Shown: one piece after another, positions 1-64,000 of the stretch
Numbering within the stretch: position 1 is the first letter of the stretch
Layout of the letters: the number at the start of each line of letters is the position of its first letter
From: Halobacteriovorax sp. GB3
GTDB taxonomy: Bacteria > Bdellovibrionota > Bacteriovoracia > Bacteriovoracales > Bacteriovoracaceae
Assembly (NCBI RefSeq): GCF_028649655.1
Contig: NZ_JAQSLN010000004.1
Location: 186,001 to 250,000, forward strand
Direction: 5' to 3'
DNA length: 64,000 nucleotides
Position numbers and translations under genes: made by a program
Notes under the pieces: generated by a model
The model's input: only the letters and a program-made list of their open reading frames with translations
Databases searched by the model: none
What the model was told of the DNA's origin: nothing

Positions 1-34
1 GATGTGGGCCGAGTAAAAGAGATCTTAGATTAAC

Positions 35-436
35 ATGAGTATTCGAATCCCAAATGAGGAATTTCAATTATCATTCTCCCGCTCTTCAGGAGCAGGAGGA
101 CAAAATGTTAATAAGGTTAATACAAAGGTAACTCTAACTTGGGATTACAAAAATTCAAAATCTCTTTCTGCAGCTGTAAAGAAGCGATTTGAAAATGAAT
201 ATTCTCGCTATATTACGGCAGAAAAGCTCGTTAAAATTGTCAGTCAAAAACATCGTAGCCAGCAAATGAATATTGATGATGCCATTTCAAAACTTCATGT
301 GATGCTTGCAAATGTTGAAAGGCCACCAAAAAGAAGAGTTGCGACCAAACCAACTAAGGGCTCTATTAAAAGAAGGCTTACTGGTAAGAAAAACAAATCA
401 GAGATTAAGAAAAATCGTCAAAAAGTAAAATACTAA
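35..436 (+). CDS. arfB: Alternative ribosome-rescue factor ArfB (YaeJ-type, GGQ hydrolase)
   Basis: This is a codon-independent peptidyl-tRNA hydrolase that releases nascent chains from stalled ribosomes. The class I release-factor core is visible: a GGQ motif at residues 21-23 inside SSGAGGQNVNK, followed by a hydrophobic beta strand. The C-terminal third is a lysine/arginine-rich tail (about residues 95-133), which in ArfB inserts into the empty mRNA channel. The length of 133 residues matches ArfB (about 140) and is far too short for RF1 or RF2, which also have codon-recognition domains. It starts near the window edge, so any upstream operon partner is unseen. PrfH-like proteins are the main alternative, but they are longer. 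Confidence 0.9.
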   Translation: MSIRIPNEEFQLSFSRSSGAGGQNVNKVNTKVTLTWDYKNSKSLSAAVKKRFENEYSRYITAEKLVKIVSQKHRSQQMNIDDAISKLHVMLANVERPPKRRVATKPTKGSIKRRLTGKKNKSEIKKNRQKVKY

Positions 437-538
437 ACCTTATATCAAACACTTATCATTCGTTTTCGATTCTCCCCTTTACACTCCACATAATTCTTTA
501 TAGATCACTCGTACTAACCTTTTCACCAAGGACACATG

Positions 539-847
539 ATGATGAAAATTAAAGTTCTATTAGCAACGCTTTTTCTAAGTGTTTCTACGTACGCAGTTAA
601 TCTAAGAGCAAATTGTTGGGTAAATGGTGGCGTTAATGCTGTTTGTGAAGCATGTAACTTCTCTTATCACAGACCTATCTTTTGTAGCATGCAAGTAAGA
701 GGTGTTAGTTCACGAGGATTCTGGTTTAATGGTATGCAAAGTGGTGTCGTTTACCCTGGTCAGTGTATTAACGGTTATGTTTATGCAAATAACCCATATA
801 TTGATCCACTCGTACACGCGACTGCAAATACTCAGTGCCAATTCTAA
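539..847 (+). CDS. Small secreted cysteine-rich protein, unknown function
   Basis: The protein has about 102 residues and an N-terminal Sec signal peptide (basic MK, hydrophobic core, likely cleavage after TYA). The mature part has several cysteines (NCW, VCEAC, FCS, QCI, QCQF), consistent with a disulfide-stabilised periplasmic or secreted protein. Three ATG codons lie in a row; AAGGA upstream is best spaced for the second, chosen here. It is monocistronic and followed at once by a strong bidirectional terminator. I recognise no family. Confidence 0.75.
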   Translation: MMKIKVLLATLFLSVSTYAVNLRANCWVNGGVNAVCEACNFSYHRPIFCSMQVRGVSSRGFWFNGMQSGVVYPGQCINGYVYANNPYIDPLVHATANTQCQF

Positions 848-853
848 AATAAC

Positions 854-881
854 AAAGGGAGCATTTGCTCCCTTTTTTTTT
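854..881. terminator. Bidirectional intrinsic terminator
   Basis: AGGGAGCA and TGCTCCCT form an inverted repeat with a two-base loop, followed by a run of nine T. It lies between the small secreted protein and the convergent acetyltransferase gene and can serve both. Confidence 0.85.
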
Positions 882-882
882 G

Positions 883-1815
883 TTAATCTAGATTATAAAA
901 ACATTCATAACGAATAGGCTTTCTTCCATTAGAAAGTGCTGTTTTAAAAGAGGGTTGATTTGAATAATCGATCGTTCCCCAAATATATTCATGTCCTTTA
1001 CAAGTTATGGAGATGAATTTTCTTTGGATTGCTTTTGCAAGTCCCTTTCCCTTCCACTTTTGATCAATGAAGATTTCATTGAAATACATTCCGTCATGAC
1101 CAAGAAAAGAACTTCTAAGTCCGGCGATAAGTCCCATTAATTCACCTTGATAAAAGGCTTGATACAAAAGCCCTTCATCTTTTGATTCACTCATCGTTTC
1201 TATAGAGTTCAAGGGGACTTTCTTTTCAAGATGAGGATTTAAGCGATGAAAAGAACGATAGCCTAGTTTAAACCATTCATAATAAGAATCATCTTCTATC
1301 TTCTTAAACTGAATTTCATTTTCACTCGACCACGGCCTTAAGTTTAAGCAATCAATCGACTTGGCGACAAGAAATGTCGATCCGAATAAATCACAATCAC
1401 TTTCAACACTCGAATAGAGTGATATTTTCTGAGGTTTAAAAACTTCTAACTCAAATTTTATCGAGTCATAAAGGCGCTTCACTTCGCTTTTATCTTTAGG
1501 TTGAAAATTCAATCTCATTTGAACAAAAGGTAGATTTTTATCTCCTCCAAAATGGCGAATACCATAAAGCATTAACCGCTTTTCATCGATTTCTTTAAAA
1601 GATTCACGATAGGATTCAGGAGTTGTTCCCTCTACTTTAAAATGTTCAAAACGGGCCTTCATTACAGAAGGATCATTAAGTTCATCCCATTCACTTTGAA
1701 TATCTTTTTCAATTTCTCTTAGTGCCTCTTCTTTACATACAGAGAGTTCGCTTAAGTCATAAGATCGTAACTCTGTCTTTGCAAAAGATTGCACATCAGT
1801 TTTTTTCAATGTCAT
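883..1815 (-). CDS. GNAT-family acetyltransferase with a long N-terminal extension
   Basis: The C-terminal third carries a GNAT acetyl-CoA-binding signature: a strand with NEIFIDQKW followed by KGKGLAKAIQRKF, matching the R/K-x-x-G-x-G/A loop and helix, then a conserved SFKTALSNG segment near the end. The first 200 residues are charged and lack clear motifs; they may be a second, degenerate GNAT-like half, since tandem-GNAT proteins have about this length (310 residues). The acetylated substrate cannot be inferred. A purine-rich AAAGGGAAAAAATAA precedes the ATG. The protein is cytoplasmic. Confidence 0.75.
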   Translation of the reverse strand: MTLKKTDVQSFAKTELRSYDLSELSVCKEEALREIEKDIQSEWDELNDPSVMKARFEHFKVEGTTPESYRESFKEIDEKRLMLYGIRHFGGDKNLPFVQMRLNFQPKDKSEVKRLYDSIKFELEVFKPQKISLYSSVESDCDLFGSTFLVAKSIDCLNLRPWSSENEIQFKKIEDDSYYEWFKLGYRSFHRLNPHLEKKVPLNSIETMSESKDEGLLYQAFYQGELMGLIAGLRSSFLGHDGMYFNEIFIDQKWKGKGLAKAIQRKFISITCKGHEYIWGTIDYSNQPSFKTALSNGRKPIRYECFYNLD

Positions 1816-1865
1816 TTATTTTTTCCCTTTGAAAATTAAAATAATAAAAGGGCAAGAGTCTGTAT

Positions 1866-1922
1866 TTACTTTAGCAGACCTAAGAGTGCCCAACATGCTG
1901 TCATATTAACTTTTTTCATCAT
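1866..1922 (-). CDS. Possible 18-residue microprotein with a strong Shine-Dalgarno
   Basis: The minus strand shows AAGGAGG placed four bases before ATGATGAAAAAAG, followed by 18 codons that encode a basic start and a hydrophobic core (CWALLGLL) and end in TAA. It looks like a bare signal peptide or a small membrane peptide. The near-consensus ribosome site is the main evidence. It could also be the remnant leader of a deleted secreted-protein gene. Confidence 0.4.
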   Translation of the reverse strand: MMKKVNMTACWALLGLLK

Positions 1923-2056
1923 GGCCTCCTTGGTTTTAAGATGAGATTTAATTGTAGCACAACCTATTATCTATCCCTATTCATGTCAATTACTTCTTTC
2001 GAGTCCATGAAAAGGAAAACCTAGTTTTTCTTCCTTTTTTTTTGTATAGTCCGGCA

Positions 2057-3058
2057 ATGAAATCTCAATTATATAATGAAGCAAAACTTTTCCTAGATAA
2101 GCTCTTAACTGAAGTAGAGACAAAGAATATCGATCTTAAAAATTACGAGATAGATCACATCTGCTTTCGCGTAAATAGCCTTGATAACTACGAAAAATAT
2201 AAGGGAATATTTCAAGATTTCGGAAAGCTTCTCACTGAAGCTGATGTCAATGGTCGTCCCATAGCAACATATAAACTCTATGAGCCTATTATTCATTCAA
2301 AATATCTCATTGATTTAATTGAACTTCCTGCACCAAAACCAGGAAAAGCGACAGAAGAAGGTTTTGAGCATATTGAGATTGTTACTGATCAAACATTTCA
2401 TGACTTAGCCGAAGATCTTAAGGACTTCAAGTTAAAAACCTCTGGTTTAAAGAAGGATTTCAATCAAGAGCTCGCACTAGAATTAGATTGTGGTGTGATC
2501 AAGTTTCATCACAAATCCCTTGAGCAGGTTATACAGATAGAAGAAGATAAAAGAATCATGGACTTTATTGAAACTTCAAAAGTCTATGCTGTTCTTAAAG
2601 ATTATGAACCATGTATTTCAGGAACTCTTCCTCTTGATATCGCTCACAGAGATTCTGATCTCGACATACTCTTTCAAACAGAAAACCTCGATCAGTTTAT
2701 CAGTGATGCCAAGAAGGTTTTTGGAAATCATAAAGACTTCTCTTGTAGAAAATCATCTCATCAAGGTTTTGATACAGCAGTCATTAATTTTACATTCAAA
2801 GAATTGCCTGTAGAACTTTTTGCTCAAAATCGTTGTGTCTATCAGCAACAAGCGAACCAACATTTTCTCATTGAAGGGCGAATGCTTAAGATCTTTGGCG
2901 AAGAGTTTAAAAAGAAAGTTAGAAAATTGAAGGCGGATGGAATTAAAACAGAGCCTGCATTTGGAGAAGTCTTTCAATTAGAAGATCCATATAGAGAATT
3001 AATTGAAATTAATAAGTTATCGGATCTCGAGATTTCGAAGCTAAAAACATATTATTGA
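2057..3058 (+). CDS. YecM-like (VOC superfamily) domain fused to a DUF4269 nucleotidyltransferase-like domain
   Basis: This is a two-domain cytoplasmic protein. Residues 1 to about 170 match YecM: the IDHICFRV start, the PKPGKATEEGFEHIEIV segment and the pattern of histidines typical of the vicinal-oxygen-chelate fold. Residues of about 175-333 match DUF4269: a short helix leading to SGTLPLDIAHRDSDLDILF, where the DSDLDI signature resembles the metal-binding aspartates of nucleotidyltransferases, and a C-terminal DPYRELI helix. In other bacteria I know these as separate proteins. The chosen ATG begins the YecM homology; an upstream in-frame start would overlap the T-rich leader. Substrate and reaction are unknown for both families. 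Confidence 0.75.
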   Translation: MKSQLYNEAKLFLDKLLTEVETKNIDLKNYEIDHICFRVNSLDNYEKYKGIFQDFGKLLTEADVNGRPIATYKLYEPIIHSKYLIDLIELPAPKPGKATEEGFEHIEIVTDQTFHDLAEDLKDFKLKTSGLKKDFNQELALELDCGVIKFHHKSLEQVIQIEEDKRIMDFIETSKVYAVLKDYEPCISGTLPLDIAHRDSDLDILFQTENLDQFISDAKKVFGNHKDFSCRKSSHQGFDTAVINFTFKELPVELFAQNRCVYQQQANQHFLIEGRMLKIFGEEFKKKVRKLKADGIKTEPAFGEVFQLEDPYRELIEINKLSDLEISKLKTYY

Positions 3059-3111
3059 AGTGATCTTTTTTCGACAAATCTTGCACAGAGATGATTCTCG
3101 TCATTATTTAA

Positions 3112-3125
3112 TTGATCTAGATCAA
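3112..3125. promoter_or_regulatory. Perfect FNR/CRP-type box upstream of a cytochrome c gene
   Basis: TTGAT-CTAG-ATCAA is an exact match to the classic FNR consensus TTGAT-N4-ATCAA. A good -10 element (TATACT) lies 29 bp downstream, which would put the box centre near -47, close to the class II activator position. The next gene on this strand is the cytochrome c about 120 bp away. The regulator itself is not in the window. Confidence 0.6.
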
Positions 3126-3248
3126 GTTTTGTAATTATTTTATCCAAAATTTATATACTAGATGCACTAAAATGCTGCATCTTTGTTTACTAATGGCCCC
3201 TTTCAGCCGAAAGGTGTATTATACGGAAAAGTGAAAAAGGAGAAGAAT

Positions 3249-3611
3249 ATGAAGTATTTAGTTATGATGTTAACTGTTGCTTTTTCTATGAATCTAGCAA
3301 ATGCTCAAGATGTAGCAAACGGTAAAGCAGTTTTCAAAAAAGTTAATTGTACTCTATGCCACAAAGCAGACGGTATGGGTAAAGGTGTTCCAGGTAAACT
3401 TGCTATGCTTAAAGGACCAAGAATTGCTGGTCTTGATGCAAAATACATTGAAGAGCAACTACTTGCTGTTCAATCTAAAAAGAGAAAGAATAAGAATACA
3501 TCTATGATGTACTCAAAAATTAGATCACTTAAGCCACAAGAAATCAAAGATGTTGCAGCTTATGTATCTTCTCTTTCAAAAGATAAAGTTAAAGGTATGT
3601 TAGAAAAATAA
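3249..3611 (+). CDS. Secreted monohaem cytochrome c (class I)
   Basis: This is a periplasmic electron carrier. It has a Sec signal peptide (cleavage near NANAQ), one haem-binding motif CTLCH at residues 34-38 and a methionine-containing segment (NTSMMYSKI) that can supply the axial Met, followed by the C-terminal helix typical of small cytochromes c (IKDVAAYVSSL). It has 120 residues. The start is fixed by the preceding AAGGAGAAGAAT; an in-frame upstream extension would place 22 charged residues before the signal peptide and is rejected. The FNR-type box upstream suggests induction at low oxygen. It is related in layout to the second cytochrome c of this window (17.5-18 kb). Confidence 0.9.
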   Translation: MKYLVMMLTVAFSMNLANAQDVANGKAVFKKVNCTLCHKADGMGKGVPGKLAMLKGPRIAGLDAKYIEEQLLAVQSKKRKNKNTSMMYSKIRSLKPQEIKDVAAYVSSLSKDKVKGMLEK

Positions 3612-3621
3612 GATACTTTAG

Positions 3622-3649
3622 AAGGAGCACTTAGTGCTCCTTTTTTTTT
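3622..3649. terminator. Bidirectional terminator after cytochrome c
   Basis: AAGGAGCACT and AGTGCTCCTT form a perfect inverted repeat followed by nine T. The 3' end of the convergent DoxX gene overlaps it. Confidence 0.85.
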
Positions 3650-4050
3650 GCCTTAAAATCAACTGTTAAAAGCAAAGAAGCAAAACAAGCGGTAAAAACA
3701 CCATAATCAAAAGCGCCTTTTATTCCATCTGTTAAGCTCATCGCCAAAGCAAAACTCGATAAAAGAAAGAAACTACAATATGCCGTTTCTTTTAATCGAA
3801 TTGAAAAAATAAGTAGTATCGCGAGAATAATTTCTAGCCCAGTGGCAATATAACCTAAAGTTGGAACTAACCCAGCAGGGGCCCAGCCATTTAAATGGGC
3901 AGTGTAATTTAGAAAGTTTTCAAAATTTCCCCAAACCACTCCTGATGAACCAGGTTCACCCCAAATCCCAAATCGGTCGGCGACGGCCGACAAATAGCTA
4001 AATGAAAGCGCTAAACGAAGTCCTAGTTCTTTGACATTGTCTTTAATCAT
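3631..4050 (-). CDS. DoxX-family membrane protein (paralog 1)
   Basis: This is a small inner-membrane protein of 139 residues with about four hydrophobic segments. The pattern VADRFG-(x)-GVVWGNF-(x)-YTA-(x)-LGYIAT-(x)-EI-(x)-IRLKE is shared almost position by position with the DoxX-like protein at 46.5 kb, so the two are paralogs. DoxX proteins are linked to redox and thiol stress in several bacteria, but the reaction is not settled. The gene overlaps the preceding AhpD-like gene by ATGA, indicating translational coupling. A divergent AraC regulator probably controls both. Confidence 0.8.
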   Translation of the reverse strand: MIKDNVKELGLRLALSFSYLSAVADRFGIWGEPGSSGVVWGNFENFLNYTAHLNGWAPAGLVPTLGYIATGLEIILAILLIFSIRLKETAYCSFFLLSSFALAMSLTDGIKGAFDYGVFTACFASLLLTVDFKAKKKEH

Positions 4051-4514
4051 TCAAAATCCCCAACGTTATAGGAGCCGACCACTGGCTTAAAAGCAAATGC
4101 TATTCGATTCCAAGTATTCATTAAAGTTATCACAAAAGTTAAATCAACAATTTCTTTATCATTTAAAAAAGTTTTTAGCTCCATGTAGGCTTTATCTTCT
4201 CTTTCACCCTTTATTAATTTTGTGACAACTTCACACCACTCTAAAACAGACTTTTCTTTATCTGTGAAACAGTTCGCTTCCTTCCAGTGGGCCAAAAGAT
4301 AAAGTCTATTCTCACTTTCCTCATTGGCCCTTGTATCTTTAGTGTGCATATCAACACAATAACCACAATCATTGATCTGAGAAGTTCTTATCTTTACTAG
4401 TTCGGCTAATTTATAATCGAAGCTACCATTAGAAATTAAGGACTTTACATACTTTTCCATGGCCATAATATGAACCATGGCCTCAGGGGCTTCTTTAAAA
4501 TAATTTAAACGCAT
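4047..4514 (-). CDS. AhpD-like carboxymuconolactone decarboxylase family protein
   Basis: The CMD/AhpD core is visible: KLAELVKIRTSQINDCGYCVDMHTKDTR, with the redox CxxC (CGYC) and the conserved histidine three residues after the second cysteine. It has 155 residues. AhpD-type proteins act as alkylhydroperoxidase or peroxidase partners; this subgroup is usually annotated only to family. It is the first gene of a two-gene operon with DoxX and starts about 80 bp from the divergent AraC gene. A short purine-rich AAAAGGAG precedes the ATG. The AraC-AhpD-DoxX trio suggests a response to peroxides or electrophiles (inference). Confidence 0.88.
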   Translation of the reverse strand: MRLNYFKEAPEAMVHIMAMEKYVKSLISNGSFDYKLAELVKIRTSQINDCGYCVDMHTKDTRANEESENRLYLLAHWKEANCFTDKEKSVLEWCEVVTKLIKGEREDKAYMELKTFLNDKEIVDLTFVITLMNTWNRIAFAFKPVVGSYNVGDFE

Positions 4515-4592
4515 AATTACTCCTTTTCGTTTATATTATTATTGGCCTAGGGCCAAGAATAAATATTGTATAAAAGCGACGGCCAAACACTG

Positions 4593-5390
4593 ATGGACTT
4601 AGATAAGATAAATTTCAATATGTTAGAGGTTTCCGAGGAGCTAAAACAGCTTGTTCAGTCAATCTGGATCGTACAAACAGACTATGAACTCGAAGGGCCT
4701 TTAGAATTTAAAGTATTAACAGATTGTGCAAGTGGTTTGATCTTCAACCTTGGTGATAAAATCGAATATCAAATTGATCAAAAACGAGAAGAACATTCTC
4801 AAGAAATCGTCTTCTCAGGACCTTCAAAGAAGTTGTTACGTTTCATTTTTCATGGAAAGGTCAAGGCCATTGGCATTCGTTTTTTTCCTTCGACAGGATA
4901 CTTCTTTCTTAAAAATGATATGAAAAACTATAGAGATCTCATTTCAAAAGTTGATGATGACTTCATTAATGGACTTTCTCTTTTATATAAAGAATTACAA
5001 GAAAGTACTGATATCTCAAAATCAGTGAATCATTTTCTCAAAGAAAGAATTCGTTCGGATAAAAAATATTCAGTCTTACTCAATAATATTTTAAAAGATA
5101 TTAATAATAATCATCTTATCGACTTAAATGAGCTAGCCTCTAAAAATCAGACCTCTCTAAGACAGATACAGAGATTATTTAATACCTATATTGGTGTAAC
5201 ACCACTTGATTTCTTAAAGCTCAAAAAAATTAATAAATTTAAAGACAGTGTGATTAACAAAGAAATTATCAATATTGTCGATGAGACAAATGATCTTGGT
5301 TATTATGATCAATCTCATTTTACGCGTGATTTTAAAATATTTATGGAAGAGACTCCAAAAAAATATATCAAAATTAAGAAAAAACGATAA
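4593..5390 (+). CDS. AraC-family transcriptional regulator
   Basis: The C-terminal hundred residues form the paired helix-turn-helix of AraC/XylS: LNELASKNQTSLRQIQRLF, then GVTPLDFLK, and the terminal signature GYYDQSHFTRDFKIFMEETPKKY. The N-terminal 150 residues resemble the DUF6597-like sensor half found in many AraC proteins (GLIFNLGD, FSGPSKK, IGIRFFPSTGYFF). It has 265 residues from the chosen ATG; an upstream TTG is possible. It is divergent from the AhpD-DoxX operon, which is the obvious target. The effector is unknown. Confidence 0.88.
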   Translation: MDLDKINFNMLEVSEELKQLVQSIWIVQTDYELEGPLEFKVLTDCASGLIFNLGDKIEYQIDQKREEHSQEIVFSGPSKKLLRFIFHGKVKAIGIRFFPSTGYFFLKNDMKNYRDLISKVDDDFINGLSLLYKELQESTDISKSVNHFLKERIRSDKKYSVLLNNILKDINNNHLIDLNELASKNQTSLRQIQRLFNTYIGVTPLDFLKLKKINKFKDSVINKEIINIVDETNDLGYYDQSHFTRDFKIFMEETPKKYIKIKKKR

Positions 5391-5395
5391 TCTTT

Positions 5396-6169
5396 TTATT
5401 TAATATATTTTTGGTATATCTCTAAAAAGATTTTAGACTTATGAACTTTTTGTATTTCCGTTTGATATATTTTTTTAATCTCATCTTTATTATTAATCTT
5501 CGATGAGACACCAAAATAAGCACCAAGTTTATTTCTTAGATAGCCGGCAACTCTAAAATTATCTTCAACGTATTTCTTCCCAAGCAAGTAATAGACATAC
5601 TCTTCATTTATTGCAAAAAGGTCGACTCTCTTTTTTTCCATCAATTGGTAGAGTCTTTTAACAGGATCACTTCCAGAAACAACAAACGTCTTATTCTTCT
5701 CGTCATTTAAATATTTTTGTAACGATGGAGAAGTATCATTATAAACAAAGCCAAGAACATTACCTAAAACTCTATTACCAATAGAGTGAACACCACGATA
5801 CTTAAAGTTATCTTCTTTTCTTGTCCACATGGCCACTTTCATTCTGGCAATGGCAGGTTCAATAAGATCCAATTTAGAAGGTCTTTTATTATTAAGAGAA
5901 CAGATTGTATCAATCTCTCCCTCTTCCACAGACTTAATGGCGCGAGCTAGATTCATCCACTTTAGTTCAATTTCGTGACCTTGATTAGCAAACATCTTTT
6001 TTAACAGATCAACAATCATCCCCTCGTTCTTATCATCATATTTTGGATCAATAAGAAAGGGAGGATAGTGAAAGCACGCCATTGTGATTTTCTTTTTCTT
6101 CACGTTCTCTTTTGCAAGAGTTGAAAAGGAGAAGGCAGATATAAATAGAGAGATAAAGATCAGTTTCAA
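5396..6169 (-). CDS. Periplasmic solute-binding protein, family 3 type
   Basis: The protein has a signal peptide (to about residue 19) and an SBP_bac_3-like fold: KITMACFHYPPFLIDP, then EGMIVDLLKKMFANQG, DTICS, and the final VDLFAINEEYVYYLL and KIYQTEIQKVHKSKIFLEIYQKYI segments. It has 257 residues. The start is a TTG overlapping the TGA of the upstream gene, which implies coupling. There is no permease or ATPase nearby, so it may be an orphan binding or sensing protein, as is common in Bdellovibrionota. The ligand may be an amino acid, but this is not determinable. Confidence 0.8.
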   Translation of the reverse strand: MKLIFISLFISAFSFSTLAKENVKKKKITMACFHYPPFLIDPKYDDKNEGMIVDLLKKMFANQGHEIELKWMNLARAIKSVEEGEIDTICSLNNKRPSKLDLIEPAIARMKVAMWTRKEDNFKYRGVHSIGNRVLGNVLGFVYNDTSPSLQKYLNDEKNKTFVVSGSDPVKRLYQLMEKKRVDLFAINEEYVYYLLGKKYVEDNFRVAGYLRNKLGAYFGVSSKINNKDEIKKIYQTEIQKVHKSKIFLEIYQKYIK

Positions 6170-6777
6170 ACTTTAGCCCTTATCTTATCTAACTTTTTTT
6201 TATCAGCGAGTTCACTATTTACTAGGAACTGCCTGCGATCAAAATCATAGAGACTTGAAGGAATGTATTTTGATTTCATATAAGATGTGAAAAACTGCCT
6301 TATATATCTCAACATGAACTTTAAAGGAACTCGATCATATATTTCATCTTTCGATGTTCCCTTTTTAAAACGCCCTTGAATTCTCATTCGAACAGGACCT
6401 AAGATTTCATCACGATTTTTATCTTTTATAAAAGTATGAGGTATTCCAGTAAAGGGAACCTTAGGATTTCTAACGGTATTGGCGATTGGAGATTTACAAT
6501 TCTTACAATACCAACGAAGAAGGCCCTTTGGAGAGAGAGTGAGACAAGAAATGTTCTCTTGACCTTTTGTTAATTTAAATTGAGAAGGCGTTAATTGATA
6601 AATATCTGTTCCGCCATTTTTATCCAAAATTTTTGTAGGGTTCCCAAGATAATGAGCATAAACCTGACAGTCATCACAGTAACAGATCACTCTATTGTCG
6701 GTTTTATCACTCAGATTGATGGCCTTGCCTTCAACTGATCCGCATTCGCACTGGAGTGAAATCTCCTGCATGGCCAT
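6166..6777 (-). CDS. GFA-like zinc protein of the DUF6151 type
   Basis: The protein has paired cysteines in the order CECGS, CYCDDC and WYCKNCKSP, matching the zinc-binding layout of the Gfa/CENP-V fold (glutathione-dependent formaldehyde-activating enzyme relatives). The C-terminal half (RVPLKFMLRYIRQFF) fits the DUF6151 subgroup. It has 203 residues. The ATG with upstream GAGAGGAAGAC is the best start. It is followed by the solute-binding protein with a four-base overlap, although no functional link is evident. The enzymatic role is unproven for this family. Confidence 0.7.
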   Translation of the reverse strand: MAMQEISLQCECGSVEGKAINLSDKTDNRVICYCDDCQVYAHYLGNPTKILDKNGGTDIYQLTPSQFKLTKGQENISCLTLSPKGLLRWYCKNCKSPIANTVRNPKVPFTGIPHTFIKDKNRDEILGPVRMRIQGRFKKGTSKDEIYDRVPLKFMLRYIRQFFTSYMKSKYIPSSLYDFDRRQFLVNSELADKKKLDKIRAKV

Positions 6778-6999
6778 GTCTTCCTCTCAAATTTCAAATT
6801 AACCGAATTTTATTTGATCAACGTCTTTTTGACAAGGATTAGATCATAAATCCTTCAATTTAGGGCCTCAAACCATAAGAAAATATTTACTTTTTTAAAG
6901 ATTTTCATATGAAAAATGGCCTTAAAAAGCGTATTTTTTTCATTAAGACACAACATAATTAAGTTTCTTGCTAGGTTGAATTTGAATTTTGGAGAATAA

Positions 7000-7773
7000 A
7001 TGAAAAGTATTTTATCTGTTACTATTTTCTTGATTACATTCAACGCAAATGCACTGAGATATGCAGATCCAATTCGACAAATTGATAATGTCATTATCGA
7101 TGATCGAGCCGTCGCCAAACTAGAAAAACTAATCAAAGAACAAAACCAATCGCGATCAGGTAGTGGTTTTGGGGTTGGAAATGGTGGATTTATAGAAATC
7201 TGTCTGGCCGATAAAAAAGTGACTCTCCTCGATTTTGCTGAAGCCCGCAACCGAGACCCAGATTACAAAATCATGAGAACGATCGACTCTCTAAGGCATT
7301 ATAGCTATACCGATATTATCTCCACTTTTATTAAGAGATTTGAACGTCGTGCACCTAAGTTTTCATTCTTTCTACTTGATAATATTCTCAAGTTTTATAG
7401 ACGAGGTGCCTTTATTAATAAGCCTATCGTAACAAATATCAAACCGGAAACACATCTTTCAAATACAGGATGCCTCTATCAACAAGCTGCAATCAATTTT
7501 AGAGACAAGCCATTTTGGGATTTTAATTTTCTTATCGATACTGGTTATTTTCACATGCTCGATTCTGTGAATAAAGCTGGCTTGATTGTCCATGAAGTTA
7601 TTTATGAAAGGGCCCTTGAAGTTTCAGGCCCAAGCGCTCTTAGAAATTTTATTTCTTTTCTCTTTGCTGAAAGTACTATGAGCGATCCTGCGCTTTCTGA
7701 CCAAATGATTTTAAAAAAGGCAGCTGATTTAGGGATTGCATTAGAAATGCATTTGGAACCATTTTATGAGTAA
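7000..7773 (+). CDS. Secreted VGNGG-motif protein, paired with a TIGR02147 regulator (pair 1)
   Basis: The protein has a Sec signal peptide (cleavage near NANA), then a G/S-rich stretch ending in GVGNGGFIEIC, a motif I associate with exported proteins of the Bdellovibrio group. Later, AGLIVHEVIYERALE places an HE pair on a hydrophobic helix followed by an arginine-bearing helix, a layout reminiscent of a metallopeptidase, although the full HExxH is absent. It has 257 residues. The stop overlaps the start of the TIGR02147 gene by eight bases. The second VGNGG protein at 37.6 kb has the same companion. The function is unknown. Confidence 0.8.
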   Translation: MKSILSVTIFLITFNANALRYADPIRQIDNVIIDDRAVAKLEKLIKEQNQSRSGSGFGVGNGGFIEICLADKKVTLLDFAEARNRDPDYKIMRTIDSLRHYSYTDIISTFIKRFERRAPKFSFFLLDNILKFYRRGAFINKPIVTNIKPETHLSNTGCLYQQAAINFRDKPFWDFNFLIDTGYFHMLDSVNKAGLIVHEVIYERALEVSGPSALRNFISFLFAESTMSDPALSDQMILKKAADLGIALEMHLEPFYE

Positions 7774-8563
7774 TCAAGAAGATTATTTTTTCAAGAACAT
7801 TCTCAGTACGAATCTCGAAGAGAGAAAGAAAGTGAACCCTCAATATAGCATCAGGGCCTTCGCTAACTATTTAAATCTAAGCTCTAGTAGTCTCTCTGAT
7901 ATTTTAAAGGCAAAGAGGTGTATTCCTCTTTATAAAATCAACGATATTACTGATAAACTCAATCTCACTGAACAGGAAGTTAAGCGTTTCAATGATTCCA
8001 TTTTTCAGTGGAAAAAAGATAATAAAAATAAAAACAAAAAAGAGGTTAGTAAACCACTCATCATAGCGACCGAGTTATATGAAGACATCATTAAGTCTTG
8101 GATTTATCCCTCTATTTTTGTTCTCTCTTCTTTTAAAGACTTTGAGTTAACACCAAGAAATATTTCACTCAAATTAAACATCCCACTCGAACAAGCTCAG
8201 TATGCGCTCGATGTACTCATCGATTCTGGGCTTTTAATTGAAGATAATAATCAAATCAAGCAAAGCAACAGACTCGTAGAAACAACAACAGATGTCCCTT
8301 CTAAGGCGATTCAAGACTCTCACTACGAAGGTCTTGATATAGCAAGAAAGAAACTCCAAGAGACACCAATTGAACTTCGAGATTTCTCTTCTATGACTTT
8401 TCTTGCTTCCAAAGAAAAACTGCCGGCCCTTAAAAAGGCCATCCAAAAATTTAAACAAGAAATCGTTGAAATTGGAGAAGGAGACACTGAGCAAGAAGTT
8501 TATCGAGCATCAATTCAACTATTTCCCCTTTCTTGCGATTCAAAACCTGAAAACCTTCATTAA
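7766..8563 (+). CDS. TIGR02147-family regulator (pair 1)
   Basis: The N-terminus has an XRE-like helix-turn-helix (YSIRAFANYLNLSSSSLSDILKAKR). It continues into the TIGR02147/DUF4423 body: an LTEQE segment, a central winged-helix-like ALDVLIDSGLLIED, and the conserved C-terminal REL/RDFSSMTFLASKEKLPALKKAIQKFKQEI ending in QLFPLS. It has 265 residues. The family is largely confined to Fibrobacter and Bdellovibrio-type genomes. It overlaps the VGNGG gene upstream, so the pair is co-translated. It probably regulates the partner; the ligand is unknown. Confidence 0.88.
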   Translation: MSNQEDYFFKNILSTNLEERKKVNPQYSIRAFANYLNLSSSSLSDILKAKRCIPLYKINDITDKLNLTEQEVKRFNDSIFQWKKDNKNKNKKEVSKPLIIATELYEDIIKSWIYPSIFVLSSFKDFELTPRNISLKLNIPLEQAQYALDVLIDSGLLIEDNNQIKQSNRLVETTTDVPSKAIQDSHYEGLDIARKKLQETPIELRDFSSMTFLASKEKLPALKKAIQKFKQEIVEIGEGDTEQEVYRASIQLFPLSCDSKPENLH

Positions 8564-8674
8564 GTGCACCAAGCTTGGAACACATTATTCTTCAAAGTCT
8601 TTTAATATCCTAACCATTCATTAAAATTGTAGGGGCACAACACACAATACAGATAATGGTAAAGGGGATTTACT

Positions 8675-9130
8675 TTGAAAGACGCTACAGTTGAATCAAT
8701 TCTCAAAGAGATTGATTTTCTAGACACTTACCTTGAAAAAGAAATTGATGATCACAGTAAATTAGATTTTATTAAGCAGATTAACGAAAATATTAGAAGT
8801 GGAGTGATGAACTTTGCCGAAACTCTAACAGGCTCACCTAAGACGAAGAAATCAGTCTTTCTTTTCGAAGAGTTCGTCTTCGATTCAGTTCAAAGAACGG
8901 TAGAATCAGAAAATAAAATCTATAAATTGACTGAAAAGGAATTCGAAATCCTTTTTCCTATTTGCTCTAGGCCAAATAATGTCGTTCCTGTAGCGAACAG
9001 GACTTCCGCGTTTAATACGCAATTATCAAATTTAAAGAAGAAAATCCCCATTTTAAGACGTGTTATCATTTCTTATCATGGGCGTGGCCTCTATTTAAAC
9101 GCCACTCCAATTGCTAAAAGCTTCCAGTAA
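8675..9130 (+). CDS. Winged-helix DNA-binding protein (OmpR/PhoB effector-like), no receiver
   Basis: The protein has 151 residues. The C-terminal 100 residues follow the OmpR/PhoB effector-domain order: FLFEEFVFDSVQRTV, then YKLTEKEFEILFPI, the recognition region RTSAFNTQLSNLKKKI, and the beta hairpin ISYHGRGLYLNA, equivalent to the usual ...RGxGYxL wing. The N-terminal 60 residues are helical and charged and have no phosphoacceptor domain. The start is a TTG with AAGGGG eight bases upstream. It is monocistronic, and its targets are unknown. Confidence 0.7.
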   Translation: MKDATVESILKEIDFLDTYLEKEIDDHSKLDFIKQINENIRSGVMNFAETLTGSPKTKKSVFLFEEFVFDSVQRTVESENKIYKLTEKEFEILFPICSRPNNVVPVANRTSAFNTQLSNLKKKIPILRRVIISYHGRGLYLNATPIAKSFQ

Positions 9131-9178
9131 TTTTTACGGCCGAAACGAAAAAGAGATCAGATTAGCTATAATGAGAGA

Positions 9179-9721
9179 GTGAAACTTTTAGTCTTACTCT
9201 CTCTTTTTATTTCAAACTGCGTACTTGCAAAGACAAGGATCGCCTTTTTTAAAACTTATTCGCAGGGACAACTTATTCAGTTTAGTGCTGAAGGTCAGTA
9301 CACGCATGTTGCCATTGAGTTTGAAGATAAATGGATTCATGCTGACCCCTATTACGGTGTGGTTGCCATCAACCATCTAAGTGAAGTCTCCATCAAAGAA
9401 TATCAAGTTGACTTATTAGAGCACCCAGACGATCTCATACCAACAAAACTCATTGAAAAATATCTTGGACTTCCTTATGACCACAATTTTACTTGGTCTG
9501 ATGATGCCATTTACTGCTCTGAACTTATTGCAAAGTTACTAGGACTTAAGCCAAGGCCAATGAAGTTTAACACTGAAATCTGGAATAATGACTATACATC
9601 TAAGAGAGGGCTTCCTGGACTTAGTCCAGATGATCTTTTTTCCAACCTTATGGAAAAGGGATTTTCAATCAAGTCGAAAAGTTGCTTTAATAAAATGAAA
9701 ACATTTTCAGAGGTTCGATGA
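9179..9721 (+). CDS. Secreted YiiX/YebB-type permuted papain-fold hydrolase
   Basis: The protein has a signal peptide (cleavage near VLA). The permuted NlpC/P60-like catalytic pattern is readable: THVAIEFEDKWIHAD supplies the histidine, and DDAIYCSELIAKLLG supplies the cysteine of the YCSEL motif typical of YiiX/YebB-like proteins. It has 180 residues, a GTG start and acts in the periplasm, presumably on cell wall peptides, amides or lipids. Its stop overlaps the BioY start (ATGA). The substrate is not known for the family. Confidence 0.8.
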   Translation: MKLLVLLSLFISNCVLAKTRIAFFKTYSQGQLIQFSAEGQYTHVAIEFEDKWIHADPYYGVVAINHLSEVSIKEYQVDLLEHPDDLIPTKLIEKYLGLPYDHNFTWSDDAIYCSELIAKLLGLKPRPMKFNTEIWNNDYTSKRGLPGLSPDDLFSNLMEKGFSIKSKSCFNKMKTFSEVR

Positions 9722-10224
9722 AAGTTCTTAGAGTTGTGATACTGGCCATTATTCTTGGTCTATTTGCACAAGTTGATTTTAAAATTCCTGCGCTACCAGT
9801 TTCATTTTCTGGTCAAACTTTTTTCATTCTCTTGAGCTTTTACTTTATTACAAGAAAAGAACTCTTCTCATATCTCGTTTGTTATTTAGTTTTTGGTATA
9901 CTCGGTCTTCCGGTTTTTGCTCAAATGAGAAGTGGGCTCGATGCATTTACTGGACCTAGCTTTGGCTACTTTATGGGATTTCTCCTAATGCCAGTCTTTC
10001 TGCGCTTCCACTATCGTAAGCTAGAGGTGTTTCAATCAATTTTTATGCTCTTTTGCGCACACCTTATCATTTTGGGTGTCGGAACATTGGGGCTTCTAAG
10101 ATATATGGATATTCCAGAGGCATTAGACAAAGGGTTCTACCCCTTTTTAAGTGCTGCTCTTTTGAAAGCAGCACTAATATATTTTTGTGTTTCGGCTTAT
10201 CGCTACTTTAAAAAACTAAATTGA
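9718..10224 (+). CDS. bioY: BioY-family biotin transporter (ECF S component)
   Basis: This is an integral membrane substrate-binding subunit of about six helices. The BioY landmarks appear in order: PALPVSFSGQTFFILLSF, GILGLPVFAQMRSG, and GPSFGYFMGFLL. It has 168 residues, slightly short. No bioM/bioN genes accompany it, so it may work alone or with a shared ECF module. It is translationally coupled to the YiiX-like gene and convergent with the transglycosylase, overlapping it by about 20 bases. There are no biotin synthesis genes here, so uptake may substitute for synthesis (inference). Confidence 0.85.
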   Translation: MKVLRVVILAIILGLFAQVDFKIPALPVSFSGQTFFILLSFYFITRKELFSYLVCYLVFGILGLPVFAQMRSGLDAFTGPSFGYFMGFLLMPVFLRFHYRKLEVFQSIFMLFCAHLIILGVGTLGLLRYMDIPEALDKGFYPFLSAALLKAALIYFCVSAYRYFKKLN

Positions 10225-10955
10225 ACATCTTTTGGATAAGCTTCTATACTGTTTCTCATAACATCTTTGGCATAGATAATTTTATTGTCACCTTCTTCTC
10301 CATTATAGATCTTTAAGGCCTCAAAATAGATGCTACTCTTCTTTAAGTTCTTATCTCCTTCTCGATCATTGATACGGGAGAGATAAATTTTTAGCAATAT
10401 AGAGCCATAGACAATAGAAGCTTCAATATCGTTTTTCAGCTCTTCTTTTAATTGAACATAGAAATCAGGGTGATCACTTTCAACACTAACTCTATCCCAA
10501 AGTTCAACCCAACCCTCATTTACACAGTATTTAACCTTATCGTTAAGATACTGAATGTTTTTATAATGAGCGCCTTCGCGTCCACGAAGGCCGAGTTGAT
10601 CGTTAACTTCTTTTAAAGCGATACTTGTAAATTGAGTTAAACCAGCAGCTCCAGTAGGACTCACAACTTTAGCGCGAAAAGAAGATTCCTTATCAACCAG
10701 TCCAGTGAAAACCCAAGGATCAATGCCAAAGCACTTTGTAATTCTAATAATATTTGAAGCGAGCTCAACTCTTTCATCAGAAGAAAGCATTGGATTTACT
10801 TTTTTGATGTGATTATTGATTTGCTCTACAGTTGGTTTCAATCGATAGAGAGAATAATTTATGGCCAGGGAGTTTGGCTTTACCCAATAACCCTTTTTAT
10901 CAGCAAGAACAGATAGCGACATTATCGCTATAGCTAAGATTAGAATTCTTTGCAT
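10203..10955 (-). CDS. Secreted lytic transglycosylase-like protein (SLT fold)
   Basis: The protein has a signal peptide (cleavage near VLADK). The SLT signature is clear: PWVFTGLVDKESSFRAKVVSPTGAAGLTQF, where the glutamate of KESSF is the expected catalytic acid and GAAGLTQF is the substrate-binding loop. It has 250 residues. It would cleave peptidoglycan glycan strands. It is monocistronic and convergent with bioY. A predator could use such an enzyme on prey or for its own remodelling; the sequence does not say which. Confidence 0.85.
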   Translation of the reverse strand: MQRILILAIAIMSLSVLADKKGYWVKPNSLAINYSLYRLKPTVEQINNHIKKVNPMLSSDERVELASNIIRITKCFGIDPWVFTGLVDKESSFRAKVVSPTGAAGLTQFTSIALKEVNDQLGLRGREGAHYKNIQYLNDKVKYCVNEGWVELWDRVSVESDHPDFYVQLKEELKNDIEASIVYGSILLKIYLSRINDREGDKNLKKSSIYFEALKIYNGEEGDNKIIYAKDVMRNSIEAYPKDVQFSFLK

Positions 10956-11029
10956 TTTTCCCCCAAGTTGAGGAGAAAACCTAACACGGCACAGCGTTAT
11001 TTCGAAAGGATTTTATAAAATTTTCAGCT

Positions 11030-12808
11030 TTAGAAGTGCCAGTAGAAATTCGTTACATACTTGTCATCAAAACTCGTTTCTCTTTCGTAACCCACTGAAA
11101 TTCCTGCATTTTTTGATACATGATAGCGCATCTCGAGCTCTAAGAGAGAGCGGTAGCGATCAAGCTGAGAATAAAAATGAAGTCTCTTAAAATTAATCTT
11201 CATCGACCATTGATCATTATTGTAAATAACTAAAATCTCAGGGCCAAGACCAATGCGAAGATCTCGATCAAATGTGCCCCAATAAGAGTTCTCAGCTCTA
11301 AGAAAAAGCGCCATGGCAAAATTTCCAAACGAAACGGCCTGTCCTAGAGAAATATCGACAAACGGAGCGTACTCTTGCTTTATCGTAGGCCTGTAATCGC
11401 GAAGTCCAAATGAAAATCTCCAGCTAAGGGAATTTGATAACTCGCTTAACGGTCTAATGGCATCAACGGAAACAACTGTAAAGTTATCGAGTCGAAATTT
11501 ATCATCATAAAAATTCGTTTCAATTCTCCCCATTTCAGTAGAAGAAAAAGGAATGAAGCCCGCTTTTTTATCCATGAAATCGTGGAAGCTAAATCGATAT
11601 TCAAACTCTCCCCCTATTTTATGATCTCTATAAAAGGGAGCAATTCGTATTCTCTTTGTTTCATGACCTTTTTCTGGGGCCATTTTCTTTTCGCCTTCAA
11701 AACTTAGAGTTTCACTCTCCTGCTCTATCTGGCTTCTCTTTAAATTCACATCATATTTCTTGTCATTAAATTCAGCATACTCGGGACTATTTTTCTGAGT
11801 AAAAAAAGGAGAATACTTAAAATCTAAATAATCGGAGTAAGCATCAATGACTTTGACATTATCTGTCTGTTCTAATTTTATTTTATCTTCTACTAATTTT
11901 TCAAAAGTCGACTTTTCATCAGTGTTTAAGGACTTCAATCGATATTCAATATTCTTATAAAGGCTTGGTCTAAAGTTCACATCTCGAACGATATTTTTCT
12001 CTTTGAAAAGTGCATAAATAGTTTGTACAGGAGGAACAAATAAATCGAGATCCTCCATCAGTTTCCAATCAGGTCGAATGGCATCAACAAATTCTAAAAT
12101 ATGATACGAACAATTTTCCGTGAAATAAAAATAATCAAAATAGGCCTGATTCATTTCATAGAGATGGGCCATAAAAAGGCGCAAGTCATCTTCATTAAAG
12201 TTCAATTCGTAATCCCAAAGATCACGCGATTCAGTGTCATTATATTCTCGAACTTTATAGTAATAAGGCATCATTTTAAAATTGCCTTTAAACCCACCAA
12301 TAATCCCATAAATACCATATAGAAGAGGGTTATTTGTCGTTACCTGTGCCGAATAATCGACTCCATAATCTAAAAGTTCATTATTGTACTTTCCAGAATC
12401 CTTGCTTCTAAGACGAAAGAACGTATGTCCAAATGCCGATGCAGGCTTTTCAATGAAATAACTAGAAAAAATGAGTGAGACACTTTTTAGATTAACCTTA
12501 TCAATGAATTTCTTATATTCAGGGCAATCTATTTCTAAATTTTGAGCTCGATCGAGAATAATTGCTCTTGCTGGAAAACGGCAACGGTTTTCTTTTTCAG
12601 AAAAAGCATTCAACGTTGCATTCAATTCCTTATCTGGATTTGTTTTTCCCTCTTTATGAAAGAAGAACTCTTTTGAATCCACTTCACTTGTATAGCCAGT
12701 TAATCCTTTCTGATAACGCAAGAGTTTTAGCCACTTGGGATCATCGTGATTAATTTTAGCAAAGGAAGGGAGAGATATGATCAAGATAAAAAATAGTAAT
12801 AATTTCAT
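11030..12808 (-). CDS. DUF4105 (Lnb N-terminal-like) periplasmic/outer-membrane protein
   Basis: After a signal peptide (MKLLLFFILIISLPSFAK) the DUF4105 domain covers about residues 90-330, with SSYFIEKPASAFGHTFFRL, ELLDYGVDYSAQV and FYFTENCSYHILEFVDAIRP, where the cysteine and nearby histidine resemble a thiol hydrolase pair. The last 200 residues alternate aromatic and polar positions and end in NFYWHF, as in an outer-membrane beta barrel. The ATG at the signal peptide is preferred over an in-frame TTG 12 codons upstream. It is the 3' neighbour of a DUF3015 gene and may be co-transcribed. The substrate is unknown. Confidence 0.75.
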   Translation of the reverse strand: MKLLLFFILIISLPSFAKINHDDPKWLKLLRYQKGLTGYTSEVDSKEFFFHKEGKTNPDKELNATLNAFSEKENRCRFPARAIILDRAQNLEIDCPEYKKFIDKVNLKSVSLIFSSYFIEKPASAFGHTFFRLRSKDSGKYNNELLDYGVDYSAQVTTNNPLLYGIYGIIGGFKGNFKMMPYYYKVREYNDTESRDLWDYELNFNEDDLRLFMAHLYEMNQAYFDYFYFTENCSYHILEFVDAIRPDWKLMEDLDLFVPPVQTIYALFKEKNIVRDVNFRPSLYKNIEYRLKSLNTDEKSTFEKLVEDKIKLEQTDNVKVIDAYSDYLDFKYSPFFTQKNSPEYAEFNDKKYDVNLKRSQIEQESETLSFEGEKKMAPEKGHETKRIRIAPFYRDHKIGGEFEYRFSFHDFMDKKAGFIPFSSTEMGRIETNFYDDKFRLDNFTVVSVDAIRPLSELSNSLSWRFSFGLRDYRPTIKQEYAPFVDISLGQAVSFGNFAMALFLRAENSYWGTFDRDLRIGLGPEILVIYNNDQWSMKINFKRLHFYSQLDRYRSLLELEMRYHVSKNAGISVGYERETSFDDKYVTNFYWHF

Positions 12809-12847
12809 GAGGATATAATAGGGCGTCCGAAGACGCCCAGACAAGCA

Positions 12848-13279
12848 TTAAAGCTTGATAACGTTTGAAATTGCTGAGTGAATTTCTTGAGAAGTGTGAC
12901 CTTTAACGAAGATCTTAGAGAAGTTCTTCTTAAGTGCCATCTTATTAGCTGTGTCAGCTTTAATAAGAGTTAGGTAAGCATCAAGAGTTTGGCCTTCACC
13001 TCTAGCAATGTCATTTGAAAGAGCTACTTTGTTGTTATCGATGAAAGAAACAGCTGCAACAGTTGCAGTTTTTGCATCTTCACATCCAAGAGTACCTGTA
13101 GACATACCAAAAGTTTGGTTACCTGATGTTCCGTTAAAAGTTGCAGCAAGTACGTTGAATACTAGACCATCTTTTCCTTTGAAAAGAATTGAACCAAGTC
13201 CACAACCAGCTGGTCCGTGAGCGGCCATTACAGATCCAGACATCATAATTCCTGCAGTTAGTGCTAACATTTTTTTCAT
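12848..13279 (-). CDS. DUF3015 family secreted protein
   Basis: The protein has a clean signal peptide (cleavage after VMAA), then the DUF3015 pattern GPAGCGLGSILFKGK...VLAATFNGTSGNQTFGMSTGTLGC, with two cysteines that likely pair. It has 143 residues. It uses frequent codons and a good AAGGAG site, consistent with abundant expression. The family is widespread in marine Proteobacteria and of unknown function. No intergenic terminator is seen before the DUF4105 gene. Confidence 0.85.
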   Translation of the reverse strand: MKKMLALTAGIMMSGSVMAAHGPAGCGLGSILFKGKDGLVFNVLAATFNGTSGNQTFGMSTGTLGCEDAKTATVAAVSFIDNNKVALSNDIARGEGQTLDAYLTLIKADTANKMALKKNFSKIFVKGHTSQEIHSAISNVIKL

Positions 13280-13548
13280 AACAAACTCCTTATTGTTTTT
13301 GATAATTAATTCTATGTGGAATTAAAAAAACATCAAGAAGATTAACCTAAAGTTTTCTTATACTTAGCTTGTTTTTCGCGCAGATCGCCCTCAGCAACGT
13401 ACGATAGAAGAATGGAAAAACTTTATATTTTCTAGTAGTAGAGAAATCTGCTCAGGCAATTTTTTACTCTTTTAAATGATCTGTGTTGATTTACGAACGT
13501 TGTCATTTCTTGCTAATATGGCCCAATATAATAACTCAGGACTATGCT

Positions 13549-13803
13549 ATGAAAATTCAATATATCGTTGCTGGAATGGTTATCACTTTAGCCATTCTCT
13601 TTCTTCTCTCTCCTCGTTTTAGAAGGAATGAAAAAGAACTCACTCTTTTAGAAGCTTCATTTTTTGAAAGGCTTAAATTATACCAATCAGAAAATAACGA
13701 AGAAAATAAAAATGCTCTTGAAATTGCAGCAAGAGAGTACTTTTCAAAAACAGGACTTAAGGGTCAAAAACTAGAAGATAAGATCAATGAAGTTTTTAAC
13801 TAA
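13549..13803 (+). CDS. Small membrane-anchored protein, unknown function
   Basis: The protein has 84 residues from the ATG that begins MKIQYIVAG. It has one N-terminal transmembrane segment (about residues 4-21) followed by RFRRNEKE and a charged helical cytoplasmic tail. The reading extends upstream in frame without a better start; CAGGACTATGCT before the ATG supplies a weak ribosome site. It overlaps the acyltransferase gene by 17 bases, so it heads a four-gene operon. No family is recognised. Confidence 0.65.
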   Translation: MKIQYIVAGMVITLAILFLLSPRFRRNEKELTLLEASFFERLKLYQSENNEENKNALEIAAREYFSKTGLKGQKLEDKINEVFN

Positions 13804-14437
13804 TCACATTGCTCCTCTTCTCATTACGGCCATTGTAAAAACTCTTGGTTTTACTCTTCGCTTTGAGCATAGAAATTTAGAAAATAGAGAAAAAGCAAAA
13901 AAAAGTAATCCCTATGGAAGTTACGTTCTTGCAGTTTGGCATCAAAATATTGTCGCCTCTATTCTTTCTCAACAGGGTATCAAACATGTTGCGATGGTTA
14001 GTGCTTCTAAAGACGGTGACTTTGCCGTAAAGATCGCAAAGTTTTTTGGCTACACATTTGTTCGCGGTAGTTCTTCTCGCGGAGGTCAAGCTGCTCAAAG
14101 AGAAATGGTTAAAATCATCCAAGAAAGAAGTATTCCAGGTGGAATCACTGTTGATGGTCCTCGTGGGCCAAATCACGAAGTTAAAAGAGGTGTAGTTCTC
14201 ACTGCTAGAGATACACAAACACCTGTTCTCCCTCTTCTTGTCGTTCCAAAGAATTATTGGAGTTTCAATAGCTGGGATAAATTCAGACTCCCAAAACCAT
14301 TTTCAAAAGTTACAGTGGTTTATTTAGAACCAATTCATATTCCAGCTGATCTCGATAAAGATGACTGTAAGCCTTATACTGATAAGATTAAGCAAGTTTT
14401 AGAAGAAGCTGAAGAAAAATTCGAAGGTCATGTATGA
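13787..14437 (+). CDS. DUF374 lysophospholipid acyltransferase-like protein
   Basis: The DUF374 landmarks are VLAVWHQNIVASIL (the HxxxxD-like position), MVSASKDGDFAVKIAKFFGYTFVRGSSSRGG, and GGITVDGPRGPNHEVKRGVVLTA. It has 216 residues, typical for the family. It resembles LpxL/PlsC-fold acyltransferases, so a role in lipid A or phospholipid acylation is likely but unproven. It is coupled to the small membrane protein before it and overlaps the DUF2288 gene after it by four bases. Confidence 0.85.
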   Translation: MKFLTNHIAPLLITAIVKTLGFTLRFEHRNLENREKAKKSNPYGSYVLAVWHQNIVASILSQQGIKHVAMVSASKDGDFAVKIAKFFGYTFVRGSSSRGGQAAQREMVKIIQERSIPGGITVDGPRGPNHEVKRGVVLTARDTQTPVLPLLVVPKNYWSFNSWDKFRLPKPFSKVTVVYLEPIHIPADLDKDDCKPYTDKIKQVLEEAEEKFEGHV

Positions 14438-14748
14438 GCGAAGAAGTTAAAACACTAGAAGATAAATTAAAAGATGAAATTGATAAGGCCAGATGGGAGC
14501 TTTTAAAAGACCATCACACAAGAGGAGCACTCTTTAAAGTAGAAGCAGGACTTGAGCTTTCACAAGTTGGTGCGGCCCTAGCAAAAGATGAAGTCTTAAA
14601 AGTTAAGGAATGGCTCGGACAAAACCTCTTTTATAAAGTTGAAGATGCACACGTTACAGAATTCGAAAAAATGGAAGACCTCGAATATAACTTTCTTATC
14701 ATTCAACCTTATGTCCTCATTCAAGAGCGAAAAGAAGGTGAAGAATAA
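14434..14748 (+). CDS. DUF2288 family protein
   Basis: The protein has 104 residues. The DUF2288 pattern is visible: ARWELLKDHHTRGALFKVEAGLELSQVGAALAKDE, then WLGQNLFYKV and the closing IQPYVLIQE. It is cytoplasmic and of unknown function. It overlaps its upstream neighbour by ATGA and its downstream neighbour by one base (TAATG), so the run from the small membrane protein to the DUF1499 protein is a single coupled operon. Confidence 0.8.
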   Translation: MSEEVKTLEDKLKDEIDKARWELLKDHHTRGALFKVEAGLELSQVGAALAKDEVLKVKEWLGQNLFYKVEDAHVTEFEKMEDLEYNFLIIQPYVLIQERKEGEE

Positions 14749-15176
14749 TGAAAGTACTTTTAATGAGCTCACTTTTCTTTTTAGCCTCATGCCAAATGCA
14801 AGAACCAAAGTCACTTGGCCCAGTTCAAAAAGAAGACTCTTTTTTTCTAGCTCCATGCTCAACGGAGAGGGTCTGTCTTTCTTCCTATGAAGGAAGCTTT
14901 GAAAAGATTAAACCTCTTGGATCAATTGCAGAATCAATGATTGCCTTTGAAAAGATCTTTAAAAGCTTTGATGAACTAAATATTGTTAAAAAAGACGAAA
15001 AATATATCTACGCAACTTATGATGCTGGATTCAGTGGAATCTTTGATTTAGAGCTTCTCTTTGAAGGAGAAGAAATCAACATCAAGTCTCAAGCGCGTGC
15101 AAAGTATCTTACTTTTAATAAAGGTAAAAAGCTTTTAAACAAGATCGTCTTTAAATACTACCAAAGAGATTACTAA
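14748..15176 (+). CDS. DUF1499-like lipoprotein
   Basis: The lipobox FLASC lies at the end of a short signal peptide, so the mature protein is probably lipid-anchored at residue 15. The remainder follows DUF1499: APCSTERVCLSSYEG, IKPLGS, a central helix, YATYDAGFSGIFDLELLF, and the closing INIKSQARAKYLTFNKGKKLLNKIVF. It has 142 residues. It is the last gene of the acyltransferase operon. The function of the family is unknown. It is convergent with the metallopeptidase gene (four-base overlap). Confidence 0.7.
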   Translation: MKVLLMSSLFFLASCQMQEPKSLGPVQKEDSFFLAPCSTERVCLSSYEGSFEKIKPLGSIAESMIAFEKIFKSFDELNIVKKDEKYIYATYDAGFSGIFDLELLFEGEEINIKSQARAKYLTFNKGKKLLNKIVFKYYQRDY

Positions 15177-16036
15177 TATTTTGAAGGGGCAAACCAACAT
15201 CTCGGTCTTGCTCCTTCCATACTCGCTTTATCTCCTTCTCTTGCCACACAGGCACCCACATCAGCTTTAGAATCATCAAAAGGATACTCAATTCCAAGAT
15301 CACACTGCGCACCAGATATGACTGTCTCTAGGCGACACTGTGGATCGGGATGCTTGTAATTTGTCTGCCCTACACTTTGTCCATTTCTAATAATTAAACT
15401 CGGCTCTACACTTCCCATTCTAAGAGATGAAAAAACACGAGAAACGCTAAGGCCTGCAAGAAGTGTCTTTTTACACTCTTCATCCATACAAAATCGTTCA
15501 GTTGATCGAACTTCCTCATCACTATAATACATGGGTAGAAATGGTGTTTCGAAGTGGTTTTCGAAAACCTTTCTCATACACTTTGTCGCTGCAAAGTAAT
15601 CCGCTTGCCCTTCAGCAGAAGACCAACTTCTCTTATTTGAGCCTCCTCTAAATTTCTTTGGAGCACCTCCTAAATGGTGTCCTAACTCATGGCAAAGAAT
15701 AAAAACAAGGCCGTCTTTAGTCATTTCAGGATGTCTTGCCATTCCTCCTAAAAGAACGATCACAGGGTTTTTCTTCTGATCTCTCGTTGCATGAGCATTC
15801 ACTTTTGCCTCTGTCCATCGTCCTTCAACGATCAACTTTTTTCCAAAGTTCTTTTTGATAAAAGGACTCCAAACTTTCGTGAAGCGATCAATAATTTGAT
15901 TAAATTCAAATTCACTGATATTTCCGCTCGATTTTTCATATGCTGAAAAAACAAGATCACTTTCTGGAAAGCAATTCTCTTTCGCGGCCGTTGGAAAAAC
16001 TAAAATAACCATAAGAAGAACAATGTATTTCATCAT
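15173..16036 (-). CDS. Secreted zinc metallopeptidase (HELGHH, gluzincin-like)
   Basis: The protein has a signal peptide (cleavage near TAAKE). The catalytic helix FILCHELGHHLGG contains HExxH; a downstream SAEGQADYFAATKCM places a glutamate 20-30 residues later, as in M48-like gluzincins. Several cysteines in the C-terminal half (FCMDEECK, CRLE, AQCDLG, GACV, RCW) suggest disulfides and export. It has 287 residues. GGAGG sits six bases before the ATG. It is probably a periplasmic or secreted protease; the exact MEROPS family is unsure. Confidence 0.8.
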   Translation of the reverse strand: MMKYIVLLMVILVFPTAAKENCFPESDLVFSAYEKSSGNISEFEFNQIIDRFTKVWSPFIKKNFGKKLIVEGRWTEAKVNAHATRDQKKNPVIVLLGGMARHPEMTKDGLVFILCHELGHHLGGAPKKFRGGSNKRSWSSAEGQADYFAATKCMRKVFENHFETPFLPMYYSDEEVRSTERFCMDEECKKTLLAGLSVSRVFSSLRMGSVEPSLIIRNGQSVGQTNYKHPDPQCRLETVISGAQCDLGIEYPFDDSKADVGACVAREGDKASMEGARPRCWFAPSKY

Positions 16037-16083
16037 CTTCTACCTCCCCACTTTTTCTTAACTCCAAAAGTGCGCAAAAGAGA

Positions 16084-16095
16084 TGATCTGGATCA
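16084..16095. promoter_or_regulatory. Possible CRP/FNR-type palindrome in a divergent promoter region
   Basis: TGATCTGGATCA is a perfect 4-4 arm palindrome resembling the CRP/FNR core TGAN6TCA. It lies between the divergent metallopeptidase gene and the secreted-protein gene that follows. The match is weaker than the box before the first cytochrome c gene. Confidence 0.3.
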
Positions 16096-16202
16096 GCATT
16101 GTTTAATCTTAAAATCATTTTATTGAATCTCTCCCCTCATGTTCAGGTTGAGCTATTTTTTTTAAAACTTAATTGAAAGAAAAGATGCTTCAGGAGGGAA
16201 TC

Positions 16203-16904
16203 ATGAAAGCTCTAAAATTAATATTTGTTATGGCCTTTCTTATTAGCTTTATTCAGCAAGGATTAGCAGTTGGGGTGAGATCAGTACCCGTTGATAATCT
16301 CTTTGCTCCGATGGGATTTAATTCGAATGACAATGTTGAGGTTGTCGTTTCAGGATTCCTCCCTAACCTTTGCTACAAGGATTTGAGAATCAATCCGATA
16401 GTCGAAGGAAATAGAATTAAAATAGATGTAAAAGCAAATGACCTATCCGCTCCTGATGTTGTCTGCGGTGAGATGATCGTACCATTCCTTGAAGAAGTGC
16501 AATTAGGAGTACTTGATCAAGGTTGGTACGACGTCGAAGTTAACGGTGAAATCAACAATGAAATCTATATCGAAGAGGCCATTGATGATGCTATCGAAGA
16601 TGAGGTTCTCGCCAATGTTGAAGTTGTTGTAAAAGATGAATACAGCAGAATCATTAAGCTAAAAGGTCACAACCCAAGTAGTTGTTACGAATTTGAAGCT
16701 TTCGAGGTGATTGATAACGGAAAAGATGTCTACTCAGTCTCTCCGATCATGAAGAAAGTGAGCGAGTTCTGCCCAATGAAAATGGTGCCATTCGAATTAG
16801 AGTTTGAGGTTCCAAATGATCTTAAAAGTGATCGACTCCTCATCCATGTAAAATCAATGTACGGAAACAATCTGAACTCTCTTTTTAATAACTCCGCATT
16901 CTGA
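16203..16904 (+). CDS. Secreted protein with two similar halves, unknown function
   Basis: The protein has 233 residues from an ATG preceded by AGGAGGG with ideal spacing. It has a signal peptide (cleavage after GLA). Two weakly similar beta-rich halves can be aligned around NVEVVVSGFLPNLCY/VVCGEMIVPF and NVEVVVKDEYS/SSCYEFE/FCPMKMVPF, each with one cysteine pair, suggesting tandem Ig-like domains. Acidic residues are clustered between them (EEAIDDAIEDEV). I recognise no family. Confidence 0.7.
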   Translation: MKALKLIFVMAFLISFIQQGLAVGVRSVPVDNLFAPMGFNSNDNVEVVVSGFLPNLCYKDLRINPIVEGNRIKIDVKANDLSAPDVVCGEMIVPFLEEVQLGVLDQGWYDVEVNGEINNEIYIEEAIDDAIEDEVLANVEVVVKDEYSRIIKLKGHNPSSCYEFEAFEVIDNGKDVYSVSPIMKKVSEFCPMKMVPFELEFEVPNDLKSDRLLIHVKSMYGNNLNSLFNNSAF

Positions 16905-16925
16905 TTACTTAGAGAGATTCCAAAG

Positions 16926-16950
16926 GGCCCATCCAAGTGATGGGCCTTTT
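16926..16950. terminator. Bidirectional terminator
   Basis: GGCCCATC and GATGGGCC form a perfect inverted repeat with T-rich flanks, between the secreted-protein gene and the convergent gamma-carbonic anhydrase gene. Confidence 0.8.
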
Positions 16951-17465
16951 TATTTGAGGTTCTTTAAATAATAATCTTTGCTTTCAATATAGCGTTTATA
17001 ATGTTCACCATATTGCTTCTTCTCTTGCTCAGTAAGCTCTCTTTTCACCTTGGCCGGACTTCCGACAATGAAGCTGCCCTCTGGATACACTTTTCCAGGA
17101 GGAACAAGTGAGCCTGCCGCAACTAATGAATTCTTGCCTATAACGGCTCCATCTAAAATTGTCGCCCCCATCCCGATCAAGCAATTATCCTCAATCGTAC
17201 AGGCGTGCAAAGTTACGGAGTGACCGACAGTCACATTGTTTCCAATGATAAGGGGTAGAGATGTTTCGACGTGTAACATTGAAAGGTCTTGGATATTTGT
17301 ATTTTCACCAATAATGATTTCATTAATGTCACCACGGGCAACGCAATTAAACCAAATATTAGAGTTCTTTTTCATCGTCACACGACCAATGAGATCAGCA
17401 CTAGGTGCAATAAAGACACCTTCTTCAATCGTTGGCCTAAAGTTAGCTAATTCATGAATACTCAT
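16950..17465 (-). CDS. Gamma-carbonic-anhydrase family protein (left-handed beta helix)
   Basis: The protein has hexapeptide repeats throughout (GENTNIQD, GNNVTVGHSVTLHACTIEDNCLIGMGATILDGAVIGKNSLV) and the family hallmarks RGDINEI, LHVE and GHSVTLHA, whose histidines are the expected metal ligands across subunits. It has 171 residues, the usual length. It is similar to YrdA/PaaY/CaiE types. These trimeric enzymes may hydrate CO2, but many are inactive or act on thioesters. It is separated from the upstream cytochrome c gene by a terminator, so it has its own promoter. Confidence 0.9.
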   Translation of the reverse strand: MSIHELANFRPTIEEGVFIAPSADLIGRVTMKKNSNIWFNCVARGDINEIIIGENTNIQDLSMLHVETSLPLIIGNNVTVGHSVTLHACTIEDNCLIGMGATILDGAVIGKNSLVAAGSLVPPGKVYPEGSFIVGSPAKVKRELTEQEKKQYGEHYKRYIESKDYYLKNLK

Positions 17466-17483
17466 TTAAACTCCGGACAAAAA

Positions 17484-17510
17484 AAAAGCTCCCAATCGGG
17501 AGCTTTTAAT
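17484..17510 (-). terminator. Terminator of the cytochrome c gene
   Basis: AAAAGCTCCC and GGGAGCTTTT form a perfect 10-bp stem with an AATC loop, directly downstream of the minus-strand cytochrome c gene. Confidence 0.85.
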
Positions 17511-17514
17511 TTAT

Positions 17515-18009
17515 TTATTTTTCCTTCCAAGGAAGTTTTTCGATATAAGCAGAGAGGTCTTTTACATCTTGAGCTGAAAGCTTTTTGATATATGGGTCCA
17601 TAACTTTGTTGATACGAACTTTATTTTGCATGTCTACGATTTGCTTTTCGATATACCATGCCATCTGACCACCAATCTTAGGTGCATTTTGAGATTTCTT
17701 TCCTTCACCTCTTTTACCGTGACAAACAATACACTTACCGTAAAGTTTATCTCCGCTAACAAGTTGTGGAGTGTCGAGAACAACAAGTGGTCCCTCAACA
17801 ACTTCTTCTTCAACAACCTTAGGTGGGTTCTCTCTTTCTTCTCTCATTTTTGCAAGCTCAGCTAGCTCTTTTTGATGAGCTTCGTGCTTAGCGATTGCTT
17901 TATCCATATCAAAACGAGCGTTATTAACCGGAAGATTGCTAAATGAATCTAGGTTTACTACGGCAATTAGCCCGATAACTGCAAAACAGAATACTACCAA
18001 CTTTGTCAT
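17515..18009 (-). CDS. Membrane-anchored monohaem cytochrome c
   Basis: The protein has 164 residues. An N-terminal hydrophobic segment (FCFAVIGLIAVVNL) lacks an obvious cleavage site and likely acts as an anchor. A charged E/K/P-rich linker follows, then a cytochrome c domain with LYGKCIVCHGKRGEG (haem motif CIVCH), PKIGGQ and the terminal QDVKDLSAYIEKLPW helix; a methionine in KVMDPYIKKL can be the axial ligand. The domain resembles the secreted cytochrome c at 3.2 kb. It is probably an inner-membrane-tethered electron shuttle. Confidence 0.88.
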   Translation of the reverse strand: MTKLVVFCFAVIGLIAVVNLDSFSNLPVNNARFDMDKAIAKHEAHQKELAELAKMREERENPPKVVEEEVVEGPLVVLDTPQLVSGDKLYGKCIVCHGKRGEGKKSQNAPKIGGQMAWYIEKQIVDMQNKVRINKVMDPYIKKLSAQDVKDLSAYIEKLPWKEK

Positions 18010-18090
18010 TGATGCTCCGAATCCTTAAAAAATGAAGTCTATAACTTTGGGATTATAGGTTAAGACCCACGTTCTGTAAACTGAAGGACG

Positions 18091-18633
18091 CTATTGCTGC
18101 GACGCCACATCTGCAATAAATTCCTGTATTGAATTTACTTCACGAACAAGCCCAAGGTGCTCATCTGAGAGGAAGCCTTCAGCATTGGCCAATTTAAAGT
18201 GTGCAAGCAGATGATCAAAGAATCCATCGAAGTTTAAAACGTAGCAAGGCTTAGTGTGATATTCGAGCTGTGCCCAAGTGATAATTTCACAAAGTTCATC
18301 CAAAGTCCCCATTCCACCTGGGATTGCAACAAAGGCATCAGACCAATCGTACATGATCTTCTTTCTCTCGTGCATTGATTCAACAACTTCAAATTTTGTC
18401 AGATTATCGTGTGCAACTTCCCAATCAACGAGTGACTTTGGCATAACTCCCCAAACTTCACCCTTTTTCTCTAAAACTGAGTCGGCCACAGCACCCATAA
18501 CACCAATTGATGCCCCACCATAAACAAGACCCATATTATTTTCGACAAGTAGCTCTCCGAGCTCCTTCGCCATTTCTACATATTTCGGTGACTTACCTGC
18601 AGATGAACCGCAAAATACTGCAATTTTCTTCAT
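18091..18633 (-). CDS. LOG-family nucleoside 5'-monophosphate phosphoribohydrolase
   Basis: The Rossmann start KKIAVFCGSSAGKSP and the family signature PGGMGTLDELCEIITWAQ are present. It has 180 residues from the ATG placed six bases after GGAG; an in-frame TTG four codons upstream overlaps that GGAG and is rejected. LOG/TIGR00730 enzymes hydrolyse the N-glycosidic bond of nucleoside monophosphates (cytokinin-activating type or PpnN-like housekeeping). It is likely co-transcribed after the tlyA gene, which ends about 20 bp upstream. Confidence 0.9.
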   Translation of the reverse strand: MKKIAVFCGSSAGKSPKYVEMAKELGELLVENNMGLVYGGASIGVMGAVADSVLEKKGEVWGVMPKSLVDWEVAHDNLTKFEVVESMHERKKIMYDWSDAFVAIPGGMGTLDELCEIITWAQLEYHTKPCYVLNFDGFFDHLLAHFKLANAEGFLSDEHLGLVREVNSIQEFIADVASQQ

Positions 18634-18654
18634 GAATTTCTCCAAATTATCTCT

Positions 18655-19416
18655 TTAAAGTCCAGTTAGATCAGTTTCATCTATACCATGACTCTCAAGG
18701 TTTTTATCAAAGTAAAAAAAGTATTCAACGTTTCCTGTTGTACCAGTTATTGGTGAGCGCATCGCCCCTTTGATAAAAAATTCATGCTCTTCACAAAATT
18801 TATAGAGATCAGATAAAACAAACTCTCTGTCTTCTTGCGATTTCACAATCCCATTCTTTCCAAGCTTCTCCTTACCTATTTCAAATTGTGGCTTCACAAG
18901 CGCCATAACTTCGCCCTTGTTATGAACCAGCTTCATAATACTCGGTAATGTGAGTTTCAAAGAAATAAAACTGAGATCAACCACGGCCAGATCACAAAGT
19001 TCACTTAACTCTAGCTCGTGTCGAATATTAGTACCTTCTAAGTTGACTACTCTTTCATCTTCAACCAGTGACTGGGCAAGCTGATCGTGACCGACATCAA
19101 TGGCGTAAACTTTTGTTGCCCCATTTTTTAAAACGTAATCAGTAAATCCACCAGTCGAGGCTCCGACATCGGCGACGATTTTCCCTTGAACGCTAATTCC
19201 GTATTCTTTAAGCGCTCCTTCAATTTTGTGAGCGCCACGGCCGACATAGATAACATCTTTTCTAACTTCAAGTCCCTCTTCACTAACTTTTGTCGAGGCC
19301 TTAGTCATTTGTTTCCCATTAGAAAAGACGACACCTTCTTTAATAAGTTGAAGGGCCTGAGATCGAGTTGAAGCTAGGCCAGCATCAACGAGGGCCTTAT
19401 CAAGTCTTTGTGTCAT
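18655..19416 (-). CDS. tlyA: TlyA-family rRNA 2'-O-methyltransferase
   Basis: The N-terminal S4 RNA-binding domain (RLDKALVDAGLASTRSQALQLIKEG) is followed by an FtsJ-like SAM domain: VADVGASTGGFTDYVLKNGA, AIDVGHDQL, LAVVDLSFISLKL, and ALVKPQFEIGKEKLGKNGIV. It has 253 residues, the normal length. TlyA methylates 16S/23S rRNA cytidines in actinobacteria, and homologues here are assigned by similarity. It lies between an unknown exported protein and the LOG gene on the same strand. Confidence 0.92.
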   Translation of the reverse strand: MTQRLDKALVDAGLASTRSQALQLIKEGVVFSNGKQMTKASTKVSEEGLEVRKDVIYVGRGAHKIEGALKEYGISVQGKIVADVGASTGGFTDYVLKNGATKVYAIDVGHDQLAQSLVEDERVVNLEGTNIRHELELSELCDLAVVDLSFISLKLTLPSIMKLVHNKGEVMALVKPQFEIGKEKLGKNGIVKSQEDREFVLSDLYKFCEEHEFFIKGAMRSPITGTTGNVEYFFYFDKNLESHGIDETDLTGL

Positions 19417-19427
19417 ATTAAAATCGC

Positions 19428-19832
19428 TTATTGTAAATCTGCTTTGATTTCTAGATTAACGAGTTCGCCTTCAATTTGTTCAAAGTCAAAACTCTTTATT
19501 TCTTCAAGATTAAAAACTAAATCACCTTTTTGAAACTTCTTGATGAGTCTTCCATCACTGTGAATGAGAACCCCTTCCAGACCGATCTGAAGCGATGGTC
19601 CCTCTTCAATAGAATGGGGTAAAAGATAGGAAGTAAATTCAAAACGAATCCCACCCTTTGTCGTGACAATTCTTCTATGTTCTGGGCGAATATCCTCACG
19701 AGTGTGAAGTTCACTTACCAGAACAAGTCCTTTATCAATCCCTTTTTTATGGACAAGGCTAATATCAAGCGAAATAAACGCCTGGGCCTGTAGGGAAATA
19801 AACATAAGAAGTGTTGCCAAAAATTTCATCAT
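19428..19832 (-). CDS. Small exported protein, unknown function
   Basis: The protein has 134 residues. It has a signal peptide (cleavage near AQAF) and a beta-rich mature part with no cysteine and no recognised motif (LVSELHTREDIRPEHRRIVTTKGG). It is followed after 11 bases by tlyA on the same strand, suggesting co-transcription. It is divergent from the VanZ-like gene. Confidence 0.65.
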   Translation of the reverse strand: MMKFLATLLMFISLQAQAFISLDISLVHKKGIDKGLVLVSELHTREDIRPEHRRIVTTKGGIRFEFTSYLLPHSIEEGPSLQIGLEGVLIHSDGRLIKKFQKGDLVFNLEEIKSFDFEQIEGELVNLEIKADLQ

Positions 19833-19869
19833 AAGCTTATGATAGCTCTATATTCAAAGGAAGACAAAG

Positions 19870-20244
19870 TTGAAAATAAAAGAGCAATTAATATACAAAA
19901 ACTACTGGATAGGACTAGGTCTTCTCTATACGGGAATTATGATCACTCTTTGCCTCATTCCAAGTTCACAAGCTCAATCAACGATTCCTCATTTAGATAA
20001 AGTTTTTCACTTTATCGCCCACTTCATTTGGACCTATTGGTTCGCCCAGATTTTCTCAGATAGAAGAAGAATTATTCTTGCTTCGCTGATTCTTGGAGGC
20101 GTCATCGAAATTCTTCAGGCCAAGACAGGTTATCGTCACGCTGAACCACTTGATGTCATGGCAAATTTCATTGGAGCCGTTTTCGGAGTCATTCCGATGC
20201 TACCAAAAAGTCTTTTAAGAATTGAGAAATTGATCAAGAATTAG
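19870..20244 (+). CDS. VanZ-like membrane protein
   Basis: The protein has 124 residues with four hydrophobic segments. The VanZ pattern is present: LCLIPSS, then LDKVFHFIAHFIWTYWF, GGVIEILQ, and R..EPLDVMANFIGAVFG. The start is TTG with AAAGGAAGAC upstream. Its 3' end overlaps the convergent dapF gene by 30 bases. The function of single VanZ-like proteins outside glycopeptide resistance is unknown. Confidence 0.8.
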   Translation: MKIKEQLIYKNYWIGLGLLYTGIMITLCLIPSSQAQSTIPHLDKVFHFIAHFIWTYWFAQIFSDRRRIILASLILGGVIEILQAKTGYRHAEPLDVMANFIGAVFGVIPMLPKSLLRIEKLIKN

Positions 20245-21033
20245 AGAGCCATCAAATATTTTTTCGACTTCTCCACCAAGATAGATCGATGAATAATCTT
20301 CGTTAAATGGGATTTGCAAAACACCACCAGGCATATCAACTTGCACAGGTCCTTTCCAACCATATTGTTTAGAACAGGCAATTGCAGCAGCGATGGCCCC
20401 AGTACCACAAGCAAGAGTTTCATCTTCAACCCCGCGTTCATAAGTTCTTAGTTGAATATGATTTTCTGAGAGAATCTTGTAAAAGTTAGCATTCGCCCCC
20501 TCAGGAAATCTTTTGTCGTATCGAACTTTCGAACCGGCCTTAACAATGTCCAGTTCATCCAAGTCATCACAGTGAAAAACGCAATGAGGAACACCAGTGT
20601 TGGCAAAAAAAGAATGATCCGTTTCAAAGAGATCAGAAATATCAAAACGATTAACATCGTAATACTCAGTCATCTTTAAATTAACACTCTCTTTTTCAAC
20701 GACTGCCGAATAAGACCCATTCATCGTCTGAAAAGAGTAATTCTTTCCATCACCGATATTCAAAAAACTAGCAAAGTGGGCAAGGCATCGAGCTCCATTT
20801 CCGCACATAGAAACTTCGCCACCGTCAGCATTCAAATAAACCATACGATAATCGTACTCACTTGAATCAGATGGATTTAAAAACAAAACCCCATCGGCAC
20901 CAACACCAAACTTACGATCACAAATTTTATTCCACGAAATTTTATTGTCTAAAGCGATAGTCCCCGCTCTGTTATCAATAACAACAAAATCATTTCCTGT
21001 TCCTGAATATTTAGTAAATTCAATCTTACTCAC
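20215..21033 (-). CDS. dapF: Diaminopimelate epimerase
   Basis: This enzyme converts LL- to meso-diaminopimelate for peptidoglycan and lysine synthesis. Both catalytic cysteines are present: EVSMCGNGARC and DETLACGTGAIAAA. The start motif FTKYSGTGNDFVVIDNR is also seen. Homologues begin just before that motif, so a GTG with AAAGG eight bases upstream is chosen; an in-frame ATG 11 codons further upstream remains possible. It has 272 residues. Confidence 0.9.
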   Translation of the reverse strand: MSKIEFTKYSGTGNDFVVIDNRAGTIALDNKISWNKICDRKFGVGADGVLFLNPSDSSEYDYRMVYLNADGGEVSMCGNGARCLAHFASFLNIGDGKNYSFQTMNGSYSAVVEKESVNLKMTEYYDVNRFDISDLFETDHSFFANTGVPHCVFHCDDLDELDIVKAGSKVRYDKRFPEGANANFYKILSENHIQLRTYERGVEDETLACGTGAIAAAIACSKQYGWKGPVQVDMPGGVLQIPFNEDYSSIYLGGEVEKIFDGSLILDQFLNS

Positions 21034-21143
21034 CGCGCCAACCTTTGTGAATCCGAGCATTGCCATCTAACTCATTCGAGGATACAATGGCTTTTGCCAA
21101 ATGACTAACGTTAGTGGTCTTTGGCGCTGAACCAGCCGGGCAG

Positions 21144-21161
21144 TGCTCGGTTGGTTAGAGC
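21144..21161 (+). pseudogene. Fragment of a tRNA D-arm (relic 1)
   Basis: An 18-base segment matches the D-arm of the intact tRNA downstream with two differences (TGCTCGGTTGGTTAGAGC). No acceptor, anticodon or T arms are recognisable around it. It appears to be the oldest of three tandem tRNA-derived segments. Confidence 0.5.
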
Positions 21162-21167
21162 TTCTTA

Positions 21168-21211
21168 TACGAAATCCAATTGAGGGCCATTAGCTCAGTT
21201 GGTTAGAGCCC
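21168..21211 (+). repeat. 44-bp direct repeat (copy 1) covering tRNA leader and 5' half
   Basis: This is identical over 44 bases to the segment at 21284-21327. It contains the 16 bases before the tRNA plus the tRNA acceptor 5' strand and D-arm. It indicates a segmental duplication of the tRNA locus. Confidence 0.9.
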
Positions 21212-21270
21212 TTAAGTCCTCCTATCGTCGGACTTAACATAACCGGGTGGTCACAAGTTCAAGTGATGGC
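21184..21270 (+). pseudogene. Broken CAU tRNA copy with a hairpin in place of the anticodon 5' stem (relic 2)
   Basis: The 5' half equals the functional tRNA. The 5' strand of the anticodon stem is then replaced by TTAAGTCC-(10 nt)-GGACTTAA, a perfect 8-bp hairpin. The copy resumes at CATAACCGGGTGG through the T-loop and loses the 3' T-stem and acceptor. It cannot fold into a cloverleaf. Confidence 0.75.
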
Positions 21271-21299
21271 GGTAGACAAAAATTACGAAATCCAATTGA

Positions 21300-21376
21300 G
21301 GGCCATTAGCTCAGTTGGTTAGAGCCCCCGGCTCATAACCGGGTGGTCACAAGTTCAAGTCTTGTATGGCCCACCA
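21300..21376 (+). tRNA. tRNA with anticodon CAU (tRNA-Ile2 with lysidine, or elongator tRNA-Met)
   Basis: A full cloverleaf is present: acceptor GGGCCAT/ATGGCCC, D-arm GCTC/GAGC, anticodon stem CCCGG/CCGGG with loop CTCATAA, T-stem ACAAG/CTTGT, discriminator A and an encoded CCA. The C4-G69 and C5-G68 pairs match known TilS recognition elements, favouring tRNA-Ile2 (k2C-modified CAU), but elongator Met cannot be excluded. It is not the initiator, because the first base pair is intact (G1-C72). It is the left anchor of the repeat array that follows. Confidence 0.9.
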
Positions 21377-21414
21377 TTTACTTTTTAGGCGAACTATTGC
21401 CCACTAAGTTATGT

Positions 21415-21446
21415 AAAAAGCCTATTCTTCGGAGTAGGCTTTTTTA
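21415..21446 (+). terminator. Terminator of the tRNA, copied in later array units
   Basis: AAAAGCCTA and TAGGCTTTT form a stem with a 10-base loop followed by a T-run. The segment between the CCA and this terminator (GGCGAAC...GCCCACTAAGTTA) recurs, with changes, after several array repeats. Confidence 0.8.
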
Positions 21447-21488
21447 TTCCCACTAGATAATAAACAATAAAGATCTGATAATTTAAGA

Positions 21489-22481
21489 ATGAAATTTCTT
21501 ATTATATTATTAGCTTTTGTATCATGTGCTCACAAATCTTCTCTAAAAGATGTTGACGTCGATTTATATCAAATGACCAGCTCACAGATAAACTCTTTAC
21601 CTGATGACTTATGGCCAGGCTTTAAAGAGTACAATCCTCTTGTCATTTACAACACAATTGAAGGTCAATACTTACTCGGTGCTGACAAATATCCTGTTAT
21701 GGGATTTAACAAATACAACAAGGACCATAAACATCCACTTGGACAAAAGTTCCAAAAAAGGGTCTATAATACGGCTTTCCCCAAAGAAATATTTCAAAAG
21801 CATTATCCAACATTAACGTCATCAGTCTTTATGATCGATTCACTTGAAAGAATGAAATCACTTGGAAGAAACTGGAACATATATGACTGGAGTACTATTT
21901 ACATTCACGAAATCTTTCACTTATTCCAAGGTCCAATATGGTCTAAAGAGATAATAGGAAAAAAGGAAAATATCGACTCAACACCACTTCAAAAACTAAA
22001 AAAAGATAAGAAGAACATTAAACTTGTTGTCGAAGAACAGAAGATTGTACGAAGTGCTCTGCTTAAACTTGATTTCACTAATAAAAAAGAAATCAAAGAA
22101 ATGTGTAAGAGCCTAATAACCAAACGAGACAGTAGGTACAAATACTTAAAAAGACAAATACAACATTCTGTTAAAAATGAGCAGTTCTACGAAACCCTAG
22201 AAGGAACAACTCGCTATATTGAAAAACACATCGACCTATATTCAATTTCGGATTCAAATAAAAGAAAATATATGAATAAAGATCTATTAGCCTATCTAGA
22301 TAAACATGGAATTAAAACTTACTATTACATGCTTCATCAAATTGAGCCTGGAGAAAACTATTACTACGAAACAGGTTTTGGCTTATCACTATTATTAGAT
22401 AAACTTGAACCTAAATGGAAAAACAAGGCATTCAAAAGCACACTATGGGAGCAAGTAACAGCAAGTTGTAATCGTATATAA
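21489..22481 (+). CDS. Array unit 1 cargo: lipoprotein with HExxH-type metallopeptidase motif
   Basis: A short signal peptide ends in a lipobox (AFVSC), so the protein is probably lipid-anchored. A catalytic-type helix IYIHEIFHLFQG carries HExxH; a later ETLEGTTRYIEKHIDL could provide the third ligand glutamate, as in gluzincins. It has 330 residues. It is unusual in the array in being on the plus strand; its TAA stop is provided by the ATAACC at the left edge of the next repeat. No close family is recognised. Confidence 0.7.
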   Translation: MKFLIILLAFVSCAHKSSLKDVDVDLYQMTSSQINSLPDDLWPGFKEYNPLVIYNTIEGQYLLGADKYPVMGFNKYNKDHKHPLGQKFQKRVYNTAFPKEIFQKHYPTLTSSVFMIDSLERMKSLGRNWNIYDWSTIYIHEIFHLFQGPIWSKEIIGKKENIDSTPLQKLKKDKKNIKLVVEEQKIVRSALLKLDFTNKKEIKEMCKSLITKRDSRYKYLKRQIQHSVKNEQFYETLEGTTRYIEKHIDLYSISDSNKRKYMNKDLLAYLDKHGIKTYYYMLHQIEPGENYYYETGFGLSLLLDKLEPKWKNKAFKSTLWEQVTASCNRI

Positions 22482-22670
22482 CCATAACTAAAACTTTTTC
22501 CTCACTGCTAAATGGCTATTTCATAAACTACTGAAAACTCATTTAAGCAACTCAAAATAATCAGACAAATATCACTGAGGAAAATAACCAAATCAAAGAA
22601 AAAGTAGAATTATATTAATGAGTTAGAACTGAGAAAGAAAAGTTCGCGCAAGCAACTGGATGGACCACCA
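22478..22670 (+). repeat. Array repeat R1 (full length)
   Basis: The left edge is TATAACCATAAC. TTTTTCCTCAC and CACTGAGGAAAAT are inverted around about 75 bp that includes GAAAACTCATTT and AACTCAAAATA. An AT-rich part with AGTAGAATTATATTAA follows, then GTTCGCGCAAGCAACTGG and the tRNA-like end ATGGACCACCA. It provides the stop codon of the unit 1 gene. Confidence 0.8.
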
Positions 22671-22671
22671 T

Positions 22672-22706
22672 AAAAAAGCTCAGGCGTTTACGTCTGGGCT
22701 TTTTTT
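22672..22706. terminator. Terminator after repeat R1
   Basis: A GC-core stem with loop TTTA (CAGGCG/CGTCTGG, with wobble pairs) has A-rich and T-rich flanks. It is nearly identical to the terminator after repeat R5. Confidence 0.75.
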
Positions 22707-22748
22707 ATTTTGAGCCAATATTAGTTTTAAATTTTTGAGTGCCACAAA

Positions 22749-22850
22749 GTGGTGGTCACACTTGAGCCAAAAAATGATCCCAAAGGATCATTTTTACTTC
22801 TTGCTGAAATGATTAAAAAGATGAATATCGCAGAACCGAATTGGCTCATG
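22749..22850 (+). pseudogene. Unidentified coding-like remnant between two junctions
   Basis: The 200 bp between two array junctions is not repeat sequence. An open frame here reads TLEPKNDPKGSFLLLAEM... and ends by running into the tRNA-derived segment that follows. It contains the palindrome TGATCCCAAAGGATCA. It may be the remains of a deleted cassette gene. No homologue is recognised, so coding status is uncertain. Confidence 0.25.
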
Positions 22851-22943
22851 CAAGTCTTGTATGGCCCATACATAAACTTTTTGGGCGAACTTTCGCCCAC
22901 TTGGTTACACAAAAAAGCCTTCTTAACTGAAGGCTTTTTTATT
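22851..22943 (+). repeat. Copy of tRNA 3' end plus downstream flank and terminator
   Basis: Eighteen bases (CAAGTCTTGTATGGCCCA) are identical to the 3' end of the intact tRNA. They are followed by a diverged copy of its downstream flank, here with the perfect hairpin GGGCGAA-CT-TTCGCCC, and by an AAGCCTTC/GAAGGCTT terminator. This shows that the tRNA 3' region was duplicated with the units. Confidence 0.8.
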
Positions 22944-23984
22944 TCTATAATCTTGAATTGCTATATCTAAAGCATCCTGACCTGGCTCGCATTTAATATT
23001 TGGCTGAATGCCTACTTTCTCAAACTTGCGATTGTCTCTAAAAATATTTTTATGCGTAGAAATTTGAATACATAGCTTAGAATATGGAAGAACAATAATT
23101 CCAACATTACCAAATTCAATGCATCCATTTGTTGCCTGACCTACATAGTGAATTTGAGGATGATCTTCAAAACAAAGAGCTGTACTTTCACCACTAGACT
23201 TACAGTCGTTATCAATTAAAATATAGATAGGTTTATTATAACAATTACGGCCAACCTTAGTTACATCAGTACCACTACTATGCCTTAGCTCTCTACCTAA
23301 ACTTGTATTAAAGTTATTAAATTCAAAACGAAACTTATTAAAATACTCTTCATTCCTTTTATAAAATGTATTTGATTGAACTAATTTAACAAGAGCAGTA
23401 TTTAAAACTAGTTGAGAGTTAATTGGATGACAAAAGTCCTGGCCATAAAATAATTCAGCCATTTTATAACCATAGTAATCGTTACCACCACCATTACCTC
23501 TAAAATCAATAATAGTGAATTCACTGTTTATAAGATTTGATTCAATATCTATTAAAAATGATTTCCATAACTCTGAGTTTGGCATGGGGAAATGAGACAA
23601 GCCAATTAAGTTATAGTTTCCATCTTCAATTCTTCTTACGACAACTTCTTCTTCATCCGCAATATTTCTTCCAACCTCATATAATTTCGGTGATACTGAA
23701 CCAATTGATCTCTCAGCGTAGTTTTTCCATATTTTCAAATGATTGTCTTTGATGTTAGTGAAAATTTCCTTCAACGAAGAATATAATACCTCATTATCTT
23801 GTTCTTCTCGTAACAAGTTAACTTGATTAAGTAGTTCTTTAAACTCAGAAGGGTCAAGCCCAATAGAGCCAGCATATCCCTCCCTAAGAGTATAAATAAG
23901 AAGGTCAATATCTCGACTAATGGAAGCATCACTTGAGTTAAGACATTTTTCAATCGCTAATTCTTCATCTTTTATACTATTCAT
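22923..23984 (-). CDS. Array unit 2 cargo: S41-like (C-terminal processing) protease
   Basis: The S41 core is readable: FTIIDFRGNGGGNDYYGYKMAEL, then YILIDNDCKSSGESTALCFED with the expected catalytic serine in SSGES, IHYVGQATNGCIEFGN, and the closing GIQPNIKCEPGQDALDIAI. It has about 354 residues and no signal peptide, unlike most CtpA proteins. The start ATG lies inside the array repeat: AGG-N8-ATG favours the second of two in-frame ATGs (MVM). The stop overlaps the repeat-borne terminator. There is no PDZ domain. Confidence 0.8.
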   Translation of the reverse strand: MNSIKDEELAIEKCLNSSDASISRDIDLLIYTLREGYAGSIGLDPSEFKELLNQVNLLREEQDNEVLYSSLKEIFTNIKDNHLKIWKNYAERSIGSVSPKLYEVGRNIADEEEVVVRRIEDGNYNLIGLSHFPMPNSELWKSFLIDIESNLINSEFTIIDFRGNGGGNDYYGYKMAELFYGQDFCHPINSQLVLNTALVKLVQSNTFYKRNEEYFNKFRFEFNNFNTSLGRELRHSSGTDVTKVGRNCYNKPIYILIDNDCKSSGESTALCFEDHPQIHYVGQATNGCIEFGNVGIIVLPYSKLCIQISTHKNIFRDNRKFEKVGIQPNIKCEPGQDALDIAIQDYRNKKAFS

Positions 23985-24175
23985 AACCATAACCTAAGTT
24001 GTTTCCTCACTAAATTATTCCAAGCTTTTAAGCCATTGAAAACTCATTTCAACAACTCAAAATAAACAGACAAATATCGCTGAGGAAAATAACCAAACAG
24101 CAGAATTTCATGAATTAAATAAAGAACTTACGAATGAGGAAGAAAAGTTCGCGTAAGTAACTGGATGGCCCACCA
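23982..24175 (+). repeat. Array repeat R2 (full length)
   Basis: The left edge CATAACCATAACCT encodes, on the minus strand, the ribosome site and start of the S41-like gene. GTTTCCTCAC and CGCTGAGGAAAAT are inverted as in R1. It ends GTTCGCGTAAGTAACTGGATGGCCCACCA, whose last 11 bases are identical to the tRNA 3' end. The tail with AAGCGAACTTTCGCCCAC and a terminator follows. Confidence 0.85.
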
Positions 24176-24212
24176 GTTTTTCAATAAGCGAACTTTCGCC
24201 CACTTGGTTACG

Positions 24213-24251
24213 CAAAAAAGCCTTCTTTTAATCGAGAAGGCTTTTTTATTT
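24213..24251. terminator. Terminator after repeat R2
   Basis: AAAAAAGCCTTCT and AGAAGGCTTTTTT form a long stem with T-runs on both strands. It ends the minus-strand metallopeptidase gene of unit 3. Confidence 0.8.
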
Positions 24252-24986
24252 CGTTATCCCCCATACAGCTTCAATCATTTTAAAACCGGTAGAATCATAC
24301 TTTCTAAGCTCTCGCTTTGTTTTCGGGTAATAATCATTATTTCCAAAATAAGCTTCAGTTAACTCTGCAAAGTATTCTCTCATATTAGAGGAAGCATATG
24401 CTTTAACTAGTCTAGTAGGTTTTGATCGAGACGGGACTTCTCTATATAGGTTGTGCTTAACTGAGCTCTCAAATGCTTTCTTAATCAGTATATTCTCATC
24501 ACCCAAGTGAACCCAATGATAAGCATGACTCAATTCATGTAATAAAGTCATTGGTCCCCATTCAAAAACTTTATGGTGATACAAAACTTTGTCAGGATTA
24601 ATCATATGAATCCCACCGGCCATATCTGGGTTTAAACCATGTTCACTTAGCCAATTTCTACTTCTATGAAAAACGAAAACACCTAACTCTTTAGAACGAA
24701 AAGGATATTTCTTTTCACTTGAGACCCAAATTTTCACACTCTTAAGAAAAGTTAATGCTTTATTGGGAATGTTCAGTGTTATTTTCTTTAAGTCTTTTTC
24801 AAACTGTCTCTTAATATCAGAAAATAGTTTCTTATCTCGCTTTATAGGTTCTTCAATAAAGACATCCCATCCTTGTATATCAATACAGATATAGGACCAC
24901 TTTTGATCTCCATCATTAAAGCTAACAATTTTATCCTTAGCCTCTACGGCTATCGAAAAAAGAAATATTAGAACTATAAGTCTCAT
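24246..24986 (-). CDS. Array unit 3 cargo: secreted metallopeptidase (HELSH)
   Basis: The protein has a signal peptide (RLIVLIFLFSIAVEAK). The catalytic helix TLLHELSHAYHW carries HExxH, and MREYFAELTEAYFG, about 60 residues later, offers a glutamate, fitting a gluzincin-type zinc site. It has about 246 residues. The start lies in the array repeat (MVM start; the second ATG is preferred by spacing to AGG). It is a periplasmic or secreted protease; the family is not recognised with certainty. Confidence 0.75.
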   Translation of the reverse strand: MRLIVLIFLFSIAVEAKDKIVSFNDGDQKWSYICIDIQGWDVFIEEPIKRDKKLFSDIKRQFEKDLKKITLNIPNKALTFLKSVKIWVSSEKKYPFRSKELGVFVFHRSRNWLSEHGLNPDMAGGIHMINPDKVLYHHKVFEWGPMTLLHELSHAYHWVHLGDENILIKKAFESSVKHNLYREVPSRSKPTRLVKAYASSNMREYFAELTEAYFGNNDYYPKTKRELRKYDSTGFKMIEAVWGITK

Positions 24987-25178
24987 AACCATAACCTATT
25001 TTGTTTCCTCACTATATTTCAGCATGTTCACAACTTATTGAAAACTTATTTCACTAACTCAAAACAAGCATACAAATATCACAGAGGAAAATAACCTTAA
25101 AGGCCAAAAAGTAGAATTATTTTAAGTGCTCAGGATTAAGGAAGAAAAGTTCGCGTCAACGTTGCTGATGGACCACCA
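24984..25178 (+). repeat. Array repeat R3 (full length, diverged)
   Basis: It starts CATAACCATAACCTATTTTGTTTCCTCAC and keeps ACAGAGGAAAATAACC and AGTTCGCGT; it ends GCTGATGGACCACCA. The tRNA-flank tail and terminator present elsewhere are missing here. Confidence 0.8.
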
Positions 25179-25243
25179 AAAATCCCTTTAGGTAAGTGAA
25201 TATATTTAAAGTTTTTTTTATTTCTCTATTTAATTCAAGATAT

Positions 25244-25651
25244 CTATTCTGTTTTACATTTAAGGTAGTATATTGGTTCTTTTTTTGTTCTCTCATTAAT
25301 AGATATAACATACTCTCCCTTAGCATTCCTACCTTGAGGAGACCAAATATTTACACCTTGCTCTATGTCTTTAAATGAAATTAGTAAATCTGGTGCACTT
25401 GAAGATGGTGTAGTTTTTTCTGCATAAACAGTATAAGAAAATCTTTCTCCAATATAGTTTGCAACAATAGTATTCTTCTCCTTTTTAAATGGCTTCGCTT
25501 TTACTTCGGACCCCTTTAAAAGAACTGATGTGTTCTGGCCACCAGCCTTCTTCTGAACATGGACTCCACAAGTTAAATCAGATATTGAATTTGTTGCAGC
25601 GTAAACAGACACTGCCATAAAAATTGAAAAAGAAGTGATCATAATTTTCAT
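25244..25651 (-). CDS. Array unit 4 cargo: small exported protein, unknown function
   Basis: The protein has 135 residues. A signal peptide (cleavage near VYAA) is followed by a beta-rich domain with two cysteines at its ends (DLTCGVHV and YYLKCKTE), likely a disulfide. AAAGGAAATAAA precedes the ATG. It is the last of three minus-strand genes in the unit. No family is recognised. Confidence 0.65.
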   Translation of the reverse strand: MKIMITSFSIFMAVSVYAATNSISDLTCGVHVQKKAGGQNTSVLLKGSEVKAKPFKKEKNTIVANYIGERFSYTVYAEKTTPSSSAPDLLISFKDIEQGVNIWSPQGRNAKGEYVISINERTKKEPIYYLKCKTE

Positions 25652-25707
25652 TTTATTTCCTTTTTAATTAATTAGTTCTCTAAATGACTAACACTAAATT
25701 TAAAAAA

Positions 25708-25995
25708 CTAAGCAGCATCTTTAAGCTTCTCTATCTTTTTCAAAAGAGAACTATATCCCTGCATTTTCTTAATTCCATTTGGAAATAAAAGACTCTCTAC
25801 TCGAACACCATACAAGACAGAAAACTTCGCCGCCAACTCTACTCCAATATTTCGCCTATCGTTCTCAAGAGCAGAAAGATTAGAAACTGAAATATCAATC
25901 GCTTCTGAGACTTGAGCTTGAGTAAACCCAAATCTCACTCTCATGGCCTTAAGGATTTTTCCTGAAGTTAGTTTTACTTTATCAATAGAGCCCAT
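25708..25995 (-). CDS. Array unit 4 cargo: XRE-type helix-turn-helix regulator
   Basis: The protein has 95 residues. HTH_3 domain at about residues 9-65: LKAMRVRFGFTQAQVSEAIDISVSNLSALENDRRNIGVELAAKFSVLYGV. The start with AAAGGAAAAAAT before ATGGG is preferred over an upstream ATG. It lies between a GNAT gene and a small exported protein gene, all in one direction. No toxin-like partner is evident, so an antitoxin role is possible but unsupported. Confidence 0.85.
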   Translation of the reverse strand: MGSIDKVKLTSGKILKAMRVRFGFTQAQVSEAIDISVSNLSALENDRRNIGVELAAKFSVLYGVRVESLLFPNGIKKMQGYSSLLKKIEKLKDAA

Positions 25996-26054
25996 ATTTT
26001 TTCCTTTAATTATAATCATGATCAGGCGTAATTTTTATCACTTTGATAACAATT

Positions 26055-26636
26055 CTAGACTTCACACATTGATAAATTAAATACTTCGGAAACTTTTTTA
26101 CTAGGTCTTCTGTACCCAGTTCTAAAATCAACCGCGTCCCTTTCGTCTTTATTAAAAAAGTATGTAAGTTCAGCTAATGTTCCATATCCTGCATTAATCT
26201 TCATTCCAGTGAAAACAAACCCAGCTTTTAACTTAGGTATAATAATGTCGTTATTAGTAGTGTTGTGATAACTTTGAATTTTTCTATAACCTATATCTTT
26301 TGCTCTCTCTATAGTCTCTTGAAGCATCAATTTATATAAACCTCTACCTCGAAAGTCTTTTTTAACGTAAGACATACACATCATAATTGTATCTATCGAA
26401 ATTTGATTAGAGAAAGATCGTGCAACGACAACATCATCTCGCTTTACTATAAAATATAAAAATGCCTCATCCTTAAAATCTGGCTTAATAGATCTATACC
26501 TTTCTTTTTCTTCTTCAGAATAGAAGATAGAATTTCCGCTATGTAAGAATTCTTGAAATTCTTCATTAGATTCTTCTTTAAATCCATCGAAAAAAACTTC
26601 ACTCGATACACATTCAATTATAAAACTCTCGTCCAT
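26055..26636 (-). CDS. Array unit 4 cargo: GNAT-family N-acetyltransferase
   Basis: The GNAT core is MMCMSYVKKDFRGRGLYKLMLQETIERAKDIGYRKIQSYHN, with the R-G-R-G-x acetyl-CoA loop, followed by NDIIIPKLKAGFVFTGM. It has about 193 residues. It is the first gene of unit 4. Its MVM start is encoded by repeat R4, like the genes of units 2 and 3; AGG spacing favours the second ATG. The substrate is unknown. GNAT genes are common cassette cargo in integrons. Confidence 0.85.
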   Translation of the reverse strand: MDESFIIECVSSEVFFDGFKEESNEEFQEFLHSGNSIFYSEEEKERYRSIKPDFKDEAFLYFIVKRDDVVVARSFSNQISIDTIMMCMSYVKKDFRGRGLYKLMLQETIERAKDIGYRKIQSYHNTTNNDIIIPKLKAGFVFTGMKINAGYGTLAELTYFFNKDERDAVDFRTGYRRPSKKVSEVFNLSMCEV

Positions 26637-26841
26637 AACCATAACCTTTTTTGTTTCCTCGGATAATTATCCCAAGCTTTTAACTTGTTGAAAACTCATT
26701 TAATAAGTTCAAAATATATAGGTAAATATCGTTGAGGAAAATAACCTTCACTATAAAAAAACAGAATCATATTAATATCTTACAAGTGAGGACTGAAGCC
26801 GAAGGGTTCAGAGTTCGCGTAAGCAACTGAATGGACCACCA
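26634..26841 (+). repeat. Array repeat R4 (full length)
   Basis: The left edge CATAACCATAACCT provides the start of the GNAT gene. It contains GTTTCCTC and GTTGAGGAAAAT, then a hairpin CTGAAGCC-GAA-GGGTTCAG, AGTTCGCGTAAGCAACTG and ATGGACCACCA. It continues into a tail TTTTTTGGGTGAACCATTGCCCACTAAGTTA close to the flank of the intact tRNA. Confidence 0.85.
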
Positions 26842-26906
26842 CAGATTTTTTGGGTGAACCATTGCCCACTAAGTTAAGAAAACAGATCAAATTCCGAAGA
26901 GATACT

Positions 26907-27746
26907 ATGTCGCTAAACTTCAATAAATCACTTGTTCTACCTTGGTCAGATGAACTCAGTCAAAAAGAACCATACGAGTATCCTTTTCTATCTTCTTATG
27001 TGAGAAAGAATAAAACTCTTCACTACATAGCTACACTGCATTCAACTGAAGAAGGTTCTGAAACATTCAAATTGATAGAAGAGACGATTAAAAAGAATTC
27101 AATCAATATTGTTATTGTTGAAGGAATTCCTAATTCGCGAGGTATATCGCCAGACTCATTTAAGAATTGGGCAAACAACCAAGGTAAAGAAGGAAGATAC
27201 GATGGCTTTGAAACTGCTTTCACAATTAAAACTTCAGTAGCACTAAATATTTCATTCATTGGTGGTGAACCGGAAGAGATATTTATTTATGATAAATTAG
27301 TAAGTCAAAACTTTAAAATAGAAGACTATCTTTTCTATACCTTCATCCAGCAACTCTTTCAGGCCAAGGAAGCAAAGACTCTAGACACTCTATCTCTAGA
27401 AAGTAAATTCAATAACTTCATAAAACAAAAAATATCTCAACTTAACATCAATAAAAACTTTACTCTAAATGACTTTTACGACTGGTATCTATCGAATAAT
27501 TTAGCATCATTCAATATAGACGACATTATTCCAGAAACTTGTGCTCCTTACTCATCAGGAAGATTACTTACTCAAAAAGTCTCATCCGCAATTTGTATAC
27601 TTCGAGACCAATTTATTGTTTCTGTTATCGAAAAATCTTTGAATAGTTATAATAATGTTTTAGTTGTTTATGGTGGTAGCCACTGGTCAACTCAAAGAGA
27701 ATCACTAGAGAATACTTTAGGAGTACCAAAATTTAGTCAACTATAA
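26907..27746 (+). CDS. Array unit 5 cargo: TraB/TIKI-like protein
   Basis: The protein has 279 residues and no signal peptide. An N-terminal IATLHSTEEGSETFKLIEE and INIVIVEGIPN, and a C-terminal NNVLVVYGGSHWSTQRESLE, follow the TraB/GumN/TIKI layout, where GxxH motifs at each end form the metal site. It is a plus-strand gene; its TAA is followed six bases later by a fresh ATAACCAT repeat edge. The upstream in-frame TTG lies within the repeat tail, so the later ATG with AGAGA is preferred. Assignment is tentative. Confidence 0.55.
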   Translation: MSLNFNKSLVLPWSDELSQKEPYEYPFLSSYVRKNKTLHYIATLHSTEEGSETFKLIEETIKKNSINIVIVEGIPNSRGISPDSFKNWANNQGKEGRYDGFETAFTIKTSVALNISFIGGEPEEIFIYDKLVSQNFKIEDYLFYTFIQQLFQAKEAKTLDTLSLESKFNNFIKQKISQLNINKNFTLNDFYDWYLSNNLASFNIDDIIPETCAPYSSGRLLTQKVSSAICILRDQFIVSVIEKSLNSYNNVLVVYGGSHWSTQRESLENTLGVPKFSQL

Positions 27747-27750
27747 ATTC

Positions 27751-27858
27751 ATAACCATTACCAGGCCAAAGAAAAAGTTGAATCATATTAAACAATTAGA
27801 ACTAAAAACTGAAGATACAAGGGTTCAGAGCTCGCCTAAGCAACTCGATGGACCACTA
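27751..27858 (+). repeat. Array repeat R5 (internally deleted)
   Basis: ATAACCATTACC jumps directly to CCAAAGAAAAAGTTGAATCATATTAA, so about 80 bp of the repeat centre (the part between the TTTCCTCA/TGAGGAAA arms) is missing. The hairpin CTGAAGATACAAGGGTTCAG and the end CTCGATGGACCACTA remain. Confidence 0.75.
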
Positions 27859-27859
27859 T

Positions 27860-27893
27860 AAAAAAGATCAGACGTTTACGTCTGAGCTTTTTT
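27860..27893. terminator. Terminator after repeat R5
   Basis: TCAGACG and CGTCTGA form a stem with loop TTTA, with A- and T-runs outside. It is nearly identical to the terminator after R1 and ends the MerR gene. Confidence 0.8.
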
Positions 27894-27897
27894 ATTT

Positions 27898-28821
27898 CTA
27901 TTTTTTAAGTAAATTATAAACAATTGATACAAAACGATAAGGAAGACCGACAGAGAACCTTTCTTTTTCTCCCTCCGTATACATATTAGTTAAGATGAAG
28001 ATTTCATCATCATGATACAACTTACTTAGATCACTATTTTCTTTTAGCATCCCATTATTTTGTAGCTCTATTTTAGTGAAGATTGCATTCCATGAATGAT
28101 TAAAAGTACTCATTGTCTTATTAACCCATTCTGTTATTTTTAAATTAACTTCCTTCTTACTTTCTAAATTTTTTATATTAAAATCTTCGTTAGTTATAGT
28201 TTTAAGAAGCTCAGGACTTAAAAAGAATACAAATGCGTTTCTAAATTGCTGTTCTTCTGATGATACTACTACCTTTAAGTCATTATGATATTTAGTAGAT
28301 AACCCCTCATGAATATGCATTAAATCTGTAGAATGAAGTATCTTCATCGGGAACTCATTCCCCTCTGTTCCACTTAAATGAGTAAATGTTTCGTAAAAAA
28401 CTTCTAAATAGGGCATTCGGCCTCTAACAACATTTTTTTCTTCAAAAGATTTAACAAATTCCATAATTAATCCCTCCTTTAAGAGACTTTCTATTGAGGA
28501 GTTTAAAGATAAAGACTGAAGAGTTTTAACAAGTTGTTCGTTTTTTTGATTTAACTCTCTAACTAACTTTTTGTTTCGTGCTAAAGCATTTAAAAGTTTT
28601 TGCTCAAATTCTTCTTCAGGGTTTTCAATAACGGACTTAATCTCTTTTAAGGATAAACCTTGGTCCTGAAGAGTGCGTATCCGTTTGATTAATAAACAAT
28701 CCTGCTCCGAGTAAGACCGATACTTTCCTATTCGACTAGCTTTAAACAAGTTCAGTGATTCAAAATGGCGAATCATTCTTTGACTTATACCTGTTCGTTT
28801 TTCAACTTCTCCAATCTTCAT
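27898..28821 (-). CDS. Array unit 6 cargo: MerR-family regulator with a large C-terminal domain
   Basis: The N-terminal MerR winged helix is clear (KIGEVEKRTGISQRMIRHFESLNLFKASRIGKYRSYSEQDCLLIKRIRTLQDQGLSLKEIKSVIE), followed by a coiled-coil dimer helix and about 180 residues of effector-like domain without cysteines in the metal-MerR positions. It has 307 residues, longer than metal-type MerR and more like multidrug-binding types. A 20-bp element ACCTGACATAGTGTCAGACT upstream contains CTGACA-TAG-TGTCAG, a likely autoregulatory operator. Confidence 0.9.
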   Translation of the reverse strand: MKIGEVEKRTGISQRMIRHFESLNLFKASRIGKYRSYSEQDCLLIKRIRTLQDQGLSLKEIKSVIENPEEEFEQKLLNALARNKKLVRELNQKNEQLVKTLQSLSLNSSIESLLKEGLIMEFVKSFEEKNVVRGRMPYLEVFYETFTHLSGTEGNEFPMKILHSTDLMHIHEGLSTKYHNDLKVVVSSEEQQFRNAFVFFLSPELLKTITNEDFNIKNLESKKEVNLKITEWVNKTMSTFNHSWNAIFTKIELQNNGMLKENSDLSKLYHDDEIFILTNMYTEGEKERFSVGLPYRFVSIVYNLLKK

Positions 28822-28856
28822 TTCTTATTAATTTCTCCGTTAAATAGATTATCGAA

Positions 28857-28873
28857 CCTGACATAGTGTCAGA
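28857..28873. promoter_or_regulatory. Inverted repeat upstream of the MerR gene
   Basis: CTGACA and TGTCAG are separated by TAG about 40 bp before the MerR start, the size and position expected for a MerR operator or spacer region. Confidence 0.45.
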
Positions 28874-28893
28874 CTTTAGAGAGAAAATAATTC

Positions 28894-29102
28894 CATAATC
28901 ATGACCTAAATAGTTTCCTCACAACATTATTCCAAGTTCACAACCTATTGAAAACTCATTTAATCAATTCAAAATATACAGATCAATATCACTGAGAAAA
29001 AGAACCAAACTAAAGAAAAATAAGAATTATATTAAACTCTTGGATCTGAGGACTGAAGCCGCGAGGGTTCAGAGTTCGTGCAATCAAATGGATGGCCTAC
29101 CA
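28894..29102 (+). repeat. Array repeat R6 (full length)
   Basis: The left edge is diverged (CATAATCATGACCT). GTTTCCTCAC and CACTGAGAAAAAGAACC follow, then AAGAATTATATTAA, a GCGA-loop hairpin CTGAAGCCGCGAGGGTTCAG, AGTTCGTGCAATCAAATGG and ATGGCCTACCA. A truncated tRNA-flank tail (TTTTGGGCGAACAAATGCC) follows. Confidence 0.85.
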
Positions 29103-29163
29103 TTTAACTTTTGGGCGAACAAATGCCTACTTTTTTATTTTTAAAGATTGATTTTAGCTTACT

Positions 29164-29648
29164 TTAATTTTCAGCAGAGCCTTTAAAACGATAAGATACA
29201 CTGCAATCATATTTGTGCTTTTCCCACTTATCGCTATGTCCTTTAACCAGAATTGATGAATCCTTTCTTATTTGAATATTAGCAACACCGCTTATTTTAT
29301 TATCATCTAAGGAAAAAGAAATATTTATAGTTATTGATTCAACACCCAAGTCTGCGTCTGTAGCATAATGAAAGCTCATCTTATTTGACTCATATGAAAG
29401 ATCAAGAACATTATAATCTATCCCCTGAAACTCGAAGAAATGACTCTTTGCATTTTTGCTAGTCTTAATTTTAAACTGAACATTTTGAACCAACTCTCCA
29501 CATAATGCTGATGGATTTTTCTTAGTCCAACGAACTTCACTTGGGACTACGATGAACGTTTTTCTCTATTTTTAGCCATCAGAGAAAAACTCATAACTGA
29601 AGCAAACAATATGCAACCAAACTTATTAATCAGCACTATAAATTCCAT
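29164..29648 (-). pseudogene. Array unit 7 cargo: exported protein gene with a frameshift
   Basis: The 3' part is an open frame of about 109 codons beginning near a TTG, with no proper start. Its frame stays open upstream for a further 24 codons. In another frame an ATG begins a signal-peptide-like stretch (MEFIVLINKFGCILFASVM...SLMAKNREK). Adding one A to the AAAAA run near 29558-29562 would join the two into a continuous exported protein of about 160 residues. It is either a true one-base deletion or a homopolymer sequencing error. No family is recognised. Confidence 0.6.
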
Positions 29649-29655
29649 TGAAATA

Positions 29656-29712
29656 CATAACCATAACCTGTTCTGTTTCCTCAAAGAATTATTCCAAGCT
29701 TTCGATTAAAAA
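29656..29712 (+). repeat. Array repeat R7 (left part only)
   Basis: CATAACCATAACCTGTTCTGTTTCCTCA and ATTATTCCAAGCTTT are kept; the rest of the repeat, including the tRNA-like end, is gone. It abuts the 3' end of the next minus-strand gene. Confidence 0.75.
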
Positions 29713-29726
29713 TTGATTTTTACTAA

Positions 29727-30194
29727 TTATCTTTGAATAGCTGACGGACTTGCCTTTATAGTTTCACTTGAGTTCGACTCTGTCTGCTTAAGCAAATGTC
29801 TAGAAGAGTTATTGATGCTATCATCTCTTCTATAGACAAGACCATTACAAGTAATCAAACCATCGCCACTATCAAGAGTGCAATCTTGACGTTTTGCAAG
29901 TTTGCTCTGGCAAGACACTTCTAATTGCATGCAGACTTCATGTGGGTTCATATTGTATAATTTCCCTAATTGCATATACTTTAAATCACCTTGCGGATTT
30001 GAAGCTCCGTATCTGGAATTATACATATCTACTTTACGTTTAAAAAAATTGTGATTCGCGTTCCCTGTATTCATCATTCCTGTAAAAGGAGCTGGAGAAA
30101 GTTCCTGGCGCGGAATATCAGATTCGTTCCAATCAGTTTCATTTGCACTTGTAGACATAGAAGATAAAAGTATTAACATTAACAATATTTTCAT
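29727..30194 (-). CDS. Array unit 8 cargo: exported protein, unknown function
   Basis: The protein has 155 residues from the ATG at the signal peptide (MKILLMLILLSSMSTSANE). The mature part has cysteines in HEVCMQLEVSCQS and RQDCTLDSGDGLITCNG, probably two disulfides, and a Ser/Asn-rich tail. An in-frame ATG nine codons upstream would precede the signal peptide with charged residues and is less likely. No family is recognised. Confidence 0.65.
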   Translation of the reverse strand: MKILLMLILLSSMSTSANETDWNESDIPRQELSPAPFTGMMNTGNANHNFFKRKVDMYNSRYGASNPQGDLKYMQLGKLYNMNPHEVCMQLEVSCQSKLAKRQDCTLDSGDGLITCNGLVYRRDDSINNSSRHLLKQTESNSSETIKASPSAIQR

Positions 30195-30447
30195 GAAATA
30201 CTTATCGTAATTTCTAAACAAAAACTGAGCGCTTTATGTTTAAATTATTAGTCATGTAGCAAAGATTTTAAATTATTATATATCTACGAGTATTAATTTC
30301 TTTAAAGAACCTTGTTTAAGTTTGGTCACGAGATGTCACAATCAAGATTATGACCTACTATAACTAAAGCTATTTCCTTCATAAACATAAGCTAGTCATA
30401 AAACTCATCGTTTATATCTAGATGCTCAACATTTCCTTTAAAGTTCT

Positions 30448-30817
30448 TTAACGATTTTTGTAAAAAAATTTATCCTTTTCTAAAATATTATTTAAATTTT
30501 CAAAGCAATAACTTGCAGTATCTTTTGCTACGTTTGAAGGCGCTCTATCACCATACTGATATCCCAACAAATGTATAAACTCATGAAAAATAGTGTCTCC
30601 GACCTCATCTTCTAGGTTTCGACTTAATTGACGAAAATCTTGATTTAAAGCGTTCACTGACAAGCTAATGTGTGGATAATTACTATCGGTAGTAGCAGAA
30701 GCTGTATTGGCCCATGCCTTTATTTTTTCACCATAACAAGTTTATCAATCGTCCGGCATCTTTTCTTCTATACTTACTTATTTCTTTGATACAGTTAAGT
30801 CCCTTGTAGAGAGAGTT
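30448..30817 (-). pseudogene. Truncated, frameshifted secreted metallopeptidase fragment
   Basis: The 3' frame encodes YGEKIKAWANTASATTD... and GDTIFHEFIHLLGYQ, with an HExxH zinc motif. Upstream, a different frame continues plausibly (LYKGLNCIKEISKYRRKDAG) up to a frame break near 30740; its 5' end is cut off by the last array repeat. No start codon or signal peptide survives. It is a dead cassette gene. Confidence 0.6.
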
Positions 30818-30820
30818 CTA

Positions 30821-30893
30821 AAGTTATCAACACAGGTAAATATCGCTGAGGACTGAATCCGCAAGAGTTCAGAATTGCGCGAGTGTTCTTGAA
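30821..30893 (+). repeat. Array repeat R8 (degenerate right end of the array)
   Basis: AACACAGGTAAATATCGCTGAGGA joins directly to the hairpin CTGAATCCGCAAGAGTTCAG, then AATTGCGCGAGTG. The tRNA-like end is lost. No repeat is seen beyond this point, so it marks the right limit of the array. Confidence 0.7.
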
Positions 30894-30908
30894 TAAAAAA
30901 AACATGCA

Positions 30909-31274
30909 TCAGTAATGCGAATCTTCAGGTATCCAACAAGGTGCCGTGATTATCAAGTAAACGAACTCTTCTTCACTATCATTTACGAAAGCATGTTTTT
31001 CATTCGGTTTTGTATAGACAAGACTTCCAGTCTTAACACTTTTCTCGATTCCATCGATAATGGCCCGTCCACACCCACGAAGAATGAAGTAAGACTCTTC
31101 TCTTTCTTTGTGATAGTGCTCATCAGATTTTCCACCAGCAGGTAGTTTTACTATAGCTACCGTATGGTGTTCACTTGCTCCTGTTGAATCATGCCTTCCG
31201 ACAAGAACACTAAACATATCTCCGCCTGGAAATGTCTTAAAATTAACATCCTCTACTGATTCAATTATTTTCAT
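30909..31274 (-). CDS. Cupin-domain protein
   Basis: The protein has 121 residues. It is a single cupin barrel with motif 1 DEHYHKEREESYFILRGCG and motif 2 YTKPNEKHAF: the histidines and glutamate form the usual metal site. The reaction is not predictable from this alone. It is the first ordinary gene after the repeat array, followed upstream on the same strand by a small secreted peptide gene. A good start context is ATTGGAGAAGTA. Confidence 0.85.
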   Translation of the reverse strand: MKIIESVEDVNFKTFPGGDMFSVLVGRHDSTGASEHHTVAIVKLPAGGKSDEHYHKEREESYFILRGCGRAIIDGIEKSVKTGSLVYTKPNEKHAFVNDSEEEFVYLIITAPCWIPEDSHY

Positions 31275-31306
31275 TACTTCTCCAAGATTGAATATTCATT
31301 TTGAAC

Positions 31307-31408
31307 TTACCTTGTACATGAAAGCAAATAAACAGTACAATCGAGACTTCCTGCAAAAGCTGTTGGTAAGAAAAGAGCCATTAAAAGTAAAGTTGTAATC
31401 TTTTTCAT
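31307..31408 (-). CDS. Small secreted peptide of 33 residues
   Basis: AAAGAGGAACATT precedes ATGAAAAAG. The product is a textbook signal peptide (basic KK, hydrophobic core, cleavage near AFAG) followed by only 14 residues that contain two cysteines (DCTVYLLSC), giving a mature disulfide-capable peptide. It is shorter than most gene finders report. It lies between the cupin and epimerase genes on the same strand. The function is unknown. Confidence 0.6.
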   Translation of the reverse strand: MKKITTLLLMALFLPTAFAGSLDCTVYLLSCTR

Positions 31409-31443
31409 AATGTTCCTCTTTAAGTTATAATAAAAATATTTTT

Positions 31444-32316
31444 TTACTGATTATTTATTGATGTAATCATTTTGGGTAAATAGTCATCTATGGCCTCTAG
31501 TTTGATCCCGAGGCTTTCTAGATTTGAACAATCCATATACCAATCTTCAGCAATATTATAAGGAGAGCTATTTTCCTCTGTTTGTGTTTTTGCCAACACA
31601 AACGGCGTACCAACAATTGTACTTATACGCTCATTTAAATCTTTAAGACTAATAGGATCTGAACTTGCGACATTGATTGGGCCAGAGAATTCAATCTTAC
31701 TTAATTCATTCAGTGCTTTTGCTGCATCATCAGCAGAGATAAATGAGATCTTAGATTCAAGGTTAGTAAAATAGATCGGTTCTTGTTTTTTAATTCTATT
31801 CACATGAAACTGAAGCCTTCCTGTTGCATCCTTTTCATCTAAGACGATTGGAAACCTAACTGCTGTTACAGGAAACTTTGCATATCGATAAAAGGATACT
31901 TCGGCCTGTCTTTTTGCTTCTCCATAATTACTATCTACCGTTTCTTTTGTCTGAAACGAGAAGTTTAAAGGATCAAAAAGTCTTTCTTTGATTGAACGAC
32001 CATAAACGTTATAGGCCGACATACTAGAAGTAAAAATATATTTTTTAGCTTTTCCGTTGAAGACATCACAAGCAAGCTTCGCTTGATCGTAATCAAAACA
32101 AGATTGATCAAAGACAACATCATAACTTTCAACAATTGCTTTTTCTAAAGATGATCTATCATGCCTATCACACTTGATCCTACTAACTTGATCACCAAGC
32201 CCATCATCCAGATTTCCTCTATTAAGCAATGTTACTTGATTGCCTTCATTCAATAATACTTGAACTAATTTTTTTCCAAAGTAGTGATTACCACCTAAAA
32301 CTAACACTTTTCTCAT
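31444..32316 (-). CDS. NAD(P)-dependent epimerase/dehydratase (extended SDR)
   Basis: The N-terminal dinucleotide motif VLVLGGNHYFGKKLVQVLL is an atypical GGxxxxG, as in the isoflavone-reductase and RNA-binding atypical SDRs. FTSSMSAYNVYG and SNYGEAKRQAE resemble the S/YxxxK active site. It has 290 residues. The ATG six bases after GAGG is chosen over one that touches it. The substrate is not determinable. It is followed by a 33-residue secreted peptide and a cupin on the same strand. Confidence 0.82.
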   Translation of the reverse strand: MRKVLVLGGNHYFGKKLVQVLLNEGNQVTLLNRGNLDDGLGDQVSRIKCDRHDRSSLEKAIVESYDVVFDQSCFDYDQAKLACDVFNGKAKKYIFTSSMSAYNVYGRSIKERLFDPLNFSFQTKETVDSNYGEAKRQAEVSFYRYAKFPVTAVRFPIVLDEKDATGRLQFHVNRIKKQEPIYFTNLESKISFISADDAAKALNELSKIEFSGPINVASSDPISLKDLNERISTIVGTPFVLAKTQTEENSSPYNIAEDWYMDCSNLESLGIKLEAIDDYLPKMITSINNQ

Positions 32317-32338
32317 ATTCATCCTCGGAACACTTATT

Positions 32339-33520
32339 TTAATTTCTCATTCGATTAGCACGACTCGCTTCTTCAACATAAGTTCGAACTCGCGATATTG
32401 ATCCGATCGGAAGGTTTTCTAAATTCGCATGAACACGCGTATTGATATATCTATCAGAACAATCTCTAACCGGAGAATTCTTAGGCACTTGAATTCTCGC
32501 TACCGTATAGAAAGGAAGAACCGATTCAGGCCATTCTAGTCCACCATTTTCGATCCAATCGGTATTGGACCACTGTCTATATTTTCTAGCTTTAAACTTT
32601 GTACTCTTTCTAAGTTGTGTTCTATTGAAAAATTGTAATTTAACATCAAAGCATATAGTCCCTTCATTGGCCCTTCTAACGATATCTTCTTGCAAATAAT
32701 TACTATTATTTGACATGTCCTTTGAGCTTGTAACCCTAGAACAAGGTTCTGCTTTTAATTTTACAATATCAATTGGTGACATAGTTGATGTCATTCCATG
32801 TGTATAAGGAATATTAGACCAATAGCTAGAATCAGCAAGACTAGTAATATTCTCTTGTTCACTATTAGCTCCACCAATCGCACTTAGGCCGGATACAATT
32901 TCATTAAGAAAAAGTGGATTTGGAAGATAGGTAATGTCCTTATAAACGAGAAGATTTGCCGTTTTAACAACTTCATAAAAGCCTTTGATTCCACCATTTG
33001 AGAATCCAGGCGTAGAGTTCATCATAAAATCTTGTCGCCCAATTTCGACGAAATCATCAATTGGTAAATTATAGACAGAAAAAGAGAGACCTCTAACATC
33101 TCCAACTTTATCACTTTGCTTTCTTCCCATACCATCGGCATTGGCAAGTCTCACAGATGTTGAATAAAGACCGTCACTTTTAAACAACCCCTGCTTTAAT
33201 CGATTAATTAACTTTTCAGAATAAGCAAATTGAGATTGTAAATCATTAGCTGAGAACACTTGGAAATCACCGTCAAAGCATTGCCCTTTTGCATGCGTCC
33301 CTCGATTCAAACTGCTATCAGCATTACGATTTCTTATAGCGAAATTATTAAATATTTTAATAAGGTCTTCTTGAATAGTCTTTTCATCATCTCTAGGAGC
33401 TTCATAAGCTTTTATAAGAGGGATGGAATTTAAGATATCAATATTTTTACTATTAAGACCCGCGTGTGCATTTAAAGACACGAAGGCCAAAACCGATAGC
33501 CCCATCAAAGAGATGTTCAT
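32339..33520 (-). CDS. Secreted catalase-fold haem protein (catalase-related)
   Basis: The protein has a signal peptide (ISLMGLSVLAFVSLNAHA). Catalase-like landmarks follow: SSLNRGTHAKGQCFDGDFQVF, where RGxHAKG holds the distal histidine; LYSTSVRLANADG; GDVRGLSFSVYNL; and RQDFMMNSTPGF. It has 393 residues, shorter than true catalases. The usual proximal RxFxYxDTxxxR motif is not obvious, so it may be a SrpA-like catalase relative. The ATG with GAGGAAATT upstream is the clear start. It could detoxify peroxides in the periplasm. Confidence 0.75.
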   Translation of the reverse strand: MNISLMGLSVLAFVSLNAHAGLNSKNIDILNSIPLIKAYEAPRDDEKTIQEDLIKIFNNFAIRNRNADSSLNRGTHAKGQCFDGDFQVFSANDLQSQFAYSEKLINRLKQGLFKSDGLYSTSVRLANADGMGRKQSDKVGDVRGLSFSVYNLPIDDFVEIGRQDFMMNSTPGFSNGGIKGFYEVVKTANLLVYKDITYLPNPLFLNEIVSGLSAIGGANSEQENITSLADSSYWSNIPYTHGMTSTMSPIDIVKLKAEPCSRVTSSKDMSNNSNYLQEDIVRRANEGTICFDVKLQFFNRTQLRKSTKFKARKYRQWSNTDWIENGGLEWPESVLPFYTVARIQVPKNSPVRDCSDRYINTRVHANLENLPIGSISRVRTYVEEASRANRMRN

Positions 33521-33629
33521 AATTTCCTCGCAAATAATATGACGATAAATACGTTCAAATCTTAGCAATGAATTTGAAATCACGAAGTGGAATTGAAATG
33601 ATTTCTATTGAATGTCTATTATTTAGACA

Positions 33630-33658
33630 AAAAAGGCCTTCATTTTGAAGGCCTTTTT
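33630..33658. terminator. Strong bidirectional terminator
   Basis: AAAAAGGCCTTC and GAAGGCCTTTTT form a perfect 12-bp stem with a five-base loop, downstream of the minus-strand gene for the 811-residue secreted protein. Confidence 0.85.
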
Positions 33659-33693
33659 ATATATTATTCTAATTAGTTAACTTTAAATGAGTC

Positions 33694-36129
33694 TCATTTG
33701 CATCTTTTTCTACCTCTTAGCCAAGGTTTCGATTTGGAGTTCACGCGCAGTTCATTTTCAAAGTGCATTTGCGCTTCACTTAAGATGGAGTTCATATTTA
33801 AGTTAGAATGAAAGGCCAATTGAGATGCTTTTTGAAAACGTTTAAAAAAATATTTATCTTCTAAACTTACTTTTACGCCGAGAATTTTACAATAGAGATT
33901 TTCTAATTGGGATTTAAATTGATCGAGCCTTTCTATTCCCATTAAAAATCTTCCATATGAAGGATTTTCAACATAGGGAGTTGTACCATTTTTAAAGCTC
34001 TCTACTTCATAAACCATTCCATTTTCAATTTCGCCATTACCCATCGGAACTCGAATCGCTCCATAGGGTAATTTAAAATGACTCGCTAATTCTTTATTTA
34101 AGAATTGCTGAACTAAATTTTTATCATTTTTATGATTAGTGACAATAGCAACCTGTTTCTTAAAAGCATCAGACATAGTGTCTTTAGATTCTGCTGTTTC
34201 AATATCGTCTACGACATTATCGAAAATTTCTTTATATGACGGATAATCCTTTTGACATATTGGATATAAAGCTAGGATTGACCCCTCTTTTGGAGTAAGG
34301 GCCGGGTTTTCATGACCTGATAGCCACGTTTGAGCTTCAGAAAAAAGTCGACTTTGGTTGATACTATGTTCAGTAACTGCCTTAGAAAGTTTAATCTGAT
34401 CACAACCAGAGACATCGGCATTAGTACTTTTACCTACGGTACAGCCAAGTGATCTTGCTGTGTAGTACATCTTTGTATTTAAGGCAATATACTTTTGTTT
34501 CCAATCATTGAAACCAGTTGCAGGGCATGCATAAGAGTCCTTAGCATTAGGATTGAAAACACTTGATTCCCAGTCTAACTCAAACTTATTAAAATTCTTG
34601 AACGCTGGGGTCACAAGACCATTTTTTGTTATTGATCTTGGTTTAAAATTTGCTTGATGACCTCTTTGAGTTATAGAAATATTTCCTGAAACAAGCTCTC
34701 CATTTGTATCAAGATTAGCAGTAAAAAATGCTGAAAACCTAGTCCCATCTTTGGCCTTTCCGGCATTAAATACTGCATTATTAATGTAAAGTCCTGCGGC
34801 ATTCTTGGCAGATTTTCGATCCGATGATGTAATTAACTTTTTTACCATAGGATGATTATCTGTTAAATTTCTTAACGTAATACGTGTTGTACAAATATTT
34901 AAATCATCTCTCCCAGCTTGCTTAAAAACATAACATTCAAAAGAAAAGTCACTTGAAATACCACACTCTCTCGCCTTTCTTTCAAGGAATGAACCATAAG
35001 GCCTAGAAACTCTTTTTTGCTCATCATAACAACCCTGAAGAATACATCTGTTAAATTTTTGATGAATATCACCTCTTTCTTCATGGTAAAAATTAGAGTT
35101 TCCATTTTGAGAAAAGTGAAGCGTTTCAGGAGGACCTGATAGAGGACAAAAACTAGACATTTTTTCGCCTGTTAAACTTGTTTGGAGATGATTATTCCCA
35201 TAGCCATTAAGTCCCCTTTTACACCCACTGGCAAGAGACTCTAAATTCCCCTTATCTCTAGCTTCAGCAGCACAAGCAATTCTCTTTCCATAATCTCTCT
35301 CTGTTTGACAGTCTCTCTCTCTATTTTTCGTTTTTAGGTCTATTTCAAAGCATTTAAAGTCCTTATGGCCACGAAGAGAGTTTATACACTGATCAATTCT
35401 ATAGTGAACACTTTGATTAAAAGCGAGTTCAAGCTTTGCATAGTCATAAACCTTCCCCTCTCCACAAAAAGGTTTATCCCTATAAGAAGCATACTTACTA
35501 ACTGGGGATGATATAATTTCTTCGTGAGTTGGATATCGAAACTCTAAAGTAACAGATTGATTATTAGATTTAGAGTCAAAAGATTTCTCCTGATAACCAG
35601 TACATTTTTTAGCGTTCTTTTTAGATTTATTTGAAGCTTCTTTTTTAAAAAACTTTTGAAGAGATGAAAGACTCTTTCCTCTATAATACAATTCGAATAA
35701 GTTATTTATAAAGTATGGATCCTGGTCCTCTCTTTTGATACCAATAATTGAACAGTATGATTTATGTAAATCATTGTAATGTTCTAAAATGGTTTTCCCA
35801 CCCTTAACACTTCTACAATTAGTACCTTGTTGATTGCTAGGACTTTTGTAAGTCTTCTTATAAGTATTTACATCTTTAAGGACTTTGAATAAATCAATAT
35901 CTCCAGCTAAGAATTGTCTTACGTGCACCTGATAGAGATCTTTAAATGGTCCACCAAGTGCGTTCCATGTTTTTCCTTGCATAGAAATATCTGGTCTTTC
36001 CCCAAACGCTTCACAATAAATATCTGCAATGATCGTTCTTTTTTTAATAACATCATCCAGAGCACTATTGGCACTCGTCACATCTATTGAAAGTATAATA
36101 AAGCATAGTGAGAAAAGAAATCTCTTCAT
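33694..36129 (-). CDS. Large secreted protein with repeated Y-C-x-x-x-G modules, unknown function
   Basis: The protein has 811 residues. A signal peptide (cleavage near TSANS) is followed by a module seen three times: IADIYCEAFGERPDI (residues about 33-47), LHKSYCSIIGIKREDQDPYFINNLFELYYRG (about 115-150) and LENLYCKILGVKVSLEDKYFFKRFQKAS (about 745-775), each a helix with a YC pair and a D-x-YF. The middle is rich in cysteines and charged residues. It is probably secreted or surface-attached. It is preceded on the same strand by a MopE-like protein gene. No catalytic motif is recognised. Confidence 0.7.
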   Translation of the reverse strand: MKRFLFSLCFIILSIDVTSANSALDDVIKKRTIIADIYCEAFGERPDISMQGKTWNALGGPFKDLYQVHVRQFLAGDIDLFKVLKDVNTYKKTYKSPSNQQGTNCRSVKGGKTILEHYNDLHKSYCSIIGIKREDQDPYFINNLFELYYRGKSLSSLQKFFKKEASNKSKKNAKKCTGYQEKSFDSKSNNQSVTLEFRYPTHEEIISSPVSKYASYRDKPFCGEGKVYDYAKLELAFNQSVHYRIDQCINSLRGHKDFKCFEIDLKTKNRERDCQTERDYGKRIACAAEARDKGNLESLASGCKRGLNGYGNNHLQTSLTGEKMSSFCPLSGPPETLHFSQNGNSNFYHEERGDIHQKFNRCILQGCYDEQKRVSRPYGSFLERKARECGISSDFSFECYVFKQAGRDDLNICTTRITLRNLTDNHPMVKKLITSSDRKSAKNAAGLYINNAVFNAGKAKDGTRFSAFFTANLDTNGELVSGNISITQRGHQANFKPRSITKNGLVTPAFKNFNKFELDWESSVFNPNAKDSYACPATGFNDWKQKYIALNTKMYYTARSLGCTVGKSTNADVSGCDQIKLSKAVTEHSINQSRLFSEAQTWLSGHENPALTPKEGSILALYPICQKDYPSYKEIFDNVVDDIETAESKDTMSDAFKKQVAIVTNHKNDKNLVQQFLNKELASHFKLPYGAIRVPMGNGEIENGMVYEVESFKNGTTPYVENPSYGRFLMGIERLDQFKSQLENLYCKILGVKVSLEDKYFFKRFQKASQLAFHSNLNMNSILSEAQMHFENELRVNSKSKPWLRGRKRCK

Positions 36130-36212
36130 ATCAAAGTCCTTAAATATCAGAAGTACTCATTAATTCTATCTAATATGTCAGTATAATCAATTGTAACCTG
36201 ATTCTGCCTTAC

Positions 36213-37613
36213 CTAATAATAAACGGGGTCATCAATAGTACCACCGGCCCATTTATCACAACGAAGAAGTGCTTCACAATTTTCATAATCAGCAGTGTAA
36301 TTGGTATAAACGGCTCTACTTTTATAACCTTTCACTCCCGAATAATTACCGCACTTATCTACAATAGTATTATTTGAAGAATTTGGTTCCTTAGAAAAAT
36401 GTCGTGAACATACGTGACATTTTTTTATGGCATCAGCAAAAGAGTTCTCAGATTCAGACCTTGAGAAGCACAGAAATTTCCTCTCCCTTTTGGTAGAACT
36501 TGCCCAAAGAGGAAAACGATTTCCATATGATTCGCAAAGCTTTGGGAATCTAAAGACATTTACATCATGTTTTGTTGAAGCAATCAAACATTTATCAGTA
36601 CAAATTCCCATACGTCCTCGTGAATCAACTTTTAAGCAATAGTTCTTATAAGATTGTACATCGTCTAATTCTCCATTACAGTCATTATCTAATCCGTCTT
36701 TCTTTTTTGGATCAAACTCACGACCCTCTTGTTTATAATTTACAGAACATTTGTTGCGGTAAGTTCCAACACGTTTTCCTTCTATTTCGACAGCATACTC
36801 TCGACTATCATAGCCCTTCTTCATAACATTTGAGTTATAGTAAAACGGTCTTTCAAAACAAAGATCAACAACTCTAGAGCAAAAGCTTACACCATTTTTA
36901 ATTGAACAATCTTCATCGCGAATCGAAACATCCATGGGAATTTCATAGGGAGAGGGATCATTTGATGAAAAGCCAGATTTCATAGTGATTTTTTGCTCTC
37001 CATTAAAATATTTCTTCGTAACGATCTTAACTTTACAGCTTTGACCTAGAAAGTTTGAAGCATCAGCATTTCTATCAATAACAATTCGTTGATCACTAGT
37101 AAATGACACCTCCTCATTATTCTCTTTAGTAATAACGAGCGGGTACACCTTCGCTAAGGAATCACTATTAACATGACCACTTAAAACATCAATTGAGCCG
37201 TCACAATTCAAATCTATTGGTCCAACAAGACCGTCATATGGCATTGCGAATAGTTTCTCATCACATTTTAAAAGTGTACTTCTATCATAAAGAACGACTA
37301 ACTCTCCTCGATTTCCGATTCCCTTTACAACTAAATTCAAATGACCATTTCCATAAAAAGACTTTTCAAAGAATACTTTTTCATTTCTAATAGATCGATC
37401 AACTCTGAACTCTCCACTACTTGATTCGATACAATCATTTTCATTACATAGAAAAATTTTACCAAATTTAAAAGAATGCCCAGACACACGATCCCAGGAG
37501 ATATTAAAATCCGTTTTATTTCGTTTATGATCTATTTGTACATTTGATAAGAGTGTAGAAGCAAATACTGAGAAGTTAGTACAAGCTATGAGTATTATCA
37601 TGATACGTAACAT
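36213..37613 (-). CDS. Secreted protein with a MopE-type DGLDNDCNG metal-binding motif
   Basis: The protein has 466 residues. It has a signal peptide (cleavage near VFAS) and a beta-rich N-terminal half with scattered cysteine pairs. It carries FDPKKKDGLDNDCNGELDD, the calcium- or copper-binding motif typical of MopE-related and other surface proteins of Myxococcota/Bdellovibrionota. A second, degenerate LNCDGSIDVL occurs earlier (about residue 134). A cysteine-rich C-terminus follows (KCHVCSRHF, KCGNYSG, CEALLRCDKW). It is upstream of the 811-residue secreted protein gene on the same strand. Confidence 0.75.
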   Translation of the reverse strand: MLRIMIILIACTNFSVFASTLLSNVQIDHKRNKTDFNISWDRVSGHSFKFGKIFLCNENDCIESSSGEFRVDRSIRNEKVFFEKSFYGNGHLNLVVKGIGNRGELVVLYDRSTLLKCDEKLFAMPYDGLVGPIDLNCDGSIDVLSGHVNSDSLAKVYPLVITKENNEEVSFTSDQRIVIDRNADASNFLGQSCKVKIVTKKYFNGEQKITMKSGFSSNDPSPYEIPMDVSIRDEDCSIKNGVSFCSRVVDLCFERPFYYNSNVMKKGYDSREYAVEIEGKRVGTYRNKCSVNYKQEGREFDPKKKDGLDNDCNGELDDVQSYKNYCLKVDSRGRMGICTDKCLIASTKHDVNVFRFPKLCESYGNRFPLWASSTKRERKFLCFSRSESENSFADAIKKCHVCSRHFSKEPNSSNNTIVDKCGNYSGVKGYKSRAVYTNYTADYENCEALLRCDKWAGGTIDDPVYY

Positions 37614-37642
37614 ATTCGACCTCCATGTCTTTTTCTAATTTT

Positions 37643-38512
37643 TTAAATCGTTGTTGGAATCCTTCCAGAGATTAACGATGTTTTACTTTTCAAAAATTTA
37701 TTATTTTCTAAATCAAAAGCAAATTTGACTAAAATTGATTGAGCAAGTTTGGCCTTCGTTCCATTTAGATAATGACAGTGAACCCTTAACCATAGTGTTA
37801 TTGGAATGTATTTAGTATCAGCTTTTCTAAAAGAGAAACTGGACTGATAAACATTAAGAACCTCTAGATGTTTATTCTTTTCGACTAAGTTTAAAGAAGG
37901 CTTCGTACAACTAATTTCCCCCTCTAAAAGAGAGCTGATATTTATAATCTCATCTTCCAAGACAAAGTGTGCCTTTCCCTTTTTTCCATGCTCATAATAG
38001 ATGACACCTTTAACACTCTCATCAATGACTTCACCTGTATTTTTAATCATTGATCGAATTTGTGAAGCGACATTAACACCGAGAAGATCTAAAAATTGAT
38101 GGTTCTCTTCTCCAACCTGATGCCCTAACTCGTGCACTAATAAACCGATTGACTCAGCAAGCCCAAATGACTTCAACTTATCTAAATTTATATAAATTTT
38201 TGCACCAGGAGTAAGTTCAGTAATAGCGAGTTTTTCAATACCATCTACTGAAAAGAATTTGTCACGATTCTTTTTGAAAACAAGTAAATCCTGTACTCTA
38301 TGTTCCGCTAAAACATTGGAGAGAATCTTCTTAACAATATCAGTCTGTTTCTGATCGAGGTAACACTTACTTCCATTGCTACAATAACTTAAATATTTGT
38401 CTAAATTTTTTGCTGCAAAATAAACTGTTCTCGTTGATATATCACCACCATTACCAACTTTGCCCTCTGCAAAGACAGTAAAACTGATAAAAAATAAAAT
38501 TAGATATCTCAT
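37643..38512 (-). CDS. Secreted VGNGG protein with HELGHQ metallopeptidase motif (pair 2)
   Basis: The protein has a signal peptide (cleavage near VFAE), then KVGNGGDISTR right at the mature N-terminus. Residues of about 130-145 read SIGLLVHELGHQVGEENHQF, a complete HExxH helix in the position where the pair 1 protein has AGLIVHEVIY. It has 289 residues. It begins four bases inside the end of the TIGR02147 gene (ATGA). It is probably a periplasmic protease or structural relative; the function is unknown. Confidence 0.82.
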   Translation of the reverse strand: MRYLILFFISFTVFAEGKVGNGGDISTRTVYFAAKNLDKYLSYCSNGSKCYLDQKQTDIVKKILSNVLAEHRVQDLLVFKKNRDKFFSVDGIEKLAITELTPGAKIYINLDKLKSFGLAESIGLLVHELGHQVGEENHQFLDLLGVNVASQIRSMIKNTGEVIDESVKGVIYYEHGKKGKAHFVLEDEIINISSLLEGEISCTKPSLNLVEKNKHLEVLNVYQSSFSFRKADTKYIPITLWLRVHCHYLNGTKAKLAQSILVKFAFDLENNKFLKSKTSLISGRIPTTI

Positions 38513-39360
38513 TGCTTAGACTCCGTGAGTGGAAAGAATTGCATATTAAACATATAAACTTCATCTGCATCATCGGACTCTATTAAAGCAGATATTCGAT
38601 CTTGAAACTCATCAATTAATTTCTTTGCTTCAGCTATTTTTTCTTTTTTTATAGCAATCGTTGATGAACAGATATGCCTTTTTTCAACAGGTGTTTTGTA
38701 GAGAGACTTTACACCTCTAGTAATCGCGCCTTCATGAAACGACTTAATGGCATCGCTAGGAAAATCTAGAGGTGGTGTATATCGATTTCTAAGTACACGA
38801 GCTTTTCTTTGTCCATCTTCTTGATTTATTTCGATCAATTCTAGTTTTTCAAGATTCGAATAAATTTTCTCAATGTATTCAGTTCCCATATTCAAAGAGA
38901 ATCGATTCTTAATCCATGATGGGCAGAGTTTAAAATCATTTAATCTAACGGCTTCCCTCAATGCATAAGAATGCCAATTTGAAATCAATTCAAATTGAGC
39001 GATATCAAGGGTATAAAAGCTTTCTTTATTAGCTTTCTTTTTCAGAGATTCTAGAATTTCATTTTTTTTGAAAACATCTTTTTCTTTTTTTAATCTTACT
39101 AGATCTCTGTAATAGCTCTCCTCTTCTGAGTTAAATTTAAAGGCCTCTATAAACTTTTGATTGATTAATTCACCTGGATTACGCTGACCATTTAAAATTT
39201 TAGTTAGAGAAGATGTGTCTTTGAGACCTAGTTGACTGGAGAACTGACTAACACTAAAGCTAGATTTATTTTTTTTCTTCCCATTAATATAACTTCTAAT
39301 AAAGACTCTATAATCTGAGAAATTGAAAATTGATAAGTCGTCCATAACAACAAAGTCCAT
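38509..39360 (-). CDS. TIGR02147-family regulator (pair 2)
   Basis: An N-terminal helix-turn-helix (FSVSQFSSQLGLKDTSSLTKILNGQRNPGE) is followed by FNSEEESYYRDLVRLKK and the family's central and C-terminal conserved segments: IYSNLEKLELIEINQEDG, SFHEGAITRGVKSL, KRHICSSTIAIKKEKIAEAKKLIDEF and the closing MQFFPLTE. It has 283 residues. It is coupled to the VGNGG gene downstream; in pair 1 the order is reversed. A candidate operator lies about 70 bp upstream. Confidence 0.88.
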   Translation of the reverse strand: MDFVVMDDLSIFNFSDYRVFIRSYINGKKKNKSSFSVSQFSSQLGLKDTSSLTKILNGQRNPGELINQKFIEAFKFNSEEESYYRDLVRLKKEKDVFKKNEILESLKKKANKESFYTLDIAQFELISNWHSYALREAVRLNDFKLCPSWIKNRFSLNMGTEYIEKIYSNLEKLELIEINQEDGQRKARVLRNRYTPPLDFPSDAIKSFHEGAITRGVKSLYKTPVEKRHICSSTIAIKKEKIAEAKKLIDEFQDRISALIESDDADEVYMFNMQFFPLTESKQ

Positions 39361-39426
39361 ACAAAAAGTTTAGTAAACGAGTTATAGATCTATCAAATAT
39401 ATTTTGGGCAGAAAAGTTAATTTTCG

Positions 39427-39442
39427 TGGGCAAGCCTGCCCA
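39427..39442. promoter_or_regulatory. GC-rich palindrome upstream of TIGR02147 pair 2
   Basis: TGGGCA-AGCC-TGCCCA is a perfect 6-bp inverted repeat in an AT-rich gap. A half-site TTTGGGCAG lies 20 bp closer to the gene. It is a candidate autoregulatory operator. Confidence 0.4.
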
Positions 39443-39648
39443 AGCAATTGTTCAACCATGTGTCATTTAGTGTTTTTTTGACATGTTTCAATTTTCTTAA
39501 GACATCAAAAACAAATTCTCTCTACAAATAACAAATATCTGTTTTCGTCATGTACTTAGACAGAGAATAAATCTTTTCATTGTTTAGAAACATTTGATTC
39601 GGCCTGTAGTAAAAAGTCTCTATTAGACATAAACCAGGAGTCATTAAT

Positions 39649-39996
39649 ATGAAAAAAATGTTAATTCTAGTTCTTTCACTTACTGCACTATCAGCAATTG
39701 CTACCGATTATAAGTACTATCACATGCCATCAAAAAAAGAGCACGTTCTCTTTCAACTAGAGCGTTGTGCTAGAACTTACACAACAAAAGACGATACACT
39801 AAAGTATCACTACACTCGTTGGTTTAATACTTGTATTGAAAGATACCTTGAAGATGTAGAGAGATTTGGAATCACTAAAGATGAAATTAGAGCTGCTGTA
39901 TATACAGGTTCACATCAAGATGAAGAAGAATCAGCAAAAGAAGAAGAGAAAGCTCGTTTTTTAGAAGAGCTTAACGAAATTCGTCAATCTAGATAA
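39649..39996 (+). CDS. Small exported protein with acidic/basic helical tail, unknown function
   Basis: The protein has 115 residues. A signal peptide (cleavage near AIATD) is followed by a helical part with a cysteine pair (ERCARTY and NTCIERY) and a strongly charged C-terminus (HQDEEESAKEEEKARFLEEL) that is probably a helix or coiled coil. AGGAGTCATTA precedes the ATG. It is monocistronic with its own terminator. No family is recognised. Confidence 0.7.
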   Translation: MKKMLILVLSLTALSAIATDYKYYHMPSKKEHVLFQLERCARTYTTKDDTLKYHYTRWFNTCIERYLEDVERFGITKDEIRAAVYTGSHQDEEESAKEEEKARFLEELNEIRQSR

Positions 39997-40005
39997 TTCT
40001 CATAT

Positions 40006-40030
40006 GGCCGAATTTCAATTCGGCCTTTTT
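40006..40030. terminator. Bidirectional terminator
   Basis: GGCCGAAT and ATTCGGCC form a perfect stem with a TTCA loop and a T-run, between convergent genes. Confidence 0.85.
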
Positions 40031-41662
40031 CTACGCTATAAGCTTACCATTTTTTACAAACTGCAAATCATAGGCCTTCAATCGAATTCTCTCTAATTGT
40101 AATTCTCTATCAGAGAGATTCATGTAAACTCTAATGACATCATTATCATCATAGCGCTCAAAACAAAGACATTCCTCATGAATGTTGATCATACGAATAC
40201 TCTTATCTGCACGAAATAATTCTTCACTATTTTTATAAGCAATAAGATCGACAAGATCGTTCTTAATCTGATTTTCACGTTCATTCAAATCTAGTGGATA
40301 GTTAAATTTCTTTCGATTCAATCGTCTTGGGATTCCACTCTCTTCAAACCCTTCTTGCCAGTTTTCACTTCCAAGGAAGTTATGAACATAGTGAGCACCA
40401 ATTCCTGGAAAGAACATAACAATAGCATGTGAGTTAACAACTTTTCTTATATTCTCTTCATCACTTAAACGAGAGTCTTTTAAAAAGCTTGCCCATGTTA
40501 TGTTTAATTCATAGGGCTTTTCTGAACCGTCGCGTGATCTTTTCTTTCCAACTTTTCCACCATTTTGTTCAACGATATGACAAAGCTTTTCAATATCACC
40601 TTCAGGAACAATCCCCTCAAGTCCACGCATTCCAATACCATCATGACTAGCAGTGAAATTAAGATAAGTTGTTTTCTTTCCAATCTTAAAGACTTCGCTT
40701 GCCCACTTATTAAGATATTGATTCGTCTTAAAAGTTAACCCATGAAGAATGAGTGGCGAAAGTGAAAAGTTATAGATGATATGGGCTTCATTTTCACCAT
40801 CGCCCCAGTAAGTAATATTCTCTTGATGAGGAACATTACTCTCAGTAACAAGGTACAAATTGAGATTCAGTGAATCAATGATCGCTCTAATCAGTTGAAC
40901 AAATTTATGAGTTTTTTCGAGATGAGAACAATTTGTACCGAGCTCCTTCCAGATAAAAGGGACAGCATCGACTCTAAAAAACCTTGCGCCAGTTTGAATA
41001 TAGAGAAAGAAGCTTTCAAGGATATACTTAAGCATATCCACATTATTTAAATTTGTATCGATTTGATCTTTGCTAAACGTTGTCCACACATAATGCTTTT
41101 TTCCATTAATTTCATATTCAGAAAAGAGAGGATGAGTTCGAGGGCGAACAACTTTTTTAATATTCTCTTGAAAATCTTCAGTCCCATATTCTTTCTCAGA
41201 ATAAATATGAAACATGGATATCGCCTTTTCATCACCCTCTAAGGCCTTTTTAAAAAAAGGAGATTCGCTAGAGATATGATTGTAAACACAGTCATACATT
41301 TTCTTATAGCTTATTTTTTCAACATCTTCCCACGTTCCGTATTCTTTCTTAACTTCTTTATAGTCAACGGGAGAGAAACCATCGTCACTTGTCCAAGGAT
41401 AGAAAGGAAGGATATGAACAGTATTTACAACACCTTTTAGTTCATTTGTCATAAACGAATTCAATGATTCAAAATTAGATTTTCCCTGTTCATTGAATTG
41501 ATCGGCATAAGTAATAAGAATGGTATCTTCATTACTAAAGAGATTTTTCTCATCCTTCACACTCTTTTGGTTTATCTTCTCTATTTCCTCATTAATAAAA
41601 GGAACAAGTGATAAAAAATCCGAGTTTAACTCACCTAATAATTCATTTATTTTTTTACTCAC
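40031..41662 (-). CDS. GH13 sugar phosphorylase, probably glucosylglycerate phosphorylase
   Basis: This is a cytoplasmic enzyme of 543 residues in the sucrose-phosphorylase branch of GH13. The catalytic regions are visible: HILPFYPWTSDDGFSPVDY near the N-terminus, ARFFRVDAVPFIWK with the nucleophile aspartate, LVTESNVPHQENITYWG with the acid/base glutamate, and FTASHDGIGMRG with the transition-state aspartate. It has a GTG start overlapping the glycerate kinase stop by eight bases. A glycerate kinase partner strongly suggests cleavage of glucosylglycerate to glucose 1-phosphate and glycerate (YcjM-like) rather than sucrose. The exact substrate is inference. Confidence 0.85.
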   Translation of the reverse strand: MSKKINELLGELNSDFLSLVPFINEEIEKINQKSVKDEKNLFSNEDTILITYADQFNEQGKSNFESLNSFMTNELKGVVNTVHILPFYPWTSDDGFSPVDYKEVKKEYGTWEDVEKISYKKMYDCVYNHISSESPFFKKALEGDEKAISMFHIYSEKEYGTEDFQENIKKVVRPRTHPLFSEYEINGKKHYVWTTFSKDQIDTNLNNVDMLKYILESFFLYIQTGARFFRVDAVPFIWKELGTNCSHLEKTHKFVQLIRAIIDSLNLNLYLVTESNVPHQENITYWGDGENEAHIIYNFSLSPLILHGLTFKTNQYLNKWASEVFKIGKKTTYLNFTASHDGIGMRGLEGIVPEGDIEKLCHIVEQNGGKVGKKRSRDGSEKPYELNITWASFLKDSRLSDEENIRKVVNSHAIVMFFPGIGAHYVHNFLGSENWQEGFEESGIPRRLNRKKFNYPLDLNERENQIKNDLVDLIAYKNSEELFRADKSIRMINIHEECLCFERYDDNDVIRVYMNLSDRELQLERIRLKAYDLQFVKNGKLIA

Positions 41663-42809
41663 GCCAAATACACCTTAAATCCATAACATTCGTTTTTGTT
41701 ACCCCTGTAATAACGAGGCCATTAATCTTTTCAAAATATTCAAAGGAATTAAATTCTTCTAAGTATTCTTTTGGGTCTAAAGTTGAGAAGAGATCAAAAT
41801 TTATATAGGCACCGGCCACATTAGTATTTCCATCTCCACCATCTGTTCCAAAACTCAATATGTGAATATTTCTATTTTCTTCTTTCGAATAAATTCTATT
41901 AGCAAGGGACAAAACGAAGTGAGTATTTCTCCCACCTCTTCCCTCAAACTTTGTCACTTCTACCGGAGCTTCACCTCCAGATATAAGGATATCATCACCT
42001 AGAGGAAGTTTTCTCTCTACTGATTCAATCAGCTCTTCAAAGCTACAATCATAGATTTTATCACGTATTCTTTTAGAGTCTCTCTCACACAATCTTTCAA
42101 GTAAGAGCGAAGCACTTTGCGATTTAATGGTATAGGGGTTTTCATCAATTCTTGTATCATTCAACAAAGGACCAGAACCAACATCACTTAAATTTTCATT
42201 CGGAATGTCACAGGTAACAAATTGTATAATGTTCTTAGTCTTTATATATTTTAAAAGACCACCATTTTTTACGAGAGATATTTCTTTTCGCTTTTTATTC
42301 ATCTCATTGATATTAATTCCCGATAGCAAAAGCTGTTCATGTTTAAGTTTCAATTGTTCGAAGCTTAAACCCTCAACAGGAAGCTCTAATAGAGCGCTCG
42401 CTCCACCTGAAAGAAAGAAAATTAGCGTATCCTCTTTTGATATTTCTTCAAGAAGTTGAATATATTTTTTCGTATTTTCAATATTTCTTTCACTAACAAC
42501 GGGATGTGTACCTTCGAGCTCAATAAAGTTCTCGCAATCAACTGTTGCCCCTTCTTTAGTATAAGAAACGATTTTTTCTATTTTATTTTCAAGGTCATTT
42601 TCTTTTAACAACTGATAGAAAGCTTCTAACTCAAAGCTAGACGCTTTTCCTAAACCGAATAAGTAAATTTTTCCGTTAAATACTACTTCTTGGTCTTTAA
42701 AATTAATCCCTTTATCATTAAAGGATATTAATTTTTTTAAATGAAAATACGGATCAAGTAACTCAATGACTTCTCTTACCGTTTCGCTGACTTTTTTGGA
42801 TATCATCAT
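41655..42809 (-). CDS. Glycerate 2-kinase (type II, DUF4147/MOFRL)
   Basis: The protein has 384 residues. Family segments in order: YLFGLGKASSFELEAFY, YTKEGATV, LEGTHPVVSERNIENTKKYIQLL, LIFFLSGGASALLELPVEGLS, MNKKRKEISLVKNGGLL, FVTCDIPNENLSDVGSGPLL, and the C-terminal MOFRL part with SGGEAPVEVTKFEGRGGRNTHFVLSLA and LSFGTDGGDGNTNVAGAYI. It phosphorylates glycerate to 2-phosphoglycerate, feeding lower glycolysis. It is the first gene of the operon with the sugar phosphorylase. Its ATG directly abuts the ATG of the divergent symporter. Confidence 0.9.
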   Translation of the reverse strand: MMISKKVSETVREVIELLDPYFHLKKLISFNDKGINFKDQEVVFNGKIYLFGLGKASSFELEAFYQLLKENDLENKIEKIVSYTKEGATVDCENFIELEGTHPVVSERNIENTKKYIQLLEEISKEDTLIFFLSGGASALLELPVEGLSFEQLKLKHEQLLLSGININEMNKKRKEISLVKNGGLLKYIKTKNIIQFVTCDIPNENLSDVGSGPLLNDTRIDENPYTIKSQSASLLLERLCERDSKRIRDKIYDCSFEELIESVERKLPLGDDILISGGEAPVEVTKFEGRGGRNTHFVLSLANRIYSKEENRNIHILSFGTDGGDGNTNVAGAYINFDLFSTLDPKEYLEEFNSFEYFEKINGLVITGVTKTNVMDLRCIWRE

Positions 42810-44414
42810 ATGAAACTACATGTTTTAGATTGGACAATAATTATTTTATATCTAATAGGAATGATAGGTCTAAGTATTTATCTTTCAAGAGGGCAAAAAA
42901 ACAAAGACGATTACTACTTAGGTGGTAACGACACGGGAGCTTGGCCCATCGCCATTTCAACAATGGCAACTCAATGTTCAACAAATTCAATTCTAGGAGC
43001 CCCAGCATTTGTCGCCTTCTCAATTGGAGGGGGAATGCTTTGGCTTCAATATGAGCTAGCCGTCCCCTTTGCCATGATTTTTCTAATGATCTTTCTGCTC
43101 CCTCTCTATAGGCGACTTGGAATCATCTCTGTCTATGCCTATTTAGAACAAAGATTTGATAAGAGAACGAGACTTGTTCTCTCACTCCTATTTCAATTCA
43201 TTAGGGCCTTCGCTACAGGTGTTACTGTTTATGGTATTTCCATTGTTATTGCCTACTGTACTGGTATTAGCTTCACTCTCGCTGTCGTCATGTTAGGTGT
43301 GATCACCATTATTTATGATTCAATCGGTGGAATGAAGGCCGTTATCATTTCAGACGTGATTCAAATGGTCGTACTCTACGGTGCGATTATTATGACCATC
43401 ATCATCGCTATAAACCTTACTGGAGGATGGAGTGAGACAATCAATGCATTTGATCACACGCGTTTAACAGCATTGAACTTAAAGACTCATGGTTTTGATG
43501 GGAATAGTTTTTCTTTCTTAGCAATGTTTATTGGTGGATTCTTTCTCTATGTCTCTTACTATGGCTGTGATCAGTCACAAGTACAAAGAGAATTATCTAC
43601 AAAGAGTATAGACGATACAAATAAGGCCCTCTTTCTAAATGGTGTACTTCGCTTTCCACTCGTGCTTACTTACTGTTTTCTAGGCGTTTGTATTGGTGCT
43701 TTTGTGTCCAAGCATCCTGATTTCATCAACTTTCTTCCTATTGAAAATGGAAAACCTAATTACAACCTTTCCGTACCTGTCTTTGTTTTAAAATATTTCC
43801 CCATAGGTGCTGTAGGACTTGTCATGGTCGGTCTTTTCTCTGCCGCAATGTCTTCTCTTGATTCAACGATAAACTCACTATCGGCAACATCTATGCAGGA
43901 TATTTTTAAAAGTTTTCTGGACAAAAGTTTCAGCGAAAAACAGGAACTTTATTTGTCCAAAGTTCTTACGATTTTTTGGGGAACGGTATGCACAGTATTC
44001 GCTTTTTTCGTTGGAGACATAGCAGATTCAATTATTGTATCCATGAATAAAATTGGCTCACTTGCCAACGGCCCTATTCTTGGTGTTTTTCTTTTAGGAA
44101 TTCTCACAAAAAGGGCCAACGGTGTTGGAGCTATTAGTGGTCTGATACTCGGATTTATCGTCAATGCAATCTTTTGGATCTATATTCCAAATGTAACATG
44201 GCCATGGTGGAATATGATTGGTTGTGTGGTTTGTTTTTGCACAGGAATGTTACTCTCTTATGCGACCAGACCTGTTGAACAATCAATCGTTGGACTTACT
44301 TACAGCTCTTTTAAGACCGAAAGCAAAGAACTCTTTGAAATTGATTGGCGAAAATACTATCTGATTCTCGCCTTATGGGGAATTGTGATCTTTTTATTTT
44401 GTTATAATCTCTAA
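42810..44414 (+). CDS. Sodium:solute symporter (SSS family), candidate glucosylglycerate importer
   Basis: The protein has 534 residues and about 13 hydrophobic segments. The SSS fold shows the typical N-terminus (LDWTIIILYLIGMIGLSIYLSRGQKNKDDYYLGG), ISTMATQCSTNSILGAPAF, the central YYGCDQSQVQRELSTKS, and GLFSAAMSSLDSTINSLSATSMQDI, where the SSLDSTINS serines line the sodium site. It is divergent from the glycerate kinase and phosphorylase with no intergenic base, so the three genes probably share regulation and the transported solute is likely the phosphorylase substrate (inference). Confidence 0.88.
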   Translation: MKLHVLDWTIIILYLIGMIGLSIYLSRGQKNKDDYYLGGNDTGAWPIAISTMATQCSTNSILGAPAFVAFSIGGGMLWLQYELAVPFAMIFLMIFLLPLYRRLGIISVYAYLEQRFDKRTRLVLSLLFQFIRAFATGVTVYGISIVIAYCTGISFTLAVVMLGVITIIYDSIGGMKAVIISDVIQMVVLYGAIIMTIIIAINLTGGWSETINAFDHTRLTALNLKTHGFDGNSFSFLAMFIGGFFLYVSYYGCDQSQVQRELSTKSIDDTNKALFLNGVLRFPLVLTYCFLGVCIGAFVSKHPDFINFLPIENGKPNYNLSVPVFVLKYFPIGAVGLVMVGLFSAAMSSLDSTINSLSATSMQDIFKSFLDKSFSEKQELYLSKVLTIFWGTVCTVFAFFVGDIADSIIVSMNKIGSLANGPILGVFLLGILTKRANGVGAISGLILGFIVNAIFWIYIPNVTWPWWNMIGCVVCFCTGMLLSYATRPVEQSIVGLTYSSFKTESKELFEIDWRKYYLILALWGIVIFLFCYNL

Positions 44415-44416
44415 AA

Positions 44417-45748
44417 TTATCTGCCAAAGTTTTCAGGCTTTGGCATTCTCTCTGCAACGGGTTTAGAGCCAAGAAGAATTTCTTCTTCAATATGCTTTGA
44501 GTCCCAAAAGCTCTTGATCCAATGAAAGGCCTCAGGAACTCTCTTATGAGAATTTAATTCCATTTTTACACCATCTCCAGTTTGTTCGAGCAGGTGGTAA
44601 AGCGCATCCATTGTATAATGATGGTTAATCTTCGTTATAGACGATGGGACAAGTGGGTATCCTCTATCGTGATAAATATTAAAAATCAGTCTTCTCGTAA
44701 CTTTTCTAAGCTCTTTATCCTCAATTAAGCGAGAGGCATCATCAATCTCTCTATGCCAAGTATCTATTTTAGCAATGAGCTTATTGGCCAACTCTCCTTC
44801 GAGTTGATTGTTTTTTAAATAAGAAAGCATTCTCAAGTGAATTAAAACGCTATGGCGAATATCGTGCATCCAAAAAAGTCCGCCTGGTCGAAAGAACCCA
44901 TCAGCTCCGATTGGATCAGCCGTCATACCAATCAAATGGACTCCCGAAGGCATTACTCGATGGAATATATCAATTCCCATATGTCCATGAGTCGGCATTA
45001 AAATAATTTCCAACGTTTCCTTATTCTCAAATGCCTCAGTGAAAATATCTGTTCCCCAGTTAAATGCAGAAACAAATTTAGATTGCCTTCTGGCCCAATT
45101 AAAATTGCGCTGCTTATAAAGCTCATATTCCTTTTGAATTGAAAGTTTTTTGTAACCTTGAATATGTTCTTCAACCTTTAGAAGAACCTTTCTTTTAAGA
45201 GAAATATCGAGACGGTCGAAATATCCCGTAGCACGAGAGTAAAAGTATGAAAGTTCAATAGCTCTTCGGTAACTAATCGTACCTCTACGAAGTGTTTGAT
45301 CGACTTCTTTTTTCAACGAGTTCAAATATTCAATTCCGGTGTCAAAATCACGAAGTCCTTTTTCTACGTTAGTAAAATAATGAGACTTAAGTTTATACTT
45401 TAATCTATGGGCCATGACCTCTTCGATTTCTTTAACGATATTTTGACTCATCGTTTTTAATTCAACTTCCATCATATCCATATAATCGAATTGAAGAGGA
45501 TCATCTGGAGTGATCAGTTTTTGTCTGTTGAATCTCTCTTGCATTTGTTCTTTGAACTTAAATGGATTTTCAAAGATCGGCTTTAAATGGGCGGTCCCCT
45601 CTTTTTCACCATACTTCTTCATTAATTTTTGAGACCAATAAATAGAGTCTTGATTCGTTTCAGTAAAAGCACTTAGCGACTTGTAACAATGGTCACTTCC
45701 ATAAGTGTTTACGGCAATCAATAATGAAATTAAAGCGATCTTAAGCAT
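44417..45748 (-). CDS. Exported protein of 443 residues, unknown function
   Basis: A signal peptide (LKIALISLLIAVNTYGS) is followed by a long helical region, then a conserved-looking core: ILMPTHGHMGIDIFHRVMPSGVHLIGM, DGFFRPGGLFWMHDIRHSVLIHLRML and WHREIDD. The clustered histidines and acidic residues resemble a metal site, but no known family is recognised. An in-frame extension of 15 codons upstream is not supported by a ribosome site. It is convergent with the symporter gene. Confidence 0.7.
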   Translation of the reverse strand: MLKIALISLLIAVNTYGSDHCYKSLSAFTETNQDSIYWSQKLMKKYGEKEGTAHLKPIFENPFKFKEQMQERFNRQKLITPDDPLQFDYMDMMEVELKTMSQNIVKEIEEVMAHRLKYKLKSHYFTNVEKGLRDFDTGIEYLNSLKKEVDQTLRRGTISYRRAIELSYFYSRATGYFDRLDISLKRKVLLKVEEHIQGYKKLSIQKEYELYKQRNFNWARRQSKFVSAFNWGTDIFTEAFENKETLEIILMPTHGHMGIDIFHRVMPSGVHLIGMTADPIGADGFFRPGGLFWMHDIRHSVLIHLRMLSYLKNNQLEGELANKLIAKIDTWHREIDDASRLIEDKELRKVTRRLIFNIYHDRGYPLVPSSITKINHHYTMDALYHLLEQTGDGVKMELNSHKRVPEAFHWIKSFWDSKHIEEEILLGSKPVAERMPKPENFGR

Positions 45749-45866
45749 AGAAAACCTACGTATTTTTAGTTCAAAACAAGAATTAATTTGCAAAAGTCGG
45801 ACCAGAAAATCTATGTATTTTTAGCAGTTTGAAACTCTTTCACTGTAAAATCTTTAGTCACTTGCC

Positions 45867-45995
45867 TTACTGAAGTCGCTCTATCAAAGCATGACAAGGG
45901 CAGGAAGGCCCATGAGTAAAATAGTAAGACAAAAAGGGAAGAAGTCCCAAGAATAATGAAATAAGAATAAAATTCATATTCTGAAGTAATTTCAT
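45867..45995 (-). CDS. Small membrane protein of 42 residues with a CPCH motif
   Basis: A perfect AGGAGG lies five bases before the ATG. The product has one long hydrophobic segment (FILISLFLGLLPFLSYYF) followed by THGPSCPCHALIER, where CPCH could bind metal. It starts 12 bases after the stop of the four-helix membrane protein gene, so it is likely the second gene of that operon. A longer frame overlapping it lacks a ribosome site and is rejected. Confidence 0.55.
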   Translation of the reverse strand: MKLLQNMNFILISLFLGLLPFLSYYFTHGPSCPCHALIERLQ

Positions 45996-46007
45996 AAAAC
46001 CTCCTCT

Positions 46008-46415
46008 TCAATTTACTCTTAGTTCTCTTCGATAAATCAATTGCATTAACCCAACGAGAATTGGTGGAAGATAGCATAGAGGAATATCCATATATAAATG
46101 TTCAATGGAAACAAGGCCTCTAAATGTATCGTATAAATGTACGAGAGCATGGGAACTTAACCAATATTGAGTAATTAAAAGAGCATTCCCTCTCCACTCC
46201 TTCTGACGAATCGCTTTTGAACAAACTAGGCCAATGAGAATAAAAGCACATCCTAAATCTCGCACAAAATGTTCATTTAAAGGCCCAAAGTCAGGAACGC
46301 GCCCTGGTAAAGTCTCATACCAATGCTGTGGAGAGATTAACATCCACAACCCATTTAAAACGTGACCAAGAGCTATTAAAGCAAAAAATAACTTCCAACG
46401 AACTTCTTTATCCAC
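46008..46415 (-). CDS. Four-helix membrane protein, unknown function
   Basis: The protein has 135 residues with four hydrophobic segments and histidines at membrane edges (ALGHVLNG, SPQHWYE, SSHALVHLYD). It is similar in size and layout to DoxX-like or cytochrome b-like small membrane proteins, but the DoxX motif is absent. It is divergent from the DoxX gene, with a perfect palindrome between them, so both probably answer to the same regulator (the adjacent Rrf2). Confidence 0.65.
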   Translation of the reverse strand: MDKEVRWKLFFALIALGHVLNGLWMLISPQHWYETLPGRVPDFGPLNEHFVRDLGCAFILIGLVCSKAIRQKEWRGNALLITQYWLSSHALVHLYDTFRGLVSIEHLYMDIPLCYLPPILVGLMQLIYRRELRVN

Positions 46416-46446
46416 TCTTTCTCCAATATTAAGTTGATTATTTTTA

Positions 46447-46471
46447 ATTAAGGATATATTTTATCCTTAAT
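46447..46471. promoter_or_regulatory. 25-bp palindromic operator between divergent membrane-protein genes
   Basis: ATTAAGGATA-TATTT-TATCCTTAAT is a perfect 10-bp inverted repeat. It sits 18 bp before the DoxX start and about 30 bp before the divergent gene. The Rrf2 regulator encoded next door is the likely binder. Confidence 0.65.
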
Positions 46472-46488
46472 CAAAACAAGGAGAAAAA

Positions 46489-46938
46489 ATGAACCTAAGA
46501 AAAAATTTAGTTATTGTGACAAGACTTACGTTGGCCGTAATTTACTTTTGGGTTGTTGCTGATAGGCTCGGACTACTTGGTAAGGCCGGAAATATGGGTG
46601 TCGTTTGGGGAAATTTTGATACTTTTCTTGATTATACTGCGACTCTCAACGCTTGGATGCCAAGAGCTGTTTCAGATATTCTAGGCTACCTCGCAACAAT
46701 CATAGAAATTGTCTTAGGAGTACTTCTAATGACGGGTATTCGATTAAAAGAAGCATCGCTAGTGAGTGCTTCACTTTTAATTGTTTTCACTCTAAGTATG
46801 GTCGTATCACTTGGAATTAGCTCATCGCTCGATTTCATTATCTTTACTTTGATAACGATTGCAGCCTCTGCCTTTATTTATTTTGAAACTACGAGAAGAG
46901 TTCTTGATTCATCCAGTCCTCAGAAAGTTCAAAGATAA
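46489..46938 (+). CDS. DoxX-family membrane protein (paralog 2)
   Basis: The protein has 149 residues with four membrane segments. It shares VADRLG, GVVWGNF, FLDYTATLN, LGYLATIIEI and IRLKEAS with the DoxX protein at 3.6 kb. AAGGAG precedes the ATG. Its 3' end overlaps the convergent Rrf2 gene by 50 bases. A palindromic operator just upstream implies tight control, probably by that Rrf2 protein. The family is associated with redox or sulfur stress; the reaction is unknown. Confidence 0.82.
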   Translation: MNLRKNLVIVTRLTLAVIYFWVVADRLGLLGKAGNMGVVWGNFDTFLDYTATLNAWMPRAVSDILGYLATIIEIVLGVLLMTGIRLKEASLVSASLLIVFTLSMVVSLGISSSLDFIIFTLITIAASAFIYFETTRRVLDSSSPQKVQR

Positions 46939-47383
46939 TTGCAGGAACTTCTTTATCAATTTCTGAGACAATATGAGAAAGTTTCTTCTTTCTAAGAACA
47001 CTTCGCCAAGCTTCATCAGCTTGAAACATTGCACTTGCAATCATACAAGTTGTTCCCTTTTGCTTGTGCTCTTTCTTTAAACATGGATTGTTAAATCGAA
47101 TCTCTTGGCAATTGAAGGTCATTTTCTTACCCTCAATTGCCTCGACGATATCAAGTAGACTAATTTTTGATGGAGCTTTTGCTAGACGGTAACCGCCTTT
47201 AGGCCCAAGAGTTCCTTCAACCAATTCAGCTTGAGCAAGAAGCTGCATCGCTTTGGAAAGATACTCTTTAGGAATTCCATGAAATTTAGCAAGAACCTTC
47301 GTTGGAACATAAATTTCACTGGGAACTCTCGCGAGAAGTTCCATACAATGAATTGCCCATTCAACTTGATTTCCTAATTTCAT
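46889..47383 (-). CDS. Rrf2-family transcriptional regulator with three cysteines
   Basis: The winged helix is at the N-terminus (MKLGNQVEWAIHCMELLARV, VLAKFHGIPKEYLSKAMQLLAQAELVEGTLGPKGGYRLAKAP), followed by SLLDIVEAIEG. Three cysteines (NCQ, PCLKK, TTCMI) lie in the usual iron-sulfur or redox-sensing region of Rrf2 proteins such as NsrR and IscR, with wider spacing. It has 164 residues from the ATG with AAGGAAAGAATT upstream. It probably controls the DoxX gene and its divergent neighbour through the palindrome. Confidence 0.88.
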   Translation of the reverse strand: MKLGNQVEWAIHCMELLARVPSEIYVPTKVLAKFHGIPKEYLSKAMQLLAQAELVEGTLGPKGGYRLAKAPSKISLLDIVEAIEGKKMTFNCQEIRFNNPCLKKEHKQKGTTCMIASAMFQADEAWRSVLRKKKLSHIVSEIDKEVPAIIFELSEDWMNQELFS

Positions 47384-47449
47384 AAATTCTTTCCTTTCAA
47401 CAATGGTATACCACAATTCTCAAAAGAAAATAAATCTCAAGAATAATCT

Positions 47450-48070
47450 TTATTCACACTCAGCTTCGCAAGCGCCTTTTAATCCACTCGTAGAAGTATT
47501 CTGAGTTGCTCTTTCTAGACCTTTCTGAGTAACGACTTTTCCAAGTGGCCAACCTTTATTGTCACCATAAAGAGAAATACCCTCTCTATAAACCACAAGT
47601 CCATCCATTTCAGACTCAGAAACAAGTTTTAAATCACCTACAAATACTAGAAATTGCTTTCTTCTATAGGCCTGAACTTTTAACGATGCCGTATCACCAG
47701 TCATTACAATCGTTGCGACATCTTTACTCGCCACTTCCCCAGAATCATCAAGAGCAAGACGTTCAATCGTCACGATTCTTTGATCGTATTCATTCTTAGC
47801 ACTATAGTTCAATGTCTCAGTTTCTACTGATAGTTCTTCTTTTGAGTTAAAAAGTGCATTGTAGGCATCAACGGCAATGTAGGTTGAGATATGTCTGTAT
47901 TGATATTCGCTCGCTCCATCCACTTGAATTTCAAGGTCTATCGTTGCCTTTGGTTGATAATCAAAGATGGCAACTTCAACATAACTATTTCTTCCCTCAA
48001 TTAATCCCAAAAGAGAGGCAAATGATGGTGTTGAAATTAAGATAAGTCCTGCAAATAATAAGTTTTTCAT
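47450..48070 (-). CDS. Exported beta-rich protein, unknown function
   Basis: The protein has 206 residues. A signal peptide (NLLFAGLILISTPSFAS) is followed by a long beta-rich region without cysteines until a terminal GACEAECE. AAGGACATAT precedes the chosen ATG; a longer in-frame reading before the signal peptide is unlikely. It is monocistronic, between the Rrf2 and cyclase-family genes. No family is recognised. Confidence 0.65.
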   Translation of the reverse strand: MKNLLFAGLILISTPSFASLLGLIEGRNSYVEVAIFDYQPKATIDLEIQVDGASEYQYRHISTYIAVDAYNALFNSKEELSVETETLNYSAKNEYDQRIVTIERLALDDSGEVASKDVATIVMTGDTASLKVQAYRRKQFLVFVGDLKLVSESEMDGLVVYREGISLYGDNKGWPLGKVVTQKGLERATQNTSTSGLKGACEAECE

Positions 48071-48164
48071 ATATGTCCTTTGGTGTGCAATGAATGACAA
48101 AGTTTTCACAAAAAAGGACAATTTAAAAAGTTAAAACAGATAAAACAGTAATTTTTATAGAGAC

Positions 48165-48863
48165 TTACATCTCATTTTTCAATTCATCAAAAGTGAAAAG
48201 AACTGGCGTTAACGGTGATTCACTAGCACCTTTAAGATTAAGTGGATAGGCCACAAGAAAATACTCTCCCTCTGGAACTTCAGAGAGTTCCAAACATTCT
48301 AGAATAACGGCTTTTGAAAAAATAGTTTGATGGATTGGTCTCTCCCTACTTCCTCTAGAAAAGTCGGTGCTCTTCCAACTCGTTCCATAGAGATTAAAAT
48401 TATTTGAACTAACAAGCCAGTCGGCAGCTTCTTGATCCAGAGTAAGAACATAATTTGGATCGTGGTAGCCTTTTGAATTTTTAAAATAGGTATCTGTTGT
48501 AAGAAGTAATTTCTTAGGAACGACATCCCCTAAGGCCTCTTTGAGTTCACTTAACTTTACTTCCCAGTGGTAAAGTCCTGGTTCTATTTCTTTGTATTGA
48601 TTTCCTTTAAGGCGCACGAGCCGACAAGATCCATAAAAGAAATTATCTTGAAAATATTGATCAATAGTCTTTCCATCATTAGCGACGTGCCTTGCCGCTT
48701 CAGCGTGTGTAAGACTATGAGCATTGAATATATGGCGATCGTAATTTACAGGTGGTAATTTGCCAGCTCTTATCGAATAAATTTCTTCTTTTTGATAAGC
48801 CGTCCCTTCTCCCCACATCGCTTCGCTTTCTTCGGTGACTAAAGGGGATAGTATATAAGGCAT
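48165..48863 (-). CDS. Cyclase/kynurenine formamidase-family metal-dependent hydrolase
   Basis: The protein has 232 residues. The PF04199 pattern is partly preserved: FNAHSLTHAEAARHV replaces the typical HxGTHxDxPxH (H-S-L-T-H-A-E), then KKLLLTTDTY, LYGTSWKSTD, the PIHQTIFSKAVILECLELSEVPEGEYFLVAYPLNLKGASESPLTPVLF segment typical of the C-terminal half. It likely hydrolyses amides or lactones using a metal, although the glutamate in place of the usual aspartate is a departure. There is no kynurenine pathway gene near it. Confidence 0.75.
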   Translation of the reverse strand: MPYILSPLVTEESEAMWGEGTAYQKEEIYSIRAGKLPPVNYDRHIFNAHSLTHAEAARHVANDGKTIDQYFQDNFFYGSCRLVRLKGNQYKEIEPGLYHWEVKLSELKEALGDVVPKKLLLTTDTYFKNSKGYHDPNYVLTLDQEAADWLVSSNNFNLYGTSWKSTDFSRGSRERPIHQTIFSKAVILECLELSEVPEGEYFLVAYPLNLKGASESPLTPVLFTFDELKNEM

Positions 48864-49002
48864 AAGTGCTCCTTAACTTATTATAATTACATCAATTCAA
48901 TCAAATCCTATCATAATTTATAGGCTTTGAGATGTTCCCTAGTAAGCAAATCCATATTGAGATAGTCTAAGCGAATATAACCAATTCGATCAATGAGACA
49001 AT

Positions 49003-49992
49003 ATGATTAATGACCTTTTAAATCTCGCCCAATCAATCGAGTCTAAATGGACTGATGGCACGCACGAATCTTTTTCAAAGATTTCAACCGAAGTACTTCA
49101 AGGTTTAAATTTTAATCACCCTCTCGTTGAGTTTGAAAATGAACTAGCGAAGTGGCTCTTAGAAAATGAGCTTCCTAGACAAATCAATGTCTACAATGAA
49201 TTTGGGCAACCTCCAGTTACACTTTTTAATAATGAGAAATTTGTTATTGATCTTTATTTTTGGATGCACGCCGATACCTCAGTTCACAGTCACTCCTTCT
49301 CAGGAGCATTCAAAGTTCTCTTTGGAAGGTCTGTACATGAGGTTTTCAAAGTTCAAGAAGTAAAAAGCTATTCTAGTGATGTCATGAAAACTGATATTAA
49401 GAGAGAGAGTATTGAGCTATTAAATACAGGCTCTATACATCCTATCCTCTCTGGAAACTCTTTTAACCACAGAGTCCTTCATATTGATCACCCAACAGTT
49501 ACTCTTTGTATTAGAACAGTAAATGACAATAGGCCTCAATGGCATCATTTCACAAATGGCCTAAGTATAGAAAAAAAGAGCTTATCTCAAAAAGAGTTAA
49601 AAACACTTTTTTACTACGACTATTTAAATAATAATGAAAACCCAAAAAGTGTGGATTTCCTTGAAAAAATGATCGCCTCTTTAAGCATCTCTAGTGCTCT
49701 CAATCTCTATGAAATACTTTCGAATGATTTGATGGGTATGAGTGAAGAGTCTGCTGAATTGATCGTTTCTAAAGTCTACGAAAAATACCATCAAACAGAG
49801 TGGTTTTCGATCTATGAAAGCTTTTATCAAGAAGTTCAGGAATATATCTACTTAGAGGCACAAAGCCCTGCTGATAAGATTTTAGAACATGGATATAATT
49901 CCAACTACCCTAAAGAGTTACTCGTAGATTTAATTGAGAAAATACAAGGGTCACCTCTCAACTCATTTCAACAAGAGGTTCTAGACTCCTAG
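49003..49992 (+). CDS. Cytoplasmic protein with cupin-like histidine cluster, unknown function
   Basis: The protein has 329 residues and no signal peptide. A segment FWMHADTSVHSHSFSGAFKVLFG has the H-x-H spacing and following strand of a cupin metal site, and NSFNHRVLHIDHPTVTLCIRT could be its second half. The remaining 150 residues are helical. I recognise no family. The last codons overlap the convergent trypsin-like gene by four bases. Confidence 0.6.
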   Translation: MINDLLNLAQSIESKWTDGTHESFSKISTEVLQGLNFNHPLVEFENELAKWLLENELPRQINVYNEFGQPPVTLFNNEKFVIDLYFWMHADTSVHSHSFSGAFKVLFGRSVHEVFKVQEVKSYSSDVMKTDIKRESIELLNTGSIHPILSGNSFNHRVLHIDHPTVTLCIRTVNDNRPQWHHFTNGLSIEKKSLSQKELKTLFYYDYLNNNENPKSVDFLEKMIASLSISSALNLYEILSNDLMGMSEESAELIVSKVYEKYHQTEWFSIYESFYQEVQEYIYLEAQSPADKILEHGYNSNYPKELLVDLIEKIQGSPLNSFQQEVLDS

Positions 49993-50828
49993 TCATCATA
50001 ACTATTATAAGTGTCCATGGCATCGAAGATTTTCTCTAGAAAATTCTCATGACTATAGAATTCCTCATAGTAACCATAACCATAGACTCCACCTTCGAGA
50101 GTACTCTCGTCTAAGTGACCGATGATAAAGCTCTCTTCTCCATCATGATAAACGATTGCCCCACCAGAAGCTCCACCATAGGCAAAGCAATCCCTTAGGT
50201 AGATATGATTATCTGATTTCTCGATATCTTTACTTATAAATTTACAATTTGAATCGAACGTTAATAACTTCCCTCCACTTCCTTTTTCTTTATCCGCAGA
50301 GTAGCCAGCAGCTGTAAGAGTATCATTCTCGCTTACAAGACTCATATCACCAAGAATGAGAGGTTCAATATCTGTATGCGAAATTTCAGATTCTAAAAGA
50401 AGAATCGCTCTATCTTCTATATGATTTCCTTTATTTAAAACTGTTGCTTTTCTTGTAATTATTTTTCCATCATTTGTTAAAAAGCTAAGAATTATTGGCC
50501 TATCTGACTTTAAACAATGAAACGCAGTTGTCGCTATTCTAGAGTTGTCATCAGAGTCATTTCCAACGAGAGTTGCACTACAGTGGTTATTTAAACGTCC
50601 CACAGCGGCGAGCCATTTTGGAGAACTTTTCTTACGAATCTCTCTATCATCATCTTTATGCATAACTGTATTTGATTTCATCGTAATGTTAAGGGCCTCA
50701 TTCTTTAGTAGCACATCAAAATTACCAAGATCCTTAGTTGAAATACCGACAGACTTATTATTTAAGCATTCAGCCTGTGCGTTTATAAAGATCAAAAAGA
50801 AGAATGTCGCTTTAAGAACCACTTTCAT
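49989..50828 (-). CDS. Secreted trypsin-like serine protease (S1 fold)
   Basis: The protein has a signal peptide (LKATFFFLIFINAQAE). The catalytic triad is readable: histidine in IATTAFHCLK, aspartate in HIEDRAILLLE, serine in CFAYGGASGGAIV. SATLVGND precedes the histidine as in chymotrypsin-fold enzymes. It has about 279 residues. There is no transmembrane segment or PDZ domain, so it is probably a free periplasmic or secreted protease. An in-frame upstream start lacks support. Confidence 0.85.
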   Translation of the reverse strand: MKVVLKATFFFLIFINAQAECLNNKSVGISTKDLGNFDVLLKNEALNITMKSNTVMHKDDDREIRKKSSPKWLAAVGRLNNHCSATLVGNDSDDNSRIATTAFHCLKSDRPIILSFLTNDGKIITRKATVLNKGNHIEDRAILLLESEISHTDIEPLILGDMSLVSENDTLTAAGYSADKEKGSGGKLLTFDSNCKFISKDIEKSDNHIYLRDCFAYGGASGGAIVYHDGEESFIIGHLDESTLEGGVYGYGYYEEFYSHENFLEKIFDAMDTYNSYDD

Positions 50829-50960
50829 AATTAGTACCCATAAGATGTTTACATTAGATATAAGCAAAAATGAGGCCATTACAAATAGCGATAAGCGACT
50901 GTTTTTACAAACGATATTTCAATTCCCAATTAAAAATTGACTAAAATATAGACACTCTGA

Positions 50961-51851
50961 CTATGAAATACACTTTCTAATTTCTTGAAATAAGAAGTCT
51001 GTGCATGTCTTTATTTTTGGACTCTTACTGATACTTTTATGTGTAAGGATCCAAAGGTCAGAACCAATAAAATCAGAAGGCCTAGACACGAGAACCAGAT
51101 CTTTATAAATTCCGGTAAAATAATCTGGTAAAACAGATAACCCGAGCCCCTCAGAACACAGGCGTCCCATTACATTAACGTTATCAACGCGAAGGACTTG
51201 CTCCTCACTATTACAAATCTCTTTGAGCCATAAAGATGACTTTAAATGTGAAAGAGAATTGTCCAAACCAACATACTGTTGACTCGCTAAATTCTTTCGA
51301 ATCTTATTTTTATCTCCATTCTTCTTTATATATTTCTTTGAGGCATACAATCCAAAGTTGATTTTTCCAACATTCCTTCCTATCAAATGTAGAGGTACAT
51401 CGTTTGAAGGTCGAATCGCAATATCGGCCTCCCTTTTCGATAGATTATAAAATTGGTTCGACACTTTTAAATCAATTTGCAGTGACGGCCATTTTTTTTG
51501 AAATTTAAATAGAATATTCGGTAAGAACGTCGCAGCTATGGAGTGGGTTGTTGTAATTGTTACTCGCCCTTTTAGTGTGTCCTCAAGTCCTTGAATAGAA
51601 CGGAAAACTTCATCCATTTGATCTTCAATAGAGGCGACTTTTAAATAAAGGTCATCTCCAGCACTTGTTAAAAAATAACCATCCGGTGTACTTTCAAATA
51701 GCTTAATATTGAATCTCTCTTCAAAGTTTTTGATTCGTCTATACACTGTCGTATGATTGCTATCTAGAAGCTTAGCCGCTCTTTGCAGCTTCTTTTCCTT
51801 AGCTAAAGCAAGAAAGAATTTAATATCTTCCCAATTCTCACTTATGTTCAT
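50961..51851 (-). CDS. LysR-family transcriptional regulator
   Basis: The LysR helix-turn-helix is at the N-terminus (WEDIKFFLALAKEKKLQRAAKLLDSNHTTVYRRIKNFEERFNIKLFESTPDGYFLTSAG). The effector domain follows (LKGRVTITTTHSIAATFLPNILFKFQKKWPSLQIDL, LCSEGLGLSVLPDYF). It has 296 residues. It is divergent from the SnoaL-like and DoxX genes 80 bp away, the likely regulon. The effector is unknown. Confidence 0.9.
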   Translation of the reverse strand: MNISENWEDIKFFLALAKEKKLQRAAKLLDSNHTTVYRRIKNFEERFNIKLFESTPDGYFLTSAGDDLYLKVASIEDQMDEVFRSIQGLEDTLKGRVTITTTHSIAATFLPNILFKFQKKWPSLQIDLKVSNQFYNLSKREADIAIRPSNDVPLHLIGRNVGKINFGLYASKKYIKKNGDKNKIRKNLASQQYVGLDNSLSHLKSSLWLKEICNSEEQVLRVDNVNVMGRLCSEGLGLSVLPDYFTGIYKDLVLVSRPSDFIGSDLWILTHKSISKSPKIKTCTDFLFQEIRKCIS

Positions 51852-51932
51852 TTTTGAACACCTCTTTTGAAAAACAACACATTTATTCTCATTTTTAAAA
51901 AGCTTATACTAAATTCAATCAAAGGAGAAGTG

Positions 51933-52346
51933 ATGAAAAAAGAAGAAATCACAGTTGATAAGATTCATAAACTTTACGAATACTATGCTCAAAGAAATGA
52001 AAAAGCTCTAAACGAGATCTTTCATGAAAACATTAAATGGAGTCAGCTTCCAGGTTTTCCGGGAGGAATGATAAGTATCGGACTTAAACAAATTTTCAAA
52101 AATGTCTTTGATGGAAATGCAAATAGATGGAAAGAATTTTCTTTTGAAATTGATTCTATCTCGATTGGTCCAGAATTTGTCCTCGTAGAAGGACGGTATG
52201 AAGTAAGCGCAAAAAATTCTGGTGGCCAAGCAACTGCTTTAACTTCACACGTCTATCGTTTTAATGAACAAGGAAAAATTATCTCCTTCCAACAATACAC
52301 AGATTCAAAATTACTTTGGGATTGCTACTCATTGAGCCTCTCATAA
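51933..52346 (+). CDS. SnoaL/NTF2-like protein
   Basis: The protein has 137 residues. NTF2-like fold: IHKLYEYYAQRNEKALNEIFHENIKWSQLPG, GLKQIFKNVFD, VLVEGRYEV, and the closing HVYRFNEQGKIISFQQYTDS. It is a small cytoplasmic protein of the type often found beside oxidoreductases or stress genes. AAAGGAGAAGTG precedes the ATG. Its end is 18 bases before the DoxX gene, so they are co-transcribed. Confidence 0.85.
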   Translation: MKKEEITVDKIHKLYEYYAQRNEKALNEIFHENIKWSQLPGFPGGMISIGLKQIFKNVFDGNANRWKEFSFEIDSISIGPEFVLVEGRYEVSAKNSGGQATALTSHVYRFNEQGKIISFQQYTDSKLLWDCYSLSLS

Positions 52347-52363
52347 ATACAAAAGGAAAAAAT

Positions 52364-52756
52364 ATGAATGCAAAAAATTATTCTTTAATCTCACTTATTC
52401 TAAGAATTGCTATTGGTAGTTTATTTTTAGGAACAGGCCTAATTAAAATCTCTGGTGGTATCGATGGAACAATCGCCTATTACATGTCAATGTTTGAAAA
52501 AACGATATTTCCAATCTTTCTTATTAAACTTCATGCAAGTATCATCATTTTCGTAGAGCTCTTTTTAGCAGTGTGGCTTCTATCTGGAATTCAATTAAGA
52601 AAGGCATGGATATTTTCAATATTAACGTTAATCTCATTGGCCTTTGGAATGATTTTCACTTACAAATTTAATGTCGTCTCTGACAATTACATCTACGTCG
52701 TGATTTCATGCCTTGGACTTTTGCTAGAGCCCTACGATACGTATAGAAAACAATAG
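52364..52756 (+). CDS. DoxX-family membrane protein (paralog 3)
   Basis: The protein has 130 residues and four membrane segments. DoxX-type features: SLILRIAIGSLFLGTGLIKI, a central FVELFLAVWLLSGIQLRKAW, which aligns with EI-(x)-LLxxxIRLKE of the other two. It is more distant from those two than they are from each other. AAAAGGAAAAAAT precedes the ATG. It is controlled by the divergent LysR in this context. Confidence 0.8.
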   Translation: MNAKNYSLISLILRIAIGSLFLGTGLIKISGGIDGTIAYYMSMFEKTIFPIFLIKLHASIIIFVELFLAVWLLSGIQLRKAWIFSILTLISLAFGMIFTYKFNVVSDNYIYVVISCLGLLLEPYDTYRKQ

Positions 52757-52792
52757 TCTCTAAAAGGCCGGCAATTTAGCTGGCCTAGAGAC
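52756..52792. terminator. Bidirectional terminator, imperfect stem
   Basis: GTCTCTA and TAGAGAC flank an inner GGCC/GGCC stem with a small mismatch, between the convergent DoxX and coiled-coil membrane protein genes. Confidence 0.6.
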
Positions 52793-53555
52793 TTAAAGCT
52801 TCATAATGATTTAAATACCTTTCTATAATATGCTCACATCGCAATATGACTTCGCCTTGAGAGGCATTCGTTTCACGACAGTTTTTACGAATTTCTTCGT
52901 AATCTTTCATAGCATCGCTAGCTTCTTTAAGGTGAAATTTAAAATTCTTGCTAGCTATTCGTTGAAAATGTGGGATGAAAGAAAGTAACTCTTTTTGTAA
53001 TACAAAATTTGAATTAAGCTGATCAATGAGATCATGTTGTTTCTGATTTCTAATTTCGACTATTGTCTTTAATAGTGAGGAAGGTAATACCTTCGCAAAG
53101 AGATTTAAATTTAACGCCATTTCCAGTCCAACTGGATCTTGGAAAGAGAGATGACCTTCTTGTGAAATGAGCTTCATTATTTCGTTTTCTTCTACATCCT
53201 CGAAAAGACTTTGATTACAAATACTCTCACAATAATCGGAAAGTTTTGTAATTTTACTTCTTTCTCTCATCATTGATTCTATTTTAAAAAGTTGAATAGA
53301 AGCTCTTGTTAGATCTAGAATTACATCTTCTTTTGACTCTAATTCTAAGTCCTCAACTTCTCTGTTAGCTTTCTTTGACGTTTGTTCGATAAATTCCAGT
53401 TTTAAATAATTCGATTCCACTGACCCTTGATAACTCAATTTACGAATAAAGATTAATGTTGCAATAAAGACGGTAAAGTAGCAAATAACCCCAATCGCAC
53501 AACTTATGATCAAAGTTTTCTTCAAGTTAAATTTAAAAGAGCTCATTTTTATCAT
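52785..53555 (-). CDS. Membrane-anchored coiled-coil protein, unknown function
   Basis: The protein has 256 residues. One N-terminal transmembrane segment (TLIISCAIGVICYFTVFIATLIFI) is followed by a long mostly helical domain (EQTSKKANREVEDLELESKEDV...). Two cysteines lie in YCESICNQS and one in NCRETN. The start ATG, or an alternative three codons later, lies in a hairpin that also ends the upstream gene. No family is recognised; the layout is like sensor domains of methyl-accepting proteins but without HAMP. Confidence 0.6.
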   Translation of the reverse strand: MIKMSSFKFNLKKTLIISCAIGVICYFTVFIATLIFIRKLSYQGSVESNYLKLEFIEQTSKKANREVEDLELESKEDVILDLTRASIQLFKIESMMRERSKITKLSDYCESICNQSLFEDVEENEIMKLISQEGHLSFQDPVGLEMALNLNLFAKVLPSSLLKTIVEIRNQKQHDLIDQLNSNFVLQKELLSFIPHFQRIASKNFKFHLKEASDAMKDYEEIRKNCRETNASQGEVILRCEHIIERYLNHYEALSL

Positions 53556-53565
53556 GAGCTCTTTT
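53535..53565 (-). terminator. 12-bp perfect hairpin overlapping the next gene's start codons
   Basis: AAAAGAGCTCAT and ATGAGCTCTTTT flank a seven-base loop. It is about 30 bases after the stop of the Cys-repeat protein gene and contains both candidate ATGs of the coiled-coil membrane protein gene. It is a terminator by form and may also hide the start codon. Confidence 0.65.
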
Positions 53566-53594
53566 TATCTGAACATTTTTTATTTTTAAACTAA

Positions 53595-54095
53595 TTAAAT
53601 ACTTCCACTGCAACTTTTTGCAACTTCAACAACTTCAGAGATCTCATTACAACCAAAAGCTCCTAGTTTATTACAAACAAACTCAACACATGAGTTATCT
53701 GCACCAACACATGCTCTAGCAATCGTTTTGACCTCTTCTTTTTCATTACAGCCAAATGTCCCAACTCGATCACACAAGTTTGCTAGACAATCTCCACTAT
53801 AATTTCCACGACAAGCTTGACCAATTTCTATGACCTCTTCCACTTCATTACAACCAAACGTCCCTAGTTTTTCACAGGCAACTTCCATACAAGCCGAACC
53901 AATTGGATTTTGTGGTCGGCAACGATCCATTCGGTCTGATTCTTCGAGGGCCCTTTCTTGGGTTGGTGCCATTAATGAAAAAAGTAAGTATTCATCTGAT
54001 GCCTGTTTAATCTTACTGCTCATCGACTCTTGTGCTCCCAGTGAACCACTCATAAAGCACAATACAAAAATAATAACTGAAGTTAGTTTTCTCAT
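53595..54095 (-). CDS. Exported protein with three cysteine-rich repeats
   Basis: The protein has 166 residues. After a signal peptide (SVIIFVLCFMSGSLGAQ) and a short linker, a module of about 33 residues occurs three times with the pattern C-x3-x-C-x-K/R-L/V-G-x-FGCNE-x-EEV-x-I-A-x-x-C-x-G (for example VACEKLGTFGCNEVEEV, NLCDRVGTFGCNEKEEV, FVCNKLGAFGCNEISEV). Each module has four cysteines. It is probably a disulfide-stabilised periplasmic or secreted protein. GGGGAGAGG precedes the ATG. No family is recognised. Confidence 0.75.
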   Translation of the reverse strand: MRKLTSVIIFVLCFMSGSLGAQESMSSKIKQASDEYLLFSLMAPTQERALEESDRMDRCRPQNPIGSACMEVACEKLGTFGCNEVEEVIEIGQACRGNYSGDCLANLCDRVGTFGCNEKEEVKTIARACVGADNSCVEFVCNKLGAFGCNEISEVVEVAKSCSGSI

Positions 54096-54342
54096 CCCTC
54101 TCCCCTTGTTCATGATTAAATTTTACAGAGCAAAATAGATGCCAAGTTTTATCATTTATAAATAAGTTTTTCGGAGTCCCAACGCCCCTTGCATTTAGTC
54201 ATTTAGATTCAAACTGCCCCACGCTCTCAGTCAATTCAGGCAAAGTGACTTCATTAATCCTTCTCGTTCAAGTAATTTGGATAAACTGTTTGACCACTCA
54301 AACCTTTGTTGTTAAATCAAATCAAACTTTAAAGGAGCTCAT

Positions 54343-54825
54343 ATGCTAAAGAAGACTATTCTTGCAACACTAATTTCTTTCCAGGCCTTCGCTGCCCCTC
54401 AGACAGCTAGTGACTTAAAATTCGTTACTAATTTCAAAGGCTTTACTTGTAAGAGCTATAAAAACAAAGTTGAAGCTCCTGTTGAATTTAAAGAACTTGG
54501 AGTTAAGTTAACGAATCTAGGGATTTCAGATAGCACTCGTGTAGCGATTATGGATGCTCAATCTGACGATGGGCAATGCCTCTATAGTGCTCACTTCTCA
54601 AGAAAGAAAGGTGAGAAAATTCTTAACTTCGAAACATCTGTTACAAATAACGACTCTGCTCGCTGCCAAGAACTGGCCGCAGATCTCGATGAAATCATGA
54701 AGCCAGGCTTTCGTTATGTCATCAAATTCAATGCTTACCTCGCCCTTCTCTTTGGTTACGACCTAGAAAGTGTCTGCGACCAATCAACAGGAAATAACAT
54801 CGCCGAATTTCACTGGGAAATCTAA
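54343..54825 (+). CDS. Small exported protein, unknown function
   Basis: The protein has 160 residues. A signal peptide (cleavage near AFAA) is followed by a domain with four cysteines (FTCKS, QCLY, RCQE, VCDQ), likely two disulfides. AAAGGAGCTCAT precedes the ATG. The next gene, similar in style, is separated by a large hairpin. No family is recognised. Confidence 0.65.
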   Translation: MLKKTILATLISFQAFAAPQTASDLKFVTNFKGFTCKSYKNKVEAPVEFKELGVKLTNLGISDSTRVAIMDAQSDDGQCLYSAHFSRKKGEKILNFETSVTNNDSARCQELAADLDEIMKPGFRYVIKFNAYLALLFGYDLESVCDQSTGNNIAEFHWEI

Positions 54826-54829
54826 TATT

Positions 54830-54892
54830 GTCCTGGATACTTTTCTAGCGGCAGCGTGGCTAACGCGACGACGCTACAAAAGTATCCAGGAC
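54830..54892. repeat. Large three-tier hairpin with a 15-bp perfect outer stem
   Basis: GTCCTGGATACTTTT pairs perfectly with AAAAGTATCCAGGAC. Inside, TAGCG pairs with CGCTA and GCGT with ACGC around a five-base loop GGCTA. The interior is clearly more GC-rich than its surroundings. It is longer than a normal terminator, with no long T-run on either strand. Confidence 0.7.
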
Positions 54893-54975
54893 CAAAAAGG
54901 GAAAAGTTTACAGGACGACTTTCGTGTTCATACAAAACGCGTCATAAATAGATAAATTTTCTTCACAGGGGAAAC

Positions 54976-55377
54976 ATGATGAAAAATCTATTACTAGCTC
55001 TTGGACTAACCGTATCTCTAAACAGCGCAGCCAATCTCTGCGAACTACCATCTTCTGCAGATCTCAATGTAAATTACAGCGAACTAGAATGTGACCACGC
55101 GACTAAGCAAGTTCGAATCTATAAGCCAAAATATGAACTCGACGGTAAAGAACGTCCTCTTCTTATGATCGAACAAGAATTTCTCCAATGGCACGAAAGC
55201 TACCTCGATAGAGTATGTTCTCTATTTGGATTTGAAGCCTATGTCGACTTTAAGACGAAAAAAGTATTTGCCTACATGTCTAAGGGAATTGGTCTAAAAG
55301 GAAGATTTTTTAAAAAGATGGAAGTCTTAAGAAAGTCACCAAATAAAGCACCATTCAAATACATTACTTGCCAATAA
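54976..55377 (+). CDS. Small exported protein, unknown function
   Basis: The protein has 133 residues with a signal peptide (cleavage near NSAAN) and cysteines in NLCELP, LECDHA, RVCSLF and YITCQ. AGGGGAAAC precedes two adjacent ATGs, either of which may be used. Its own terminator follows. There is no obvious homology to the preceding exported protein, though size and cysteine count are similar. Confidence 0.65.
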   Translation: MMKNLLLALGLTVSLNSAANLCELPSSADLNVNYSELECDHATKQVRIYKPKYELDGKERPLLMIEQEFLQWHESYLDRVCSLFGFEAYVDFKTKKVFAYMSKGIGLKGRFFKKMEVLRKSPNKAPFKYITCQ

Positions 55378-55380
55378 TAA

Positions 55381-55408
55381 AAAAGGGAGCTTCAAAGCTC
55401 CCTCTTTT
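55381..55408. terminator. Bidirectional terminator
   Basis: GGGAGCTT and AAGCTCCC form a short-loop stem with A- and T-rich flanks between convergent exported-protein genes. Confidence 0.85.
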
Positions 55409-55417
55409 CTGAAATAA

Positions 55418-55756
55418 TTACTTAACTTCGCTACATCCACCAGCAACGACTTCAAGAGCTTCACTACCTCTTGCGAATTCGTAGAAGTATTCACATTCGA
55501 TATTTAACTCTTCAACGAAAACTGTTCCATCTTCGTCTTTATATTCAGTTACTTCTTTTGTCGAAGTCTCTGCCACAAGATAAATTGTATCTTCATCTGA
55601 ATCAACAAGAAGAACGCTTTTTACTACTTCATTTTCTGAACTAGAAAGTGATTGAACAACTGCTTCCTTAGCGATAGCAACTTCAAGTGCACTTGGTGCT
55701 GCTGCAAAAGATAGAGAACTCATAACAAGTGAAATAAAAACGATCATTTTTTTCAT
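55418..55756 (-). CDS. Small exported acidic protein, unknown function
   Basis: The protein has 112 residues. A signal peptide (cleavage near SFAAA) is followed by a beta-rich, very acidic mature part with two cysteines (IECEYF and GGCSEVK). The shape resembles a small cystatin-like or secreted domain, but no family is recognised. AGGAGTTTTAT precedes the ATG. Confidence 0.65.
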   Translation of the reverse strand: MKKMIVFISLVMSSLSFAAAPSALEVAIAKEAVVQSLSSSENEVVKSVLLVDSDEDTIYLVAETSTKEVTEYKDEDGTVFVEELNIECEYFYEFARGSEALEVVAGGCSEVK

Positions 55757-55888
55757 ATAAAACTCCTGTAAGTTATGACTCTTTATTACCAGTGAATTAT
55801 TTTCTAGTCTTAACTACTGAAATTTATACAGATCTATACATGCTAATCAATGGATATATTATTAAACAAATCTACCAAATGGCTGAAT

Positions 55889-56593
55889 TTAGTCTCTTCT
55901 CGTTATTGGAATAATCTTTCTTTTTCTTTTTAAATCCAGATAGGCTTGTCTTACTTTCTTAACAATATACTCTGGAGTTTGCTTACTCATGGCCACATAA
56001 AAACTTCCCGGCTGATCAATTTCCCAAACAGGCTTTACAAGATTTTTCTTATCTAAGTGATCTTTTGAATAATCAAGCATCACCATTAGTTCAGCCCGTT
56101 CATTGATAAGCATTTTATAGGCTTGCTTTAAATCCGTTGTTGGATAGATTTGTGCGCCTCTTTTAGAAATATAATCAGTCACTGTCGCTTTTCTAAGACT
56201 TAAAGTTTTGTAGGCCTCTAAATCTTGCCAGCGCTTAATTGAGATATCCTTTCTCTTCTTTAGAGCATAGATAAACATACGGCGATCACTCACTCGCCCT
56301 ATCCAGTGAAACTTATCTTCGCGCTCTTTCGTTCTTACAATAGTATAAAAGAGAACATTTGGGTTCTTGAGAGCGTAATCGTAGACAATCTCCCAACTTG
56401 TAATGATATTCTTCTTAACCTTAAGACCTGATTTTTTAATGATCTTCTCGACCATTTCGTACACTTTACCCTGCTTAACTCCATTCACTTGAAAACTCAG
56501 GGGGTGAAAGGAGTCACCAAGTACCGTTATTTCATTAGCAAAGGATGGGGCAGTTATGAGAAAAAGGAGTGTAAACAATCGTAAATATTGCAT
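55889..56593 (-). CDS. Periplasmic solute-binding protein, family 3 type
   Basis: The protein has 234 residues with a signal peptide (cleavage near SFANE). SBP_bac_3-like order: ITVLGDSFHPLSFQVNGVKQGKVYEMVEKIIKKSG, YTIVRTKEREDKFHWIGRV, KTLSLRKATVTDYI, AELMVMLDYSK and the closing SFYVAMSKQTPEYIVKKVRQAY. It has no transport partner, like the one at 5.4 kb; the two are not close in sequence. It is an orphan binding protein; the ligand is unknown. Confidence 0.8.
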   Translation of the reverse strand: MQYLRLFTLLFLITAPSFANEITVLGDSFHPLSFQVNGVKQGKVYEMVEKIIKKSGLKVKKNIITSWEIVYDYALKNPNVLFYTIVRTKEREDKFHWIGRVSDRRMFIYALKKRKDISIKRWQDLEAYKTLSLRKATVTDYISKRGAQIYPTTDLKQAYKMLINERAELMVMLDYSKDHLDKKNLVKPVWEIDQPGSFYVAMSKQTPEYIVKKVRQAYLDLKRKRKIIPITRRD

Positions 56594-56766
56594 TCTTAAT
56601 TCCAGTTTAACTTATTTACTAAACATCATATGCCTATTATTCATATCTCGCAACTACTGGGCTGGCCGTTTAGATTCTTAACGGCCCCCATAATTTTTTC
56701 TCGGCCTAAGTTCCGTTTTATATTTATTGCTAATCTTTCTTATATATTCATTATGAGGAGAGACAC

Positions 56767-57339
56767 ATGAAGAAACTATTTTTCGGATTATTGGCCATTT
56801 CATTTCTTGCTAACTTTGGAGCAAAAGCACAGGAGGAAATTTTTCTCCACCAAATCCAAAGGGATCTTGATAAAAATGCCTACGCCAATAAGACGAATCT
56901 TCACGATAAGCTTTTTGATAATAGCTACATCGCCATCGATCTTCATTTACCAATTCTACCGAGTGATCTTTCAGCTGCTGTTGGTTATGAGATTGCTGGT
57001 GGTAAAGCTGAAGTTGAACTTTATGTATCAGCTCGACTTTCTCGCTATCTTTCAAGTGAACACGATCTCCACCTTCCAATTGGGGCGAGAGTTAGAATTG
57101 CACTCAATGATTCTCAAACTGTTTATCTCGAATATCAAAGAGAGTTCACTGTCGTTAATAACAATGACTATGGACTATATGAGACGCCGAATATGGTTTC
57201 TGTCATGTATAGATTCGACCAAAGCCAAATTCATGTTGGCTGTGGAGTCGGTCAGAAAACTCACCATGCTTGGAGAGATGAAGATCACGATCCAGAAAAC
57301 GGGGTCTATTTCGAATGTAAATTCGGTAAGAAGTTTTAA
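56767..57339 (+). CDS. Exported protein with beta-barrel-like pattern, unknown function
   Basis: The protein has 190 residues. A signal peptide (cleavage near AKAQ) is followed by alternating polar/apolar strands (AAVGYEIAGGKAEVELYVSARLSRYL, LPIGARVRIALNDSQTVYLEYQREFTVVNNN, NMVSVMYRFDQSQIHVGCGVG) ending FECKFGKKF, consistent with a small outer-membrane barrel. GAGGAGAGACAC precedes the ATG. A long open frame in a different phase of the same strand is not the gene. Confidence 0.7.
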   Translation: MKKLFFGLLAISFLANFGAKAQEEIFLHQIQRDLDKNAYANKTNLHDKLFDNSYIAIDLHLPILPSDLSAAVGYEIAGGKAEVELYVSARLSRYLSSEHDLHLPIGARVRIALNDSQTVYLEYQREFTVVNNNDYGLYETPNMVSVMYRFDQSQIHVGCGVGQKTHHAWRDEDHDPENGVYFECKFGKKF

Positions 57340-57347
57340 TATGTTAG

Positions 57348-57372
57348 AAGGGGGCATACGCCCCTTTTTTTT
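57348..57372. terminator. Terminator
   Basis: GGGGC and GCCCC form a stem with an ATAC loop, extended by A/T pairs, followed by a T-run after the beta-rich exported protein gene. Confidence 0.85.
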
Positions 57373-57410
57373 TACGTTTTTCTAAGTGAAAGACCGTGGT
57401 AAGATGAACT

Positions 57411-57725
57411 ATGGTTAAGTTCTTTATTTATCCCATTCTCTTCCTTCTAAGCTTTCAGTTAACAAGCTTTTCTAACGAAGTAAGCTTCGCGGATAACAAA
57501 GAGGCAATTAATTACGATTTAAGTTTTTACTTTGATGAAATTGATCAGGCCCACAAGAAATTTGAACTCGAGCCTGACAATTATCCCCTTGCCTTAAGTC
57601 CACTGAAAAATATCAAATTAAAAGCTAGCTTCATCTCGAAGCAATCCCTCGGTACGGAGAAAACGCCTAAGCTCCTTCAAGCGAGCTTTTTAACATTCAC
57701 AGGCTCTAGCCCTCCTCTTTGTTAA
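57411..57725 (+). CDS. Small exported protein, unknown function
   Basis: The protein has 104 residues with a signal peptide (cleavage near SFSNE or TSFS). The mature part is charged and ends in SSPPLC with a single terminal cysteine. There is no strong ribosome site. It is followed 50 bases later by a 49-residue membrane protein gene that may be in the same operon. No family is recognised. Confidence 0.5.
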   Translation: MVKFFIYPILFLLSFQLTSFSNEVSFADNKEAINYDLSFYFDEIDQAHKKFELEPDNYPLALSPLKNIKLKASFISKQSLGTEKTPKLLQASFLTFTGSSPPLC

Positions 57726-57775
57726 TTAAATTTACTCATTTTCAATTTAATTAATTTTTAAAGTAGGAGTTTTCT

Positions 57776-57925
57776 ATGGAAACAACAACAGAAGTACTTG
57801 TTGAAGAACAAGCAAATCAAACATCAGACAGTTTAAAAGATAATATTGGACTCTATTTATTTAGTGCTTTTTTTGTCTTATCACTAGTGGCCATTTTAGC
57901 CTTTGCAATCGTAAAACCATCATAA
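57776..57925 (+). CDS. Single-pass membrane protein of 49 residues
   Basis: AGTAGGAGTTTTCT precedes the ATG. The product is an acidic/amide N-terminus (METTTEVLVEEQANQT) and one transmembrane helix (IGLYLFSAFFVLSLVAILAFAIV) near the C-terminus, like a small subunit of a membrane complex. It has a perfect terminator immediately downstream. Confidence 0.65.
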   Translation: METTTEVLVEEQANQTSDSLKDNIGLYLFSAFFVLSLVAILAFAIVKPS

Positions 57926-57929
57926 AAAA

Positions 57930-57954
57930 AAGGCCTCTCAATTTGAGAGGCCTT
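57930..57954. terminator. Bidirectional terminator
   Basis: AAGGCCTCTCA and TGAGAGGCCTT form a perfect 11-bp stem with an ATT loop, between the small membrane protein gene and the convergent YebC gene. Confidence 0.85.
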
Positions 57955-57959
57955 CTTAT

Positions 57960-58676
57960 TTACTCTTCTTCTTCAAGATTGTGATAAACCGTTACAACAT
58001 CATCATCGTCTTCTAAAAGACCAATGAGTTTTTCAACTTGAGCACGTGTTTCTTCATCAGCATCTTTGTAAGATGTTGGAAATCTCTCTAATGTTGCTTC
58101 TTCAGGAGTAATATCTAAACTCTGAAGTTTGTCCTGAATTGTACCGAATACATCTACAGGTCCAGTAACTTCAAAGAACTCTTCATCCTTTTCAACTTCT
58201 TCAGCACCAGCGTCAATCATCTCTAGTGTGAATTCATCTTCATCAAGTCCTTCTATAGGAACAATGAAGTATGCTTTTCTATCAAATAGAAACTCAAGAG
58301 CACCATTGACTCCAAGAGAGCCACCACACTTATTGAAGTAACTTCTTACGTTAGCAACAGTTCTTGTAACATTATCAGTTGAAGCTTCAACAAAAACGGC
58401 AACACCATTTGGTCCGTAACCTTCATAGTTGATATCTTCAAATCCAACACCATCTGGACCAGAGGCTTTTTTAAGAGCTCTCTCAATGTTGTCCTTTGGA
58501 ACATTAAATTTTTTACATCTTTCAAGGGCAACTTTGAGGAGGAAGTTTGATGCAGGGTCAGTTCCACCTGACTTAGCAGCTTTGTAAACGTCTTTTAGAG
58601 CACGAGTAAATACCTGTCCTCTTTGTTTATCGGCAGCACCTTTTTTCGCCGCGATTTTTGCCGACTTTCTTCCCAT
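57960..58676 (-). CDS. YebC/PmpR-family regulator (TACO1-type)
   Basis: The protein has 238 residues. The family start MGRKSAKIAAKKGAADKQRGQVFTRALKDVYKAAK is followed by DPASNFLLKVALERCKKFNVPKDNIERALKKASG, YEGYGPNGVAVFVEASTDNVTRTVANVRSYFNKCGGSLGVNGALEFLFDRKAYF and an acidic C-terminus. These proteins act as transcriptional regulators or as translation factors easing proline stalls. GGAGG precedes the chosen ATG; a TTG four codons upstream overlaps it and is rejected. Confidence 0.93.
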   Translation of the reverse strand: MGRKSAKIAAKKGAADKQRGQVFTRALKDVYKAAKSGGTDPASNFLLKVALERCKKFNVPKDNIERALKKASGPDGVGFEDINYEGYGPNGVAVFVEASTDNVTRTVANVRSYFNKCGGSLGVNGALEFLFDRKAYFIVPIEGLDEDEFTLEMIDAGAEEVEKDEEFFEVTGPVDVFGTIQDKLQSLDITPEEATLERFPTSYKDADEETRAQVEKLIGLLEDDDDVVTVYHNLEEEE

Positions 58677-58750
58677 GGGGTCCTCCAAAAATTGTGATAA
58701 TTAACTTATCTAAGATATAAAATTGAGCAAGATACGTCTACAACTAGCTT

Positions 58751-59425
58751 CTACTTCCCTGAATAAGAATATTCCCCACCTTTCTCAAGGGCCTTTTTAT
58801 AACCCTCTCTTGAATGAATTTTATCGAGAAAGGCCAATATGGCCGGATATTTTTCTCTGTTATCAACTCGTGTCATCCCCGCTTCAAGGGGAAAACTCAT
58901 TTGAAAGTCAGCCCCCGTGAGCTTATCTCCACAAAACCATTCGTTTTTAGCAAGATGAGCCTCAATAAAGTCAAAATTATTTGTAATATTTGGGCCAATA
59001 AAGCCCTTCATCACCTTATCAGCAATTCCCCTAGCAATAGGCTTAACAAAAAATGGCATCGGAGCATTTTTTACTTTATCAAACACAAGCTTCAAAAGAA
59101 GAGGCGGCATAAGTGAGCCCTCAGCAAAGTGTAGCCAATAAGAGAATTGAATTTTCTCCGTCTCTTTTTCTGGTCGAAAAATGGCATCACATTGGTACTT
59201 ATTTACGAGGTACTCAATAATCGCACCAGACTCTGCAATAGTTAAGTCGCCATCTGTTATAACTGGAGATTTCCCCAAAGCATGGACATCTTTTAACTCT
59301 TTAGGAGCGAGAGATGTTTGAGGATCTCTTTGATAAAACTTAATTTCATACTCTAAACCAAGCTCTTCTAAGAGCCATAGAATTCGCTGAGATCTTGAAT
59401 CATTGAGATGATGAACTGTTATCAT
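58751..59425 (-). CDS. Glutathione S-transferase-family protein
   Basis: The protein has 224 residues. Thioredoxin-fold N-terminus with HHLNDSRSQRILWLLEELGLEYEI, KSPVITDGDLTIAESGAIIEYLV; a helical C-terminus with FVKPIARGIADKVMKGF and FCGDKLTGADFQMSFPLE. The serine in NDSRSQ is the likely active-site residue. It is cytoplasmic. It ends a four-gene minus-strand run with csaA, msrB and an unlinked yebC, which could form a small stress set. Confidence 0.88.
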   Translation of the reverse strand: MITVHHLNDSRSQRILWLLEELGLEYEIKFYQRDPQTSLAPKELKDVHALGKSPVITDGDLTIAESGAIIEYLVNKYQCDAIFRPEKETEKIQFSYWLHFAEGSLMPPLLLKLVFDKVKNAPMPFFVKPIARGIADKVMKGFIGPNITNNFDFIEAHLAKNEWFCGDKLTGADFQMSFPLEAGMTRVDNREKYPAILAFLDKIHSREGYKKALEKGGEYSYSGK

Positions 59426-59434
59426 AGCGAAGTC

Positions 59435-59797
59435 CTAGTCTTTTTTCTCTGGAATAAATTCTAGTGATATTGAGTTCACACAGTGGCGCGTATTTTTTTC
59501 TGTGAATTGCTCACCAATAAAAACATGACCGAGATGACCATCACAGCTTTGGCAAACAATCTCCGTTCTCCTTCCATCTGCATCGGGAACTCGTTTTACT
59601 TTTCCAGGAATTTCATCATCAAAGCTAGGCCATCCGCAACCTGAAGCGAACTTATCTTCTGAACGATAAAGCTCTTCTCCACATTGTTTACAAATATATG
59701 TTCCAGGTTCTTTGAAATCGTTGAACTTTCCAGTAAATGGAACTTCAGTACCTTTATCAATAATGACATGCTTTTCTTCAGGACTTAATTTTTTCAT
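59435..59797 (-). CDS. msrB: Peptide methionine-(R)-sulfoxide reductase MsrB
   Basis: The protein has 120 residues. Zinc ligands lie in ICKQCGEEL and VCQSCDGHLGH, and the catalytic cysteine is in NTRHCVNSISLEF. The PF01641 patterns FASGCGWPSF and RTEIVC are intact. It repairs methionine-R-sulfoxide in proteins. There is no signal peptide, so it is cytoplasmic. It is followed 10 bases later by the GST gene and preceded by csaA, indicating one operon. Confidence 0.93.
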   Translation of the reverse strand: MKKLSPEEKHVIIDKGTEVPFTGKFNDFKEPGTYICKQCGEELYRSEDKFASGCGWPSFDDEIPGKVKRVPDADGRRTEIVCQSCDGHLGHVFIGEQFTEKNTRHCVNSISLEFIPEKKD

Positions 59798-59806
59798 AAA
59801 GTTTCC

Positions 59807-60178
59807 TTAGTGAAGACGCGAACCATTTGGTACGTCTTTATCAAATTGAGTTAATACAATATTATTTTCATGATCAGATAGCCCTAAGACAAGAACCTCT
59901 GACATGAACTTTCCAATCTGCCTCGGAGGAAAGTTAACAACAGCTAAAAGCTTTTTCCCAAGAAGATTTTCTTTAGTATAAAGATCAGTAATTTGAGCAG
60001 ATGTTTTTTTAATACCTACTCCTGCTCCAAAGTCTAATTTTAATTTATAGCTTGGTTTTCTAGCTTCCGGGAAGTCTTCTACAGAAACAACCTCCCCAAT
60101 TCTTATATCGACTTTTAAGAATTCATCGAACTTAATTTCATCAGCAATCTTTGCTTCTGGATCAAAATTTAAATGCAT
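59807..60178 (-). CDS. csaA: CsaA-family tRNA-binding protein
   Basis: The protein has 123 residues. The EMAP/tRNA-binding OB-fold is visible: FDEFLKVDIRIGEVVSVEDFPEARKPSYKLKLDFG, GIKKTSAQITDLYTKENLLGKKLLAVVNFPPRQIGKFMSEVLVLG. These proteins bind tRNA or act as secretion-linked chaperones in Bacillus. It is the first gene of the csaA-msrB-GST run. A terminator lies upstream, from the gene for the pilin-like fusion protein. Confidence 0.9.
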   Translation of the reverse strand: MHLNFDPEAKIADEIKFDEFLKVDIRIGEVVSVEDFPEARKPSYKLKLDFGAGVGIKKTSAQITDLYTKENLLGKKLLAVVNFPPRQIGKFMSEVLVLGLSDHENNIVLTQFDKDVPNGSRLH

Positions 60179-60225
60179 AATTTACTCCCTACAAGAGATA
60201 GTAGAGCAAAGAGAGGATAAAAAAA

Positions 60226-60248
60226 AGGGCACATTCAGTGCCCTTATT
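60226..60248 (-). terminator. Terminator of the pilin-S74 gene
   Basis: AAGGGCAC and GTGCCCTT form a stem with an ATTCA loop, and an A-run on the plus strand becomes the T-run in the minus direction. Confidence 0.8.
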
Positions 60249-60249
60249 A

Positions 60250-61704
60250 TTATTTACAAATAGATTTAAATTTTGTGGGGTTTTCGCTGCAGAGAACTTT
60301 CTTTAAAAGAGACAGGTCATCTTTTAGTTTCTCATTCTCCTCTTTAAGCTCTTTAATAGCTGCGGTATTAAAGGCCGACATCTTAGCGTACTGAACACTT
60401 AGAGTTCCTTCTTTGTCCGTATGTACGAGCTCTGGTAATATCTTTTGAACTTCCTGAGCAATATAACCAACGTCTTTTGTTCCAGTTTTTCTCCAAACAT
60501 ATTCAACACCACGAATTTGATCAATTTTCTTTAATGGAGATTCAATCTCTTTGATTTTATCTTTTAACCTCTTATCTGAGGTGTAATTAATCATAGCATT
60601 AGATGTAATTGTTAAAGTACGACTATTAGCAAGAGTTGTATTTTGATTCAGTAGAACTTGCCCATTAAACGTTGAAGTTCCAGTAACTGTTAAAATATTT
60701 TGTAATGTTGTAGCTCCTGTTACTTGCATTGTCGTTTCCGCTTCTACAGCACCCTTTATAATAGTCTTATCGGCGACATTTCCTAACTCAATATCTCCAC
60801 CATCTTCATTTAAATAGAATATTGTCGGGTTATTTGCAGCATTAACAGCTTGAACCTGATTATCATCAAATAAAAGCCCTGCTCCGTTTTCATCATCTGC
60901 CAATGTTACTTTTAATGGAGCCCTCGCATATCCACCACCAGAAATATTTGATGCTGTCGTACTTCCTAGAATAGCGGACATTTTATTTCCAGTCCCTGCT
61001 CCACCAACACCTGTCTTAATATGGACTTCAACACAATTACCGTCATTATCAATATTTCCACCGAGCGACGAACAAGTTGCTGCAGTATAACTATCAATCG
61101 CCCCATAACAACTAACAATCTCACCTGTCGCTTGATTTACAACAACAGATAAATTAAAAACTCGTCTAATTTCAACAGCACCATGAGATGATTTTACAAT
61201 TGCATTATCATCAACGGCGTCTCGCCCTTTTCTAAAGAAGACACGAAATTCCGTTTCAGCTTGAACGACCATATCTCCATCTTTTAAAAATGGAGTACTC
61301 TCATTTTTAACACCGACAAGTCTCATATCTTTTAAAACAACGAGTCCACCACCATCTCCAAGCTCGTCGTTGATACTGTAAATTGTATTTGTTCCAGCAT
61401 TTGTTACTTGGCTAATATCATTTATTGCAAGTTCAGTTGTAGCATCATATCCACCACCGAATGTTTGCGTTGCAAAAGTAGCTTCACAAGAATCTTTATC
61501 GTTGAGTACCGATGAAATACGAGAGATTTCTTGCTCAACTGAAAAAACCTGCTGAGCACGTTTTTGAGTTTTATTAAGGTTTGAAACAAGATTTACAACA
61601 GCAAGGGATACAACTCCAACAAGGCCAGCTGCAACCATGATCTCAACAAGAGAAAACCCCTCATTCATGCTTTTCTTTTTCTCTTTGCGCGTGAAGAACT
61701 TCAT
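60250..61704 (-). CDS. Pilin-like protein fused to a phage-type S74 intramolecular chaperone
   Basis: The protein has 484 residues. A type IV prepilin leader (basic KEKKK, cleavage after G16) is followed by FSLVEIMVAAGLVGVVSLAVVNLV, with the Glu at +5. A central region rich in T, N, G and V resembles a beta-helical stalk (VTGATTLQNILTVTGTSTFN). From about residue 376, the motif SDKRLKDKIKEI, VGYIAQEVQKILPELV and a terminal coiled coil define a peptidase S74 chaperone, known in phage tail spikes to self-cleave before the serine. The product may be a trimeric fibre carried on a pilin-like anchor. Confidence 0.85.
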   Translation of the reverse strand: MKFFTRKEKKKSMNEGFSLVEIMVAAGLVGVVSLAVVNLVSNLNKTQKRAQQVFSVEQEISRISSVLNDKDSCEATFATQTFGGGYDATTELAINDISQVTNAGTNTIYSINDELGDGGGLVVLKDMRLVGVKNESTPFLKDGDMVVQAETEFRVFFRKGRDAVDDNAIVKSSHGAVEIRRVFNLSVVVNQATGEIVSCYGAIDSYTAATCSSLGGNIDNDGNCVEVHIKTGVGGAGTGNKMSAILGSTTASNISGGGYARAPLKVTLADDENGAGLLFDDNQVQAVNAANNPTIFYLNEDGGDIELGNVADKTIIKGAVEAETTMQVTGATTLQNILTVTGTSTFNGQVLLNQNTTLANSRTLTITSNAMINYTSDKRLKDKIKEIESPLKKIDQIRGVEYVWRKTGTKDVGYIAQEVQKILPELVHTDKEGTLSVQYAKMSAFNTAAIKELKEENEKLKDDLSLLKKVLCSENPTKFKSICK

Positions 61705-62033
61705 TTATAAAAACTCCAAAAAATAAGAAGATACTTATAAAATTATAGCTTTAGTTCCTTCATTATAGAGTATGTTTAAACTCATTTAAGGTTTCCTATA
61801 CATATAAACCATAAGCACTTGAAAATAGTTAAAAATCAAGATTAACCAAGTATCTAAAATCACTGAAATAAGAAAAAATTGCCAACTAATATCAACAAAA
61901 AATCAAGATCATGGCCCTTATCATCCATAAAAGATCACAATCTCATAGTATGTCTATCAAGTAATATCAGTATCATAGCGTTTTCAGTTACAATTAATAC
62001 ATATAGAATTGTAAGAGAAATAAGGAATACTCG
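61705..62033. other. Divergent promoter gap of 329 bp
   Basis: It holds no open frame of note and no tRNA or repeat. The sequence is AT-rich with several TATAAT-like stretches on both strands, consistent with promoters for the pilin-S74 gene and the epimerase gene. I see no strong palindrome. Confidence 0.4.
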
Positions 62034-62945
62034 ATGAAGAAAATCATTATTAGTGGTGGTCATGGCTTCTTAGGTCGCGCTCTCGCACTGAAGTTTAAAA
62101 AGAAATATAAGATAGTCGTCATTGATAGAGAATCCAATGATGAAACTCAGGGCGATGTGATCTACCGATGGGATATGGCAAAACTTGAAGACGAGCAATT
62201 AAAGCAACTCGAAAGTGAAATCAAATCATGTGATGTCTTTATTCATTTCGCTGCTAGTGTTGGTGTCAGTAAAATAAATGATGATCCGAAGAAGGCAATA
62301 AGAGATGATCATGCAATCTCTAGTTATTTATTTCCACTACTCGAAAAATATAAAAAGAAAATAATTTTCTCTTCGACATCGGAAGTGTACGGCAATAGAG
62401 AGAATTGTACTGAAGGAGATGTTCTTCAAATCGGTGATCCAGAAATACTTCGCTGGGGCTATGCCGCTCATAAGTTAATGTCTGAATTTCTTATTAAGGC
62501 CCACAATTTAGAACACACTATTATTCGTCCTTTCAATATTACAGGTAAGGGGCAAACACACAGATATGGAATGGTTCTTCCGACATTTATTCATAAAGCA
62601 AAGAATGCAAAGGCCATTGAAGTTTTTGGCAACGGAAATCAAACTCGTTCTTTTTGTGACATCCGTGATTTTGTTAATGTCTTAGAATTAATTATCGAAG
62701 AAAATTTATTTAACAACGAGACAATCAATATTGGTAGTGATGAGAATTTCATTACGATTAACGAATTGGCCACTCTACTAAAAGAGTATTACTACCCAGA
62801 GCTCATCATCAACTATCGTGAGTTCAAAGAAGTATACAGTAACAGTATGGATGATATTATCTATCGATCACCGAATATTGATAAGTTAAAAAAACACTAT
62901 CAACCGCAGTTCTCAATTCAAGATATTATTAAATCAATGCTATGA
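62034..62945 (+). CDS. NAD-dependent nucleotide-sugar epimerase/dehydratase
   Basis: The protein has 303 residues. Extended SDR: IISGGHGFLGRALAL (GxxGxxG), FIHFAASVGVSKIND, IIFSSTSEVYGNRENC with the active serine region, WGYAAHKLMSEFLI with YxxxK, then IIRPFNITGKGQTHRYGMVLPTFI and FGNGNQTRSFCDIRDFVNVLELI. The family acts on UDP- or GDP-sugars. It is the first gene of an operon with a NodB-like deacetylase and a radical SAM protein, each overlapping by four bases. Confidence 0.88.
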   Translation: MKKIIISGGHGFLGRALALKFKKKYKIVVIDRESNDETQGDVIYRWDMAKLEDEQLKQLESEIKSCDVFIHFAASVGVSKINDDPKKAIRDDHAISSYLFPLLEKYKKKIIFSSTSEVYGNRENCTEGDVLQIGDPEILRWGYAAHKLMSEFLIKAHNLEHTIIRPFNITGKGQTHRYGMVLPTFIHKAKNAKAIEVFGNGNQTRSFCDIRDFVNVLELIIEENLFNNETINIGSDENFITINELATLLKEYYYPELIINYREFKEVYSNSMDDIIYRSPNIDKLKKHYQPQFSIQDIIKSML

Positions 62946-63496
62946 AAGAAAAAAAAGTTTTAATGATACATGAATTTAAGAAAGAAATGTTGGATCTCAA
63001 TCTAGAAGATTACATTCTAACATTTGATGATGGGCTTTATACTCAGTATTTATTCTTAGAAGAACTCCAACAAATAGATACAAAGAAGATTTTTTTTATA
63101 TCTACAGATATTATCTGCCCCGAAGATGAACAGCAAATTGGTGAATTTATTACTTGTCGCGAGGCCCACCAAAAATACTTCGCAGAGAATAAAACAGCTT
63201 ATTATATGAAGTGGTCTCAAATTAAAGAAATCAACGAAGATCAGAATTGCTCTATCGGTGGACACTCTCACTTTCATAAAAATCTCAAAGACGTAAATGG
63301 ATTAAAAGAACTCTTCGATTACTTAACTCATGACACAGAGAGAATGCTTAAAAACTTCAAAGAGAACTCAATTAAGATCGAAGACTTTTGCTTCCCTTAT
63401 AATTATGAAGCTCCTCTGTATCGAGCAATTCTAGAAAAAAATGGCATCCAGAATTTCTATGGAAAGGAACGTATTGCAATTGAGGATCTTCTATGA
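62942..63496 (+). CDS. NodB-like polysaccharide deacetylase-family protein
   Basis: The protein has 184 residues. The NodB homology shows YILTFDDGLYTQYLFLEEL (TFDDG), then NCSIGGHSHFHKNLKDV (the HxxxH metal pair) and FCFPYNYEAPLYRAIL. It is short, so it may lack part of the barrel. It probably removes an acetyl or formyl group from a sugar. Its start and stop both overlap the flanking genes (ATGA), so all three enzymes act together. Confidence 0.82.
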   Translation: MKEKKVLMIHEFKKEMLDLNLEDYILTFDDGLYTQYLFLEELQQIDTKKIFFISTDIICPEDEQQIGEFITCREAHQKYFAENKTAYYMKWSQIKEINEDQNCSIGGHSHFHKNLKDVNGLKELFDYLTHDTERMLKNFKENSIKIEDFCFPYNYEAPLYRAILEKNGIQNFYGKERIAIEDLL

Positions 63497-64000
63497 AAAT
63501 TAATCAAAAAGAGATTACTCAAGTTGGTCATGGTTCTCCAATGATTATTAATTGGGAACTCGTTTCTCACTGCCAATTCAAATGCAGCTATTGTTACTAT
63601 GACCCTTTTGAAAGTAATACAGATTATGAATCGCTACAGAAAATAATTCAAAAAAAGATTTCAAATATTGATCAACCATTTGTTATCAACCTAATTGGAG
63701 GTGAACCAACGCTTCACCCAAATTTTTCAAAGATCGTTTCATTTCTTCAAGATTTAGAAAAGTGTACAGAAATTAGAATTGTAACCAATTTAGCGAAGCC
63801 GATTCATTTTTGGGATTCTATCTCTTCGACAAAAATCGTTTTAACGGCAAGCTATCACCCGGAATATGACAACGGAAAATTCTTTGAAAAAATCAATCAG
63901 CTCTATGAGAAATTTGATTCAGATGTTCCATTTCTAGTGCCCAATAGTTTAATTCACCTTCCGAGAATGAAAAAGACATTAGAAAATCTATTAAACATTG
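63493..64000 (+). CDS. Radical SAM protein (partial, runs off the window)
   Basis: About 169 codons are visible. The [4Fe-4S] cluster motif CQFKCSYCYYD (CxxxCxYC) is near residue 30; LIGGEPTLHPNFSKIVSFL is the GGExT substrate/SAM motif; IRIVTNLAKP and LTASYHPEYD follow, as in SPASM-type radical SAM enzymes. The start overlaps the deacetylase stop (ATGA). It is linked to a sugar or surface polymer pathway by position. The product cannot be named. Confidence 0.85.
   Translation, partial: MKINQKEITQVGHGSPMIINWELVSHCQFKCSYCYYDPFESNTDYESLQKIIQKKISNIDQPFVINLIGGEPTLHPNFSKIVSFLQDLEKCTEIRIVTNLAKPIHFWDSISSTKIVLTASYHPEYDNGKFFEKINQLYEKFDSDVPFLVPNSLIHLPRMKKTLENLLNI

Follow-up and report, generated by a model that had tools for sequence, protein, structure and literature searches.

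The repeat that separates the cargo genes of this region is probably the conserved right end of mobile cassettes stacked behind a single tRNA(CAT), an end that carries expression signals. The window, by which we mean the whole 64,000-nucleotide stretch of Halobacteriovorax sp. GB3 DNA that was analysed, contains dapF, then an intact tRNA(CAT) (21300–21376) and, directly behind it, an array in which cargo genes, mostly one per unit, alternate with repeat blocks. ARAGORN labels the anchor as tRNA-Met; it could alternatively be a lysidine tRNA-Ile2. The features of the array are as follows.

21300–21376, plus strand: intact tRNA with CAT anticodon, anchor of the array (ARAGORN; Rfam RF00005, 71 bits)
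21489–22481, plus strand: unit 1 cargo, 330 aa, lipoprotein-like ORF, with its TAA within the R1 edge
22477–22670: block R1, from the edge TATAACCATAACTA to the tRNA-like ATGGACCACCA (profile, 85 bits)
22911–22940, minus strand: terminator-like hairpin, entered by the S41 gene, which ends in NKKAFS with its stop in the loop
22923–23990, minus strand: unit 2 cargo, Peptidase_S41, MVM start; probable true start at the ATG 23984–23982
23982–24175: block R2, with the edge, GTTTCCTCAC/GTGAGGAAA arms, promoter-like element and tRNA-like 3′ end (100 bits)
24014–24042, minus strand: promoter-like TTTTCA-17-AATAAT, with TG before AATAAT, reading into the S41 gene
24214–24247, minus strand: terminator-like hairpin, its edge overlapped by the metallopeptidase stop codon TAA
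24246–24992, minus strand: unit 3 cargo, M90-like metallopeptidase, MVM start; second ATG at 24986–24984
24984–25178: block R3 (91 bits)
26055–26642, minus strand: unit 4 cargo, GNAT acetyltransferase, MVM start; second ATG at 26636–26634
26634–26841: block R4 (91 bits)
26666–26694, minus strand: promoter-like TTTTCA-17-GATAAT, with TG before GATAAT
26850–27746, plus strand: unit 5 cargo, 298 aa, with its stop just before the edge and outside it
27750–27858: block R5, with an internal deletion
28894–29102: block R6, edge CATAATCATGACCT, no long ORF opening at the edge
29656–29727: block R7, truncated, with an exact edge at which the ORF is broken after 10 aa

The unit 3 metallopeptidase has a signal-peptide-like N-terminus and a Pfam match below the cut-off. 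Unit 4 is a mosaic in which the remains of a toxin gene are present.

A block measures about 190–210 nt; it has CATAACCATAACCT at one end and, at the other, a decayed tRNA 3′ end, ATGGACCACCA, which is a degraded piece of the acceptor. Rightwards from the edge it contains one to five ATAACC hexamers, TTTCCTCAC, a conserved TTGAAAACTCATTT stretch and GTGAGGAAA; the far end consists of AGTTCG, 12–14 variable bases and then the tRNA piece. In many units this piece is followed by a terminator hairpin, AAAAAAGCC...GGCTTTTTT, that resembles the hairpin behind the intact tRNA. The exact 14-mer CATAACCATAACCT occurs in the window at 23982, 24984, 26634 and 29656, and diverged edges lie at 22477 (TATAACCATAACTA), 27750 (CATAACCATTACC) and 28894. 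When up to two mismatches were allowed, nine matches were found, as compared with 0.36 expected in shuffles. The window blocks are about 72–80% identical to one another, and the tRNA was the only Rfam match on the window. The right box, AGTTCG...CGAACT, was considered as a hairpin with a universal role and rejected, because it occurs in some blocks and is absent from many; one compensated case was seen (L086, AGTTCGTGT...ACACGAACT). As for the origin of the edge, one idea is a derivation from the tRNA anticodon loop, since CTCATAACCGGG contains CATAACC, a match of 7 bases only.

We built a sequence profile from nine blocks and used it to search genomes. About a dozen genomes of the family proved to have blocks, with strong matches in G003, G010, G078, G079, G091, G092, G093, G094, G098 and G110 and weaker ones in G082. 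The block was confined to this array in the source genome, and a sample of 291 genomes from the phylum contained no block outside the family at E 1e-4. Wherever a fetched locus with strong blocks includes the flank, the array is headed by the same tRNA(CAT); no tRNA is visible in the two G078 contigs or in the G082 piece. At the corresponding site, genomes without these blocks have different repeats of the tRNA 3′ end, and the nearest relative, G001 of the same genus, has a decayed copy of the unit 1 gene beside the same tRNA. Four genome contigs matched a pattern of the block; those from Clostridia and Syntrophomonadaceae were chance matches by the profile, and the other two were array genomes.

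The preliminary description had noted that the S41, metallopeptidase and GNAT ORFs all open at the minus strand of the edge, AGGTTATGGTTATG, as Met-Val-Met, with AGG 8 nt before the second ATG. Both observations were confirmed, and the check proposed there, a comparison with other array members, showed that unrelated cargo recurrently begins at the edge across many genomes. The terminal ATG is kept at 20 of the 34 block edges compared, which come from 12 genomes. Of these 20 ATGs, 12 open an ORF of 80 aa or longer, against 27 of the 206 other ATGs within 300 nt on the same strand (Fisher p = 6.6e-6, in a comparison conditional on the presence of the ATG). By offset, the ORFs at 33 edges opened 12 times at the edge, nine times at the ATG that lies six bases upstream in the same frame, and no more than twice at any other offset. 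The other eight intact edge ATGs open no long ORF; several cargos start 25–60 nt from the edge with signals of their own, and the distances between edge and start vary in diverged blocks. The 12 edge-start cargo proteins have no mutual similarity, and most belong to different Pfam families: an S41 peptidase, an M90-like peptidase, two GNATs that do not match each other, a methyltransferase, a small membrane protein, a P-loop kinase, an APH-type kinase, an NAD epimerase, a glyoxalase-fold protein, a 132-aa protein of no known kind and a nucleotide-binding fragment that runs into the end of an ISL3 transposase.

The epimerase, the one well-sampled family, allowed the position of the junction to be examined. 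Its array-borne member in G079 begins with MVMKKVLVLGG, and the native methionine of about two dozen homologues outside arrays aligns with the second methionine of this sequence. The residues that precede the native methionine in these homologues are unrelated (RVM, ALM, MNM, GYGM and others), and none of those examined shares the MVM start, so that the homologue evidence which the preliminary description said would refute it was not encountered. The second ATG is present in 12 of 12 edge-start cases by construction of the test, whereas the first is replaced by ATA in L091 and L092 (9293) and by GTG in L043 (9146). Thus, the second ATG being the native epimerase start and the first sometimes being lost, the block is fused, in this family, exactly at the gene's own start codon. 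The proposal that the edge supplies the start codon holds as regards a recurrent start region, but the start is probably the ATG of the gene itself, not a foreign one lent to it. The minus-strand hexamer GGTTAT is present one to five times per edge, in frame. At the GNAT edge, two hexamers in the window and three in G094 precede the same M-D-x-x-x-[IV]-I-E-C-V-S-S-E-V-F, so that the number of hexamers changes, in frame, ahead of a start that stays the same; the edge of the truncated GNAT relative in G094 reads MVMVMDKKYVIECVSSEVF. The first Met-Val is probably an optional extension, and initiation most likely uses the final edge ATG. As a Shine-Dalgarno sequence, AGGT is weak; the AGG spacing of 8 nt falls within the 5–9 nt of most other Shine-Dalgarno-bearing genes in the window.

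Reading toward the cargo, most of the closer blocks contain TTTTCA-17-(TG)GAATAAT followed by GTGAGGAAAC and AGGTTATG, and these elements are diverged in the distant blocks. Both the combination of GTGAGGAAA with AGGTTATG and TTTTCA-17-TGGAATAAT are conserved upstream of cargo. These features suggest that the block carries a promoter as well as the weak ribosome-binding site, both reading into the cargo, although the promoter-like site is a consensus match inside a block that may be conserved for other reasons.

Some stop codons were found to come from the opposite end of the unit, which the preliminary description had not mentioned. The terminator edge, GAAATAAAAAAGCCTTC(A)ATTAA, gives the stop to three minus-strand cargos, the metallopeptidase and the S41 peptidase of the window and a kinase of G098. 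The metallopeptidase receives its TAA, the S41 protein ends in NKKAFS* and the kinase in NKKAFN*; these unrelated proteins have common C-terminal residues because the residues come from the repeat. An S41 relative in G012 passes through a different terminator and ends in NKKAPAKN*. For plus-strand cargo, edge-borne stops, claimed earlier on the example of unit 1, are only occasional. The TAA of unit 1 does lie inside the edge, but this edge is the diverged copy TATAACCATAACTA at 22477 and not the same 14-mer, and unit 5 stops just before its edge, CATAACCATTACC at 27750. In about five cases a plus-strand stop lies no more than a few bases from the edge, but stops inside it were seen only in unit 1 of the window and, loosely, in G110; a further case in G092 is an antisense ORF. 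A cargo of the G092 array that is 58% identical to that of unit 5 has its stop at an equal offset from the edge.

Sequence comparisons between genomes show that the units move horizontally. Rha proteins are 92% identical between G010 and G098 and between G003 and G010, whereas DapF in these pairs is 39–41% identical; likewise, the S41 proteins of G000 and G012 are 75% identical, as against 42% for DapF. Blocks from one genome do not form a group of their own, and those of the window have their closest relatives in G092 and G094. The contrast of Rha and S41 with DapF and the mixing of blocks between genomes are what horizontal gain of units in an accretion island would produce. No Phage_integrase or Resolvase gene was found near any array in the genomes tested, which are drafts whose gaps could hide a recombinase; where these genomes have PF00589 matches, they are on contigs other than that of the array or at a great distance from it. 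As no examined array encodes such an enzyme, the units were probably moved by one acting in trans.

An unlikely, though the least unlikely, alternative is that the arrays are decayed remnants of prophages or phage satellites at a tRNA, the blocks being attachment-site arms and the start coincidence reflecting one ancestral element in which homologous recombination between blocks replaced the lead gene again and again. Seven array genomes have Rha (Phage_pRha), in up to three copies, the window blocks are similar enough to recombine, and the mosaic structure of unit 4 would fit. However, beyond Rha, no phage or satellite genes were recognised and no integrase was found in the arrays, and homologous replacement alone does not account for the exact placement of 12 unrelated genes at the ATG. 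When IMG/VR was scanned with an exact pattern, six matches came up, none of them a real block by the profile; carriage of the block by phages was rejected on this basis (0 of 6).

It is less probable still that the array is a true integron, with the block as an attC-like folded single-strand site used by an IntI-like tyrosine recombinase at CATAACC/GGTTATG core sites. Tandem single-gene units with a boundary near start codons, exchange of cassettes between genomes, the inverted arms GTTTCCTCAC/GTGAGGAAA and the AAC...GTT orientation of the boxes all recall integrons, and the integron core site likewise donates translation signals (PMC8876359). Inspection by eye did not reveal the attC core boxes RYYYAAC...GTTRRRY, however; the edge has GTTATGG, which does not fit GTTRRRY, and the right box has GGTTAYG in some blocks only. 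A block length of 190–260 nt and the presence of cargo in both orientations also argue against this identity, and the DNA fold of one block was only moderately better than that of shuffles (z −2.1). An IntI-type tyrosine recombinase, which a complete integron but not a CALIN would need, was found neither in nor near the arrays, and the units are tRNA-anchored and carry a tRNA 3′ end. On account of the misfit of the core boxes and the mixed orientation of the cargo, we rejected attC as the identity of the block. Chance with selection alone, in which genes landed near a repeat without an expression role and users of its ATG were kept, would account for edges without a start and for the varying distances in diverged blocks, but is made very improbable by the Fisher comparison, by the native start aligned to the edge in the epimerase family and by the conserved promoter-like spacing.

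We return to mobile cassettes whose right end would carry expression signals, and propose the following scheme. Each unit consists of a tRNA 3′ end, usually a terminator hairpin, mostly one gene and then the block, which often ends exactly on the cargo start codon; this anatomy, its recurrence and the horizontal exchange of units are the parts of the scheme shown here. The promoter and the weak ribosome-binding site of the block would read into the cargo, with AGGT serving initiation at the last edge ATG, and the upstream Met-Val pairs would be by-products of the in-frame GGTTAT repeat. The terminator at the other end would halt transcription and in some units donate the stop codon. With these signals and the terminator, an incoming ORF joined to the block at its ATG would not depend on neighbouring units for its expression; the earlier suggestion that the repeat would permit expression of any inserted open frame is plausible. 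Insertion of units probably occurred by site-specific recombination at the tRNA T-loop/acceptor, to which the common AGTTC and CCACCA boxes point, as in the ssrA islands of Dehalococcoides (PMC3146451), with the enzyme supplied in trans.

We raise, tentatively, the possibility that the arrays constitute a cassette-capture system, not described before, in predators of the Halobacteriovorax/Bacteriovorax type, anchored at a tRNA and operated in trans, in which the block is an expression unit joining genes at their start codons and the terminator and stop are supplied; such a system would be functionally equivalent to integrons but of independent origin. For integrons, the origin of precisely bounded, expressible cassettes from promoterless genes has yet to be settled. 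The present array, a second one that looks unrelated to integrons, contains unrelated genes trimmed to the start codon and, at the other end, close to a terminator, with promoter-like and stop signals in the repeat, and offers a natural comparison for cassette genesis. The short block should express any ORF put at its edge, which makes it a testable tool, and the array reveals a route of gene exchange among predatory bacteria.

In CIME/IME accretion, integrase-less units flanked by attachment-site repeats are stacked at a tRNA. The present units similarly share a single tRNA as their site, and a copy of the tRNA 3′ end delimits each of them; ends of the ATGGNCCACCA type follow most blocks. CIMEs are usually multi-kilobase remnants of conjugative elements, and we know of no precise start-codon fusion in CIMEs or IMEs. 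Tycheposons and related islands carry cargo at tRNA genes in marine bacteria and include helper-dependent variants; their tyrosine recombinases and satellite modules were not seen in the present array. Integron arrays and CALINs resemble it in their tandem, mostly single-gene, exchangeable units and in a core that donates codons, and CALINs also in having no neighbouring integrase (PMC8876359, PMC7923331). The attC core gives a stop codon to ORF-11, and most cassettes have an initiation region of their own (PMC8876359). Unlike integrons, the present array has neither a GTTRRRY site nor intI, and it has promoter-like elements, a tRNA 3′ end, both cargo orientations and a tRNA anchor. In the portion of the literature covered by our search, this array is not described. 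The ssrA-specific islands of Dehalococcoides lie in tandem behind one RNA gene, the 3′ end of which is repeated at the boundaries of the islands and is immediately preceded, in the T-loop region, by a conserved motif; many of the units have no integration module and were proposed to be cis-mobilizable elements (PMC3146451). The present array shares the tandem arrangement, the RNA-gene 3′ repeat and the integrase-less units, whereas 16 of the Dehalococcoides islands carry a serine-recombinase module, and the islands are larger (PMC3146451). Block-borne promoters or start codons, as in the present array, did not appear in the sections of that report consulted (PMC3146451). The array is best read as a variant of the integrase-less accretion islands at RNA genes, in which the use of the unit end as an expression signal would be new.

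The most recurrent gene across the arrays encodes a Rha-family protein of 156 aa. Found in seven array genomes, in up to three copies each and with 71–94% identity, this protein may be part of the mobile unit itself.

Genes and unit ends in the window and the fetched loci (L-numbers; L044 is the array of genome G003)
L044:10325-10795, Rha-family gene
L043:7116-7586, Rha-family gene
L086:8496-8966 and 9787-10257, two Rha-family genes
L092:8351-8821, 9656-10126 and 12904-13278, three Rha-family genes
L087, L088 and L090, Rha-family gene in each
L167:3600-3700 and L044:10795-10840, unit ends of a second type
Window 25708-26050, HTH antitoxin-like gene

The second kind of unit end, common to G012 and G003, reads TTAAGGACAYYAAGTTCATAAAG, then ...CCACCA. 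Short units without genes, situated behind the tRNA (L170 of G008; L169 of G096), carry a repeat of its 3′ end (for example, GGTGTTCAAGTCACCGATGTCCCACCA in G008); they represent another type of unit at this tRNA.

Immediately 5′ of the intact tRNA of the window lies a damaged copy (21184-21270), whose anticodon stem is interrupted by an inserted hairpin, TTAAGTCC...GGACTTAA, and which is itself preceded by a further fragment. This tRNA has been duplicated or repeatedly hit.

At the edge L085:10080-10116, which has five ATAACC hexamers, the gene starts in a different frame with its own GGAGG, so that the edge yields a 17-codon MVMVMVMVM leader overlapping this gene.

The window HTH antitoxin-like gene is 41% identical to its G003 counterpart, which follows a putative toxin of 104 aa. 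Upstream of the window gene is only a C-terminal toxin remnant (ITPDHDY), and the GNAT cassette is joined to this gene; the unit is a mosaic. The G003 array also contains a fragment of an Ntox50-like toxin domain (L044:8776-9135).
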